Shown here piece after piece: positions 1 through 64,000 of a DNA stretch of 64,000 nucleotides; position 1 is the stretch's first letter; each line of letters begins with the position of its first letter. Made by a program: the position numbers and the translations under genes. Source of the DNA: Arthrobacter sp. SLBN-100 (GTDB taxonomy: Bacteria > Actinomycetota > Actinomycetes > Actinomycetales > Micrococcaceae); the NCBI RefSeq assembly GCF_006715305.1, contig NZ_VFMY01000001.1:2666001-2730000 (forward strand), given 5' to 3'. The notes below the pieces were generated by a model. That model saw only the letters and a list, made by a program, of their open reading frames with translations, was not told the origin of the DNA and ran no database searches.

Positions 1-817
1 GAAGTACAACCTGAAGGTCTGGGCCATCTCCAACCACCTCAAGGGCCAGGCCGTCTGCGATGACCCCATCGACTTCCGCCACGAAGCGATCGTCGGCGCC
101 AAGGTGTGGGGCGACGGGGACCCCGAAGGCGTCCGCCAGCGCGCCGCGGAGGAGATGAAGCACACCGCCCGGCTCGCCAAGGCACTCGGCGTGGACACCG
201 TCGTCGGCTTCACCGGATCCTCCATCTGGCAGTACGTCGCCATGTTCCCGCCCGTCCCGGAAAAGGTCATCGACTCCGGCTACCAGGACTTCGCCGACCG
301 CTGGAACCCCATCCTGGACGTCTTTGACGAGTGCGGCGTCCGCTTCGCCCACGAAGTCCACCCCTCCGAAATCGCCTACGACTACTGGACCACCGTCCGC
401 ACCCTCGAAGCGATCGGCCACCGCGAAGCGTTCGGCCTGAACTGGGACCCGTCCCACATGATGTGGCAGGGCATCGACCCCGTCTCCTTCATCTGGGACT
501 TCAAGGACCGGATCTACCACGTGGACTGCAAAGACACCAAGGTCCGCCAGACCGGCCGCAACACCGTCCTCGGCTCCCACCTGGCCTGGGGCGACCCCCG
601 CCGGGGCTGGGACTTCGTCTCCGCCGGCCGCGGCGACGTGCCCTGGGAAGCATCCTTCCGCGCCCTGTCCGCGATCGGCTACGACGGACCCATCAGCATC
701 GAATGGGAAGACGCCGGCATGGACCGCCTCCATGGGGCCCCTGAAGCCCTCGCTTCCCTCAAAAAGTTCGACTTCCCGCCGTCGAGCACGTCCTTTGATG
801 CCGCCTTCAAACAATGA
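1..817 (+). CDS. Sugar phosphate isomerase/epimerase, 3' part (5' end outside window)
   Basis: The reading frame is open from base 2, so the gene starts upstream of the window and only its last 271 codons are seen. The protein is an AP-endonuclease-2/xylose-isomerase-like TIM barrel. Candidate metal ligands typical of the family are visible in order: the Glu of AHEVHPSE, the Asp and His of NWDPSHMMW, the His of IYHVDCKD and the Glu near the end in SIEWED. Family members isomerise or epimerise keto-sugars or inositol derivatives in the cytoplasm; the substrate cannot be read from the sequence. The internal GTG at 104 is not a credible start because conserved-looking sequence continues upstream. 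The gene ends at 817 and no gene follows closely, so it is probably the last gene of its operon. Confidence 0.85.
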
Positions 818-1180
818 CCCGAGGGCACTTCGTGGTGACCGAAAGCCCGTGATATTAGCGTCTCGATGGTTACTCCGTCTTGAGCTACTAGTTGGCACCC
901 TGAGATCAGGAACGCGGCTCTTAGCCGTGCAGCAACCGAACTCATCCCGCCGTCGGCAGCTCGCAGGCACGACATCCTTGTGACACGAGATCGATCGGTC
1001 ACGCCAAATACACCGCGGCCTAATCCGGAAAGCAGTCCAGCGGCCAGGAGGCGGAACCAACCGCGAACGCACTGCCAAAACAGCACACGATGGACCATAA
1101 AAGACGAGGTCGACAACATCGGTAATACAACCCACGGGCCGGTCGACCTAGTAACCGGCCCGACCTAGTAAAGGAGACAT
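818..1180. other. Intergenic region without recognisable gene
   Basis: About 360 bases between the isomerase stop and the next plausible start. Short open frames on both strands lack ribosome binding sites and recognisable motifs. I see no RNA gene or strong hairpin here. Confidence 0.5.
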
Positions 1181-1477
1181 TTGTCCCACGATCATGCAGC
1201 GGAGTCCAGCGCAGTTTTCTCGCCAACCGGCGGCGACCTCTTCCCGCTCCCATCGCTTCCTCTTTCCCTTGAAGTCACGACTTTGGAGGAGTCCCAGAGC
1301 AGAGACGAAAAGCTTAACCGTGCCATCAGCAGACTTATACCCGCCGCTCTTCAACGCAGGCAGGGAATCCTGGTCATACAACGCGATCACGGCCAGTACA
1401 CTGTCCGCGTCGACCAAGAAGTGCCATTGGGCACAACTCGGGAGTCCCGCGAATGGGATCGTCCCAACGTGAACTAG
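1181..1477 (+). CDS. Small uncharacterised protein with TTG start
   Basis: This 98-residue ORF begins with TTG, but a strong AAAGGAGA ribosome binding site lies about 5-8 bases upstream (1170-1177), which decides the start. The product is soluble and charged, with no signal peptide or membrane segment. Its C-terminal half (QRRQGILVIQRDHGQYTVRV, then a VPLGTTRE stretch) reads like a real beta-rich small domain rather than a GC-rich shadow frame. The composition differs from the high-GC frames around it. I do not recognise the family. A broken HTH frame follows about 50 bases downstream. Function is unknown; the call rests on the RBS and protein-like sequence. Confidence 0.55.
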   Translation: MSHDHAAESSAVFSPTGGDLFPLPSLPLSLEVTTLEESQSRDEKLNRAISRLIPAALQRRQGILVIQRDHGQYTVRVDQEVPLGTTRESREWDRPNVN

Positions 1478-1525
1478 AGGACACGACAACTTGGTTTTCG
1501 TGACAAACAGCCTTTACCCAAGGGG

Positions 1526-1678
1526 GTGGATGTGCAGAACAGAGTACGTGATTTCCGCATCGCGGCCGGGATGTCGCAAGGGGAACTTACCGCCGCCCTG
1601 AGGTTTCGACCAGGTGCGAGCGGCTTGAGCACATGCTGTGCGGGTGCTCAGTCACGCTCATTCTGCCGACGTCACTGA
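1526..1678 (+). pseudogene. Remnant of an XRE-type HTH regulator
   Basis: From the GTG at 1526 (or 1532) the frame encodes VQNRVRDFRIAAGMSQGELT, which is the typical first helix and turn of small Cro/XRE DNA-binding proteins. After about 28 residues the similarity collapses, and the frame ends at a TGA near 1678 without the recognition helix or the rest of the domain. A one-base shift near 1600 gives a VS pair but no clear continuation. I infer a truncated or frameshifted regulator. An alternative is a chance open frame, though the MSQGEL motif makes that less likely. Confidence 0.4.
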
Positions 1679-1902
1679 ACAGGGTAAGCTACACCCCAAC
1701 CTGACGTCAGGCAGCCGCTTAAAAGCGTCAGAATAGGGTCGAAACCACGATTCCCAGTCACATCACCACAAACATCCTAAGTTTCAACCTGACACCTCCG
1801 GCGCCGGTGATGGAAGCGACAATCCAGACGATCCGAAGCAGCCAAGAAACCTAGAGCCGCTGCTCCCACACCGTCAGCTGGAGGCCAACAGTCCCCAAGG
1901 AA

Positions 1903-1943
1903 GTGTCGACGGCGGCACTCACTTCAGTGCCGCCGTCGAACAC
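1903..1943 (-). terminator. Hairpin terminator of the monooxygenase operon
   Basis: The arms 1907-1919 and 1926-1939 form a near-perfect GC-rich stem (TCGACGGCGGCACT type) with a 6-base loop, and GTG/ACAC extend it with one bulge. It starts right after the stop of the minus-strand gene that ends at 1944. No long T-run is visible, as is common in actinobacteria. Confidence 0.7.
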
Positions 1944-3287
1944 TCAAGAACGAACCGGCGTTTCCAGTCCAAGGTTTTCCCGGAGCGTGCTGCCCGCGTA
2001 CTCGGTGGGGTAAACACCGCGTTCCTGCAGCTCCGGCACCAGGTGGTTCACGATGTCGTCCAGGCCGGTGGGAACCAGCCACGGCGAGATGTTGAACCCG
2101 TCCACCGCCCCCACCCGGGTATACTCTGCCAACTGGTCCGCCACGGCCGTGTAGGACCCGGTGAAGGTGGCGTCCACCCGTGCAGTGCGCGAGGACACGA
2201 ACTGGCGGATGGACAAGCCCTTGTCCTTGGCCTCCGCCCGCCACTGGTCCGCCAACTGCCGGGCCTTGGCACCATGGAATCCGCTGCCGCGCGTCTCCGA
2301 GGTCTCCTCCACCACGGGATCGATCTCCGGCAGCGGCCCGTCGGGATCGTACTCGGACAGCTCGCGGCCCCAGAACTGCTCCAGGTACGCCACGGCCTGC
2401 TGCGGCCCGATCTGCAGGCTCCGCACCCACTCCTTCTTCTCCAACGCCTCGGCAGCCGTGGCCGCCAGGATGAACTCGCTGGCCGGCATGATCTGCACGG
2501 CGTTGGCCCCGCGGCCTGCCGCCAGCGAGCGCTCCACCAGGTCCTTGCGGAACTCCACGGCGTCGTCGAACTTCGGGTGGGCGGAGAAGATGACGTCCGC
2601 CTGGCGGGCGGCAAAGTCACGGCCCCCCGGGGAGTCGCCGGCCTGGAAGAGCACGGGCCGGTACTGGGCGCTGCGGGGCAGGCGCGGCGTGACGTCCACC
2701 GTGTAGTGCTGCCCTTCATGGAGCACCTGCCGTGCGGGCCCCGATGGTGTTTCCCAGGAATCCCAGATCCGCTTGGCAGTTTCGACGAACGCTTCGGCGT
2801 GCTTGTAGCGGTCGGCGTGGTCCAGGTATCCCCCGCGGCGGAAGTTCGCCCCGGTCCAGGCGTTGTCCGTGGTCACGATGTTCCACGCGGCGCGGCCCCC
2901 CGAGATCAGGTCAAGGGACGCAAGCCGGTGCGCCAGGTCGGCGGGATCGTTGTACGTGGTGTTCTGGGTGGCCACCAGCCCGATTTTTTTGGTCACCGAC
3001 GCGAGGGCGGCAAGCATGGTCTGCGCGTCCGGCCTGCCCACCACGTCCAGCGCGTGCGGGCGGCCCAGGTGCTCACGCAGCCGGAGTCCCTCGCCCAGGA
3101 AGAAGGCGGCGAACAGCCCGCGCTCGGCGGTCTGGGCAAGGCGGCGGAACGACTCGAAGTCGGTCTGGGAGCCGGATTCTGCAGCCTTCCAGATGGTGCC
3201 GGAGTTCACGCCCTGGAAGAAGATACCGAACTGGATCTTGCCCGTTGGCGTAAAGACCCCGGATTTAGCACGGTTGTGCTGAGTCAT
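1944..3287 (-). CDS. LLM-class flavin-dependent monooxygenase (NtaA/SnaA/DszA type)
   Basis: A 447-residue protein of the bacterial luciferase-like superfamily, of the nitrilotriacetate/desulfurisation monooxygenase subgroup. Family hallmarks are the early GIFFQGVNSGTIW segment, ALASVTKKIGLVATQNTTYN, the SLDLISGGRAAWNIVTT block near residues 130-145 and RYKHAEAFVETAKRIWDSW, all typical of enzymes that use reduced FMN from a separate reductase. The length fits the family. It is the last gene of an operon whose upstream members are a second LLM protein (10-base gap), a DUF1684 protein and an amino-acid ABC importer. The likely role is oxidative C-S or C-N bond cleavage of an imported compound; the exact substrate is inferred only from context. 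Confidence 0.88.
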   Translation of the reverse strand: MTQHNRAKSGVFTPTGKIQFGIFFQGVNSGTIWKAAESGSQTDFESFRRLAQTAERGLFAAFFLGEGLRLREHLGRPHALDVVGRPDAQTMLAALASVTKKIGLVATQNTTYNDPADLAHRLASLDLISGGRAAWNIVTTDNAWTGANFRRGGYLDHADRYKHAEAFVETAKRIWDSWETPSGPARQVLHEGQHYTVDVTPRLPRSAQYRPVLFQAGDSPGGRDFAARQADVIFSAHPKFDDAVEFRKDLVERSLAAGRGANAVQIMPASEFILAATAAEALEKKEWVRSLQIGPQQAVAYLEQFWGRELSEYDPDGPLPEIDPVVEETSETRGSGFHGAKARQLADQWRAEAKDKGLSIRQFVSSRTARVDATFTGSYTAVADQLAEYTRVGAVDGFNISPWLVPTGLDDIVNHLVPELQERGVYPTEYAGSTLRENLGLETPVRS

Positions 3288-3297
3288 GGTTTTTCCT

Positions 3298-4389
3298 TTA
3301 CTTTCCGGCGCCGGCGGCGGCGGCTGCGGCTCCGTAGCGGCTGGCCGGGCGCGTCAGCCCCAGCAGGTCACGGAAGGTGCCGTCCTGCACAGGCGGCCGA
3401 AGGGCGCCCCTGCGCCGAAGCTCGGGCAGAACCAGCCGGGAAAGCTCGTCCAGCTCCAAGGCGAGCGACGCCGGGTGGAGGCGCACGCCGTCGGCCTCCT
3501 CCAGGAGCGATTCCAGGAGGTCCATGAGGCCTTCAGCAGTGCCGGCATATTGTGCGCGGCCGCCGTCCAACCCGCCCGAACGCTCGGCTGCTGCCTGCCC
3601 ACGGGAGTGCAGGACGACGTCGAGCTCGGCGATCACTGCCACGGAAGCACCAACCCGGGCACGCACGTCGCGCACCTCGGCTGCGAGCAGTTCAGGCGTC
3701 GGCGCGGTGACCAGTACAGCGTCAACGGCATCGGCCGGAATCTGTCCCTCGCCCACCAGCGACGCAGCGGCAAGGACCGGCAGCTGTCCCTGCAGCGGCC
3801 TCGGGATGATGGAGGGGCCCTTCACCGAGTAGGCAGGGCCGGCGAAATCGGCCGGAGTTTCGAACTCCGCATAGTGCAGCTTGTCCACGTCGATGTAGCG
3901 GCCGGTGGCGACGTCGCGGATCACGGCGTCGTCCTCCCACGAGTCCCACAGCCGCCGGGACACCTCGATGGACGCCTCGGCTTCCTGCGCGAGCGCCTCA
4001 CCGCTAACTGAAGAACGTCCGACGGCGGCAGCCCCCTCGGGTGATTCCGCTGCGGTGGCGATCCACCCCGCCCGGCCGCCGGACACATAGTCCAGGCTCG
4101 CGAGCTGGGTGGAGACGTGGAACGGTTCGGTGTAGACGGTGTCCACTTCGGGGACCAGGGCGATGGTGCGGGTCGCCGGTCCGGCGTAGGCCGCACGCTG
4201 CAGCGCGTTGGCCCGGCCCTGAACCGGCGCGTCGGTGAAGGTGGCGGCGTGGAACCCGGCGGACTCGGCCGCAAGGACGGCTTCGCCGAGGCTCGCGAAG
4301 TGCCCGCCATCCCAGCCGGCGCCGTCGAGCTCGATGGCAAGGAACCCTGCCGGGCTTGTTGAAGGCACGGGTGTTTCAGAGGTGCTCAC
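3298..4389 (-). CDS. LLM-class flavin-dependent oxidoreductase, short paralogue
   Basis: A 363-residue luciferase-like protein, clearly shorter than the neighbouring monooxygenase. It keeps the start FLAIELDGAGW, the RTIALVPEVDTVYTEPFHVS strand, the SLDYVSGGRAGW motif and the EVSRRLWDSWEDDAV helix, and then diverges and ends in a low-complexity Ala/Gly tail. Proteins of this type are often encoded beside the NtaA/SnaA-type enzyme and may be a second monooxygenase or a partner subunit. Its start overlaps the DUF1684 stop by 4 bases (ATGA), so translation is probably coupled. A dedicated flavin reductase is not seen nearby. Confidence 0.82.
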   Translation of the reverse strand: MSTSETPVPSTSPAGFLAIELDGAGWDGGHFASLGEAVLAAESAGFHAATFTDAPVQGRANALQRAAYAGPATRTIALVPEVDTVYTEPFHVSTQLASLDYVSGGRAGWIATAAESPEGAAAVGRSSVSGEALAQEAEASIEVSRRLWDSWEDDAVIRDVATGRYIDVDKLHYAEFETPADFAGPAYSVKGPSIIPRPLQGQLPVLAAASLVGEGQIPADAVDAVLVTAPTPELLAAEVRDVRARVGASVAVIAELDVVLHSRGQAAAERSGGLDGGRAQYAGTAEGLMDLLESLLEEADGVRLHPASLALELDELSRLVLPELRRRGALRPPVQDGTFRDLLGLTRPASRYGAAAAAAGAGK

Positions 4390-5222
4390 TGCTGGTCCTG
4401 ACGTTCGTAGGGAATCTTTTCGCCGGCCTCGATGGCCACGGGCAGCCGGTTTTCCGCCGGCGGCAGCGGGCAGGTGGCGAGGTCTGTGTAGGCGCAGGGC
4501 AGGTTCACGGCCCGGTTGAAGTCGAGTTCCGCGGACCCGTCCGCAGCGGGCACCACGGACAGCGAGCGGTTGGCCGCGTACGTGGTCCTGCCGGAGGTCT
4601 GGTCCGTGAACAGGACGGAGAGCGAGCCCGGGGCGTGCCCGTTGAATGCTGTCAGCGCCAGCTCCTGGCCGGCCAGCTTGAAGCGGATCTCGCCCGGCGC
4701 CTCGTAGACATGCTGGATGCCTTCGACGGCGGCACCCACCGTGGTGGAGCGGGGCACCTCGAACGGCACAAAGGTTCCACGGACGGCGTATGCAGCATCC
4801 GGTGAGTAGGCTGGCGTGCCCTGGTATTCCCGCAGCAGCCCGTGCTCCGGATTCCGTGGCCGCACAATGTATTCGCCGCCGCGCTTGGCCACCTCGATGA
4901 CGGTGTCGCCGGAGGTTAGGTTGATGCCGCCGCGCTCCTCGATGGGACCGAATTCCAGCACGGCCCCGGCGGCGGTGCTCAGCTCCTGCCCGTCCCGCTG
5001 CAGGCTTTCGCCCGGTTCGAGGACTACGCGGACGACGTCGGCCTCAACACTCCAGGTGCCGGGGGCACCTTCCAGCCGGGCGGCTTCGCTGCCCAGCCAG
5101 TGCAGGTGGGTGACCGCCAGGAAGCCGTGCGGGTGCGCGCGCTGGCGTTCGTGGGCTGCATGCCATTCCTGCCAGTCGGCTTCGAAGGCTTCGAGGGCGG
5201 TCCCAGCGTGCGTTGCGTTCAT
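4386..5222 (-). CDS. DUF1684 domain protein
   Basis: A 278-residue soluble protein. Family signatures are visible: FLAVTHLHWLGSEAARLEG near the N-terminus, a TSGRTTYAANRSLSV block, and the C-terminal DFNRAVNLPCAYTDLATCPL followed by PPAENRLPVAIEAGEK. DUF1684 has no established biochemical activity. The gene overlaps both neighbours by 4 bases, upstream the solute-binding protein and downstream an LLM monooxygenase, so it is part of the same transcript. I infer an accessory role in handling the imported substrate. No signal peptide or membrane segment is apparent. Confidence 0.85.
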   Translation of the reverse strand: MNATHAGTALEAFEADWQEWHAAHERQRAHPHGFLAVTHLHWLGSEAARLEGAPGTWSVEADVVRVVLEPGESLQRDGQELSTAAGAVLEFGPIEERGGINLTSGDTVIEVAKRGGEYIVRPRNPEHGLLREYQGTPAYSPDAAYAVRGTFVPFEVPRSTTVGAAVEGIQHVYEAPGEIRFKLAGQELALTAFNGHAPGSLSVLFTDQTSGRTTYAANRSLSVVPAADGSAELDFNRAVNLPCAYTDLATCPLPPAENRLPVAIEAGEKIPYERQDQQ

Positions 5223-6265
5223 GACGTCTTTCCAGTCTGGGTGGCCGTGGCCTGGGAAGCCGCGAAGCTTTCCTCGGTGATGGTCTCGGACTCCGGCAGC
5301 GCCTCCTCGGACAGGCCCCAGCGCTCCAGCACCTGGGCGTAGGAGCCATCCTCGATGGCGGAGTTCAGGGCTTCGGTGATCACCGGCGCCAGGCCGTTGC
5401 CCCGCAGGGTAGTGGCGGCCACGAGGGTTTCGGACGGCCAGCCGGCGTTGACCTTGCCCACCACCTTCAGGTCGTCACGGGTGTTTTCCCGGTACACCGT
5501 GGACGGATAGGGCGCGATGTTCAGGTCGGTGCGGCCGGAGGACAGGGCCAGGATGGTGTCCGCATCGGAGGAGTAGTACTGCAGGGTGGCCGGGGCCTTG
5601 CCCTTGCCTTCGAGCTCCTTGTTCCAGGCCAGCAGGATCTTTTCCTGGTTGGTTCCGGAGCCCACGGACACCTTCAGCCCGGAGATGTCGTCTGCGCCCT
5701 TGATGTCGTAGCTGGCCGATTTCTTGGCTTCGAAGCCCATAAAGGCCGTGCGGTAGCTGGCAAAGTCGAACAGCTTCACCCGGTCCTTGTTCACGCCCAC
5801 GTTGGAAAACACAGCTTCGAAGTCGCCCGACTGGGTCTTCAGCGGCCAGTTCTCCCAGGACGTCACCTGCACGTCCAGCTCCAGGCCCAGCTTGTCCGCC
5901 ACCAGCTGCGCGATATCCAGCTCCGACCCAATGGGAGTTTTATCGTCGGTGGCGTGGAAGGACAGCGGGATGGAGCCGGCGGTGGTGGCGATGGTCAGCT
6001 TGCCGTCCTTGCCAATCAGTTCGGGGACCTTGGCTGCGAGCGCCGCGTCCTTCTCTGCGCGGATGCGCTGCTGGTCCGGCGAGGTGTTGTAGACGACGCC
6101 GTTGCGCGCCGCCGTCGTCTGGGCAGCGCCGCCGGAAGCTGCGGCTGTGGCGCCGGGATCAGCGCACCCGGCCAGCGCAGCAGTTCCAAGAAGTACGACG
6201 GCGGGCAGCGCCGCCAGGGTGCCCGCGCGGCCGGAGCGGCGGGAAAGTCGGGTGGGAAGTGCCAT
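5219..6265 (-). CDS. Amino-acid-type ABC transporter substrate-binding lipoprotein
   Basis: A 348-residue family 3 solute-binding protein. The N-terminus has twin arginines, a hydrophobic stretch and a lipobox LAGC (Cys about residue 34), so it should be anchored outside the membrane. Domain hallmarks include GSELDIAQLVADKLGLELDV, the SGLKVSVGSGTNQEKIL hinge region and ALSSGRTDLNIAPYPSTVY. Polar-amino-acid and sulfur-amino-acid binders have this fold. The ATPase and permease genes lie directly upstream in the same operon (11-base gap to the ATPase), giving a complete importer. Confidence 0.9.
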   Translation of the reverse strand: MALPTRLSRRSGRAGTLAALPAVVLLGTAALAGCADPGATAAASGGAAQTTAARNGVVYNTSPDQQRIRAEKDAALAAKVPELIGKDGKLTIATTAGSIPLSFHATDDKTPIGSELDIAQLVADKLGLELDVQVTSWENWPLKTQSGDFEAVFSNVGVNKDRVKLFDFASYRTAFMGFEAKKSASYDIKGADDISGLKVSVGSGTNQEKILLAWNKELEGKGKAPATLQYYSSDADTILALSSGRTDLNIAPYPSTVYRENTRDDLKVVGKVNAGWPSETLVAATTLRGNGLAPVITEALNSAIEDGSYAQVLERWGLSEEALPESETITEESFAASQATATQTGKTS

Positions 6266-6276
6266 GGGGGAATCCT

Positions 6277-7115
<839 letters not shown>

Positions 7116-7119
<4 letters not shown>

Positions 7120-8303
7120 CGGGCGCTCCTTGCGTCGTTGGCCACGGCGTGGGTGGCGAAGAATTTGCGGGCCTTCTGCAGGGGTGTCAGCGGCAGGTTC
7201 CGCACCGCGCCCTTTGAGTAGTGCCGTTCGATGTAGTACTGGAAGACGCTGAGCACCGACGTGATCACTACGTACCAGAGGGTGGCCACCAGCAGCAGCG
7301 GGAGGACCTGCTGCGTGCGGTTGTAGATGACCTGCACGGTGTAGAACAGCTCGGAGTAGGCGAGGACGTAGACAATGGAGGTGCCCTTCACGAGGCCGAT
7401 GATCTCGTTGAACGCGGTGGGCAGGATGGCCCGCATGGCCTGTGGCAGGACGATCCGGGTGGACCTGCGCCAGGCCGGGATGCCCAGGGCGGCCGCGGCT
7501 TCAAGCTGGCCCTGGTCCACCGAGAGGATGCCGCCGCGGATGATTTCGGCGGAGTAGGCTGCCTGGTTCAGCGTCAGGCCCAGCACTGCGGCCGCAAACT
7601 GGCTGATCAGCGTGGTGGTCTGCACCTCGAAGAACCGGACGTCGGTGAACGGGATGCCCAGGGAGATCTTTTCGTACAGGTAGCCCAGGTTGTACCAAAG
7701 CAACATCTGGACCAGCAGGGGTGTGGACCGGAAGATCCAGGAGAAGGTCCAGGACACCGAGACCAGCAGCGGCGACGCGGACAGCCGCATCAGCGCCAGG
7801 ATGAACCCCAGCACGAAGCCGAGGATCCCTGAGATCGCGGTCAGCTTCAGGGTCTCCAGCAACCCGGCGATGACGGACTGCGCGGTGAACCACTGTGCCA
7901 CAACACCCCATTCCCAGCGGGGGTTGGTGGCAAGCGACCAGGCGACTGCCACTACGCCGAGGGCCACAGCTGCTGTGCCCACCCAGCGCCAGGGGTGCTT
8001 CGCCGCCACCACCCGGTAGGCGGAGTAATCCGTGGCCACCCGGGCGCTTCCGCCTTCCGGCGGGACCCCGGCCGGGCCGGAAGCGGTGGTTTCCTCAGGA
8101 GCGGCCGTTTCCGCAGAAGTCGCAGCCCCTGCAGTCACGGGTTCGGCAGTCACGGGTTCGGCAATCGCAGACCCCGTAGTAACGGTGACTGAAGTAGCGC
8201 CGCTGGCAGTGACGGGCCCGCCAGCAACGGCGTCCGGTGCCGCGCCGGCAGCCGACCGTGCTGACGTTGTTGACTGCGCCGCGGTAGTTGCTGCTGAACT
8301 CAT
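7116..8303 (-). CDS. Amino-acid-type ABC transporter permease with long N-terminal tail
   Basis: I place the start at the ATG at 8303 (product [10 protein letters not shown]..., 395 residues) because an AGGTGG ribosome binding site lies just upstream; an open frame continues to 8360 without such support. About 95 residues of Ala/Thr/Pro-rich sequence, including a doubled EPVTA motif from a 15-bp tandem repeat, precede the first membrane segment ([18 protein letters not shown]). The core is a HisM/GlnP-type permease with about five membrane helices and the EAA loop around [20 protein letters not shown]. This single permease could form a homodimer with the ATPase. It is the first gene of the minus-strand operon and faces a divergent gene across 262 bases. 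Confidence 0.9.
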
Positions 8304-8565
8304 GCGCCACCTCGCTTCTCTGGTTGGGCCGGGACTGTTTGACCCGGTTGCTGGCTGCAAATCTAGGACCGGCCGGAATGGGGCAGCAAGGCGGCAAGTT
8401 GCATAACTTCACCGGAGTTCGCACAGCGTCATGAGTCGGCTTTTTGCGTCTGTTGACGGGATGTGACGCGGAGTTAACGGCTGTGACCAGGCCCTCGACC
8501 GCCGTCGGAACCGCTGCCTAGCATGGGCACTCCAGCCGCCCCTTCCGCCGCTACCAGGAGCACCC
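8304..8565. promoter_or_regulatory. Divergent promoter region between importer operon and FAD-protein gene
   Basis: A 262-base gap between two divergent transcription units, so it must hold both promoters. For the plus-strand gene a CAGGAG ribosome binding site lies just before the ATG at 8566, and TAGCAT (about 8518) is a possible -10 preceded at 18 bases by TCGACC. I could not identify a convincing operator. Confidence 0.45.
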
Positions 8566-10539
8566 ATGCCAGCGAACATCCCGGCCGTCGTCTTCATCGG
8601 CGGCGGACCCCGCACGGCCGGAGTGCTCGAGCGGATTGCCGCCAACCGTCCCGGGCTGTTCGGCCGGCCGCTGGAGATCCACGTGGTTGAGCCGCACGTT
8701 CCGGGCTCGGGCCGCATCTGGCGCTACGACCAGCACCCTGGCCTCCTGCTCAATTCCATGGCAGCGGACATCACCATGTTCACCGATCCTTCGGTGGCCT
8801 GCGAGGGCCCGGCCAGCCAAGGTCCGAGCCTGGCCGAATGGGCAGCGGGCGTGATGGACGGGTCCATCACGGACGTCCCGGACTTTCCCCGCGCCCTGCA
8901 CGAACAGCTCCGTTCGCTCACCGGCACCACCTTCCCCAGCCGCCAGCTGCAAAGCCAGTACCTGGAGTGGTTCTTCCGGCGGGCAGCCAGGTCCCTGGGG
9001 CCCGCCGTCACGGTCCACCGGACCACGGCGCTGGCCATTAGGCCTGCGGCTGATGTTGCTTCCACGGCCGGTCCCGCCGGCAGCCCTTCCGCATACCTCG
9101 TGGAGCTGGCTAACAGCCGGACCCTGCGGGCCGACGTCGTCGTCACTGCCCTGGGCCACACTGACTCCCGTCCGGATGCCTCCTCTGCCGCCTGGACCGA
9201 CTTCGCCGGACGGCACGGCGGGTACCATGCGGCACCGAGCTACACCACCGACGTCGACTACTCACCCATCGCCCCCGGCCAGGACGTTATCGTGACCGGC
9301 ATGGGCTTGGCCTTCGTTGACCTGCTGGTCCTCCTGATGGAAGGCCGCGGCGGGCGGTTCGTTGAAACGCCCGACGGCGGGCTTCGCTACCTTCCGTCGG
9401 GCAGGGAACCAAGGCTGTGGGCAGGGTCGCGCCGGGGAGTGCCCTACCACTCGAAAATTTCAGCAACGCTGCGGGGCGAGGCGCCGGGGCCGCTGCGGTT
9501 CTTTACCGGGGCCGCCGTGGATGCCCTGCTGGCGCGGCACGGAGAACTGGATTTCCGCCGGGACCTGTGGCCGCTGATCGCCAAGGAGGCCGGGTACGGC
9601 TACTACCGTGAGCTGCTGACCGGGAGCTCCCCCCGGGCCGCCATGGGCTGGGACGAATTCGCCGCCCGCTACTCCGGCCTGGACTGGTACAGCCCCGCCC
9701 GGGAGGAACTCGTGGCCGCTGCCGTTCCGGACGCCGGCCTGCACCTTGATCTCGAGCGGCTTGACCGCCCCTTCGCCGGGCATCGCTTTGCCGGCCATGA
9801 GGAGGTGCAGGATGCTGTGGTTGGGTACATCGAGCACGATCTTGCCCTCCGGGACAGCCCAGACCATCCCGAGACGCTGGCCCTGTTCCTCGCCCTGCTC
9901 CACGTTTATATGGAAGTGGGCCGTGTGGTCCCGCCGGAGCGCCTCAATGCCAGGTCGCAGCAGACGGTCCACGGCTGGTGGCATGGGTTCTTCAGCTTTG
10001 TGGACTCCGGGCCGCCGCCCCACCGCCTGCGCCAAATGCTGGCCCTGCACCGCGCCGGGCTGCTGCACTTCCTCGGCCCGGATCTTGAGGTGACCACGGA
10101 CGAGTCCACGGGCCTGTTCCACGGCAGCTCGCCGCGCTCCGGTACGTCCGTGGCAGCGAAGGCCCTGATCGAAGCGCGCCTGCCGTCGCCCACGGTGGCG
10201 CGGTCGCTGAACCCGCTGCTTGGGTCACTGCATAAGACGGGCCTGGGCGCTGAGCAGCAGCTGCTGACCGCGGATGGGATCCATTCCACGGGCAAACTCC
10301 TGATCTCGGCCGGGCACCAGCTCGTGAACGCCGAAGGAGTGCCGCAGCCCGGGATCTTCGGCGTCGGCCCGGGGACCTCCGGCTGGGGCGCCGGCGCGTT
10401 CGCCCGGCCGGGGACCAATGCTGCGCCCTTCCGTGAGAATGATGCCCTGGCCCGGAGCATCCTCAACAGCGCCCGTGGCGTCCCCGCACAACAGTCCGCC
10501 ACACTGTCCACAGAACCAGCCGCCGTCGGAAAGAACTGA
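8566..10539 (+). CDS. FAD/NAD(P)-binding protein (NAD_binding_9 type)
   Basis: A 657-residue protein whose first 30 residues form a Rossmann dinucleotide fold (VVFIGGGPRTAGVLERIA). A second nucleotide-binding strand appears near residue 245 (QDVIVTGMGLAFVDLLVLLM), and a C-terminal GVGPGTSGWGAGAFARPGTN segment follows. These features match the large FAD/NAD(P)-binding proteins often found next to LLM monooxygenases and GNAT proteins in actinobacteria. Such proteins may supply reduced flavin or act as monooxygenases; their chemistry is not settled. The start ATG has a CAGGAG site. The GNAT gene follows after 3 bases. Confidence 0.85.
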   Translation: MPANIPAVVFIGGGPRTAGVLERIAANRPGLFGRPLEIHVVEPHVPGSGRIWRYDQHPGLLLNSMAADITMFTDPSVACEGPASQGPSLAEWAAGVMDGSITDVPDFPRALHEQLRSLTGTTFPSRQLQSQYLEWFFRRAARSLGPAVTVHRTTALAIRPAADVASTAGPAGSPSAYLVELANSRTLRADVVVTALGHTDSRPDASSAAWTDFAGRHGGYHAAPSYTTDVDYSPIAPGQDVIVTGMGLAFVDLLVLLMEGRGGRFVETPDGGLRYLPSGREPRLWAGSRRGVPYHSKISATLRGEAPGPLRFFTGAAVDALLARHGELDFRRDLWPLIAKEAGYGYYRELLTGSSPRAAMGWDEFAARYSGLDWYSPAREELVAAAVPDAGLHLDLERLDRPFAGHRFAGHEEVQDAVVGYIEHDLALRDSPDHPETLALFLALLHVYMEVGRVVPPERLNARSQQTVHGWWHGFFSFVDSGPPPHRLRQMLALHRAGLLHFLGPDLEVTTDESTGLFHGSSPRSGTSVAAKALIEARLPSPTVARSLNPLLGSLHKTGLGAEQQLLTADGIHSTGKLLISAGHQLVNAEGVPQPGIFGVGPGTSGWGAGAFARPGTNAAPFRENDALARSILNSARGVPAQQSATLSTEPAAVGKN

Positions 10540-10542
10540 ACC

Positions 10543-11124
10543 GTGACTGCAGAACCTGACCTCAGGCCCCAGCCTTTAGACACTGCACGCCGGCCTCTGG
10601 ATACCGTGCGCCAACCGTTCGATCCGGCCGGCCTGACGGTCCTTAGCCTCCCCATGCACGATCCCCGGGTCCGGCCCCTGCTGGATGAACTCGCCGTCGA
10701 GTATGACACCCGCTATGGGGACCTGTTCGGCCGAAAGGCGGCGGCTGAGGAACTGAACCGCTACCCCGCTGATGAGTTCGAGGGACCCGGCGGGGCGCTG
10801 CTGGTAATCCAGGAAAACGGTGAATCCATCGCCGGCGGAGCCTTCCGGCGGTACGACGCGGCCACGGCTGAGCTGAAGCGGATCTGGACCCACTCGGCCC
10901 ACCGCCGCCGCGGCCTGGCCAGGCTGGTGCTGGCCGAGCTGGAAGCCTTGGCGGTTGACCGCGGCTACACCCGGCTCTACCTCACCACCGGCCCGCGCCA
11001 GCCCGAAGCGAAGCACCTGTATCTCACCACCGGCTACCAGCCGCAGTTCGACCTGGACGCCGACCCGGAGACGCTGAAGTTCCTCGCGTTCACCAAGGGA
11101 CTTACAGGACACCCACAGAACTGA
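10543..11124 (+). CDS. GNAT-family N-acetyltransferase
   Basis: A 193-residue protein with a GTG start 3 bases after the preceding stop, so it is in one operon with the FAD protein. The acetyl-CoA binding motif A is clear (RIWTHSAHRRRGLARLVLAE, the RRRGLA loop holding the pyrophosphate), followed by ALAVDRGYTRLYLTTG and the terminal HLYLTTGYQPQFD strand. The N-terminal 35 residues are variable. In the Bacillus cysteine-conjugate pathway an acetyltransferase of this type N-acetylates the substrate before a monooxygenase acts. The same division of labour is plausible here but is inference. Confidence 0.88.
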   Translation: MTAEPDLRPQPLDTARRPLDTVRQPFDPAGLTVLSLPMHDPRVRPLLDELAVEYDTRYGDLFGRKAAAEELNRYPADEFEGPGGALLVIQENGESIAGGAFRRYDAATAELKRIWTHSAHRRRGLARLVLAELEALAVDRGYTRLYLTTGPRQPEAKHLYLTTGYQPQFDLDADPETLKFLAFTKGLTGHPQN

Positions 11125-11307
11125 ATGTGGGCCCGGGCACGAGGGGAGAGCCGGGGCTGAGCTGGCCAGGTCCATCGGAACCAGCTGGGACGCGAGCTCC
11201 TGCGGGACGTTTTCGGCACGTCGTCCCGGCGCCGCCGCCGCTGGCAAGTACCGCATGCTGCTGGCTCAACTGCCGCCGTCGGGCGCCCTGCAGGTAACGT
11301 ATTGATA

Positions 11308-12306
11308 GTGCAGATGAGTCAAGCGTTGGTGAGGATAGCAGCCGGATGGCTGCTGGGCCTCATGCTTGCCGTGGCCGCTGCCGTCGTTGCCGTGAACTTG
11401 GTGAACCAAACTGTGGCCAGCCCGCAGCAGCCGGTGCGTGAGTATCTGGACGCCCTGCAAAGCGGTGACGGGGGCAAGGCGCTGGGGCTCCTGCGGGCCA
11501 CGGTGCCGCCCAGCAACGCCGCCATGCTGGACGGCACGGCGCTGCAGACCGCCGCTTCCCGCATTGCCAATGTGAACATCGGCGAGGCCGAGGAACGCCC
11601 GGGCGGCCAGGTGATGGTGCCCATGGAATACACCATCGACGGCAGCCGCCTCCGCACGGACTTCCAGCTGCAGAAAACGGGAACCGAGTGGATCTTCTTC
11701 AATACCTGGGCCTTTGTCCCGTCCCGGCTGCCTACTGTTGACGTCTCGGTGGTCAATTCCAGGGAGGCCACTGTCAACGGCGTGGACGTGAACATGCCCA
11801 ACGGCCGGAACTCGTTTGCGGTCTTCTATCCCGGCGAGTACGAGGCCACTGTGAATGGTGAGTACTTCTCTGCTCCCGCCACCCGCGCCACGGTTACTGC
11901 CCGCGACGCCCCGGTGGCCCCGCTCAACCTGCTGACCCAGGCCACCGACGACCTGAAGAAAGACGTCGCGGCGAAGGTCAAAGAATTCCTGGACGATTGC
12001 GCTGCCCAGGCGGTCAAGGAGCAGAAGCTCCAGCCGGACTGCCCCTTCTACTACGCCAGCAACAACCGGGTCCAGGACGGCAGCATCAAGTGGTCCGTCG
12101 CGGAATACCCCAACGTCTCCATCGAACCGTTCGACGGGCGCTGGGTGGTGGCACCGCTGGACGGCAAGGCCAAGGTGGAGGCCCTTCAGCAGAACCTGTT
12201 CACAGGAGCCTGGTATCCGCTGGACGAAGAGGTGGACTTCAGCTTCACCACCCGGCTGGATGTCTCCGGGGACGCCATCAAGGTCACGCCGCTCCTGAGC
12301 TTCTAG
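11308..12306 (+). CDS. Membrane-anchored extracellular protein of unknown function
   Basis: The product is about 332 residues. Three closely spaced in-frame starts exist (TTG 11302, GTG 11308, ATG 11314); AGGTAA at about 11291-11296 slightly favours the GTG. One N-terminal membrane segment (AAGWLLGLMLAVAAAVVAV) is followed by an extracellular part. That part begins with an NTF2-like stretch (REYLDALQSGDGGKALGLL) and continues with repeated beta-rich segments, including FYPGEYEATVNGEYF. A Cys pair near residues 230-245 (DDCAAQ and PDCPFYY) may form a disulfide. The pattern resembles DUF4878-type or zinc-ribbon-associated surface proteins, but I do not recognise a family. It appears to be a single-gene unit. 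Confidence 0.75.
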   Translation: MQMSQALVRIAAGWLLGLMLAVAAAVVAVNLVNQTVASPQQPVREYLDALQSGDGGKALGLLRATVPPSNAAMLDGTALQTAASRIANVNIGEAEERPGGQVMVPMEYTIDGSRLRTDFQLQKTGTEWIFFNTWAFVPSRLPTVDVSVVNSREATVNGVDVNMPNGRNSFAVFYPGEYEATVNGEYFSAPATRATVTARDAPVAPLNLLTQATDDLKKDVAAKVKEFLDDCAAQAVKEQKLQPDCPFYYASNNRVQDGSIKWSVAEYPNVSIEPFDGRWVVAPLDGKAKVEALQQNLFTGAWYPLDEEVDFSFTTRLDVSGDAIKVTPLLSF

Positions 12307-12356
12307 GTAGCCGCGTCACGCCACACCGGCCCAGTTTTGGTTGCCCGCCTGCAGGT

Positions 12357-13238
12357 TTACCAGCCCTCGTGGGCCCAGTTGCGTCGAAAACCGGGCTGGT
12401 GTGGTTGCGGCCACCGCAAAGAACCCCGGGCAAGAACTTCCCGGACCTGCGCCAGGACGGATTCGGGCGCATGGACCACGTCGTCGTAGAAGAACCTGAG
12501 CACGGGCAGCCCCTGCAGAATTGCCGAGTTGTCCCTGCGCCGGTCCTTCTTGAACTGCCGTGCCTCGAGGTGGAAGGCGAGCCCGTCGATCTCCACAATG
12601 AGGAATCCCTCCAAGAGGAAGTCCACACGCCCAATACCGTCGATCCAGACTTGGGTCTCTGTATGAATGCCGGCGTCCCTAAAAAGTACTCGCGCCAGGC
12701 TCTCAAGGAGGGAGTCTGCGCCGTGTTCAATCTTGGACACCACCTTTCGCGCCTTGCCGCATCGGCTTCCGTCAAGGTGGCGCAGTAGATACGGCAGATC
12801 GACGTCTCCGCGGTTGTAGGCGCACTCCACCATCACCAGTGACTCGAGTTCCGGCAGGCAGAGAAGGGCATGAAGCAGCACATCGGGAAGGGCTGCCAGC
12901 GTCCGATGCCGGGGCGGCTGGGTCAGGTCAGTACGGTGGCTGACACACCGGACGGTACTCCGGCCGTTGTTTTGCCAGTAGTGGGGCCTGGCAGGGGGTC
13001 GGAGCTGCCATAGGCCGTATGCAGGAGCGGCGGACACGCACGTGAGGAGACCGCGGGCGCGTCCTGCTGCCACCTGTTCAGCATTTGCGTCCGCCACGGC
13101 CAAAAGTCCTCGCTCCAGTCGCAGCACCTGGCCGCTGCGGACCGCCCGGCGAAGGCCCGTATCCGTAACACCTGCCGCCAGCAGGTCCCGCCGAAGCAAT
13201 ACTCCCCCGGCTGATTGAAGGATTTCCATTGGGTCCAT
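12357..13238 (-). CDS. DUF559-like nuclease-fold protein with AbiEi-like N-terminus
   Basis: A 293-residue protein. The N-terminal 70 residues look like the winged-helix start of AbiEi/type IV antitoxin-like proteins (ILQSAGGVLLRRDLLAAGVT). The C-terminal third is a Vsr/DUF559 PD-(D/E)XK-like domain: ADSLLESLARVLFRDAG, then the VDFLLEGFLIVEIDG core and FKKDRRRDNSAILQGLPVLR. The conserved acidic residues of the core (E..., D-F-L, E-I-D) are present, so activity is possible. Such proteins are very common and variable in Micrococcaceae genomes. Their role in DNA repair, defence or toxin control is unproven. It stands alone, with no toxin partner beside it. Confidence 0.8.
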   Translation of the reverse strand: MDPMEILQSAGGVLLRRDLLAAGVTDTGLRRAVRSGQVLRLERGLLAVADANAEQVAAGRARGLLTCVSAAPAYGLWQLRPPARPHYWQNNGRSTVRCVSHRTDLTQPPRHRTLAALPDVLLHALLCLPELESLVMVECAYNRGDVDLPYLLRHLDGSRCGKARKVVSKIEHGADSLLESLARVLFRDAGIHTETQVWIDGIGRVDFLLEGFLIVEIDGLAFHLEARQFKKDRRRDNSAILQGLPVLRFFYDDVVHAPESVLAQVREVLARGSLRWPQPHQPGFRRNWAHEGW

Positions 13239-13344
13239 CAGGCCACAATGTCTGCCCTCCAGGCCTGGCGGCAGCCTTGAGCGGCGCTATGTGGACAAGG
13301 TGGAGCCCACTCTGGCCCGCTTTTGGGGAGGAACACCAAATAAA

Positions 13345-13386
13345 AGTGGCCCGGTTTCCGCCCTGGGGCTGGAAAGCCGGGCCACT
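13345..13386 (-). terminator. Rho-independent terminator after the thioredoxin-NHL gene
   Basis: Arms 13345-13354 and 13377-13386 (AGTGGCCCGG/CCGGGCCACT) form a perfect 10-bp stem that extends inward with further pairs. On the minus strand it is followed by TTTTATTT. It lies 20 bases after the stop of the gene ending at 13407. Confidence 0.85.
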
Positions 13387-13406
13387 TCAGCACCGGGACC
13401 GGCAGG

Positions 13407-15428
13407 TCAGTCCATGCCGCGCAGGTCCAGCACCAGCTCGGTATCGCCGTCGGCCTGCAGCAGCACCGGGATACCCCAGTCCTGCTGGTACAGGTGGCAG
13501 GCGGCGTGGTCCGGAATCTCGCCGTCCTCGGTTTCCGGGCCGTCGCATGCTGCGGCGCGGGCGGTGATGTGCAGGACGCCTTCGGGCACGTCGGAGGACA
13601 GCTCAAGGGTGCGCAGGAGGCCCACCGAGGTTCCGCCGCCGGACACCAGCAGCTCGGGCGGCGTGGAGGAGATCTTCAGCTGGGTGGGATCACCCCAGCG
13701 GTCATCCAGTTTCTGCCCGGTGGGGGCTGTGAAACGAACGGTCAGCTCCAGGGGGCCGGGCGCAACCGGGCTCTTGGGCCGGTGGGTCTGGGACGCGCCC
13801 TCGTCCACCTGCTGGGCTTCCTTGGGGATGGGCACGTACACGAGCTGGTGCTGGTTGGCTTCCACCACCACCAGCAGCGGCTCGGAACCCGCCGACTGGG
13901 TGTGGTCCACGATCACGTCCGAGGGCTCGAGCAGCCCGCGCGCCAAGGTAGAGACAGTGCCGCTGGAGGGGTCGTAGCGGCGGACGGCACCGTTGTAGGT
14001 GTCGGCGATTGCCACGGAACCATCGGGCAAAACGGTCACGCCCAGGGGGTGCTGGAGCCGCGCTTCGGCCGCGGGGCCGTCCCGGAAGCCGAAGTCGAAC
14101 AGGCCCTTGCCCACGGCGGTTTCCACGGTGACCGTGCCGTCGTCGTCAAGGACCAGCTTGCGCAGGGCAGACGTTTCGGAGTCCGCGACCCAGATGTTGC
14201 CGTCGGCATCTTCAGCCAGGCCGGAGGACTGGGCGAACCATGCCTCATGCGCGGGCCCGTCCAGCAGGCCCTCCAGTCCGTTGCCGGCAACAATGGCTAC
14301 GGCACCGGTCAGCGGGTCAAAGCTGAAGATCTGGTGCGTGCCGGCCATGGCCACCACCACGGCGTTGAGCTTCCTGGACCATACGAGGTCCCACGGAGAG
14401 CTCAGGGAGACCTCCAGCGGGTGTTCGCTCAAGCGGCCGGTGAATCCGGCAGCGTCCTCATCAACCCGCGCCGGTCCGGTTTCCAGCAGGCGCTGCACGC
14501 CGTTGCCGGCCACGGTGGAGGCCTTGCCGTCCGTGAGCGAAAGACCGCGGAGCCGGTGGTTGACCGAGTCGGCAATCACGACGTCGTAGCCCGCCTTGGC
14601 GGCCACGTCTTCCGGCAGCAGGACCAGGCCCTGGGGCTCGTTGAACCGGGCGTCGGCGTCGTCACCGGCCGCGGGGCCGTCAACGTACCCCTTGGTGCCG
14701 GAGCCGTAGGTTGCCAGGACAGTCTGGAAGTCCGTGCCCAGTTCCACCAGGCGGTGGTGGCCGGTATCGGTGACCAGCCAGGAACCAGGTGTCGCTGAAC
14801 CCGACGCTGCGGCACCTGCCGCACTGCCGCCGTCGCTTTCTCCCTGTGATGCTGAACCGCGCCCGGCGGGGAGGAAGAGCGCCTTGCCGGGGAAGCGCAG
14901 CGTGCCGGAGGTGGGCTCGGGCGCCACGTAGGGGCCGGAGCCGCGGTGCAGCGTGCCCTTGGCTTCGTGTTCCGCAATGAGCTCGGGGATCAGTACCGCG
15001 AGCCCGTCCGCGTGGCCTTCGCCGGAGAGGTGCGCCACGATGTAGCCCTCGGGGTCAATGACCACCAGGGTGGGCCAGGCGCGGGCCGTATAGGCCTTCC
15101 ACGTGTCCAATTCCGGATCGTCCAGGACCGGGTGGTGGATCTCGTAGCGCTCCACGGCGGCGGCCAGCGCCAGCGGATCCGCCTCGTGCTCGAACTTGGG
15201 CGAGTGGACGCCCACGGTGACCAGGACGTCGGAGTACTGTTCCTCCAGCGGCCGCAGTTCGTCCAGGACGTGCAGGCAGTTGATGCAGCAGAAGGTCCAG
15301 AAGTCCAGGAGGACAATCTTGCCGCGGAGGGCTTCGAGGTCCAGCGATTTGCCGCCGGTGTTCAACCAGTTACGGCCCACCAGTTCGGAGGCTCGGACCC
15401 GGAGGTGGGTGCGTACTGTTTCGCTCAT
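13407..15428 (-). CDS. Thioredoxin-NHL repeat protein
   Basis: A 673-residue protein. Residues 15-160 form an AhpC/TSA-thioredoxin-like domain with active site WTFCCINC (Cys48 and Cys51 as the CXXC pair) and a cis-Pro region in ARAWPTLVVIDPEG. Residues 180-520 hold several NHL beta-propeller repeats, for example FNEPQGLVLLP, ADSVNHRLRGLSL, LQHPLGVTVLPDGSVAIADT and NGAVRRYDP. A C-terminal immunoglobulin-like part follows. No signal peptide is seen, so it is probably cytoplasmic. Homologues are NHLRC2-like thiol-redox scaffold proteins of unknown substrate. The start codon overlaps the stop of the upstream CopD-CtaG gene by one base (TGATG), so the two are coupled. Confidence 0.9.
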   Translation of the reverse strand: MSETVRTHLRVRASELVGRNWLNTGGKSLDLEALRGKIVLLDFWTFCCINCLHVLDELRPLEEQYSDVLVTVGVHSPKFEHEADPLALAAAVERYEIHHPVLDDPELDTWKAYTARAWPTLVVIDPEGYIVAHLSGEGHADGLAVLIPELIAEHEAKGTLHRGSGPYVAPEPTSGTLRFPGKALFLPAGRGSASQGESDGGSAAGAAASGSATPGSWLVTDTGHHRLVELGTDFQTVLATYGSGTKGYVDGPAAGDDADARFNEPQGLVLLPEDVAAKAGYDVVIADSVNHRLRGLSLTDGKASTVAGNGVQRLLETGPARVDEDAAGFTGRLSEHPLEVSLSSPWDLVWSRKLNAVVVAMAGTHQIFSFDPLTGAVAIVAGNGLEGLLDGPAHEAWFAQSSGLAEDADGNIWVADSETSALRKLVLDDDGTVTVETAVGKGLFDFGFRDGPAAEARLQHPLGVTVLPDGSVAIADTYNGAVRRYDPSSGTVSTLARGLLEPSDVIVDHTQSAGSEPLLVVVEANQHQLVYVPIPKEAQQVDEGASQTHRPKSPVAPGPLELTVRFTAPTGQKLDDRWGDPTQLKISSTPPELLVSGGGTSVGLLRTLELSSDVPEGVLHITARAAACDGPETEDGEIPDHAACHLYQQDWGIPVLLQADGDTELVLDLRGMD

Positions 15429-17584
15429 CAGCGTCCTTCCAGCTTGTTTCGTTCGGCCAGCCTGGCGTCGCGTTCAGCCAATTTGGCAAACATATCGTTG
15501 TAAGCGGTGAGATCGGCGTCGTTATTCCTGTCCGCCGCCCGGTCAACCCGTTTGGTCTCTCGTTGGTCCGACCGGGACCACATGATGGCCACGCCGATGG
15601 CCACCAGGAGCGTAGGCACCTCGCCGATGCCCCAGGCAACAGCACCGCCGGTCTGCTGGTCCAGCAGCGCGGACTGGCCCCAGGCACGGCCCAGGTTGCC
15701 GAAGTAGTCGGCGGCCAGGAGGTTGGTGCCGCCCATGATGGCCACCCCGAAGAAGGCGTGGAAGCCCATGGTGGCCAGGAGCAGCAGCAGCCGCATGGGG
15801 TACGGCGCACGGCGCGGCAGCGGGTCGGTGCCGATCATGCTCAGGATGAAGATGTATCCCGTGAGCATGAAGTGCAGGATCATCAGTTCGTGCCCCACGT
15901 GCTCCCGCATGGCGAACCCGAACAGGTCCGAGTAGTAGAACAGCACGATCGAGCCGGCAAAGTTGGCTGCGGCGAAGATCGGATGGGTAACGACCTGGGA
16001 GAACTTTGAGTGTACAAATACCAGCAGCCACTCGCGCGGGCCGCGCGAACCGTCTCCCCGCGGAGGCAATGCACGCAGGGCAAGCGTCACCGGCGCCCCG
16101 AGGACCAGGAAGATAGGCGCCACCATGGTCAGCGCCATGTGGTCCACCATGTGCGCGGAGAACAGTACGCGGCCATAGACCGACGGCGGCCCGGACGTGA
16201 TGTAGGTGAGCACCAGCAGGCCGATCACCCAGTTCACGGACCGGAACCACTGCCATTTGTCTCCGCGGCGGTAGATCCGCGCGACACCGAGGAAGTAGGA
16301 CACCAGCCCGAACAGCGCCACGGCGATCCACAGCCAGTCCAGACGCCACTCTGTGAGCCAGCGCGCGGGGGTCAGCTCCGGCGGGAGTTCATAGCCGCTG
16401 AGGATGAAGGCGGGCGAAGCGTCCGGGGCAAACGTGGTGGGTTGGGGCGGTGCCGACCTGCCCAGGGCTACGGCCACCCCTGACGTGGCTCCCATCACCA
16501 GGAATTCAGCCAGGACCAGCTGCCACAGGACCCGCCGCGAGGACATGGTGGAACCCTGGGCGCCCAGCTGAGGGATGACCCACTGCCGGTGCATCAAGCC
16601 GATCCCGCCCAGCACCAGGGTGGCGGCGGACTTGGCCAGGATCAGCTGGCCGTAAGGGGAACCAACAAGGTCGCCCCAGTTGGTGATCCGGATGCTCGCG
16701 TTGATGATGCCTGAGGCGAAGACCAGCACGAAGGCGAAGCCCGCCAGTGCCGAGAACCTGCGGAGCGTGGCTTCCGTGATGTCTGTTGAAGCGCCGGCTC
16801 TGGGCCCGGTGAGGATCCCGGACAGGAGCGCCAGAATGATGATGCCGCCCACCCAGGTGCTGACGCCTACCAGGTGCAGGCCAAGGGAGTTGATGGCTCC
16901 CTCGTGGTCGGAGGAGCTTGATGAGTGTCCGATCAGGGCCGTCGGCACCAGGCCGATGAGGGCCAGGACCAGGGTCAGGGCCAGCCCGCCCAGGGACCTG
17001 ACGCCGAACAGGGCTGTGGTTACCACGGCGGCAATGATGGTGACGGCGAGCCAGGCACGGCCCGTCTCGATGTCCGTCATGAAGTAGACCAGGGCCTGCG
17101 TGAACTGGGCGTCGCCGGAGATCGACTGTCCCGCGACATCAGAATAGGTCAGCACCAGGACGGCGATGGCGGACAGGGTCCATGCGGCACCCGCCGCCGC
17201 TGCGACGGACAGTGCGCGGGTGAAGGCCGGATGCTCTGGCTCCTCTGCGCCGTCCCCCTCCTGGCGCCTGTTGTGGCGGGCGAGGCGCTTCGGGAGGATG
17301 CCTACCGCGAAGATGAGGCCGCCGATGACCGTGGCCACAGAGATGTTGTGGATGGCCTTGGTGACGGGCAGGCCCCAGCGGACCAGGGCGCCGGGGTCCG
17401 AGACCTCACGGGCGGCGGCTGCACCGGAGAAAAGGAGCGCTGCCGCAAGGGCCAGGAAGAGTGCGCCCAGGCCTGCCAGCTGCCATGCGCTTGAGACGCC
17501 CACGGCACCGCTGCCCTGCCCCTGCACTCCCTTGCCGGAAGTTGGCGGGGTTGTTGTGGATTGGGGGTTTGCGGCGGAAGGCAC
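15428..17584 (-). CDS. CopD-CtaG fusion membrane protein
   Basis: A 718-residue integral membrane protein starting at GTG. The N-terminal half has a CopD-like copper-resistance domain with several helices (VTKAIHNISVATVIGGLIFAV; the LHLVGVSTWVGG helix bears the conserved His). The C-terminal half is a caa3-type oxidase assembly factor CtaG domain, with VLFSAHMVDHMALTM containing the HMVDH motif, HEVGHELMI-like sequence (REHVGHELMILHFMLTGY) and MGFHAFFGVAIMGG. Such fusions are common in actinobacteria and are thought to move copper across the membrane towards cytochrome oxidase. The thioredoxin-NHL gene is coupled downstream. The ribosome binding site is weak. Confidence 0.9.
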   Translation of the reverse strand: MPSAANPQSTTTPPTSGKGVQGQGSGAVGVSSAWQLAGLGALFLALAAALLFSGAAAAREVSDPGALVRWGLPVTKAIHNISVATVIGGLIFAVGILPKRLARHNRRQEGDGAEEPEHPAFTRALSVAAAAGAAWTLSAIAVLVLTYSDVAGQSISGDAQFTQALVYFMTDIETGRAWLAVTIIAAVVTTALFGVRSLGGLALTLVLALIGLVPTALIGHSSSSSDHEGAINSLGLHLVGVSTWVGGIIILALLSGILTGPRAGASTDITEATLRRFSALAGFAFVLVFASGIINASIRITNWGDLVGSPYGQLILAKSAATLVLGGIGLMHRQWVIPQLGAQGSTMSSRRVLWQLVLAEFLVMGATSGVAVALGRSAPPQPTTFAPDASPAFILSGYELPPELTPARWLTEWRLDWLWIAVALFGLVSYFLGVARIYRRGDKWQWFRSVNWVIGLLVLTYITSGPPSVYGRVLFSAHMVDHMALTMVAPIFLVLGAPVTLALRALPPRGDGSRGPREWLLVFVHSKFSQVVTHPIFAAANFAGSIVLFYYSDLFGFAMREHVGHELMILHFMLTGYIFILSMIGTDPLPRRAPYPMRLLLLLATMGFHAFFGVAIMGGTNLLAADYFGNLGRAWGQSALLDQQTGGAVAWGIGEVPTLLVAIGVAIMWSRSDQRETKRVDRAADRNNDADLTAYNDMFAKLAERDARLAERNKLEGR

Positions 17585-17635
17585 CTATCCATTGTCCGTC
17601 ACCAGTGCCCGGGCCGCGAATCGGCTTAAAAGCCA

Positions 17636-17667
17636 AAGGGGCGGCAACCACATGGTTGCCGCCCCTT
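17636..17667 (-). terminator. Terminator downstream of the HU gene
   Basis: A perfect 14-bp stem (17636-17649 with 17654-17667, AAGGGGCGGCAACC) with a 4-base loop lies between the HU stop at 17703 and the next gene. On the minus strand it follows HU directly. Confidence 0.85.
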
Positions 17668-17702
17668 GTCCATGCCGGTTCTGATACCCGGATGAAGAAG
17701 CT

Positions 17703-17990
17703 TTACTTCTTGTTGGAGACAGCGGCCTTCAGCTTGGAGCCGGCGGTCAGCTTGACGCTGTGGCCCGCGGCGATCTGGATGGTCTCACCCGTCTGCGGGT
17801 TGCGGCCGGTGCGTGCTGCACGGTCGGTGCGCTCGACGGCGAGCCAGCCGGGGATGGTGATCTTCTCGCCCGCGGCGACAGAAGTCTCGAAAACCTCGAA
17901 CAGTGCGTCGAGGACGGAGTTGACGGCTGCCTGGCTGGTGCCGGCCTTGCCCGCTACCTCTGCAACAAGTTCACTACGGTTCTTAGCCAT
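17703..17990 (-). CDS. hup: HU-family nucleoid DNA-binding protein
   Basis: A 95-residue protein with the full HU fold: the helical start MAKNRSELVAEVAGKAG, the GEKITIPGWLAVERTDRAAR strands and the signature GRNPQTGE at the tip of the DNA-binding arm. There is no C-terminal Lys/Ala-rich extension of the kind found in mycobacterial HupB. It binds and bends DNA non-specifically in the nucleoid. An AGGAGG ribosome binding site lies a few bases before the ATG. It is monocistronic, with a terminator close downstream. Confidence 0.95.
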   Translation of the reverse strand: MAKNRSELVAEVAGKAGTSQAAVNSVLDALFEVFETSVAAGEKITIPGWLAVERTDRAARTGRNPQTGETIQIAAGHSVKLTAGSKLKAAVSNKK

Positions 17991-18191
17991 TTATGTCCTC
18001 CTGGACGGTCATGATTCTGGAGCCTGCACGCGGCATGCGTACAAGCCACTGTTCGAAAACTTACCAGCTTGGGCCCTTCAGGTCCGCAAATTCCGCGTGT
18101 TTCCGCGACTTTTTGAGGTTAATCACCAGATTATTAGGGATTTCCAGCCCGCCCCGGCGGCAAAGGCGTGCCTTTGCCGCACTTCCGGGGG

Positions 18192-18287
18192 CCCCTTCCC
18201 GGCGACACCTCATCACGTCCTGCCGCCCCTCCGGCGACGCTCCATCACATCCTGCGGCTTTTCTTCCAACGCCCGATCAGGTCCTGC
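18192..18287 (-). repeat. Array of three 32-bp repeats (locus 1)
   Basis: Reading the minus strand, three head-to-tail units occupy 18256-18287, 18224-18255 and 18192-18223. Each starts with GCAGGA and carries a core close to GCAGGACGTGATGGAGCGT; the last 12 bases vary. The spacing is exactly 32 bases. A related four-unit array lies at 50788-50915. The array sits between HU and the 3' end of rRNA operon 1 in otherwise gene-free DNA (18000-18390). Confidence 0.8.
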
Positions 18288-18392
18288 GGCTTATCGCGGG
18301 TCGCTCTGGCAGTAAGGCAGAACGACGGCGGTGCTGCCGTGGGAGGGCGCGTTTTGGGTTCACCCGGGTTGGCCTTGGTTGTTTAAATGCGG

Positions 18393-18423
18393 GAGGCCCC
18401 AACCAGGTGCTGGTTGGGGCCTC
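18393..18423 (-). terminator. Terminator of rRNA operon 1
   Basis: A perfect 14-bp stem (GAGGCCCCAACCAG, 18393-18406, with 18410-18423) lies 16 bases after the 5S 3' end on the minus strand. The same hairpin is present after operon 2. There is no long T-run. Confidence 0.85.
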
Positions 18424-18438
18424 GACCGTTTAATGGTT

Positions 18439-18557
18439 GTCCGGCGGTGACCTACTCTCCCACACCCTCCCGGGTGCAGTACCATCGGCGCTGTGGGTCT
18501 TAGCTTCCGGGTTCGGAATGGGACCGGGCGTTTCCCCCACGCTATGACCGCCGTAAC
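18439..18557 (-). rRNA. rrf: 5S ribosomal RNA, operon 1
   Basis: The minus strand reads from GTTACGGCGGTCATAGCGTG to GGTCACCGCCGGAC, the closing helix of actinobacterial 5S rRNA, about 119 bases. It is identical in the other two operons as far as I can compare. Confidence 0.95.
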
Positions 18558-18682
18558 CCTTGTACCCGCCACACACCCCGTGCGGGGTGGTGTGGGAAAA
18601 CTGTGGTTACAACATGTTCTGCAATGAATGCAGTGGTGGTGTTGTTATTCAATTATGTTCCCTGAACAACATTTGGTTTGTT

Positions 18683-18711
18683 GTTTGGGAACCACATAGT
18701 GGACGCAAGCA
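18683..18711 (-). other. 3' arm of the 23S processing stem, operon 1
   Basis: These 29 bases of the 23S-5S spacer are complementary to 22030-22058 in the 16S-23S spacer, with only wobble changes and one mismatch. The pair should form the long stem cut by RNase III around pre-23S rRNA. The same pair exists in operon 2 (26793-26821 with 30140-30168) and operon 3 (37126-37154 with 40472-40500). Confidence 0.8.
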
Positions 18712-18774
18712 GTCTTGTTTCTTTTTACCATCAGCTGGTGTGAACGTCTTTTGAATCCGTTCACGCCAATGGTG

Positions 18775-23936
<5,162 letters not shown>

Positions 23937-24171
23937 AAGTAAAACAGACACAACCCCCAGCCCCGGGAAAACGGGACCAAAAAGCTGCACAAAATTTGAA
24001 ACCAGCTGTAAAAACCAGACCCCACCACAGGGGCGGAAGGATCCAGCCAAAACAACCAATCAATAAAACAATTGGTATCAACAAACTTGGCACACTATTG
24101 AGTTCTCAAACAACAGACACACCCGGCACCACCCAAACCAACGTTCAGGATCGCTCCGGAGCAACTTTTCA

Positions 24172-24200
24172 AACTTACCCGACCACCGGAAGCTTTGCAA
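24172..24200 (-). promoter_or_regulatory. rRNA promoter, operon 1
   Basis: On the minus strand TTGCAA (24195-24200), a 17-base spacer and TAAGTT (24172-24177) lie about 240 bases before 16S. This matches actinobacterial rRNA promoters. The leader that follows carries TGTTTGAGAACTCAATAG. An identical promoter serves operon 2. Confidence 0.75.
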
Positions 24201-24406
24201 ATCAGCGTTTCCGCAATTACCAGCTTCCAACAATCAGCCCCCACCCGAACCGGCACGCCCAAAAGCGAACCATTTCCAGGCCATTTGAAGAAGGGGGGTT
24301 GGCCGCAAACTTTCCGCATCAGCGGCGGCGACTCAGAAAACAATACACCCCCACAGCCCACCCCGCAAATCAACCCCAACCCCACCCCCACACCCCCAAA
24401 AAGCCC

Positions 24407-24569
24407 TCCAACCCGGGGAACTTTCAGGCAAACGGCCCTACTTTTCCACCGATAACCCAAAGCCGGCGACTATGGACCCGGTCACATCTACCAGCACTCA
24501 CAACTCCCGCGCCACAGCGCCTGCCCCCGGGTCTGCCAATTGTTCGGTCAAGCGGGTTGTTTCTTGTTC
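24407..24569. other. Short non-coding stretch between rRNA promoter 1 and IS remnant
   Basis: The 6.0-kb duplicated segment ends at 24406; from here the sequence no longer matches operon 2. I see no gene or strong signal. Confidence 0.5.
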
Positions 24570-25510
24570 TAGTTCCCGCTGACGGACAGGCGTCCATCGA
24601 AGCTGAACTCGCAGGCGTTCGGCGGGCCTTCCAGCGGTTGCACCAGCGTCTTCGGCCCTTACCGGTGGAGTCCAGGCTCAGGATCGCAAGGTAGATGCAC
24701 TTCGGCTGCCTCCCCCGGCGCGGTGTATACCGGTTTGAGGTCCTTGGCGATCTGCGACCAGTCCTTCCTCGAGGCATAGCGGAAGCTGTCGGGCAGCAGG
24801 TGAACGAGGCATAGCGGAAGCTGTCGGGCAGCAGGTGAACGAGGCATAGCGGAAGCTGCCGGGCAGCAGGTGAACGATGCATGTCGGCGCGATGGCCTGC
24901 GGCCGTACCGCACCGACTGCATCCGGCAGGCCCTTGAGCCCGTCTCAGACCATGATGCAGCAGTCGGCCACGCCGCGGTTCTTGATCTCGGTCAGCACCC
25001 GCAGCCAGTACTTCGCGACCTCGCCGTCGCCGTGCTCGCCAGCCCACAGTCCGAGGATCCCGAGTCCCGTCCACCGTGACGGCCAAGCAAGGTAGATCGG
25101 GCGGTTCGCGACCTGGTCGTCGCCGCTCTTCACGCTTACGCAGTCGATGAAGATCATCGGGTGCACCGGATCAAGTGTGCGGTTCTGCCATTCGCCCATC
25201 CGCTCCAGCACCCGATCATTGATCGCGGAGATGGACTGTTTGGAAACCTCGGCGCGCCATAAACCTCTGCCAGGTACGCCAACACCTCACCGTGCGTCAG
25301 GCCACTTTCCGCGGCTCGAACGCGTCGCGGTCTCTGGGCAGCGAGATCTCCACCAGCCCGGCCTCGGTCAGCACCATCTTGGACCGCCGGCCGTTACCGG
25401 AATTACCGCCGTCGCCCTCCAGCACGGACTCCATCATCGGCTTGGTCAGCTTCTGCAGCAGGCCGCCTTCCCGGTCAAATGCAGCCCTTCAGCGCGGACA
25501 CATGAGCGGG
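24570..25510 (-). pseudogene. IS256-family (mutator-type) transposase remnant
   Basis: Pieces of an IS256 transposase can be read in order on the minus strand in changing frames. They are a GGLLQKLTKPMMESVLEGD start, KMVLTEAGLVEISLPRDRD, the MGEWQNRTLDPVHPMIFIDC catalytic-core segment with its DDE Asp, YWLRVLTEIKNRGVADC, SRKDWSQIAKDLKPVYTAPG, and the end LSLDSTGKGRRRW then FDGRLSVSGN. At least two N-terminal blocks and one C-terminal block are deleted and several frameshifts are needed, so it cannot be active. A 35-bp unit is present three times at 24771-24875. No terminal inverted repeats could be defined. Confidence 0.85.
24771..24875 (+). repeat. 35-bp tandem repeat, three copies, inside IS256 remnant
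   Basis: The unit beginning GAGGCATAGCGGAAGCTGTC and ending GCAGGTGAAC occurs at 24771-24805, 24806-24840 and 24841-24875. The third copy has one substitution. It repeats the transposase segment VHLLPDSFRYAS and is not a multiple of three, so it adds frameshifts. Confidence 0.9.
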
Positions 25511-26032
25511 AGTTGTAGCGCCTGGATGGGCATGAAGTAGGTTGTGTGCTCTAAGAGCCGTGGCTGTTGTGTGGAACTCCTGAGCGTCGTCGACAGCATC
25601 CGGGATCCAAAGCGTGGATGCCTGAATGCGGAAGGCCCGAATCGGTGATGGCTGGGTCTGGCCGCAGGTCGTCTGGCGGTTACTCGTGCCATCACTCCGT
25701 CCCCTGCCGTACCGCGACTGCCCTCCCTCGTGTCTCGGGCTCGTGGTACATGGCTGCCGGCAGTAAGAGGGGCTTCCGGCTCAGTCCGTGGAAGGGATCC
25801 TTGACCGCGACCAAGGCGCACGCCAGCACCTCACGATCGGGCTCCAGCCGCTGCGGGTGACATCCACACCCAGCTCGTCGAGAGTACAGAACGTGGTCAA
25901 TCAGAACATGCGAAAGCGGTCGCGACTCTCGACCTTGACTACGTGTCGCGCGCCGGAGCCATAATCGGGCTGGGCACCAGAGCGTGCACAGAGATGAGCC
26001 GACGGATGGCGCTGCCGGAGAGGAGCCCCCGA
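25511..26032. other. Unassigned stretch between IS remnant and YciI pseudogene
   Basis: About 520 bases with open frames of up to 110 codons on both strands, but none has a ribosome binding site or recognisable motif. It probably contains decayed genes. Confidence 0.45.
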
Positions 26033-26373
26033 ATGACCAAGTACCTGATCTCGTTTCCGAGTGAGGCCATGGCGTTCCCCCAAGAGGACTTCGAGGCGGT
26101 GGTCGAAGCCGCGCATGCCGTCATCGATGAGGCCAAGTCGGCGGGCGTATACGTCTTCGGTGGCGGGATCGATGAAGACATGACCCGGTGCTCGTGGCCA
26201 GCGACGGTACCGTCACCGAAGGCACGTACCCAGGCCACAAGATGCCCAATGGGGGCTACACCGTTCTCGAGTTGCCTTCACGGGAGGCGGCACTCGAGTG
26301 GGCAGCGAAGACCGCCCTCGCCTGCCGCTGCTCGCAACAGGTTCGGCAGTTCCAGTACGACCCGGCCAGCTGA
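26033..26373 (+). pseudogene. YciI/DGPF-domain protein gene with a frameshift
   Basis: The ATG at 26033 has a GGAGAGGAG site upstream. The first frame gives MTKYLISFPSEAMAFPQEDF and continues to AKSAGVYVFGGGIDEDM. The second half is in another frame: VLVASDGTVTEGTYPGHK, NGGYTVLELPSREAALEWAA and the end QFQYDPAS. Adding one base near 26183 joins the two into a normal YciI-like protein of about 113 residues, a family of small dimeric proteins of unclear function. It is therefore probably inactivated by a single-base deletion. It is stranded between rRNA operons 1 and 2. Confidence 0.8.
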
Positions 26374-26495
26374 CGAGGGCATTGTCAGCCAGAGGCGGTG
26401 GTGGATCGCGTGCCCATAATGAAGGCGTGCAGCAGCGAATGGACGGTCACCTTGACCGACGGCGCTGAGGGTTGGCCTTGGTTGTTTAAATGCGG

Positions 26496-26526
26496 GAGGC
26501 CCCAACCAGGTGCTGGTTGGGGCCTC
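26496..26526 (-). terminator. Terminator of rRNA operon 2
   Basis: The same 14-bp GAGGCCCCAACCAG hairpin as after operon 1 (arms 26496-26509 and 26513-26526). The duplicated segment begins at about 26469, just beyond it. Confidence 0.85.
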
Positions 26527-26541
26527 GACCGTTTAATGGTT

Positions 26542-26660
26542 GTCCGGCGGTGACCTACTCTCCCACACCCTCCCGGGTGCAGTACCATCGGCGCTGTGGG
26601 TCTTAGCTTCCGGGTTCGGAATGGGACCGGGCGTTTCCCCCACGCTATGACCGCCGTAAC
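26542..26660 (-). rRNA. rrf: 5S ribosomal RNA, operon 2
   Basis: 119 bases, apparently identical to the operon 1 copy, with the GTTACGGCGG/CCGCCGGAC closing helix. Confidence 0.95.
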
Positions 26661-26884
26661 CCTTGTACCCGCCACACACCCCGGGGGGGTGGTGTGGGAA
26701 AACTGTGGTTACAACATGTTCTGCAATGAATGCAGTAGTGGTGTTGTTATTCAATTATGTTCCCTCAGCAACGAAACCAGGTTTGGTTTGTTGTTTGGGA
26801 ACCACATAGTGGACGCAAGCAGTCTTGTTTCTTTTTACCATCAGCTGGTGTGAACGTCTTTTGAATCCGTTCACGCCAATGGTG

Positions 26885-32046
<5,162 letters not shown>

Positions 32047-32281
32047 AAGTAAAACAGACACAACCCCCAGCCCCGGGAAAACGGGACCAAAAAGCTGCAC
32101 AAAATTTGAAACCAGCTGTAAAAACCAGACCCCACCACAGGGGCGGAAGGATCCAGCCAAAACAACCAATCAATAAAACAATTGGTATCAACAAACTTGG
32201 CACACTATTGAGTTCTCAAACAACAGACACACCCGGCACCACCCAAACCAACGTTCAGGATCGCTCCGGAGCAACTTTTCA

Positions 32282-32310
32282 AACTTACCCGACCACCGGA
32301 AGCTTTGCAA
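32282..32310 (-). promoter_or_regulatory. rRNA promoter, operon 2
   Basis: TTGCAA, 17 bases, TAAGTT on the minus strand, identical to operon 1 including the upstream sequence as far as 32516. Confidence 0.75.
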
Positions 32311-32614
32311 ATCAGCGTTTCCGCAATTACCAGCTTCCAACAATCAGCCCCCACCCGAACCGGCACGCCCAAAAGCGAACCATTTCCAGGCCATTTGAAG
32401 AAGGGGGGTTGGCCGCAAACTTTCCGCATCAGCGGCGGCGACTCAGAAAACAATACACCCCCACAGCCCACCCCGCAAATCAACCCCAACCCCACCCCCA
32501 CACCCCCAAAAAGCCCGAAAAGACAAGGGATTCCCGGGGGTGTAGCGCCGGGAAAAGTCGCCGGCAGGGCGGACCGGACCCTATGCGCTGCCTCACATCC
32601 GCGCGCTTGGCCTG

Positions 32615-36767
<4,153 letters not shown>

Positions 36768-36822
36768 GACGGTAAGTCTAGGCGGGTGTGGGGGGGGTTG
36801 TTGGATGGGGGGTTGGGGTTAA

Positions 36823-36863
36823 AGCAGAGAGGGCCCTGACGTCGTTTGTCAGGGCCCTGCTCT
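36823..36863 (-). terminator. Terminator of rRNA operon 3
   Basis: A strong stem (AGGGCCCTGAC with GTCAGGGCCCT, extended by AGAGCAG/CTCTGCT) with a 7-base loop and TTTAA after it on the minus strand. Its sequence differs from the terminator shared by operons 1 and 2. Confidence 0.85.
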
Positions 36864-36873
36864 TGTAATTTAT

Positions 36874-36992
36874 GTCCGGCGGTGACCTACTCTCCCACAC
36901 CCTCCCGGGTGCAGTACCATCGGCGCTGTGGGTCTTAGCTTCCGGGTTCGGAATGGGACCGGGCGTTTCCCCCACGCTATGACCGCCGTAAC
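36874..36992 (-). rRNA. rrf: 5S ribosomal RNA, operon 3
   Basis: 119 bases, apparently identical to the other two 5S genes. Confidence 0.95.
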
Positions 36993-37217
36993 CCTTGTAC
37001 CCGCCACACACCCCGGGGGGGGTGGTGTGGGAAAACTGTGGTTACAACATGTTCTGCAATGAATGCAGTAGTGGTGTTGTTATTCAATTATGTTCCCTCA
37101 GCAACGAAACCAGGTTTGGTTTGTTGTTTGGGAACCACATAGTGGACGCAAGCAGTCTTGTTTCTTTTTACCATCAGCTGGTGTGAACGTCTTTTGAATC
37201 CGTTCACGCCAATGGTG

Positions 37218-42383
<5,166 letters not shown>

Positions 42384-42618
42384 AAGTAAAACAGACACAA
42401 CCCCCAGCCCCGGGAAAACGGGACCAAAAAGCTGCACAAAATTTGAAACCAGCTGTAAAAACCAGACCCCACCACAGGGGCGGAAGGATCCAGCCAAAAC
42501 AACCAATCAATAAAACAATTGGTATCAACAAACTTGGCACACTATTGAGTTCTCAAACAACAGACACACCCGGCACCACCCAAACCAACGTTCAGGATCG
42601 CTCCGGAGCAACTTTTCA

Positions 42619-42647
42619 AACTTACCCGACCATCCGTTCCGATGCAA
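42619..42647 (-). promoter_or_regulatory. rRNA promoter, operon 3 (diverged upstream half)
   Basis: On the minus strand TTGCAT (42642-42647), a 17-base spacer and TAAGTT (42619-42624). Homology with operons 1 and 2 stops at 42632, inside the spacer, so the -10 and leader are shared while the -35 and upstream sequence are different but keep the same spacing. Confidence 0.75.
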
Positions 42648-43001
42648 ATCCATTTTCCAGGATTTTCATCGGTGGGAAGTCGTCCCCACCTCTTCAGCGG
42701 CGCTCGAAAGCCCTGCCAGATTTGGTCTTTATTTTGGGGTTTTGGCCGCCCGGGGTATCCAGCTCTTCGCTGTCTCCCTCGCGGCGACTTAGAAAACAAT
42801 ACACCCCTGCCGGCCTCACCGCAAATCCCCTCCGGAGGGGATCTTGGGCCCGGGATTCCGGGCCAAAAGGGGCACCCGCGCCCCCGGACGGCCATCCGCT
42901 GTCGGACTTGCCTTGTATGTGCTGCACCACAGTCGCCGACGGCGGATTTCGACAGGCTCAATCACCGGCCGCAGCCCCAACCGTGCCGTGGCTTAAACAG
43001 C
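42648..43001. other. Upstream region of rRNA operon 3, no gene seen
   Basis: About 350 bases. It may hold further rRNA promoters or activator sites, but I could not identify a second -35/-10 pair with confidence. The longer open frames lack ribosome binding sites. Confidence 0.5.
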
Positions 43002-43037
43002 AGAAGGGCCGGCAACCGTGAGGTTGCCGGCCCTTCT
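43002..43037 (-). terminator. Terminator after rpsN
   Basis: A perfect 16-bp stem (AGAAGGGCCGGCAACC, 43002-43017 with 43022-43037) and 4-base loop, 28 bases after the rpsN stop on the minus strand. Confidence 0.88.
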
Positions 43038-43064
43038 CAAGCAGCTGGTATCAGCAGGACTGGG

Positions 43065-43370
43065 TTACCAGGAGGACTTGGTGACGCCAGGGAGCTCGCC
43101 CTTGTGGGCCATGTCGCGGAAGCGGACACGGGAGATACCGAACTTCTGGAGGGTACCGCGGGGGCGGCCGTCGATGATGTCGCGGTTACGCAGACGGATC
43201 GGGGACGCGTTGCGGGGCAGCTTCTGCAGGCCCAGGCGGGCTGCTTCGCGTGCTTCGTCGGTTGCGTTTTCGTCAACCAGGGTCTTCTTCAGCTCGAGGC
43301 GCTTTGCAGCGTAACGCTCAACGATGACCTTGCGCTGCTCATTGCGAGCAATCTTGGACTTCTTAGCCAT
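43065..43370 (-). CDS. rpsN: 30S ribosomal protein S14, zinc-independent type
   Basis: A 101-residue S14 ([21 protein letters not shown]-terminal GLPGV-like end [11 protein letters not shown]). The short zinc-binding S14 type of about 61 residues has two CXXC pairs; this protein has no Cys, so it is the long C-minus form. It follows rpmG after 2 bases. In Streptomyces and mycobacteria the same gene set is repressed by Zur and replaces zinc-binding ribosomal proteins when zinc is scarce. Whether a second S14 gene exists here cannot be seen. Confidence 0.95.
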
Positions 43371-43372
43371 GT

Positions 43373-43540
43373 TTAACGCTCCTCTCGGAATTCGACGTGC
43401 TGGCGGATCTTGGGGTCGTACTTCTTCAGGACCATACGGTCCGGGTCGTTACGACGGTTCTTGCGGGTTACGTAGGTGTAACCCGTGCCCGCAGTCGACT
43501 TGAGCTTGATGATCGGACGTACGTCCTTGTCCTTAGCCAC
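43373..43540 (-). CDS. rpmG: 50S ribosomal protein L33, cysteine-free type
   Basis: A 55-residue protein starting at GTG ([20 protein letters not shown], then [20 protein letters not shown], ending FREER). It lacks the two CXXC pairs of zinc-binding L33. The start GTG shares one base with the rpmB stop (TAGTG), so translation is coupled. The gene is too short for ordinary ORF cut-offs. It works in the large ribosomal subunit near the E site. Confidence 0.95.
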
Positions 43541-43776
43541 TAGAGCTTCACCCCACGAGCGAGAATGCTGGCGACGACAACGTCGATGCCGCGTACGTCG
43601 ATGGTCTTGATGCCCTTTGCAGATACCTGCAGCGTGACATTACGGCGCAGGGACGGAACCCAGTAGCGCTTCTTCTGAATGTTCGGATCGAACCGACGCT
43701 TGTTGCGGCGGTGCGAGTGCGAAATGCTGTGCCCAAAGCCCGGCTCGGCCCCGGTCACTTGGCAGTGTGCTGCCAT
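43540..43776 (-). CDS. rpmB: 50S ribosomal protein L28, zinc-independent type
   Basis: A 78-residue L28 ([39 protein letters not shown], ending [11 protein letters not shown]). Only one Cys is present, so the four-Cys zinc site of C-plus L28 proteins is absent. It is first in rpmB-rpmG-rpsN. An AGGAG site lies upstream. A sequence ATCATTACTTTCA about 25 bases before the start weakly recalls half of a Zur box, but I could not fit a full palindrome. Confidence 0.95.
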
Positions 43777-44104
43777 GACTTCTCCTCAAGAATTGAAAGT
43801 AATGATCCGCATATCTGCTGCTGGACCATGCTGCTAAGGGCGACCCAAAAGTGAAGAAGGGCAACGGTTAGTCACGCAACTTGAGCCCCTAACTACCGGC
43901 CGCCCTGGAGAAATTACCGGACAACCGGAGCAATTGCGCACGCTCCGCGCACTTAGCGCCTACCAAGTCTACGAGTTCACGCAATTAAAGACCAATCCGG
44001 CGCCCGAGGGTGTATAAGCAGACCGCTGAAGCTGAACCGGAGACATAGCAAATACAGGCGCCTTTTCACAGCATAATGAGAGCTTCCGCGCACATCTTTG
44101 AAGC
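43777..44104. other. Divergent intergenic region between rpmB and the reductase pseudogene
   Basis: About 330 bases that must hold the rpmB promoter. Composition is less G+C rich than in the neighbouring genes. No gene or clear hairpin was found. Confidence 0.5.
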
Positions 44105-45670
44105 ATGAAGACCCAGCTCCTGCCGGCATCTCCGGCCTCCAACGGCTCCCGCGGCCCGGATGCTCCACGAGCATCCCGTGGTCCGGCCGCACTGTTCGCT
44201 GCCCAGCACCGGCGACGAATGCTCCGGGCGGACCTCCTCACTGTCATTGCCTGGGCGTCGGTCGCCGCCGCCGTCGCCCTTTGGCTGTCCGACGGCGGTG
44301 CTGCCGCCATCAGCTCCCCTGCCTCCGCCTTCACCGCGGCGGGAACCGTGGCGGGCCTGGCGGGCATGGACCTGGTCCTCCTGATGCTGCTCCTGGCAGC
44401 CAGGATTCCGTTAGTGGACAGGACCTTCGGCCACGACCGCGCCCTGGACTTCCATCGGAAACTTGGAAAGCCGTCCCTCTACCTGCTCCTGGCAGCCAGG
44501 ATTCCGTTAGTGGACAGGACCTTCGGCCACGACCGCGCCCTGGACTTCCATCGGAAACTTGGAAAGCCGTCCCTCTACCTGCTCCTGGCCCACGGGCTCC
44601 TGATCGCTGCCGGGTACGGAATGGCTGAGGGGCGGGATCCGGTCAGCGAGTCGATCGCCCTGTGGGTCTTGGTACCGGACATGCGGCTGGCCTTTGTCTC
44701 AATGGCCCTTTTCCTCGCCGTCGTCATCACCTCGCTGGTAGCGGTCCGGCGCCGTTTTCCCTACGAGTTCTGGTACGCGGTGCACCTGCTGACGTATGCC
44801 GCCGTCGGCACCTCGCTCCCCCATCAGTTCAGCGTGGGCGGGCTGTTCGCGGAAGGAACCTGGGAGCGCTGGTACTGGCTCGCCATCTGCGCCGCAACAG
44901 GCGCGGCCCTGACCTACTTCCGGGTGCTGCAGCCTCTGATTGCCTCCTCCCGGCACAGCTTGACGGTCAGCCGGGTGCAAAGGATTGCCGCCGGCGTGGT
45001 CAGCATCGAGATGACGGGCCTTCAGCTTGACCGGCTGGCCGGAACCGGCGGCAGGTTCTTTGTCTGGCGGTTCCTCGCCCCGGGGCTGTGGTGGCATTCC
45101 CATCCGTTCAGCCTTTCCGCCTAGCCGCTCGTGTGGGGTTCCGACGGCGAGGGCCGGCTCCGCATCACGGTCCGGAACCTTGGCAGGGGCTCTGCCCGGC
45201 TGGCCAGGCTCCGCACGGGCACCAAAGTGATGGTGGAGGGACCGTACGGAGTGTTCAGCACTGGGGCTCGTACCCGGGACAAAGTAGTGATGATCGGGAC
45301 CGGCATCGGCATCACACCCCTGCGCGCCCTGTTGGAAAGCACCCCCTTTGCCCCCGGCGACGCCACCATCATCCTGCGGGGGCACACGGAGCAGGAACTG
45401 TACCTCGGCAACGAAATCAACGATATCTGCCAGCAGCGCGGGGGCCGTCTTTTCCATGCAACCGGCCCCCGCACCCGTTGGGACTCCGGGAGCTGGCTGC
45501 CCGAGGATGCAGTGCGCAGCGGCTACCGCCTGGCTTCGTATGCCCCTGACCTCGCCGCATCCGACATCTACATTTGCGGGCCGTCCGCATGGGCCAGCAA
45601 TGTCATTGCCGATGCCCGTGCTGCGGGTGTCTGGCCGGAACAGATCCATCATGAAAGGTTCGACTGGTGA
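44105..45670 (+). pseudogene. Ferric-reductase-like flavocytochrome with in-frame amber codon and internal duplication
   Basis: One frame runs from the ATG at 44105 to 45670 and is broken only by TAG at 45122-45124, right after HPFSLSA, the FAD-binding motif. The N-terminal part has the ferric-reductase membrane domain with heme-ligand-type His (FHRKLG, LLLAHGLLIAAGYG, VHLLTYAAVGTSLPHQFS). The part after the stop has the NAD-binding half (RTRDKVVMIGTGIGITPLRA, IYICGPSAWAS). A 96-bp unit encoding LLLAARIPLVDRTFG through GKPSLY is present twice in tandem (44387-44578). Without it the length (about 489) fits the family. GTG 45131 lacks a ribosome binding site. I infer a pseudogene; stop-codon readthrough or a sequence error is the alternative. 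FMN-binding and apbE genes follow directly. Confidence 0.85.
44387..44578 (+). repeat. 96-bp tandem duplication inside the reductase gene
   Basis: Two identical 96-bp units (44387-44482 and 44483-44578) are followed by an 11-base match CTGCTCCTGGC. The 11-base match at both ends suggests the duplication arose by slippage or unequal exchange between short direct repeats already in the ancestral gene. It adds exactly 32 residues. Confidence 0.95.
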
Positions 45671-46113
45671 GAGCACGAGGAGCAGTTTCAGCAGCCCTTG
45701 CCTCTGCCGGCATCCTGCTCGCAGGGTGGCAGGCCGGAGCCCAAGTGGCAGAAACCGGAAGCCCGACAACCGCCACTTCGACGGGTTCCACAGGGACGTC
45801 AGGCAGCGGCTCTGCGGGCGCGTCCGCGCAGGCAGCAGTGGCTACCTACCAGGGCACCGCCGTCCAGACCCGGTTCGGTGCCGTCCAGGTGCAGATGACC
45901 GTCAATGGCGGCACCATCACCGATGTTACGGCGCTTCACCTCACCGACGACGACCGCAAGTCCATCCAGATCAGTAACCGGGCCGCCCCGCTGCTGCGCA
46001 GCGAAGTACTCGCGGCCCAATCCGCCGATGTCCAGACCATCAGCGGGGCCACCGTCACCAGCAACGCCTATCTCACGTCCCTCCAGGCAGCCCTCGATGC
46101 CGCACACCTCTGA
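45667..46113 (+). CDS. Exported FMN-binding domain protein
   Basis: A 148-residue protein with a GTG start overlapping the previous stop by 4 bases (GTGA). An N-terminal signal segment (SAALASAGILLAGWQAGA) and a Ser/Thr/Gly-rich linker precede an FMN-binding domain of the NqrC/RnfG type. The flavinylation motif SGATVT is at about residues 126-131, where the last Thr is the expected site of covalent FMN attachment by ApbE. It should pass electrons outside the membrane. Its expected electron donor is the broken flavocytochrome gene upstream, and the transferase is encoded just downstream. Confidence 0.87.
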   Translation: MRARGAVSAALASAGILLAGWQAGAQVAETGSPTTATSTGSTGTSGSGSAGASAQAAVATYQGTAVQTRFGAVQVQMTVNGGTITDVTALHLTDDDRKSIQISNRAAPLLRSEVLAAQSADVQTISGATVTSNAYLTSLQAALDAAHL

Positions 46114-46960
46114 CGCCGCAGCTCCCGGGCACCAGCCGGCGCAGCTCAAGGCCCGGACGTTCAACTGCATGGGTACGGTAATCAGCCTGACCGTTCCAGC
46201 GAAATCCTTGCCCATTGCGCCCTCGCCCCAAAGGCTTGGCCCGGGAGGGCAGCCCGCGGACGATGAACTGGCAGCCGCTGCCGCCGTCGTCGAACGCACC
46301 TTCCGGGAGCTGGACCAAACGTTCAGCCTGTACCGGCGTGGTTCAGAAGCCAGCGCCCTGGCGCGGGGGGAGCTCGCCCTGCCGGACGCTTCGGCAGTGA
46401 CGCGGGACCTTTTTGCCGAGGCCCTGGAATGGCGGCTGAATACCGAAGGCGCCTTCACCCCGGAAAGAGCCGACGGCGTCCTGGACCTGTCCGGGCTCGT
46501 CAAGGGCCACGCGATCCGGGAAGCCGCCACGTCACTGCTGGCGCTCGGATTGTTTGACTGGTGCCTGAATGCCGGCGGGGATGTGCTTGTCAGCGGCTCG
46601 CCGCGGCCGGGAAGCGACGAGGCCTGGCACACCGGCATCGTTGATCCTTCCGACCGCACCGCCCTGCTCGCCGGCTGCGACTTGGGTAACGGACGACGGC
46701 GGCACGCGGCTTTGGCCACGTCAGGCTCCGCAGAGCGGGGGGACCACATTTGGTCAGCCTCAGCTTCCGGCCCTGATTTTGCGCAGGTATCGGTGCTGGC
46801 CGAGGACATTGTCACGGCGGACGTTTTGGCCACCGCGATCTTCGCCGGCGGCGTACCGATGATGAACCGCGCCACGGAGGGCTGGGAGATCGACGTCCTG
46901 GCAGTCCGCACCGACGGCCAGCTACTGGCAACCCCGGGATTTAGGGCTGAAGCCTCGTGA
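46097..46960 (+). CDS. apbE: FAD:protein FMN transferase
   Basis: A 287-residue ApbE protein if started at ATG 46097, which overlaps the previous gene by 17 bases; a later Met in FNCMGTVISLTVP (46169) is possible. Family motifs are ELDQTFSLYRRGSEASALAR, LDLSGLVKGHAIREAA, FDWCLNAGGDVLVSG, the ATSGSAERG segment and SVLAEDIVTADVLATAIF with the Mg-binding Asp/Thr. It transfers FMN from FAD to a Thr of FMN-binding domains such as the protein encoded just upstream. No lipobox is visible, so it may act in the cytoplasm or be exported by another route. Confidence 0.9.
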   Translation: MPHTSDAAAPGHQPAQLKARTFNCMGTVISLTVPAKSLPIAPSPQRLGPGGQPADDELAAAAAVVERTFRELDQTFSLYRRGSEASALARGELALPDASAVTRDLFAEALEWRLNTEGAFTPERADGVLDLSGLVKGHAIREAATSLLALGLFDWCLNAGGDVLVSGSPRPGSDEAWHTGIVDPSDRTALLAGCDLGNGRRRHAALATSGSAERGDHIWSASASGPDFAQVSVLAEDIVTADVLATAIFAGGVPMMNRATEGWEIDVLAVRTDGQLLATPGFRAEAS

Positions 46961-47708
46961 GCTGGGCGTACTTCGGCTGTAAGCCGTCGCCGGAGGACTT
47001 TCCGGTGACCCGGCGGACAACCCACGGCCCGGCGTACTCGCGGAACCAGCCGGCGTTCGCCCGGATGGCATCCAGCCCGCTCAGCTCGGGAACGGGGGTC
47101 ATGGGCGGGATGTCGATGGAGTGGTCGTGTTCCAGGACGTCCAACACGCGCTTGGCCATGTTGGCGTGGCCCGCTGCGGACATGTGCATCCGGTCCTGCG
47201 CCCACATGCCCCAGTCGTAGTACTCGCTGAAGCGCCAGTAGTCCACCAGCAAGGCGCCATGGTCTCCGGCGATGCCGCGCACCAGTTCGTTGTAAATGGC
47301 CGTCCGGCCGCGCATGGTGCTGAAAACCTTCGAGCCCCGCGCGTCGAAGCCTGTAAACATGACCACGATGGCACCGGTGGCGCGCAGTTTGGCGATGGCG
47401 TCGTCGTACTCCACCAGGAGGTCGTCAATGTCGATCCGGGGCCGGAGGATGTCGTTGGCTCCCGCGTAAATGCTCACCAGGGTGGGATTAAGTTCGACGG
47501 CGGCGTCCACCTGCTCAGTGAGGATCTGGCGGAGCTTCCTGCCGCGGATAGCGAGGTTGGCATAACCAAAGCCGGGATCAGCAGCGCCCAGCTGTTCGGC
47601 CACGCGGTCTGCCCAGCCGCGGACGCCGTTGGGGCGGGCGGGATCATCGTCGCCCACGCCTTCGGTGAAGGAGTCACCAAGGGCTACGAACCGGGTTATG
47701 AAATCCAT
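46941..47708 (-). CDS. SGNH/GDSL hydrolase
   Basis: I place the start at ATG 47708 (MDFITRFVALGDSFTEGVGD, 255 residues); a longer frame from 47771 adds a non-homologous tail. SGNH blocks are present: block I GDSFTEG with the catalytic Ser, block III in IYAGANDILRP (Asn) and the catalytic Asp-x-x-His in DRMHMSAAGHANMA. No signal peptide is seen. Such esterases in actinobacteria act on acylated carbohydrates or lipids; the substrate is unknown. Its 3' end overlaps the convergent apbE gene by 20 bases. A broken paralogue lies at 48632-50690. Confidence 0.9.
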   Translation of the reverse strand: MDFITRFVALGDSFTEGVGDDDPARPNGVRGWADRVAEQLGAADPGFGYANLAIRGRKLRQILTEQVDAAVELNPTLVSIYAGANDILRPRIDIDDLLVEYDDAIAKLRATGAIVVMFTGFDARGSKVFSTMRGRTAIYNELVRGIAGDHGALLVDYWRFSEYYDWGMWAQDRMHMSAAGHANMAKRVLDVLEHDHSIDIPPMTPVPELSGLDAIRANAGWFREYAGPWVVRRVTGKSSGDGLQPKYAQLTRLQP

Positions 47709-47782
47709 CTGGTCAGTCTGCCATCCGTTGTTGGGGGCAACCAAGTTCCCTTTGCTTGTCCCCGGGTTCACGGCATGGCAGG

Positions 47783-48271
47783 TTATGCGCCCGGGGTCTC
47801 GCGCAGGATCCAGTGGTCCGAGTCCAGCCTGCCCACTACCTTCTCGCCAATCCGCGCCAGGTCCAGGACGTCCTGCTCGGTGAGGGCGTCAAGGAACAGG
47901 TCACGCACCGTCTCAACGTGCCCGGGCGCGAGGCCCACGATGGTCGCCATGCCTTCGTCAGTGAGGTGGGCTGTTGTCACGCGGGCATCATGGGGATGCG
48001 GCCGGCGTTCCACCCAGCCCCGCTTCTGCAGCTTGGTCACTACATGCGAAAGCCGCGACAGGGAAGCGCTGCTCCGGGCGGCCAGCTCGCTCATCGGCAG
48101 GAAACGGTCCTCCGCCTCGGAAAGCATGGCCAGGACCGTGTAGTCGAAAAGGGACAATTTCCCCGCTGTGTGGAGCTTCGTATCAAGGGCCGCCGGCAGC
48201 AGGGTATTGATACTCACCAGGGCCAGCCAGGCACGGCGTTCGTCGGCGTTGAGCCAGCGGGGTTCGGTCAT
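47783..48271 (-). CDS. MarR-family transcriptional regulator
   Basis: A 162-residue winged-helix protein with the MarR layout: the LSLFDYTVLAMLSEAEDRFL helices, the recognition helix in MSELAARSSASLSRLSHVVT, and the wing RPHPHDARVTTAHLTDEG. It binds DNA as a dimer and usually responds to small phenolic or oxidising ligands. It is divergent from the YciI-like gene at 48335, which it may control together with itself. The 63-base gap between the starts has no obvious palindrome. Confidence 0.92.
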   Translation of the reverse strand: MTEPRWLNADERRAWLALVSINTLLPAALDTKLHTAGKLSLFDYTVLAMLSEAEDRFLPMSELAARSSASLSRLSHVVTKLQKRGWVERRPHPHDARVTTAHLTDEGMATIVGLAPGHVETVRDLFLDALTEQDVLDLARIGEKVVGRLDSDHWILRETPGA

Positions 48272-48334
48272 ACCCCCATTCTACGGTGGGTTGATACTTC
48301 AAGTAGCAGCGCGCCGGGCCGGTAGGCTGGGCCC

Positions 48335-48622
48335 ATGTATGTTGTGTCACTGAGCTACCGGGTTCCCCAGGACATCGTCGACTTCCACAATGACGCGCAT
48401 ATCACCTGGCTGCAGAAGGCCTTCGACGACGGCGTGTTCATTGCTGCCGGACGCAAGGTCCCGCGAACCGGCGGCTTGCTGCTGTCCCGGGCCGACCGCG
48501 CCACCCTCGACGCCAGCCTGGCAAAGGACCCGTTTTACACGAACGGGGTAGCTGAGTTCGAAGTCGTGGAGTTCCACGCGGGCAGGGTGGCTCCCGGTTT
48601 TGAGAACCTGCTGGACGGCTAA
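48335..48622 (+). CDS. YciI family protein
   Basis: A 95-residue YciI-like protein (MYVVSLSYRVPQDIVDFHND, HITWLQKAFDDGVFIAAGRK, RTGGLLLSRADRATLDASLA, ending in AEFEVVEFHAGRVAPGFENL). The His of the NDAHITW helix is at the usual place of the putative catalytic His of the ferredoxin-like fold. Function of the family is unclear; related domains take part in degradation of aromatic compounds. It is divergent from the marR gene and monocistronic. Confidence 0.9.
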   Translation: MYVVSLSYRVPQDIVDFHNDAHITWLQKAFDDGVFIAAGRKVPRTGGLLLSRADRATLDASLAKDPFYTNGVAEFEVVEFHAGRVAPGFENLLDG

Positions 48623-48631
48623 GACTGGCAG

Positions 48632-48777
48632 CTAAGACTCCTGCCCAGCCTCTGCCGACGCCCGTACCAGCTTCTTCAGGCCGCCTTTGCGCGGCACCCT
48701 GACCGGTTCGGGCCACCAGGGCGTGAGCACCAGTAATCCACGAGGAGCGCACCATACTTTTCGGCGATTGCCCGGAC
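48632..48777 (-). pseudogene. Distal fragment of a split SGNH hydrolase gene
   Basis: Reading the minus strand from 48777, the codons give VRAIAEKYGALLVDYW, the segment that follows YNEL in SGNH hydrolases (the intact neighbour has VRGIAGDHGALLVDYW). After that the frame is lost; another frame reads PWWPEPVRVPRKGGLKKLV to a stop at 48632, which I cannot assign. The proximal part of the same gene ends at 50258 with NTFYNEL, so 48778-50257 is an insert between two adjacent codons. Confidence 0.75.
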
Positions 48778-50257
48778 CCGCCGGGGTTTTACCGCTTATC
48801 TTAGGGGTTTTGGGGGCCCCATTATGATTCGAAATTTGTGCAATCTCTTGCCTTTCTGAACCACGGGTGTCACTTCATAAGTCAACTGCACAGAATGTCA
48901 GAAGTCGTCCGCGCAACTGGAGGTCCCGGCTGGGCTTTGAGTCGTCGTGCATGGGATGCGTTTCGTGACACTGAGGCTATGAGAGACCCAGGTGGGTTAC
49001 AGAGAAGGGGTCGGCGCCCACGGGCGGGACCGCCTTTCGCATCAGCCCGTCACTCGTCGGACTTGAACACGATCGAGTCGAAGACGGCGCGTGCCTCTCT
49101 CGTCAGCTCCGGATTGATCGTCAGCTCCGGGTTGATCGGTTCGTGGAATTCGGCCACCCAGACCACAGCGCGCTCCCCGATCAGGTCGACCACCCGGTAG
49201 GTTTCGCGTTCATTCCGGGTCGAGTACCAGCGTGTGCACTCGTTTGAGAATTCTGAGTGGATGCAGAACTTGCCGCGGTCGCAGGCTTTGATGTCCACGT
49301 CGCCCTCGACGGAGTGGTCGAACTCGAAGCCGGAGTAATCGCCCACCACGACCTTGACGGGAGGGGTGCTTGCCGTTGACGTCTGTGCCGTCATCGCCTC
49401 GACGAAGGCCTCAGCCCACGGATCGAGCTTGACGAGCGCGCCCTCCCACGCGCATGCGTCCGTCGGCACATAGTCGGCGGGCCACCAAGCCACGTAGAGC
49501 GCCCCTTCCTCGGGGTGATCCGGGTCGTCCTTGGACAGGCCGTCGCCGTCGCTAGTCGACCAGCCGTCCGGGACGGTGATCTCGAAAGGCTCTGTGAAGC
49601 TGGTGACGAGGTACGTGCCGGCGTCGATGTCGCCGCTCTCCGGCAGCGGTGCGACCGTGCCAGCCTCCCTAGTTGGTGCAGGGGAGGGCGCCTCCGTAGT
49701 TGGTGCTGGGGAGGGCGCCTCGTAGGTGCACGCCGCTAGGCCGACGGGCCCGAGTAGTCCGACCGACAGGATCGATCCCGAGGCTATAGCGCGGCGTAGC
49801 AGCACGGACATGGAGGCCTCCAAGGGCGAACTTGTGATGGGCACGTTACGCCCAGCCGTCAGCGGCCACAAGGGCAAGGCACTAAGACCATGAACCCGCG
49901 CTCAGGTGCAACGGAAACGGACCGGAACACCCGCCGCCGGCGACTGTAAGTCATCCCCGCCGGTTCGCCACGGCTCCAGCCCCCAGTGCCTGAAAAGGCG
50001 CTCTCGGGACTGTTGGTGAGATGCCCCGCAAAGGTGCACTTCCCCCATGAATTGGTGTCGTTCCTACTGAAAGAACGCCCACCCTGGATATAGGGGCGCA
50101 TCGGCGGCGTTGGGATTGGACCATGGGAGACCTGGCCGCATTGGGGCCTGGCGGTAGTGCGGCGCGGCTACTTGAAAAGTAAGCATGCTTTCTATTAGTT
50201 TGGGGCAGCTTCTCCGCCTGTCCCCCATCAGGACTATGCCGCTTGGGGAACTTGGGC
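48778..50257. mobile_element. 1.48-kb insert splitting an SGNH hydrolase gene, no transposase
   Basis: The boundaries are defined by the break between codons of the SGNH gene (Leu at 50258-50260, Val at 48775-48777). The insert holds one complete gene, a lipoprotein at 49050-49811, plus gene-free stretches at 48778-49049 and 49812-50257 in which I see no further gene. Its ends show at best weak imperfect inverted similarity, and I could not define a target-site duplication. No transposase or integrase is encoded, so it may be a non-autonomous element or the result of a recombination event. Confidence 0.5.
49050..49811 (-). CDS. Lipoprotein of unknown function
   Basis: A start at ATG 49811 is fixed by GGAGG 6 bases upstream; the product has 253 residues. 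It has a lipoprotein signal with lipobox LAAC (Cys28), a Pro-rich linker with a doubled APSPAPTTE/APSPAPTRE unit (27-bp tandem repeat at 49670-49722) and an exported domain (ITVPDGWSTSDGDGLSKDDP, ALYVAWWPADYVPTDACAWE). This resembles beta-rich lipoproteins of actinobacteria without known function. Paired Cys residues (CDRGKFCIHS) suggest a disulfide. Near the end an INPELT unit is doubled by an 18-bp tandem repeat at 49102-49137. It is carried by the insert in the split SGNH gene. Confidence 0.8.
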   Translation of the reverse strand: MSVLLRRAIASGSILSVGLLGPVGLAACTYEAPSPAPTTEAPSPAPTREAGTVAPLPESGDIDAGTYLVTSFTEPFEITVPDGWSTSDGDGLSKDDPDHPEEGALYVAWWPADYVPTDACAWEGALVKLDPWAEAFVEAMTAQTSTASTPPVKVVVGDYSGFEFDHSVEGDVDIKACDRGKFCIHSEFSNECTRWYSTRNERETYRVVDLIGERAVVWVAEFHEPINPELTINPELTREARAVFDSIVFKSDE

Positions 50258-50690
50258 AAGCTCGTTGTAGAACGTGTTGCGCTTCTTCAATGGCTGCAGC
50301 AGTGCAGAAACCTTGACATCAAAGCCGGTGAAGAGCACCAGGGCGGCACCCGTTTCGGAAAGCCGGGCCACGAGCTTTTCGTAGTCGGCCATGACTGCGG
50401 CCATGTCCGTCTTCACATCAAGGATGTCGTTGCCGCCGGCAGAGAGCGTCACGAGGGTGGGCCGCATCCGCAGCTCGGGGTCCAGTTGCTCTCCAATGAC
50501 ATGCCGGAGCCGCTAGCTCCTGATCGCCAGATTGGCATACCGATAACCTGACTGTGCTTTCGCCAGCTTCCCGCCCACCCGGTCCGCCCAACCACGTACC
50601 CCGTTGGGCAACCGCTCGTCCCGGTCACCGACACCCTCAGTAAAAGAATCCACCCAGGGCAACAAACACCCGCCGCCCGGATCCAGGAAG
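50258..50690 (-). pseudogene. Proximal fragment of a split and frameshifted SGNH hydrolase gene
   Basis: On the minus strand pieces read in order: VFVALG then DSFTEGVGDRDERLPNGVRG after a one-base shift, WADRV...YRYANLAIRS, a TAG codon at about 50515, then RLRHVIGEQLDPELRMRPTL, LSAGGNDILDVKTDMAAVMA, VLFTGFDVKVSALLQPLKKR and NTFYNEL. The catalytic Ser block and the Asn block are recognisable. Besides the insert that removes its end, the gene carries at least one frameshift and one stop, so it has been decaying. The paralogue at 46941-47708 is intact. Confidence 0.82.
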
Positions 50691-50787
50691 CAAACCTTCA
50701 GGACGCACCCGCCAAACTACCGACCGAAAGAGAAGCCCGAACGACGCCGGGATGAACAGGAAGTGCCAGAGCCTTCAAGAGAAACCT

Positions 50788-50915
50788 GCGGGACGTGATG
50801 GCGCGTTCCGGGTTTCGCCGCAGGACGTGATGGCGCGTTCCGAGTTTCGCCGCAGGACGTGATGGAGCGTTTGGGAAAAAGCTGCAGGACGTGATGGGGC
50901 GTTGCAGGGAAAGCC
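50788..50915 (+). repeat. Array of four 32-bp repeats (locus 2)
   Basis: Four head-to-tail units start at 50788, 50820, 50852 and 50884. Each begins GC(A/G)GGACGTGATGG and continues with (C/A/G)GCGTT; the last 12 bases vary but end in GCC or GCT. The first two units are almost identical. The array is in gene-free DNA between the SGNH pseudogene and the 3' end of the siderophore operon. A three-unit array of the same family is at 18192-18287. Confidence 0.88.
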
Positions 50916-51029
50916 AAGGTGAAGCAAAGGTGACTGCGGCAACAAGCCGTAACTGCTGGCTTGCGTAGGAGCGGCGGGAGGTGTCTAAGCGACGGCAAGT
51001 CGGCAGTTGCGGGCCCAGCGAAAGAAGGC

Positions 51030-52082
51030 TTACCCCTCGGCTTTGCCCTGGCGCCAGTAACCCATGAAAGCAACCTGTTTCCGGTCAATCCCCACGTCAC
51101 GCACGAGGTACCGCCGCATGTCCTTGATGACTCCAGCTTCACCGGCGATCCAGGCGTAGAAGGGCATGGCACCGGCGGGCATGCCCGGGTTTTTGGTTGC
51201 CTGGATGTCGGCGGTTTCCATGCGGGCGGGGGTCTCCCAGAGGATATCCACGTCCACGTTGACGTCCTCGGGTTCGGGGCCTGCACCGCCGCGGGCCGCC
51301 TTGATCCCAACCCAGCCGGGTACGGGAACAGCCTTGCGCACGGCTTCCCGGAGCAGTTCGCCGTGCGGGCGGGAACGCCCAATGGAGGCACCGCGTGCGA
51401 GCCAGGTGATTTCGACGTCGGCGGGTGAGGTCAGTTCGAGGAAGTCGCCGGCTTCGGGGACTTCCAGGAAGGCGTGGCCGCTCATGTAGTCGGGCAGGCT
51501 TTCCAGGATGGCGGAGATGGCCGGGATGGCGGTTTCGTCGCCGGCGAGCAGGACGCGCTGCGCCAGCCCGGGCCGCCATTCGATGCCGGAGTAAATTTCG
51601 GCGGTGACGCAGTGCGCCGCCCGGTTGTTGGGCCCGATGATGGTGACAGCGTCGCCCGGCTTGGCATTGAGGGCCCAGTTGGCGGCAGGTCCCGGATGTG
51701 TCTGGGCAAGCCCAGGAGCATCGAAGTGCATCACGAAGTCGATGTCGATCTCGGGGTACACGGCGTCCAGGCGGGCCTGCCGGACGGTGTAGGTGCGCAT
51801 GGAACCGCGCACGGCCGGGTCCATGGCCAGCCATTCGCGGTACCATCCGGCTTCGGCCATCTTGAAGACGGGAAGGGGCAGTTGCGCGCCGTCGGCGGCG
51901 AGCGACGGGATCATGAGCTTGATCCGGAGGTCAAGGGTGTCGCCGTGGACGCCGAAGTCCCGCAGGGAGTACCCGCCGAAGGTGATCCGGCGGAAGTTGG
52001 GGCTCAGTTCCTGCACGGAGGAGACCGTGACCTCGAAGGCCAGGGTCATCGGCTCGGTGGAGGCGATATCGCGGGTTTTCAT
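51030..52082 (-). CDS. Siderophore-interacting protein (ferric-siderophore reductase, SIP type)
   Basis: A 350-residue protein starting at ATG 52082, which overlaps the ATPase stop by 4 bases. The FAD-binding domain is shown by VQELSPNFRRITFGG and MRTYTVRQARLDAVYPEIDI (the RTYT(V/P)R flavin motif). The SIP C-terminal domain has RVLLAGDETAIPAISAIL, TWLARGASIGRSRPHGE and the end AWIAGEAGVIKDMRRYLVRD. SIP proteins reduce ferric siderophores in the cytoplasm using NAD(P)H or ferredoxin and so release iron. As last gene of the uptake operon its role fits the substrate brought in by the importer. Confidence 0.93.
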   Translation of the reverse strand: MKTRDIASTEPMTLAFEVTVSSVQELSPNFRRITFGGYSLRDFGVHGDTLDLRIKLMIPSLAADGAQLPLPVFKMAEAGWYREWLAMDPAVRGSMRTYTVRQARLDAVYPEIDIDFVMHFDAPGLAQTHPGPAANWALNAKPGDAVTIIGPNNRAAHCVTAEIYSGIEWRPGLAQRVLLAGDETAIPAISAILESLPDYMSGHAFLEVPEAGDFLELTSPADVEITWLARGASIGRSRPHGELLREAVRKAVPVPGWVGIKAARGGAGPEPEDVNVDVDILWETPARMETADIQATKNPGMPAGAMPFYAWIAGEAGVIKDMRRYLVRDVGIDRKQVAFMGYWRQGKAEG

Positions 52083-52903
52083 GAAACGAGCTCCAGTTCG
52101 TTGGCGGGGACGTGGTGCCGGCCGATGGGAATGATCAAGGGGGTTCCGGACACGGGGTCCGGAATGACGCGGGATTCGAGGCCGAAGACGCTCCGGACCA
52201 GCCCCTCGGTCACCACGTCCCGGGGCGCACCCACTGCCACCACCGCTCCGGCTTTCATGGCGATCACGTTGTCCGCGTACCGGGCGGCGAGGTTCAGGTC
52301 GTGCAGGACGATGGCCACGGTGGTGCCCCGCTGGCGGTTCAGGTCCGTCACCAGGTCCAGGACCTCCACCTGGTGCGCGAGGTCCAGGTACGTGGTGGGC
52401 TCGTCCAGGAGCAGCACCTCCGTTTCCTGGGCCAGTGCCATGGCGATCCATACCCGTTGCCGCTGCCCGCCGGACAGTTCGTCCACGTCCCGCTCGGCGA
52501 GGGCAAGCGTCTCGGTGGCTTCCAGCGCGCGCTGCACGGCGGCGTCGTCGTTCCCGCTCCAGCTGCGGAAGAGCCCCTGGTGCGGGTACCGCCCGCGCCC
52601 CACCAGGTCGCGGACCTTGATGCCGTCCGGCGCGGTGGGGTGCTGCGGGAGCAGGCCCAGGGTGCGGGCCAGTTCGCGGGCAGGGCGGGAGTGGATGTCC
52701 TTGCCGTCCAAGGTGACAGCACCGGCCGCGGGCTTGAGGAGCCGGGACAGGCCGCGCAGGAGTGTGGACTTTCCACAGGCGTTGGCTCCCACGATCATGG
52801 TCACCTTGCCCTCGGGAATCTCGGCACTGAGGCCGTCCACCACGCAGCGCTGGTCATATTTCAGCGTCAGGTCCTTGGCGTTGAGAACTGCCACGTCAGG
52901 CAT
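52079..52903 (-). CDS. Iron-siderophore ABC transporter ATP-binding protein
   Basis: A 274-residue FecE/FepC-type ATPase. Walker A GANACGKST is at about residues 39-47, the Q-loop in LGLLPQHPTAP, the signature LSGGQRQR, Walker B VLLLDEPTTYLDL and the switch His in IVLHDLNLAARYAD. The Ala-Cys in place of Gly-Ser within Walker A is usual for this subfamily. It overlaps the permease gene upstream (8 bases) and the SIP gene downstream (4 bases), so translation of the operon is coupled. Confidence 0.95.
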   Translation of the reverse strand: MPDVAVLNAKDLTLKYDQRCVVDGLSAEIPEGKVTMIVGANACGKSTLLRGLSRLLKPAAGAVTLDGKDIHSRPARELARTLGLLPQHPTAPDGIKVRDLVGRGRYPHQGLFRSWSGNDDAAVQRALEATETLALAERDVDELSGGQRQRVWIAMALAQETEVLLLDEPTTYLDLAHQVEVLDLVTDLNRQRGTTVAIVLHDLNLAARYADNVIAMKAGAVVAVGAPRDVVTEGLVRSVFGLESRVIPDPVSGTPLIIPIGRHHVPANELELVS

Positions 52904-54029
52904 CCTTTCGGTTGGCCGTGACCAGGAGCCACAGCAGGAACGGGGCGCCGAGCGCGCCGGTGATCACACCGACCGGCAAAACGGTGCCGTCCAGCAGCAG
53001 GGGGGCAAGGTTGGCGGCGGCGTAATCGGCCGCGAGGACAATAACGGCACCAACCAATGCCGACGCCGGGAGGCTGGCTTTCCCGGTGAAGCGCCGCGCG
53101 ATGGGGCCGGACAGGAAGGCGACGAATGAGACAGGCCCGGCTGCCGCCGTCGCCACTGCTGCCAGCGAGACGGCGGTGATCACCAGCGCGAGCCGGGTGG
53201 CACCTACTTTGATGCCCAGCCCGGCGGCGGCGTCGGGGCCGAGTTCCAGGATGCGCAAGGGGCCGGCGACGGCGGCCACGGCGGGGATCAGGACGGCGAG
53301 GGCGAGGGCCAGGATGCCGGCGCGGTCCCAGTTGGCGGAGTTGAGGGATCCGTTGAGCCAGACGAGGGCGTCGGCCGCGGTGCGGATATCGGCGCGGGTC
53401 ATCAGGAAGTTGACCACTGCCTGCAGCGCAGCCGCGATTCCTACGCCGGCCAGGATGAGCCGGTTGCCGGCGGCATCACCGCGGCCGGCTCCGCGCAGGG
53501 TGCCGCCGGTGGAGATGGCGTAGATGATGGCCGCCACGCCGAGCGCGCCGCCCAGGGCTGCCCCGGAGACCGCTGCGCCGGAGGAGCCGAACACCACGAT
53601 GGCCACGACGGCGGCTGCACTGGCACCGTGGCTGATTCCGATAACGTCCGGGCTGGCCAGCGGGTTGCGGAGCATGGTCTGGAACAGGGCGCCGGCCAAG
53701 CCGAACGCGAGGCCGATCATGGTGCCGATGACCGCCCGCGGCAGCTTGTTCTCCATAACAATGAAGCTGGCGCCGGGGATCTTTTCACCGCCGGCCAGGT
53801 GCGCGAAGAGGATCCTGGAGAAGTCCGGGATGGTGACGGTGTAGCTGCCGAGCAGGACGGAGACTGCGAAGAGGACCACGACGGCGGCTGCCAGGACGGC
53901 GGTCCGGTTCAGCAGCAGCCTCCCCCGGCCTTGCCCTATCAGTTGTGGTTCCCCTGGCCCCGTTTTGGCTGCCGTAAGTGATAGGGCAACGGGGGTTTCA
54001 GCGGGTTTGGTGTTTGGAGCGGGAGTCAC
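52896..54029 (-). CDS. Iron-siderophore ABC transporter permease (FecCD type), second subunit
   Basis: I use the GTG at 54029 (377 residues), which overlaps the stop of the first permease by 4 bases (GTGA); the frame is open further upstream but only antisense to or within that permease. FecCD signatures are KLPRAVIGTMIGLAFGLAGA, LFQTMLRNPLASPDVIGISH and GAGPVSFVAFL-like AAGPVSFVAFLSGPIARRF, with about nine to ten membrane helices. A soluble N-terminal tail of about 40 residues precedes the first helix. It forms a heterodimeric channel with the other permease. Confidence 0.93.
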   Translation of the reverse strand: MTPAPNTKPAETPVALSLTAAKTGPGEPQLIGQGRGRLLLNRTAVLAAAVVVLFAVSVLLGSYTVTIPDFSRILFAHLAGGEKIPGASFIVMENKLPRAVIGTMIGLAFGLAGALFQTMLRNPLASPDVIGISHGASAAAVVAIVVFGSSGAAVSGAALGGALGVAAIIYAISTGGTLRGAGRGDAAGNRLILAGVGIAAALQAVVNFLMTRADIRTAADALVWLNGSLNSANWDRAGILALALAVLIPAVAAVAGPLRILELGPDAAAGLGIKVGATRLALVITAVSLAAVATAAAGPVSFVAFLSGPIARRFTGKASLPASALVGAVIVLAADYAAANLAPLLLDGTVLPVGVITGALGAPFLLWLLVTANRKDA

Positions 54030-55117
54030 AGCCCGGCCCCCTTGCCCCGGCGGATGAGCCAGACGAAGACGGGTGCGCCGACGAGTGCGGTCATGATGCC
54101 GGCCGGGACTTCGCCCGGAAGAAGCACCACGCGGCCGATGATGTCCGCGCCGAGGAGCAGCACCGGCGCCAGCACCAGCGAGAACGGCAGGATCCAGCGG
54201 TAATCCGGGCCGGCGAGCAAACGGACAGCATGCGGGATGACCAAGCCAATAAAACCAATGGGACCGGCCAGCGCGGTGGCCGAACCGCACAGCAGCACGA
54301 TTCCGAGGGCGGTGATGCCGCGGACCAGGCCTACCCGCTGGCCGAGGCCACGGGCAATGTCATCGCCGAGCGCCAGGCTGTTGAGGATGCGGCCGGTCAG
54401 CAGGACGATGAGCGCGCCGACGGCGAGGAAGGGCAGGCCGGGCAGAACTACGGACCAGTCCCGCCCGGCCACGCCGCCCACCTGCCAGAAGCGGAACCTG
54501 TCCAGGGTGTCCTGGCTGGAAACAAGAATGACGTTCATGAGGGAGAACAGGCCCGCATTGAGCGCGGCGCCTGCCAGGGCGAGCTTCACTGGGGTGGCGC
54601 CGTCCCTGCCCAGGGAGGCGATGAGGTAAACGACGACGGCGGCAACTGCTGCCCCGACGAAGGCGAACCAGATGTAGCCGGAGAAACTGGCAACACCAAA
54701 AACGTAAATCCCTGTCACCACAGCGAGGGCGGCCCCGGCGTTCACGCCCATGATGCCGGGATCGGCCAGCGGATTGCGGGCCACACCCTGCATGGCGGCG
54801 CCTGCCAGCCCCAATGCTCCCCCCGCCAGCAGGCCCAGGACCGTCCGCGGGATTCGGGCGTGGACCACGGCATGGTCCCCGTTGGCAGGATCGAAGGCGA
54901 TGAGGGCCTGCCACACCGTCTCCAAGGGAAGCCCCCGGGCTCCGATGGCCAGGGAAGCCCCGGCCACGAGTGCGAGTACAACGACGGCGGCCAGCAGCCA
55001 GGCGGCCCGCTTCCCACGGGAAGCGTCGGCGCGGAACAGGGCACGCGCTCCCTTCCCCGGCACGGAAGTGCCGGGGAAGGGAGCCCGGTGGGCCGCCGCC
55101 GTCGTACTCTGCGTCAC
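54026..55117 (-). CDS. Iron-siderophore ABC transporter permease (FecCD type), first subunit
   Basis: A 363-residue permease with the family motifs RIPRTVLGLLAGGALGLAGA, MQGVARNPLADPGIMGVNAG and LAGPIGFIGLVIPHAVRLLA. About nine membrane helices are apparent. The first 45 residues are polar and rich in Arg and Ala. It lies 10 bases after the binding-protein gene and overlaps the second permease. It works with that permease and the ATPase to carry a ferric siderophore into the cell. Confidence 0.94.
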   Translation of the reverse strand: MTQSTTAAAHRAPFPGTSVPGKGARALFRADASRGKRAAWLLAAVVVLALVAGASLAIGARGLPLETVWQALIAFDPANGDHAVVHARIPRTVLGLLAGGALGLAGAAMQGVARNPLADPGIMGVNAGAALAVVTGIYVFGVASFSGYIWFAFVGAAVAAVVVYLIASLGRDGATPVKLALAGAALNAGLFSLMNVILVSSQDTLDRFRFWQVGGVAGRDWSVVLPGLPFLAVGALIVLLTGRILNSLALGDDIARGLGQRVGLVRGITALGIVLLCGSATALAGPIGFIGLVIPHAVRLLAGPDYRWILPFSLVLAPVLLLGADIIGRVVLLPGEVPAGIMTALVGAPVFVWLIRRGKGAGL

Positions 55118-55127
55118 GGAACCGTTG

Positions 55128-56219
55128 CTACTTCACTGTGTCTGCTGCGGTGGCCAGCTGCGGCAGGAACGCGTCCAGTGACCAGGGCAGGCTGAGCGGT
55201 GAAGACGCTGAGATGGACAGCGTGAGGGTGTTGTCGGAGTCGGCAACCAGGGCGCCGTTCTTGATGGCCGGGATCTGGCTGAGCAGCGGGTCCGACTTGA
55301 TGGCGTCGGCGGTGGAGGCATCCGGAACCCAGGTCACGAACAGGTCGGACTCAAGCTCGTTGGCTTTTTCCGCGGACCACGGGATGAAGAATTCCTTGGA
55401 GCCCTTGGAGCTGTCTTCAACCACCGGAGCGAGCTTCATGCCGATTTCGGAGAGGAACCGGGGGCGGTTGTCATTGGCGGTGTAGACATTGACGCCGTCG
55501 CCCTTGGCAGGCTCAAGGTTGCCGTAGATAAAGCTCTTGCCCGCAATCTGCGGGTACTTGGCAACCTTTTCCTTGATGGTCGCCTCGGTATCCGAGATCA
55601 GCTTGGTGGCTTCGGCGTCCTTGCCGAGGGCCTTGCCAATGATGGACGTCGAGTCCTGCCAGGAGGTTCCGTATGCGAGTTCAGGGTGTGCGACTACCGG
55701 CGCGATCTCACTGAGCTTCTTGTAGTCCTCTTCCGTGAGGCCCGAGTAAGCGGCGAGGATGACGTCCGGGGTGAGCTTGGCGATCTCGGTGAAGTTGATG
55801 CCGTCTGCCTCGGAGTACTGCGCGGGAGCCTTGTCGGACCCGAACTCGGCGCCGAGGTCCTTCAGCGCTGCGTCCTTCCAGGGGGTGGAGCCCTGGTCAT
55901 TGCCGCCCCATTCATTCTTGGGAACGCCTACCGGCACAACACCCAAGGCTATGGCGACGTCGTCATTGACCCAGGAGACGGTGGCGACACGCGTGGGCTG
56001 CTTCTCGATGATGGTCTTGCCGTAAACGTGCTCGATGGTAACGGGGAACTGCGAGCTGCTGGAGCCGGGTGCGCTGGCGTCGGTGCTGGAGGACGCAGGG
56101 CCTGTGGAACAGGCGGAGAGGGTGAGCGCCGCGGCGGCCAGAACGGCCACGGCCTTGCCGGCAGACTTGAACAGCGTGCGGCGGGTGGCGCCGGGCCCGG
56201 AGAAGAGGGGGGAAGTCAC
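55128..56219 (-). CDS. Iron-siderophore-binding lipoprotein
   Basis: A 363-residue class III binding protein (FepB/FhuD type). The N-terminus combines twin arginines (RRTLFK, residues 13-18), a hydrophobic stretch and the lipobox LSAC (Cys37), suggesting Tat or Sec export and lipid anchoring. Periplasmic-binding motifs are VTIEHVYGKTIIEKQPTRVA, SWVNDDVAIALGVVPVGVPK, LTPDVILAAYSGLTEEDYKK and TSIIGKALGKDAEA. It captures a ferric siderophore outside the membrane. It is first in the five-gene operon, behind a predicted iron box, so expression should rise under iron limitation. Confidence 0.94.
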   Translation of the reverse strand: MTSPLFSGPGATRRTLFKSAGKAVAVLAAAALTLSACSTGPASSSTDASAPGSSSSQFPVTIEHVYGKTIIEKQPTRVATVSWVNDDVAIALGVVPVGVPKNEWGGNDQGSTPWKDAALKDLGAEFGSDKAPAQYSEADGINFTEIAKLTPDVILAAYSGLTEEDYKKLSEIAPVVAHPELAYGTSWQDSTSIIGKALGKDAEATKLISDTEATIKEKVAKYPQIAGKSFIYGNLEPAKGDGVNVYTANDNRPRFLSEIGMKLAPVVEDSSKGSKEFFIPWSAEKANELESDLFVTWVPDASTADAIKSDPLLSQIPAIKNGALVADSDNTLTLSISASSPLSLPWSLDAFLPQLATAADTVK

Positions 56220-56251
56220 GGAACTCCTTAGGTGAATGAAGCGAACCTAAG

Positions 56252-56270
56252 TAAGGCTAGCCTAGCCTCC
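56252..56270. promoter_or_regulatory. DtxR/IdeR-type iron box upstream of the siderophore operon
   Basis: TAAGGCTAGCCTAGCCTCC matches about 14 of 19 positions of the actinobacterial iron box TTAGGTTAGSCTAACCTAA and keeps the central TAG-CCTA symmetry. It lies 33 bases before the binding-protein start. The iron-loaded repressor would block transcription here. Confidence 0.75.
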
Positions 56271-56372
56271 TGACCATTACGCAAGGTTTCTGTACCTTAA
56301 TCCGCTTCGTGACGAAAGACACACTCCTGGCGGCAGAATGGCCTTGGGCAGGGAAGATCAGGTAACAGCAAG

Positions 56373-56404
56373 AGGAGCCCTCCCCCGCGGGGGGGAGGGC
56401 TCCT
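56373..56404 (-). terminator. Terminator after the 56415 lipoprotein gene
   Basis: AGGAGCCCTCCCCC (56373-56386) pairs with GGGGGAGGGCTCCT (56391-56404), a 14-bp stem with a 4-base loop. It starts 10 bases after the minus-strand stop. Confidence 0.85.
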
Positions 56405-56414
56405 TTGCTGCCGG

Positions 56415-57098
56415 TCAACGGTAGGAGAAGCTCATCAGCACCGACTTCAGCGCCTGGCCTTCAGCACCCCAGTACCACGCTTTCGCCGCCTCATCATCCG
56501 CAAACGGCGGACCGGTGAACAGCACGTCGGCGGTCAAAATGCGGTCGCCGAGCTTGATCAGCCCGTATTGCACCTGCCCGTCCGGCGAGACGGGCAATCC
56601 CGCCGTAAGGCCCATCCGGTAATGATCAGCGCCATCACCGCGATCAACAAAGAACGACGAATGGGGCGTGGGAACAAAGCGCCCCCGCAGTCCCAGGACG
56701 GGGTCCGTCTCGATGACGGTCCTGCTGACAGGCCCCGCCGTGGCGTCACTGACCTGGCTGTAATAGATGTTGATCTGCTCGGTGCCGCCGGCATCGTAGA
56801 CGGTGGCCGTCTCCACTGCGGGGGACGCTGATACCTGCTCGTGTTTCACGTGCCAGCCCGCCGGATAAGCAAACGACAGGCGGCCATCTGCGAACGTGAA
56901 GGCTTCCGGCCCCTGGGGCACGGGGGAGGAGGTGGCGGCGGGAATGATTGATGCTGGCGGGCTCTCCTCAGCCGCCTGGGCGGCGGGGCCGCTGGAGGGA
57001 CCGCCGTCCCCGGCAGGGCCGTCGGCACAGCCCGTGAGGGTGAGGGCAGCGATCGCGGTGAGCGCCATGAAGGTGGTGGCGCGCTGTGCTGGGCGCAT
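56415..57098 (-). CDS. Lipoprotein of unknown function
   Basis: A 227-residue protein with a lipoprotein signal peptide (hydrophobic TTFMALTAIAALT and lipobox LTGC, Cys24), a Ser/Pro/Ala linker to about residue 70 and a compact exported domain (FADGRLSFAYPAGWHVKHEQ, YDAGGTEQINIYYSQVSD, YGLIKLGDRILTADVLFTG). The domain resembles the PsbP/Mog1-like beta-sheet folds of many actinobacterial lipoproteins; function is unknown. It occupies the place directly downstream of jetC where jetD would be expected, but has no relation to that nuclease. Confidence 0.82.
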   Translation of the reverse strand: MRPAQRATTFMALTAIAALTLTGCADGPAGDGGPSSGPAAQAAEESPPASIIPAATSSPVPQGPEAFTFADGRLSFAYPAGWHVKHEQVSASPAVETATVYDAGGTEQINIYYSQVSDATAGPVSRTVIETDPVLGLRGRFVPTPHSSFFVDRGDGADHYRMGLTAGLPVSPDGQVQYGLIKLGDRILTADVLFTGPPFADDEAAKAWYWGAEGQALKSVLMSFSYR

Positions 57099-57289
57099 TT
57101 ATGGTGCCTTTCAAGGGAAGGCCGCCACTCTCCACGGGCGTCAGATGCAGGACCCAGCGTTCCACAAGTACCCGACAGGAGGATGAAGGCGAGTGTTTGA
57201 TGCCGACCAGCATGACACCAGGACAGCAGTCTTCAACAGCTCCCGCGCAATATATCCATCGATTTGTTATAAAGGAATCCCTGGCATGG

Positions 57290-60200
57290 CTAGCGCAAAA
57301 TGATGTCCACCGGGTTCGCTTCTGAGCGCCAGATTCCTTCTTCACCGGGCCGCGGCCTGATAACCGGTGCGGTCAGCACGCCTGAGCGGTTGGTCCGCTT
57401 GTCACGCAGGATTTCGGTGACCGAGCCCAGGTGCCGGGACAGGTCGATGACGTTCTCGGGGGCGGCCAGCAGCAACTGGAACCCGAATTCGTGCAGCGCC
57501 TTGATCCCGGCACCCGCGAACTCCTCGGATGCCAGCACAAATGCCTCGTCCATCATCACGGTGCCGTATGTGGTGAAGCCCTGCTCCGCGATGCCCAGCT
57601 GGTAGCTCAGTGCCGCGGCCATGATGAAGGCCGTGAAACGCTGGCGCTCGCCACCGGACATGGATCCCGTGTCCGCGTGCATAAAGACCTCGGTCTTCTT
57701 CGCCCCGCCCTTTTTGCCCGGCGCCGGCCCGGCAACTTCCCGGTGCTCCTTGCACTGGATAAACAGGTGCCCGCGCACGTCCAGCACCTCGGCCCGCCAC
57801 CGCCGGTCCTCCGGCGCCTGCGAGCCCAGCCGCTTGACCAGGGTTTCCAGGGACTTGTAGCGGGCGGTGAGCTCGGCGTCGTCGTCCTTTTCCACGTCGG
57901 CGCCTTCGGCCCGCGCCCCCTCGGACTTTGCCGGCCGCGTGTGCCGCGCCTTGAGAGCGTTCTGGATGGCGTCCTTGAACTGCTTGGCCGTGGGCGGCAG
58001 CGTCTGCTTGATATCAAGCTCCAGGAAGCTGCCCTCGTGGAAGTTGACCTGCGAGAGAATGCCGTTCAGCGGGAGGATACGGCTGGTGATGGAGCGGCGT
58101 TCCTCATCGAGGAGATGAAGCAGCGTGCTGAAGGATTCATGCGTGCGCTGGTTAAAGAACTGCCGGAACTCCGCTTCCTGGGCGGGCAGGCCGTCGCTCA
58201 CAATCGCGTGGTAGCGGGTTTCAAACTCGCCGGCAGCACCAATGGTGGTGCCATGGTCGGCCGAGATGGCGCTGCCCCACTCGCGGACGAAGCCCTCGAA
58301 AATCCTCGTAAGGCGTTCGGCGGTGGTTTGCCCGCGCGACTCCGCTGCATGCAGTTCACCCAGCAGCGCGGTGCGGACCCGGTTGGCGAGGTTATCCAGC
58401 TCGTGCATCTCACCGACGTCGCCGAAGTCAGCAAAGTAAGGTTCCAGCGCGGTGACGGTAGCGTCCGACGGCGGCGCCTGGGCCAGGCGGTCACGGGCAG
58501 CTTCCAGCAGGGAATCGGCAGCGGTCAGTTGCCGGTCCAGGGCTTTGTATTCGCTTTGCAGGACGGCGGCCGCCTCGGTGCTGGACTGGTGCTTCTGCCG
58601 CACCACCTCGATGGTGGCGCGGAGGGGCTCCAAGTCTGCCTGGGCGGCCAAGGCGTCCTTCAGCCGCTGCTCGATCCGGCCCAGCTCGTCCGCCGCCACT
58701 GCCGCCGATACCTGTTCCCAGGGCCGGTGGTCCTCCGCGATACGGCGCAGGGCGTCGAGCTGCCGGCTCATTCCCTGGTGCGAATCCTCGCGGGTTTGGG
58801 CGAGTTCAGCCGCCTTGGCGACCTCCTGCCGCAGGTCCTCCACCTGGCCGGCAACGAGCTCCAGCTTGGCGGCGTTGTCGAACCCGAGGACGTAATCCTG
58901 GCGGCTGGTGAAGCGGTCGTCCTTCTCCACGGTGTGGCGGTTGCGCTTGACCACGCCGCCCAGGCTGAGGCCACGATCCAGCCCAGAGAGCTCGTCCGGG
59001 TCCTCCACGCAGGGGTAGGCGAAGTCCAACGCGATGCGCTCACGAATCCAGGACCCCGCTTCGGCGGCGATGCCGGTGGTGAGGATGTCCAGCTTGGTCA
59101 GCAGGTCGCCGTCGTGCACGTCCTCCAGCGCCAGCGCGCCGCCGGAGAGCGGCTTCGAAACATCCACCGCCCGCAGCGCGCCGCGGACGTTGTGGTCGTT
59201 GAGGTAGCGGGTCACCGCGGCAAAGTGCTCGCCCGGCACCAGCAGCGTGGTGGCGAGGTTGCGGAGCGCCCGTTCGGCGGCGGGCCGCCAGCGTTCCTCC
59301 CCCTCCGCCAAGTCCATGAGCTCACCCGCGAACGGCATCCGGTCTTCCGGAATGCCGGTGGCGCCGGCGATCGCCGCCCGGTTTTCAACGCTCGACGGCG
59401 GCAGCAGGGACTTGCGGGTCTTCAGCGACACGAGCTCCTGCTCAGCCGCGGCCAGCTCACGCTTCTTCGTGGCGTGCGCGTCGAAGGCTTCAAAGCGGAG
59501 CTCCTGCAGCGCCTGGGAGTCATCCTTGAGCTCGGCGGACCTGGCGGCAGCCTGCTCATGCGCCTGTTCCCAGCCTTCCTCAGTCCACTCAAGCTGCAGG
59601 CCGGCGTCGGACAGCGCCTGGCGTGCAGCTTCCTCCAGCTGCTGGCGAAGCTTCAGGCCCACGCGGGCGTTCTCCAGCGACTGCTCGATGGCGGAGATCG
59701 CGTTGCCGCCCTGGTTGTTGTAATCCGTCTCCAGCTGGCGCAGTTCCTTGGCCAGGCCGTCCCGGACTGTACGCTCTGCGCCGAGCTCCTTGGCCTTCGC
59801 CTGGGCCAGCTCCTTGAAGCGCGCCAGGGTCTTCTGGTGGACCGTGACCGCGAGTTTCTGCTTGTACGCCTCGAACTCCTCGCCGGCGAGGTCCCGCAGC
59901 CGGTTCGCCTCCAGCAGCGACTGCGCGTAGTCCCGGTTCAGGCCAGGGACCGGGGCCAGCTGGTCCCGCTGCTGCCGGACGTCCTCCAGCCGCTGCCGGA
60001 TGGACATCAGGTTGCTGAACTCCTCAACCACGTCGTCCGCCGCCGCGAGCGTTGCCGGGGCGTCCAGGACCTGGTCGCGGAAGAAGGTGTTGACGCTGCC
60101 GCCCAGGCCCTTGCCGGCCTGGATGACGCGCAGGAGCGGCAGGGCCTGGTCCGAGTTGATCCCCAGCAGCCGGCGGAACCGCTCCGCGAAGGCCTTGTGC

Positions 60201-60769
60201 ACGTCGAAGACCTGGGCGTCAGGGAAAATCGTCTCCAGGGCAGCCTTGGTGAACCGCTTGTCCGCGATGCCCTCAAGCGCCTCGAGGTCGAGCGGGTCAT
60301 GGTCGATGAGGTAAAAGCGGCCGACGCTCGACTCCGTGCCGTTCTTCGGCAAATCGAACAGGGCCGAGACCGTCACCCTGGTGCCGGCGGCGTTATCAAA
60401 CGTCAGCGCGACGGCGGACCAGGTGGCACCCGGCCGCTGGAAAGCACTCGCCGAGCCCTCACCCACGGCTTTGTCGCCCACCTTGCCGCGCATATAGGTG
60501 AACGTCGTCCTCTTGTCCTCAACAGCACCGCCCGAACGTTGGGCGGCAGCTTCGTTGGACCTGGGCCTCGCATCGAAAACCCGGAGCATGGCATCGAACA
60601 GCGTCGACTTGCCCACGCCCGAATTACCCGTCAGCAGCGTCCCGTTCCGGTCCACGTGCATGGTGTGGGCGCCATGGAACGTACCCCAGTTGACCACCTG
60701 CACCAGGGCAAGGCGCATCTGGCCCGGGTTCGTCACGTCGCCGATCGGCAGCATGCTCGCGATGCTCAC
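57290..60769 (-). CDS. jetC: JetC, MukB/SMC-like ATPase of a Wadjet/MksBEF system
   Basis: A 1159-residue SMC-like protein. The N-terminal ATPase half has Walker [10 protein letters not shown] (residues 48-56) inside [20 protein letters not shown]. Long heptad-rich coiled coils run from about residue 280 to 480 and 640 to 850 around a hinge-like globular part ([20 protein letters not shown]). The C-terminal half has the signature [20 protein letters not shown] and Walker B-like [16 protein letters not shown]. It matches JetC, the loop-extruding motor that recognises small circular DNA. Its start overlaps jetB by 4 bases. A 1122-codon open frame on the opposite strand is a codon-bias shadow. 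Confidence 0.93.
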
Positions 60770-61668
60770 TGGGCATCCTCCACTTCGGTGGTTGCTTGAG
60801 GCGCCGACGGCGATGCCGCCCCCGCCCCTTCGCCATCGGCGCTGGACAGCTCACCTTCCAGCGAATCGCCACTGTCGCGGTCGGTTTCTATCTCCAGCAT
60901 CGCCTCTGTGCCGGTGGGGTCTGTGGTGGCTGCTGCGAGGGCTTCTATTTGGGCGGGGATGTCGCCGATGTTTTCGAAGGGGAGGGCCAGGGGCAGGGCG
61001 TTGGAGATGGTGTAGACGTCGTCCAGGCCGGTGGGGAGGAGGAGTTGGCGGGCCAGGAGCTTGGTGAGGGCCCTGTTGACCACGTCCGAGTCCCGGAGCG
61101 CGTCCTGCTGCCCTGCGGGCTGGTAGTGGGCCACCAGGTCGGCGATTTCTTCGCGCGTGATGGTGGGATCTGTCTGCGCGGTGACGTGCCGGTCCAGGAG
61201 CAGGCGCATCCTTAGCAGAACGATGGTCTCTACCCGGCTGAGCGCACGCTGCTGACGGAGGATGCTGGAGCGGGCACTGCCTCCGACGGCGTCCGGATCA
61301 ACCGGACGCAGCACGGCGATCTTCCGTTCGTGGTCCAGCTCCATGGTGAGGAACAGCTCGGACAGCCGGCTGCGCAGGATTACCTGGTGATCCAACAGGA
61401 CGGTCCAGAGTTTCTCGTCCCGGCCGCCGTCCACGTACGGACCCTTAAGGAGTTTCACCAGCGCCTGCCGCACCTTCATGGACAACACTCCGGTATCGCC
61501 GGGAAAGAGGGCGGCACCGTCCACGAACGTGTCGCGGGGGGTGGTTCCTCCGGTGATTGTTGAGCTTGCCGAAATCCCCGCCGGGGTTACGTCAGGCTCA
61601 AACACCGGATCGGTGACGGGCTCAACCACCGGGGCAGCCGTCGTCGTCATCTCTTCAGTCATCGTCAA
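60766..61668 (-). CDS. jetB: JetB, MukE-like subunit (DUF4194)
   Basis: A 300-residue protein of the DUF4194 family. The core spans about residues 50-245: [60 protein letters not shown] and [20 protein letters not shown], the winged-helix kite-type fold that binds the kleisin. Acidic low-complexity tails flank it at both ends. It overlaps jetA and jetC by 4 bases on each side, giving a coupled operon and fixed stoichiometry. Confidence 0.92.
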
Positions 61669-63113
61669 TCCTTTGGGAGGGTGACCAGCGGCAGATAGGC
61701 CCTGCGCGTGGTGCCGTCGATCTGTTCGAAGTCCAGGGCGTCCACCGCTTGGTTGTTGAAGGCGGCGCCTTCATGCAGTGCGTGCGAGAGCAGGGCGCGG
61801 ATGGTGTTGATGTGCTGCTCCTCCGGCGGCAGCTGCTGCCACGCTTCGGAAAGGGTGGACGCGCCGGCCATGGCGGACCGCACCACGCCGGGTTTGGCTT
61901 TGCCGGTCCTCGGCGAGCGCACGCGGTCGGAATCACTGAAGGCGATGGGGTCGGCCAGTTTGGGCGGAGCCGCGAACTCGTCCGGATCAAAGAGCTTCAC
62001 CATGGAGAGCGACTCGAATCCCGCGTTGAAGAGCACAGGCCCAGGCACCAGGCCGGGGCGTTCCCGTTCGTACGGAAGCGACCGGATGGCCTGCTCCGCT
62101 TCCCGCAGGACCTGCCGGAGCCGGACGGACTGGCGGAAGTCGTCACTTTGGACGTAGGTGTTGAGGCTTTCGCTGAGCTTGCCGTAGATCCGCTGGATCT
62201 GGCTGTGCTGCTGCCGGAGTTCGGCCACCAGGTTCTTCAGGGTTTCCCGGTCCTCGGGCGAGAGGTCGTCCGCGAACTGCCGGCTGAGGACCTCGCCTAT
62301 GGCAGAGCGGAACCTCAGCTGCTGTTGCGGGTCCTCCAGGAATGCCGTGAAGGAACGGAAGGTCCGGCCTTCGGGGCTCTGGCGGAGGCGCTTGTCAGCT
62401 TCCAGGACCTGGGCCATGGTGGCGCCCTTGGTCAGTGACTCCTCGATGATCTGGTTGCGCAGTCCGCCCACCAGTTCCTCGATCCGGTCGCGCATCTTCT
62501 TGTAATCGGCCGGCAGGCTCGCGGCGAGGTCCAGGATGTTCCCGGCAGCCTCCACGGCTTCGTCGTCATCGAGCAGGCCGTCGAACTCGCCTGTACTGAT
62601 GTCCTGGATCAGCTGCTGGCGCTCTTCGATTTCATCTTCCAGGGCCTCGAGGCGGGCGCTCTGGTCCGGGTTGGTCTCGTTGGCGAGCTTCTCCACGTCG
62701 CCGAGCAGTGTCCCAAGCCGGGAACCGTTGAGGGTGGAGCGGTCACTGGAAAGGCTGTCCAGGAACGCGAGCACGCGGGCTGCCGGTTCGGTGACCTCGT
62801 AAACGATCTGCCCGGACTGGTTGCGCCGCGTCAGGAACTGCCGCCGCGTCCACTCGTCGCCGAACGTTTTCCCGTTGGCCCCGCCGCCCAGCCCGGGCTC
62901 CTGCCGCCGGAGCTCCTCAAGGAAGGAGTCGACGTCGGCATGGAATTCCTCGAGCGGCAGCTGCGGCCGGGTGCGGGTAAAGGATGCCTGCAGCACCGCG
63001 ATCACCCAGGGCGCGGAGCGCGTCAGGGCCCAAGCAGGCCCTTTGGTGAGGAGCTCGAGGTCCCGAAGCCGGGCGCTGATGGCGTCAGCGGATGACCTGG
63101 CGGAGCGGGGCAC
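61665..63113 (-). CDS. jetA: JetA, MukF-like kleisin subunit (DUF3375)
   Basis: A 482-residue DUF3375 protein with a GTG start at 63113 supported by AAGGAGA. Recognisable parts are the N-terminal winged helix ([20 protein letters not shown]), the [20 protein letters not shown] segment with the [13 protein letters not shown] helix, a coiled-coil middle ([20 protein letters not shown]) and the C-terminal [12 protein letters not shown]. As kleisin it bridges the JetC heads. It is first in jetA-jetB-jetC. Two 11-bp direct repeats (63132-63153) sit directly upstream. Confidence 0.92.
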
Positions 63114-63131
63114 GCACTCTCCTTGGACTGT

Positions 63132-63153
63132 TTATAAGGGGCTTATAAGGGGC
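63132..63153 (-). repeat. 11-bp direct repeat upstream of jetA
   Basis: TTATAAGGGGC occurs twice in tandem (63132-63142 and 63143-63153), ending about 18 bases before the jetA start. One helical turn of spacing and the position between promoter and RBS suggest an operator or duplicated -10-like element, but this is inference. Confidence 0.5.
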
Positions 63154-63354
63154 TGGGCAGGGGCACGGAAGGAAAAGTGCCAACTACAAGGTTAACGCAG
63201 GCCACCGCAACCGCCTCGTGACCTACTCATGCGTAGTATTTCGATCCAGTATCAACAGTCACTTTCGCCCCTTCCGCCACTAGCTTGGGCACGCAAGCTG
63301 CCCCTACGCTCGTGCTACTGACTTCAGCCAAGCAACGTCGCAGCAGGGGGATTC

Positions 63355-63657
63355 ATGCAGTTCGATCTAAGCTCGGTGGAAACCGCAACCTTGGTATTCA
63401 TCGGAACGCTCGTATTCGGCCTTATCCTGGCGGCCTTCGTCCTGGTGGCGGGGCTGGTGGCGCTGGTGCTGCTGGGCGCCGGAAAGCTCAGCTGGACAGT
63501 GGTTTCCATGACTCTCCTGACCGCGGTCCACGGCATCAATGCCGGCTGGGACCGGCTGATGCACCACGCGGCCGCAATGGACGCCGGCGGGGACTTTCAG
63601 TCGCAACCATCCCCTAGCACCGGAACCTACCCGCGGGTAATATTGAGAGACAGCTAA
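63355..63657 (+). CDS. Small membrane protein of unknown function
   Basis: A 100-residue protein with a GGGGG-rich ribosome binding site before ATG 63355. Two hydrophobic segments are visible (ATLVFIGTLVFGLILAAFVL running into VAGLVALVLLGAG), followed by an amphipathic SWTVVSMTLLTAVHGINAGW stretch and a polar tail. It is probably an inner-membrane protein with two or three helices. I do not recognise a family. It may be cotranscribed with the downstream acyl-CoA dehydrogenase gene 61 bases later, or separate from it. Confidence 0.6.
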   Translation: MQFDLSSVETATLVFIGTLVFGLILAAFVLVAGLVALVLLGAGKLSWTVVSMTLLTAVHGINAGWDRLMHHAAAMDAGGDFQSQPSPSTGTYPRVILRDS

Positions 63658-63718
63658 AGGGTTCTCCAACCCGGCGGATCCCATGGCTAAGAAAGCCATC
63701 CGGCCAAGGAGATAACCC

Positions 63719-64000
63719 ATGAGCTCCGCCACTGACAGCCCCTCACAGACCAGTTCCACCCCCGCAGGTTTTACAAGTACACCAACGGACGCCCGCCCTG
63801 AGGACACCCCGGTCCCGGCCGGCAAAATCGGCGCGGGCGTCACGGCGGATGAGGCACGCGCCGTCGCGGAGGCCGCCCGGGAAACCGGCTGGGAGCGCCC
63901 CAGCTTCGCCAAGGGCCTCTACCTTGGCAGTTTCGACCTCAACCTGGTCCACCCCTGGCCCACCCCCGACCCCGCAGACGTGGAACGGGGCGAGGCCTTT
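63719..64000 (+). CDS. Acyl-CoA dehydrogenase family protein, 5' part (runs off the window)
   Basis: The ATG at 63719 follows AAGGAGA by about 5 bases. The 94 visible residues have a disordered Ser/Thr/Pro-rich start, then ADEARAVAEAARETGWERPS and FAKGLYLGSFDLNLVHPWP, ending with VERGEAF. This segment is typical of the N-terminus of a large actinobacterial acyl-CoA dehydrogenase subfamily. The catalytic and FAD-binding domains lie outside the window, so the call is by recognition of the N-terminal pattern only. Confidence 0.7.
   Translation, partial: MSSATDSPSQTSSTPAGFTSTPTDARPEDTPVPAGKIGAGVTADEARAVAEAARETGWERPSFAKGLYLGSFDLNLVHPWPTPDPADVERGEAF

What the first reader, a model, noticed from the sequence alone, without database searches (positions are those of the whole stretch)
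57099..63113. Wadjet/MksBEF operon jetA-jetB-jetC without the jetD nuclease
jetA, jetB and jetC are intact by length and motif and coupled by 4-base overlaps. Established knowledge: Wadjet systems need JetD (DUF3322/DUF2220, Toprim-like) to cut plasmid DNA, and it normally follows jetC. Here jetC ends at 57290, 191 non-coding bases follow and then a lipoprotein gene. The operon therefore encodes a loop-extruding SMC complex with no visible effector. It could work as a condensin-like MksBEF, use a jetD encoded elsewhere or a new effector, or be a defence system that lost its toxic part. The adjacent lipoprotein is an unlikely substitute.
Basis: partly seen in the sequence, partly recalled or inferred. 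Interest (0 to 1): 0.75.

Follow-up and report, generated by a model that had tools for sequence, protein, structure and literature searches.

The report
Nuclease-free Wadjet turned chromosome condensin
Soil bacteria related to Arthrobacter carry a DNA-looping machine that looks like the Wadjet anti-plasmid system but has no DNA-cutting part, and its inheritance suggests it is a housekeeping machine for organising the chromosome rather than a weapon.

Summary
In detail: jetA-jetB-jetC are intact, overlap by 4 bases, and no jetD follows. The genome has one jetD, 1.47 Mb away in a second, complete jetABCD whose JetC is only 28% identical.

This is not a recent wreck. The window-type JetC is in 90 of 91 genus genomes and 116 of 245 family genomes; in all 111 loci fetched it comes as jetABC without jetD. 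It forms one clade (38 tree rows, 100% support) with intact ATPase residues. 55 of 91 genus genomes have no jetD match at all. In 30 genomes JetC distances follow Smc's (Mantel r 0.91) at half the amino-acid rate (dN/dS 0.04 against 0.08, closest pairs); in ten of them, jetD of the classical Wadjet diverges faster and follows Smc less well. No neighbour is constant across genera.

In another family (f11), 46 of 47 genomes lack Smc; exactly those carry a different JetC, without jetD in all 18 checked. The one genome keeping Smc lacks it.

Best reading: a JetD-less type I complex serving as a second, vertically inherited chromosome condensin, working like P. aeruginosa MksBEF. Function is inferred, not shown. 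New variant of a known kind; defence surveys may count such loci as Wadjet.

The parts
61665..63113 (-). jetA / mksF-like kleisin, 482 aa (DUF3375)
   Evidence: predicted fold (weak model, pTM 0.34) hits JetA chains first
60766..61668 (-). jetB / mksE-like KITE subunit, 300 aa (DUF4194)
   Evidence: predicted fold hits JetB of PA14 and E. coli first, then MukE
57290..60769 (-). jetC / mksB-like SMC ATPase, 1159 aa; Walker [13 protein letters not shown], signature SGGERQR, Walker B MMDEAF
57099..57289 (.). 191-base stretch after jetC where jetD would be expected; no jetD remnant found
56415..57098 (-). lipoprotein-like gene; a neighbour, not a constant partner (its family is next to jetC in 22 of 82 genus loci, within three genes in 26)

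Best explanation
The operon encodes a complete SMC-kleisin-KITE ATPase (JetC-JetA-JetB) of the type I Wadjet lineage that lacks the JetD nuclease and is fixed in the Arthrobacter-like Micrococcaceae as a second chromosomal condensin beside canonical Smc. Mechanism (inferred from type I JetABC and from MukBEF/MksBEF): ATP-driven DNA entrapment and loop extrusion that organises or segregates the chromosome and, having no nuclease, does not cut. Shown here: gene content, intact ATPase residues, absence of jetD at the locus, clade-wide presence, vertical inheritance, strong purifying selection, and in another family a different, also jetD-less JetC in exactly the genomes without Smc. Inferred: loss (rather than original lack) of JetD, loop extrusion, chromosomal target, cellular role.
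For: Window-type JetC in 90 of 91 genus genomes, 86 as one unbroken match; the miss, G027, is 68% complete. In 116 of 245 family genomes, 11 of 32 genera, at 39% identity or more; the next JetCs have 32%. jetA-B-C on one strand in 111 of 111 fetched loci, jetB/jetC 4-base overlap in 103, jetD in 0. Walker A K, SGG and Walker B DE invariant in 38 of 38 tree rows. JetC distances track Smc's in 30 genus genomes: Mantel r 0.91, 0 of 2000 permutations as high; slope 0.50; dN/dS 0.039 against 0.077 in the 15 closest pairs. Contrast in 10 of those genomes: classical JetD, mean distance 0.287, r 0.52 with Smc; Smc 0.164; window-type JetC 0.081, r 0.92. Family f11: Smc over cut-off in 1 of 47, the f11-type JetC in the other 46, with no jetD within 10 kb in all 18 loci checked; the exception G584 has a true Smc and a classical jetABCD. 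Precedent: a review calls P. [quoted passage not shown] MksBEF acts there in chromosome segregation (PMC7485682, abstract and introduction).
Against: No functional data. The window's genus keeps Smc (E 6e-79 or better in all 91 genomes), so the complex is not the sole condensin there. The window clade and f11 as sisters are weakly rejected (p-AU 0.028; groups named after the tree was seen), so f11 is an analogy, not a direct test. Smc loss is not tied to jetD-less JetC alone: G125 (family f4, 99% complete) has only a weak Smc match (4.5e-6) and a JetC with jetD, and G140 is also weak (there only the best 4 candidates per genome were scored). C. glutamicum MksBEFG, which keeps its nuclease, does not fold the chromosome (PMC7083940, passages). 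Classical JetD also follows Smc somewhat (r 0.52, 8 of 2000 permutations as high). Pfam's MksE model is not reached by this JetB (22.6 bits, cut-off 27). 36 of 91 genus genomes, G000 among them, have a PF09983 match, so cross-use there is not excluded.
Confidence: 0.7

Rival explanations
1. It is still a defence sensor: JetABC recognises small circular DNA and recruits a JetD or other nuclease in trans, from the second Wadjet or an unlinked gene.
For: A jetD with a complete jetABC exists in the same genome; PADLOC models call all three proteins JetA1/B1/C1.
Against: 55 of 91 genus genomes have no PF09983 match and 54 of them keep the window-type JetC; in the family sample 77 of 116 carriers have none. 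The two JetCs share 28% identity. DUF3323, which I recall as part of type II JetD, is in 3 of 91 genus genomes and not in G000. Inheritance is more vertical and slower than jetD's.
Confidence: 0.1
2. Non-cutting defence: JetABC compacts or silences invading circular DNA without a nuclease.
For: Same DNA-sensing core as Wadjet by sequence and predicted fold; SMC complexes can restrict DNA without cutting it (Smc5/6 on viral DNA, recalled).
Against: JetC in 90 of 91 genus genomes and co-diverging with Smc, unlike a patchy defence gene; the genus neighbours that were scanned are metabolic and transport genes, not a defence island.
Confidence: 0.13
3. A defence operon that lost its toxic part and is decaying.
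For: JetD is absent; 4 of 90 genus genomes have the JetC match in pieces (G026, G030, G033, G053).
Against: dN/dS 0.039-0.064, lower than Smc's; ATPase residues invariant in 38 of 38 rows; two of the four broken cases are in genomes of 79% and 92% completeness with 6% contamination.
Confidence: 0.03
4. An unlinked, genus-core partner that is not a JetD relative has replaced JetD.
For: Linkage is not strict in f11: jetA and jetC lie up to about 13 kb apart (L296) and in L300 neither jetA nor jetB is within 18 kb upstream of jetC.
Against: No constant neighbour across 11 genera; no positive evidence for such a partner. Unlinked partners were not searched for.
Confidence: 0.04

Closest known systems
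Wadjet type I (JetABCD / MksBEFG / EptABCD)
   Same: DUF3375 kleisin, DUF4194 KITE, SbcC-like SMC in the order A-B-C; best PADLOC and PDB matches.
   Different: No JetD in any of the 38 clade rows; signature SGGE (38 of 38) where JetD-bearing JetCs have 30 Q, 3 E, 1 A of 34; JetC genus-core and vertical, whereas PF09983 is in 36 of 91 genus genomes.
Pseudomonas aeruginosa MksBEF (condensin without nuclease)
   Same: Three-gene SMC-kleisin-KITE complex without a nuclease, beside Smc; described as organising and segregating the chromosome (PMC7485682, abstract and introduction).
   Different: This JetB matches DUF4194, and Pfam's MksE model only below its cut-off. Direct comparison with PAO1 MksBEF was not made.
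MukBEF of enterobacteria
   Same: Same architecture; predicted JetB and JetA folds hit MukE and MukF after the Jet chains. f11 resembles MukBEF's taking over from Smc.
   Different: Far in sequence; in the window's genus Smc is kept.
f11-type JetC (this work)
   Same: No jetD in 11 of 11 tree rows, intact ATPase residues, 46 of 47 family genomes.
   Different: Stands in genomes without Smc; separate clade with signature SGGQNERL; its jet genes are mostly dispersed; JetB does reach Pfam's MksE model (32.5 bits).

Membership tests
Wadjet type I | JetA with DUF3375 | tested here: met
   298.7 bits, cut-off 28.6; JetA1 867 bits
Wadjet type I | JetB with DUF4194, KITE fold | tested here: met
   96.6 bits, cut-off 32.7; predicted fold hits 8dk1_E at 5.1e-10
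Wadjet type I | JetC SMC-like ATPase with intact motifs | tested here: met
Wadjet type I | JetD nuclease in the operon | tested here: not met
   none in the window or in 111 relatives
Wadjet type I | restricts plasmids | not testable with these tools
   needs transformation assays
Wadjet type I | JetD-contact motif of JetB (IFDR) | not tested
   known to me only from a review passage; the primary paper is not held; N-termini were printed but not alignable to the solved JetBs with confidence
MksBEF (condensin without nuclease) | SMC, kleisin and KITE genes together, without MksG | tested here: met
MksBEF (condensin without nuclease) | JetB reaches the Pfam MksE model | tested here: not met
   22.6 bits, cut-off 27
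MksBEF (condensin without nuclease) | occurs beside Smc | tested here: met
   Smc in G000, 914.9 bits; ScpA and ScpB not searched
MksBEF (condensin without nuclease) | acts on the chromosome | not testable with these tools
   needs Hi-C, ChIP-seq, segregation assays
Smc-ScpAB | TIGR02168 over cut-off | tested here: not met
   window JetC 23.4 bits, cut-off 567

The most novel reading that the evidence does not exclude
Type I Wadjet has been turned into a chromosome condensin in the Actinomycetota by loss of JetD, in up to three lineages: in the Arthrobacter group as a second condensin more conserved than Smc itself, and in another family (f11) as the sole condensin, having replaced Smc in a MukBEF-like takeover. 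If so, over half of the type I JetC loci sampled in this order (61 of 110) may not be defence systems.
Probability: 0.55. Interest if true: 0.82.

Novelty: new variant of a known kind. Interest (0 to 1): 0.68.

Why it matters
How defence SMC complexes and chromosomal condensins convert into each other is open; a review (PMC10586767, passages) only speculates that MukBEF and MksBEF descend from Wadjet. Here one bacterial order offers a natural series: classical jetABCD; jetABC beside Smc, more conserved than Smc; and a jetD-less JetC without Smc. That makes the conversion testable in culturable soil bacteria. It also raises the question whether surveys overcount Wadjet: one reports Wadjet in 42% of Actinobacteria against 7% of other bacteria (PMC10482375, passages), and a Paenarthrobacter paper lists a JetA, JetB, JetC locus as a Wadjet beside a full JetA1-D1 one, without comment in the passages seen (PMC11719660). 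Whether those counts hold loci like this one was not tested.

Tried and rejected
Effector in the neighbourhood: gene families around 82 genus loci and 27 other-genus loci and up to four genes downstream of jetC in 58 jetD-less loci gave no partner constant across genera. Within f11 a same-strand gene of about 660-1130 aa does follow in 11 of 11 loci; it was not identified. Lipoprotein as effector: rejected for patchiness, though my gene caller and clustering may miss diverged copies.

JetD remnant: tblastn with 34 JetD proteins, 0 hits in the window and in 111 loci. parS in the window: none with up to 2 mismatches.

Single loss of JetD: not settled. All three jetD-less groups as one clade: not rejected (p-AU 0.285); window+f11 alone: weakly rejected (0.028). 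The tree itself joins the window clade to the third group (99%).

Mistakes corrected: one search gave Mantel r of about 0 because antisense ORFs were picked in some genomes; one search replaces it. In one search the group 'window_clade' wrongly took in f11-f19 rows; one search replaces it. In one search I meant the DUF3322 model but searched PF11796 (DUF3323). Loci L197-L199 were missed by the gene caller; one search covers them. In one search, eight JetC fragments were left out.

Full report
OBSERVATION. The three genes are as described: jetA 61665-63113, jetB 60766-61668, jetC 57290-60769, all on the minus strand, each pair overlapping by 4 bases. Pfam gives DUF3375, DUF4194 and AAA_29 + SbcC_Walker_B; PADLOC gives JetA1, JetB1, JetC1. 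JetC aligns with solved E. coli JetC over nearly its whole length, JetA with solved JetA over residues 23-351. JetB has no PDB match by sequence, but its predicted fold (mean pLDDT 75) hits JetB of PA14 and E. coli first and MukE next. The JetA model is weak (pTM 0.34) but also hits JetA first. After jetC come 191 bases and a lipoprotein-like gene. No JetD trace is in the window.

THE OTHER jetD. The own genome (4.94 Mb, two contigs) has one PF09983 match. It lies in a second, complete operon at about C1:4194.5-4201.3 kb, 1.47 Mb away. The two JetCs are 28% identical.

HOW FAR IT REACHES. Genus: of 91 genomes (own included) 90 have the window-type JetC: 86 as one unbroken match; G026, G030, G033 and G053 in pieces. 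The miss, G027, is 68% complete. These counts are of JetC alone. Of the same 91, 36 have any PF09983 match, several partial (count). Read by eye, where both lie on one contig they are about 1 Mb or more apart, also counted round the circle. Family: 116 of 245 genomes in 11 of 32 genera carry a JetC at 39% identity or more, with a gap down to 32% (counts). 39 of the 116 have a PF09983 match anywhere; on a shared contig the nearest is about 268 kb away (G327, read). A named scan kept the best 80 of 145 loci: Arthrobacter, Pseudarthrobacter and Paenarthrobacter, with one Micrococcaceae MAG.

LOCUS ANATOMY. I examined 111 loci: the 80 named ones, 30 from other genera of the family and one more genus genome (L201, which duplicates L169). 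In all 111 jetA, jetB and jetC lie on one strand; 103 have the 4-base jetB/jetC overlap; none has JetD by a purpose-built HMM or by tblastn. In five of the 80 (L097, L113, L132, L145, L151) the contig ends only 0.6-2.4 kb past jetC. Three loci gave odd jetA-jetB spacing: L189 has about 5.3 kb between them; L190 and L193 probably reflect over-long ORFs. In the genus the flanks are syntenic, with aldo/keto reductase, acyl-CoA dehydrogenase, FecCD and periplasmic binding protein genes. Between genera nothing but jetABC is constant. The own operon lies about 0.21 Mb from dnaA.

PHYLOGENY. FastTree of 99 JetCs (65 without jetD in the fetched flanks, 34 with): the window clade is 38 of 38 without, 100% support, on a long branch. 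A mixture-model tree of 47 of those rows puts the window clade, f11 and a third group (f8, f13, f14, f15, f19) each on one side of a branch, joins the window clade to the third group (99%), and has two jetD-bearing rows in the third. In the full tree the third group is 15 without and 4 with jetD, one of the four (L248) on a long basal branch; one jetD-less row, L217, sits among jetD-bearing rows. In an order-wide sample of 248 genomes, 61 of 110 JetC loci lack a PF09983 match within 10 kb; eight JetC fragments were left out of that count.

SELECTION AND INHERITANCE. In 30 of the 91 genus genomes (those with the best JetC matches, so leaning to close relatives) I compared window-type JetC with canonical Smc. 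Distances correlate at r 0.91 (0 of 2000 permutations as high); JetC changes half as fast (slope 0.50); dN/dS medians are 0.039 against 0.077 (15 closest pairs), 0.039 against 0.075 (53 pairs) and 0.064 against 0.109 (367 pairs, synonymous sites near saturation). In ten of them that also hold a classical Wadjet, JetD gives mean distance 0.287 and r 0.52 with Smc (8 of 2000 as high), window-type JetC 0.081 and r 0.92, Smc 0.164. The ATPase residues are invariant in 38 of 38 rows.

SMC AND FAMILY f11. Smc (TIGR02168) gives some match in all 149 genomes of the relatives set and passes the cut-off in 130. All 91 genus genomes have E 6e-79 or better. The four f11 genomes there have only 7.6e-6 to 3.5e-8. 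Over the whole family, with 11 candidates scored per genome, 1 of 47 passes (G584, 900 bits; the next best match anywhere has 44 bits), and the f11-type JetC (67-100% identity) is in exactly the other 46. 42 of the 47 are at least 90% complete and at most 5% contaminated. jetD was checked at 18 f11-type loci by PF09983 and at 11 of these also by my HMM: none; the other 28 were not checked. G584 instead has a true Smc and a classical jetABCD. This exact exchange is the strongest sign that such complexes can do a condensin's work. Against reading too much into it: G125 (family f4) also lacks a good Smc match, yet its JetC has a jetD. f11 is unnamed here, and ScpA and ScpB were not searched. Of nine f11 upstream regions, JetA was found in 7 and JetB in 8, mostly kilobases from jetC.

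HOW IT MOST LIKELY WORKS. By homology to JetABC and MukBEF/MksBEF: ATP-driven entrapment and loop extrusion on chromosomal DNA (inferred). Without JetD, completed extrusion of a small circle would not end in cleavage (inferred). In the window's genus it works beside Smc, as reported for P. aeruginosa (PMC7485682, abstract and introduction). Counter-case: C. glutamicum MksBEFG, which keeps MksG, does not fold the chromosome (PMC7083940, passages).

LITERATURE. [quoted passage not shown] aeruginosa (PMC10586767, passages). 'Arthrobacter'+'MksB' finds no paper. 'Arthrobacter'+'Wadjet' finds 5; I read passages of two: one tabulates a JetA, JetB, JetC locus without comment in those passages, the other does not name JetD in its main text. 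Searches with 'Brachybacterium'/'ScpA'/'condensin' and 'Dermabacteraceae'/'SMC'/'chromosome segregation' list no title on Smc loss in such a family (15 of 113 and 10 of 2738 listed). Five Wadjet or MksBEF searches list no title on such an actinobacterial condensin. All cover open-licence PMC papers only.

VERDICT. Real, not an artefact, and more than a broken defence system: a clade-wide, JetD-less type I complex with the marks of a housekeeping condensin. New variant of a known kind.

Noticed in passing
family f11 (47 genomes); L202-L210, L226, L249, L296-L304: 46 of 47 genomes lack canonical Smc and carry the f11-type JetC, jetD-less in 18 of 18 loci checked; G584 keeps Smc and has a classical jetABCD (L305). 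Probably a Smc replacement. The family is unnamed; by size and GC I guess Dermabacteraceae, which no call supports.
   Followed up: partly
L296-L304: In most f11 regions jetA, jetB and jetC are kilobases apart with other genes between, yet contiguous in L303.
   Followed up: partly
L211-L225, L239, L244, L246, L247: A third, mostly jetD-less JetC group (f8, f13, f14, f15, f19) with an SGGE signature; some members have jetD, e.g. L225 without and L239 with it in the same genus.
   Followed up: partly
G125 (family f4): 99% complete genome with only a weak Smc match (4.5e-6) and a JetC that does have a jetD nearby.
   Followed up: no
L189 (G354) 12063-17412: About 5.3 kb with several genes inserted between jetB and jetA.
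   Followed up: no
order sample: Six PF09983 matches have no retyped JetC within 10 kb; two of them (G162, G142) do have a JetC fragment beside them among the rows left out, so four remain (G108, G555, G526, and a fragment in G002).
   Followed up: partly
G000 contig C2: The genome has a second contig of about 0.33 Mb, possibly a large plasmid.
   Followed up: no
window 54026-56219 (-): Periplasmic binding protein and FecCD permease: looks like an iron/siderophore uptake cluster downstream of the lipoprotein gene.
   Followed up: partly
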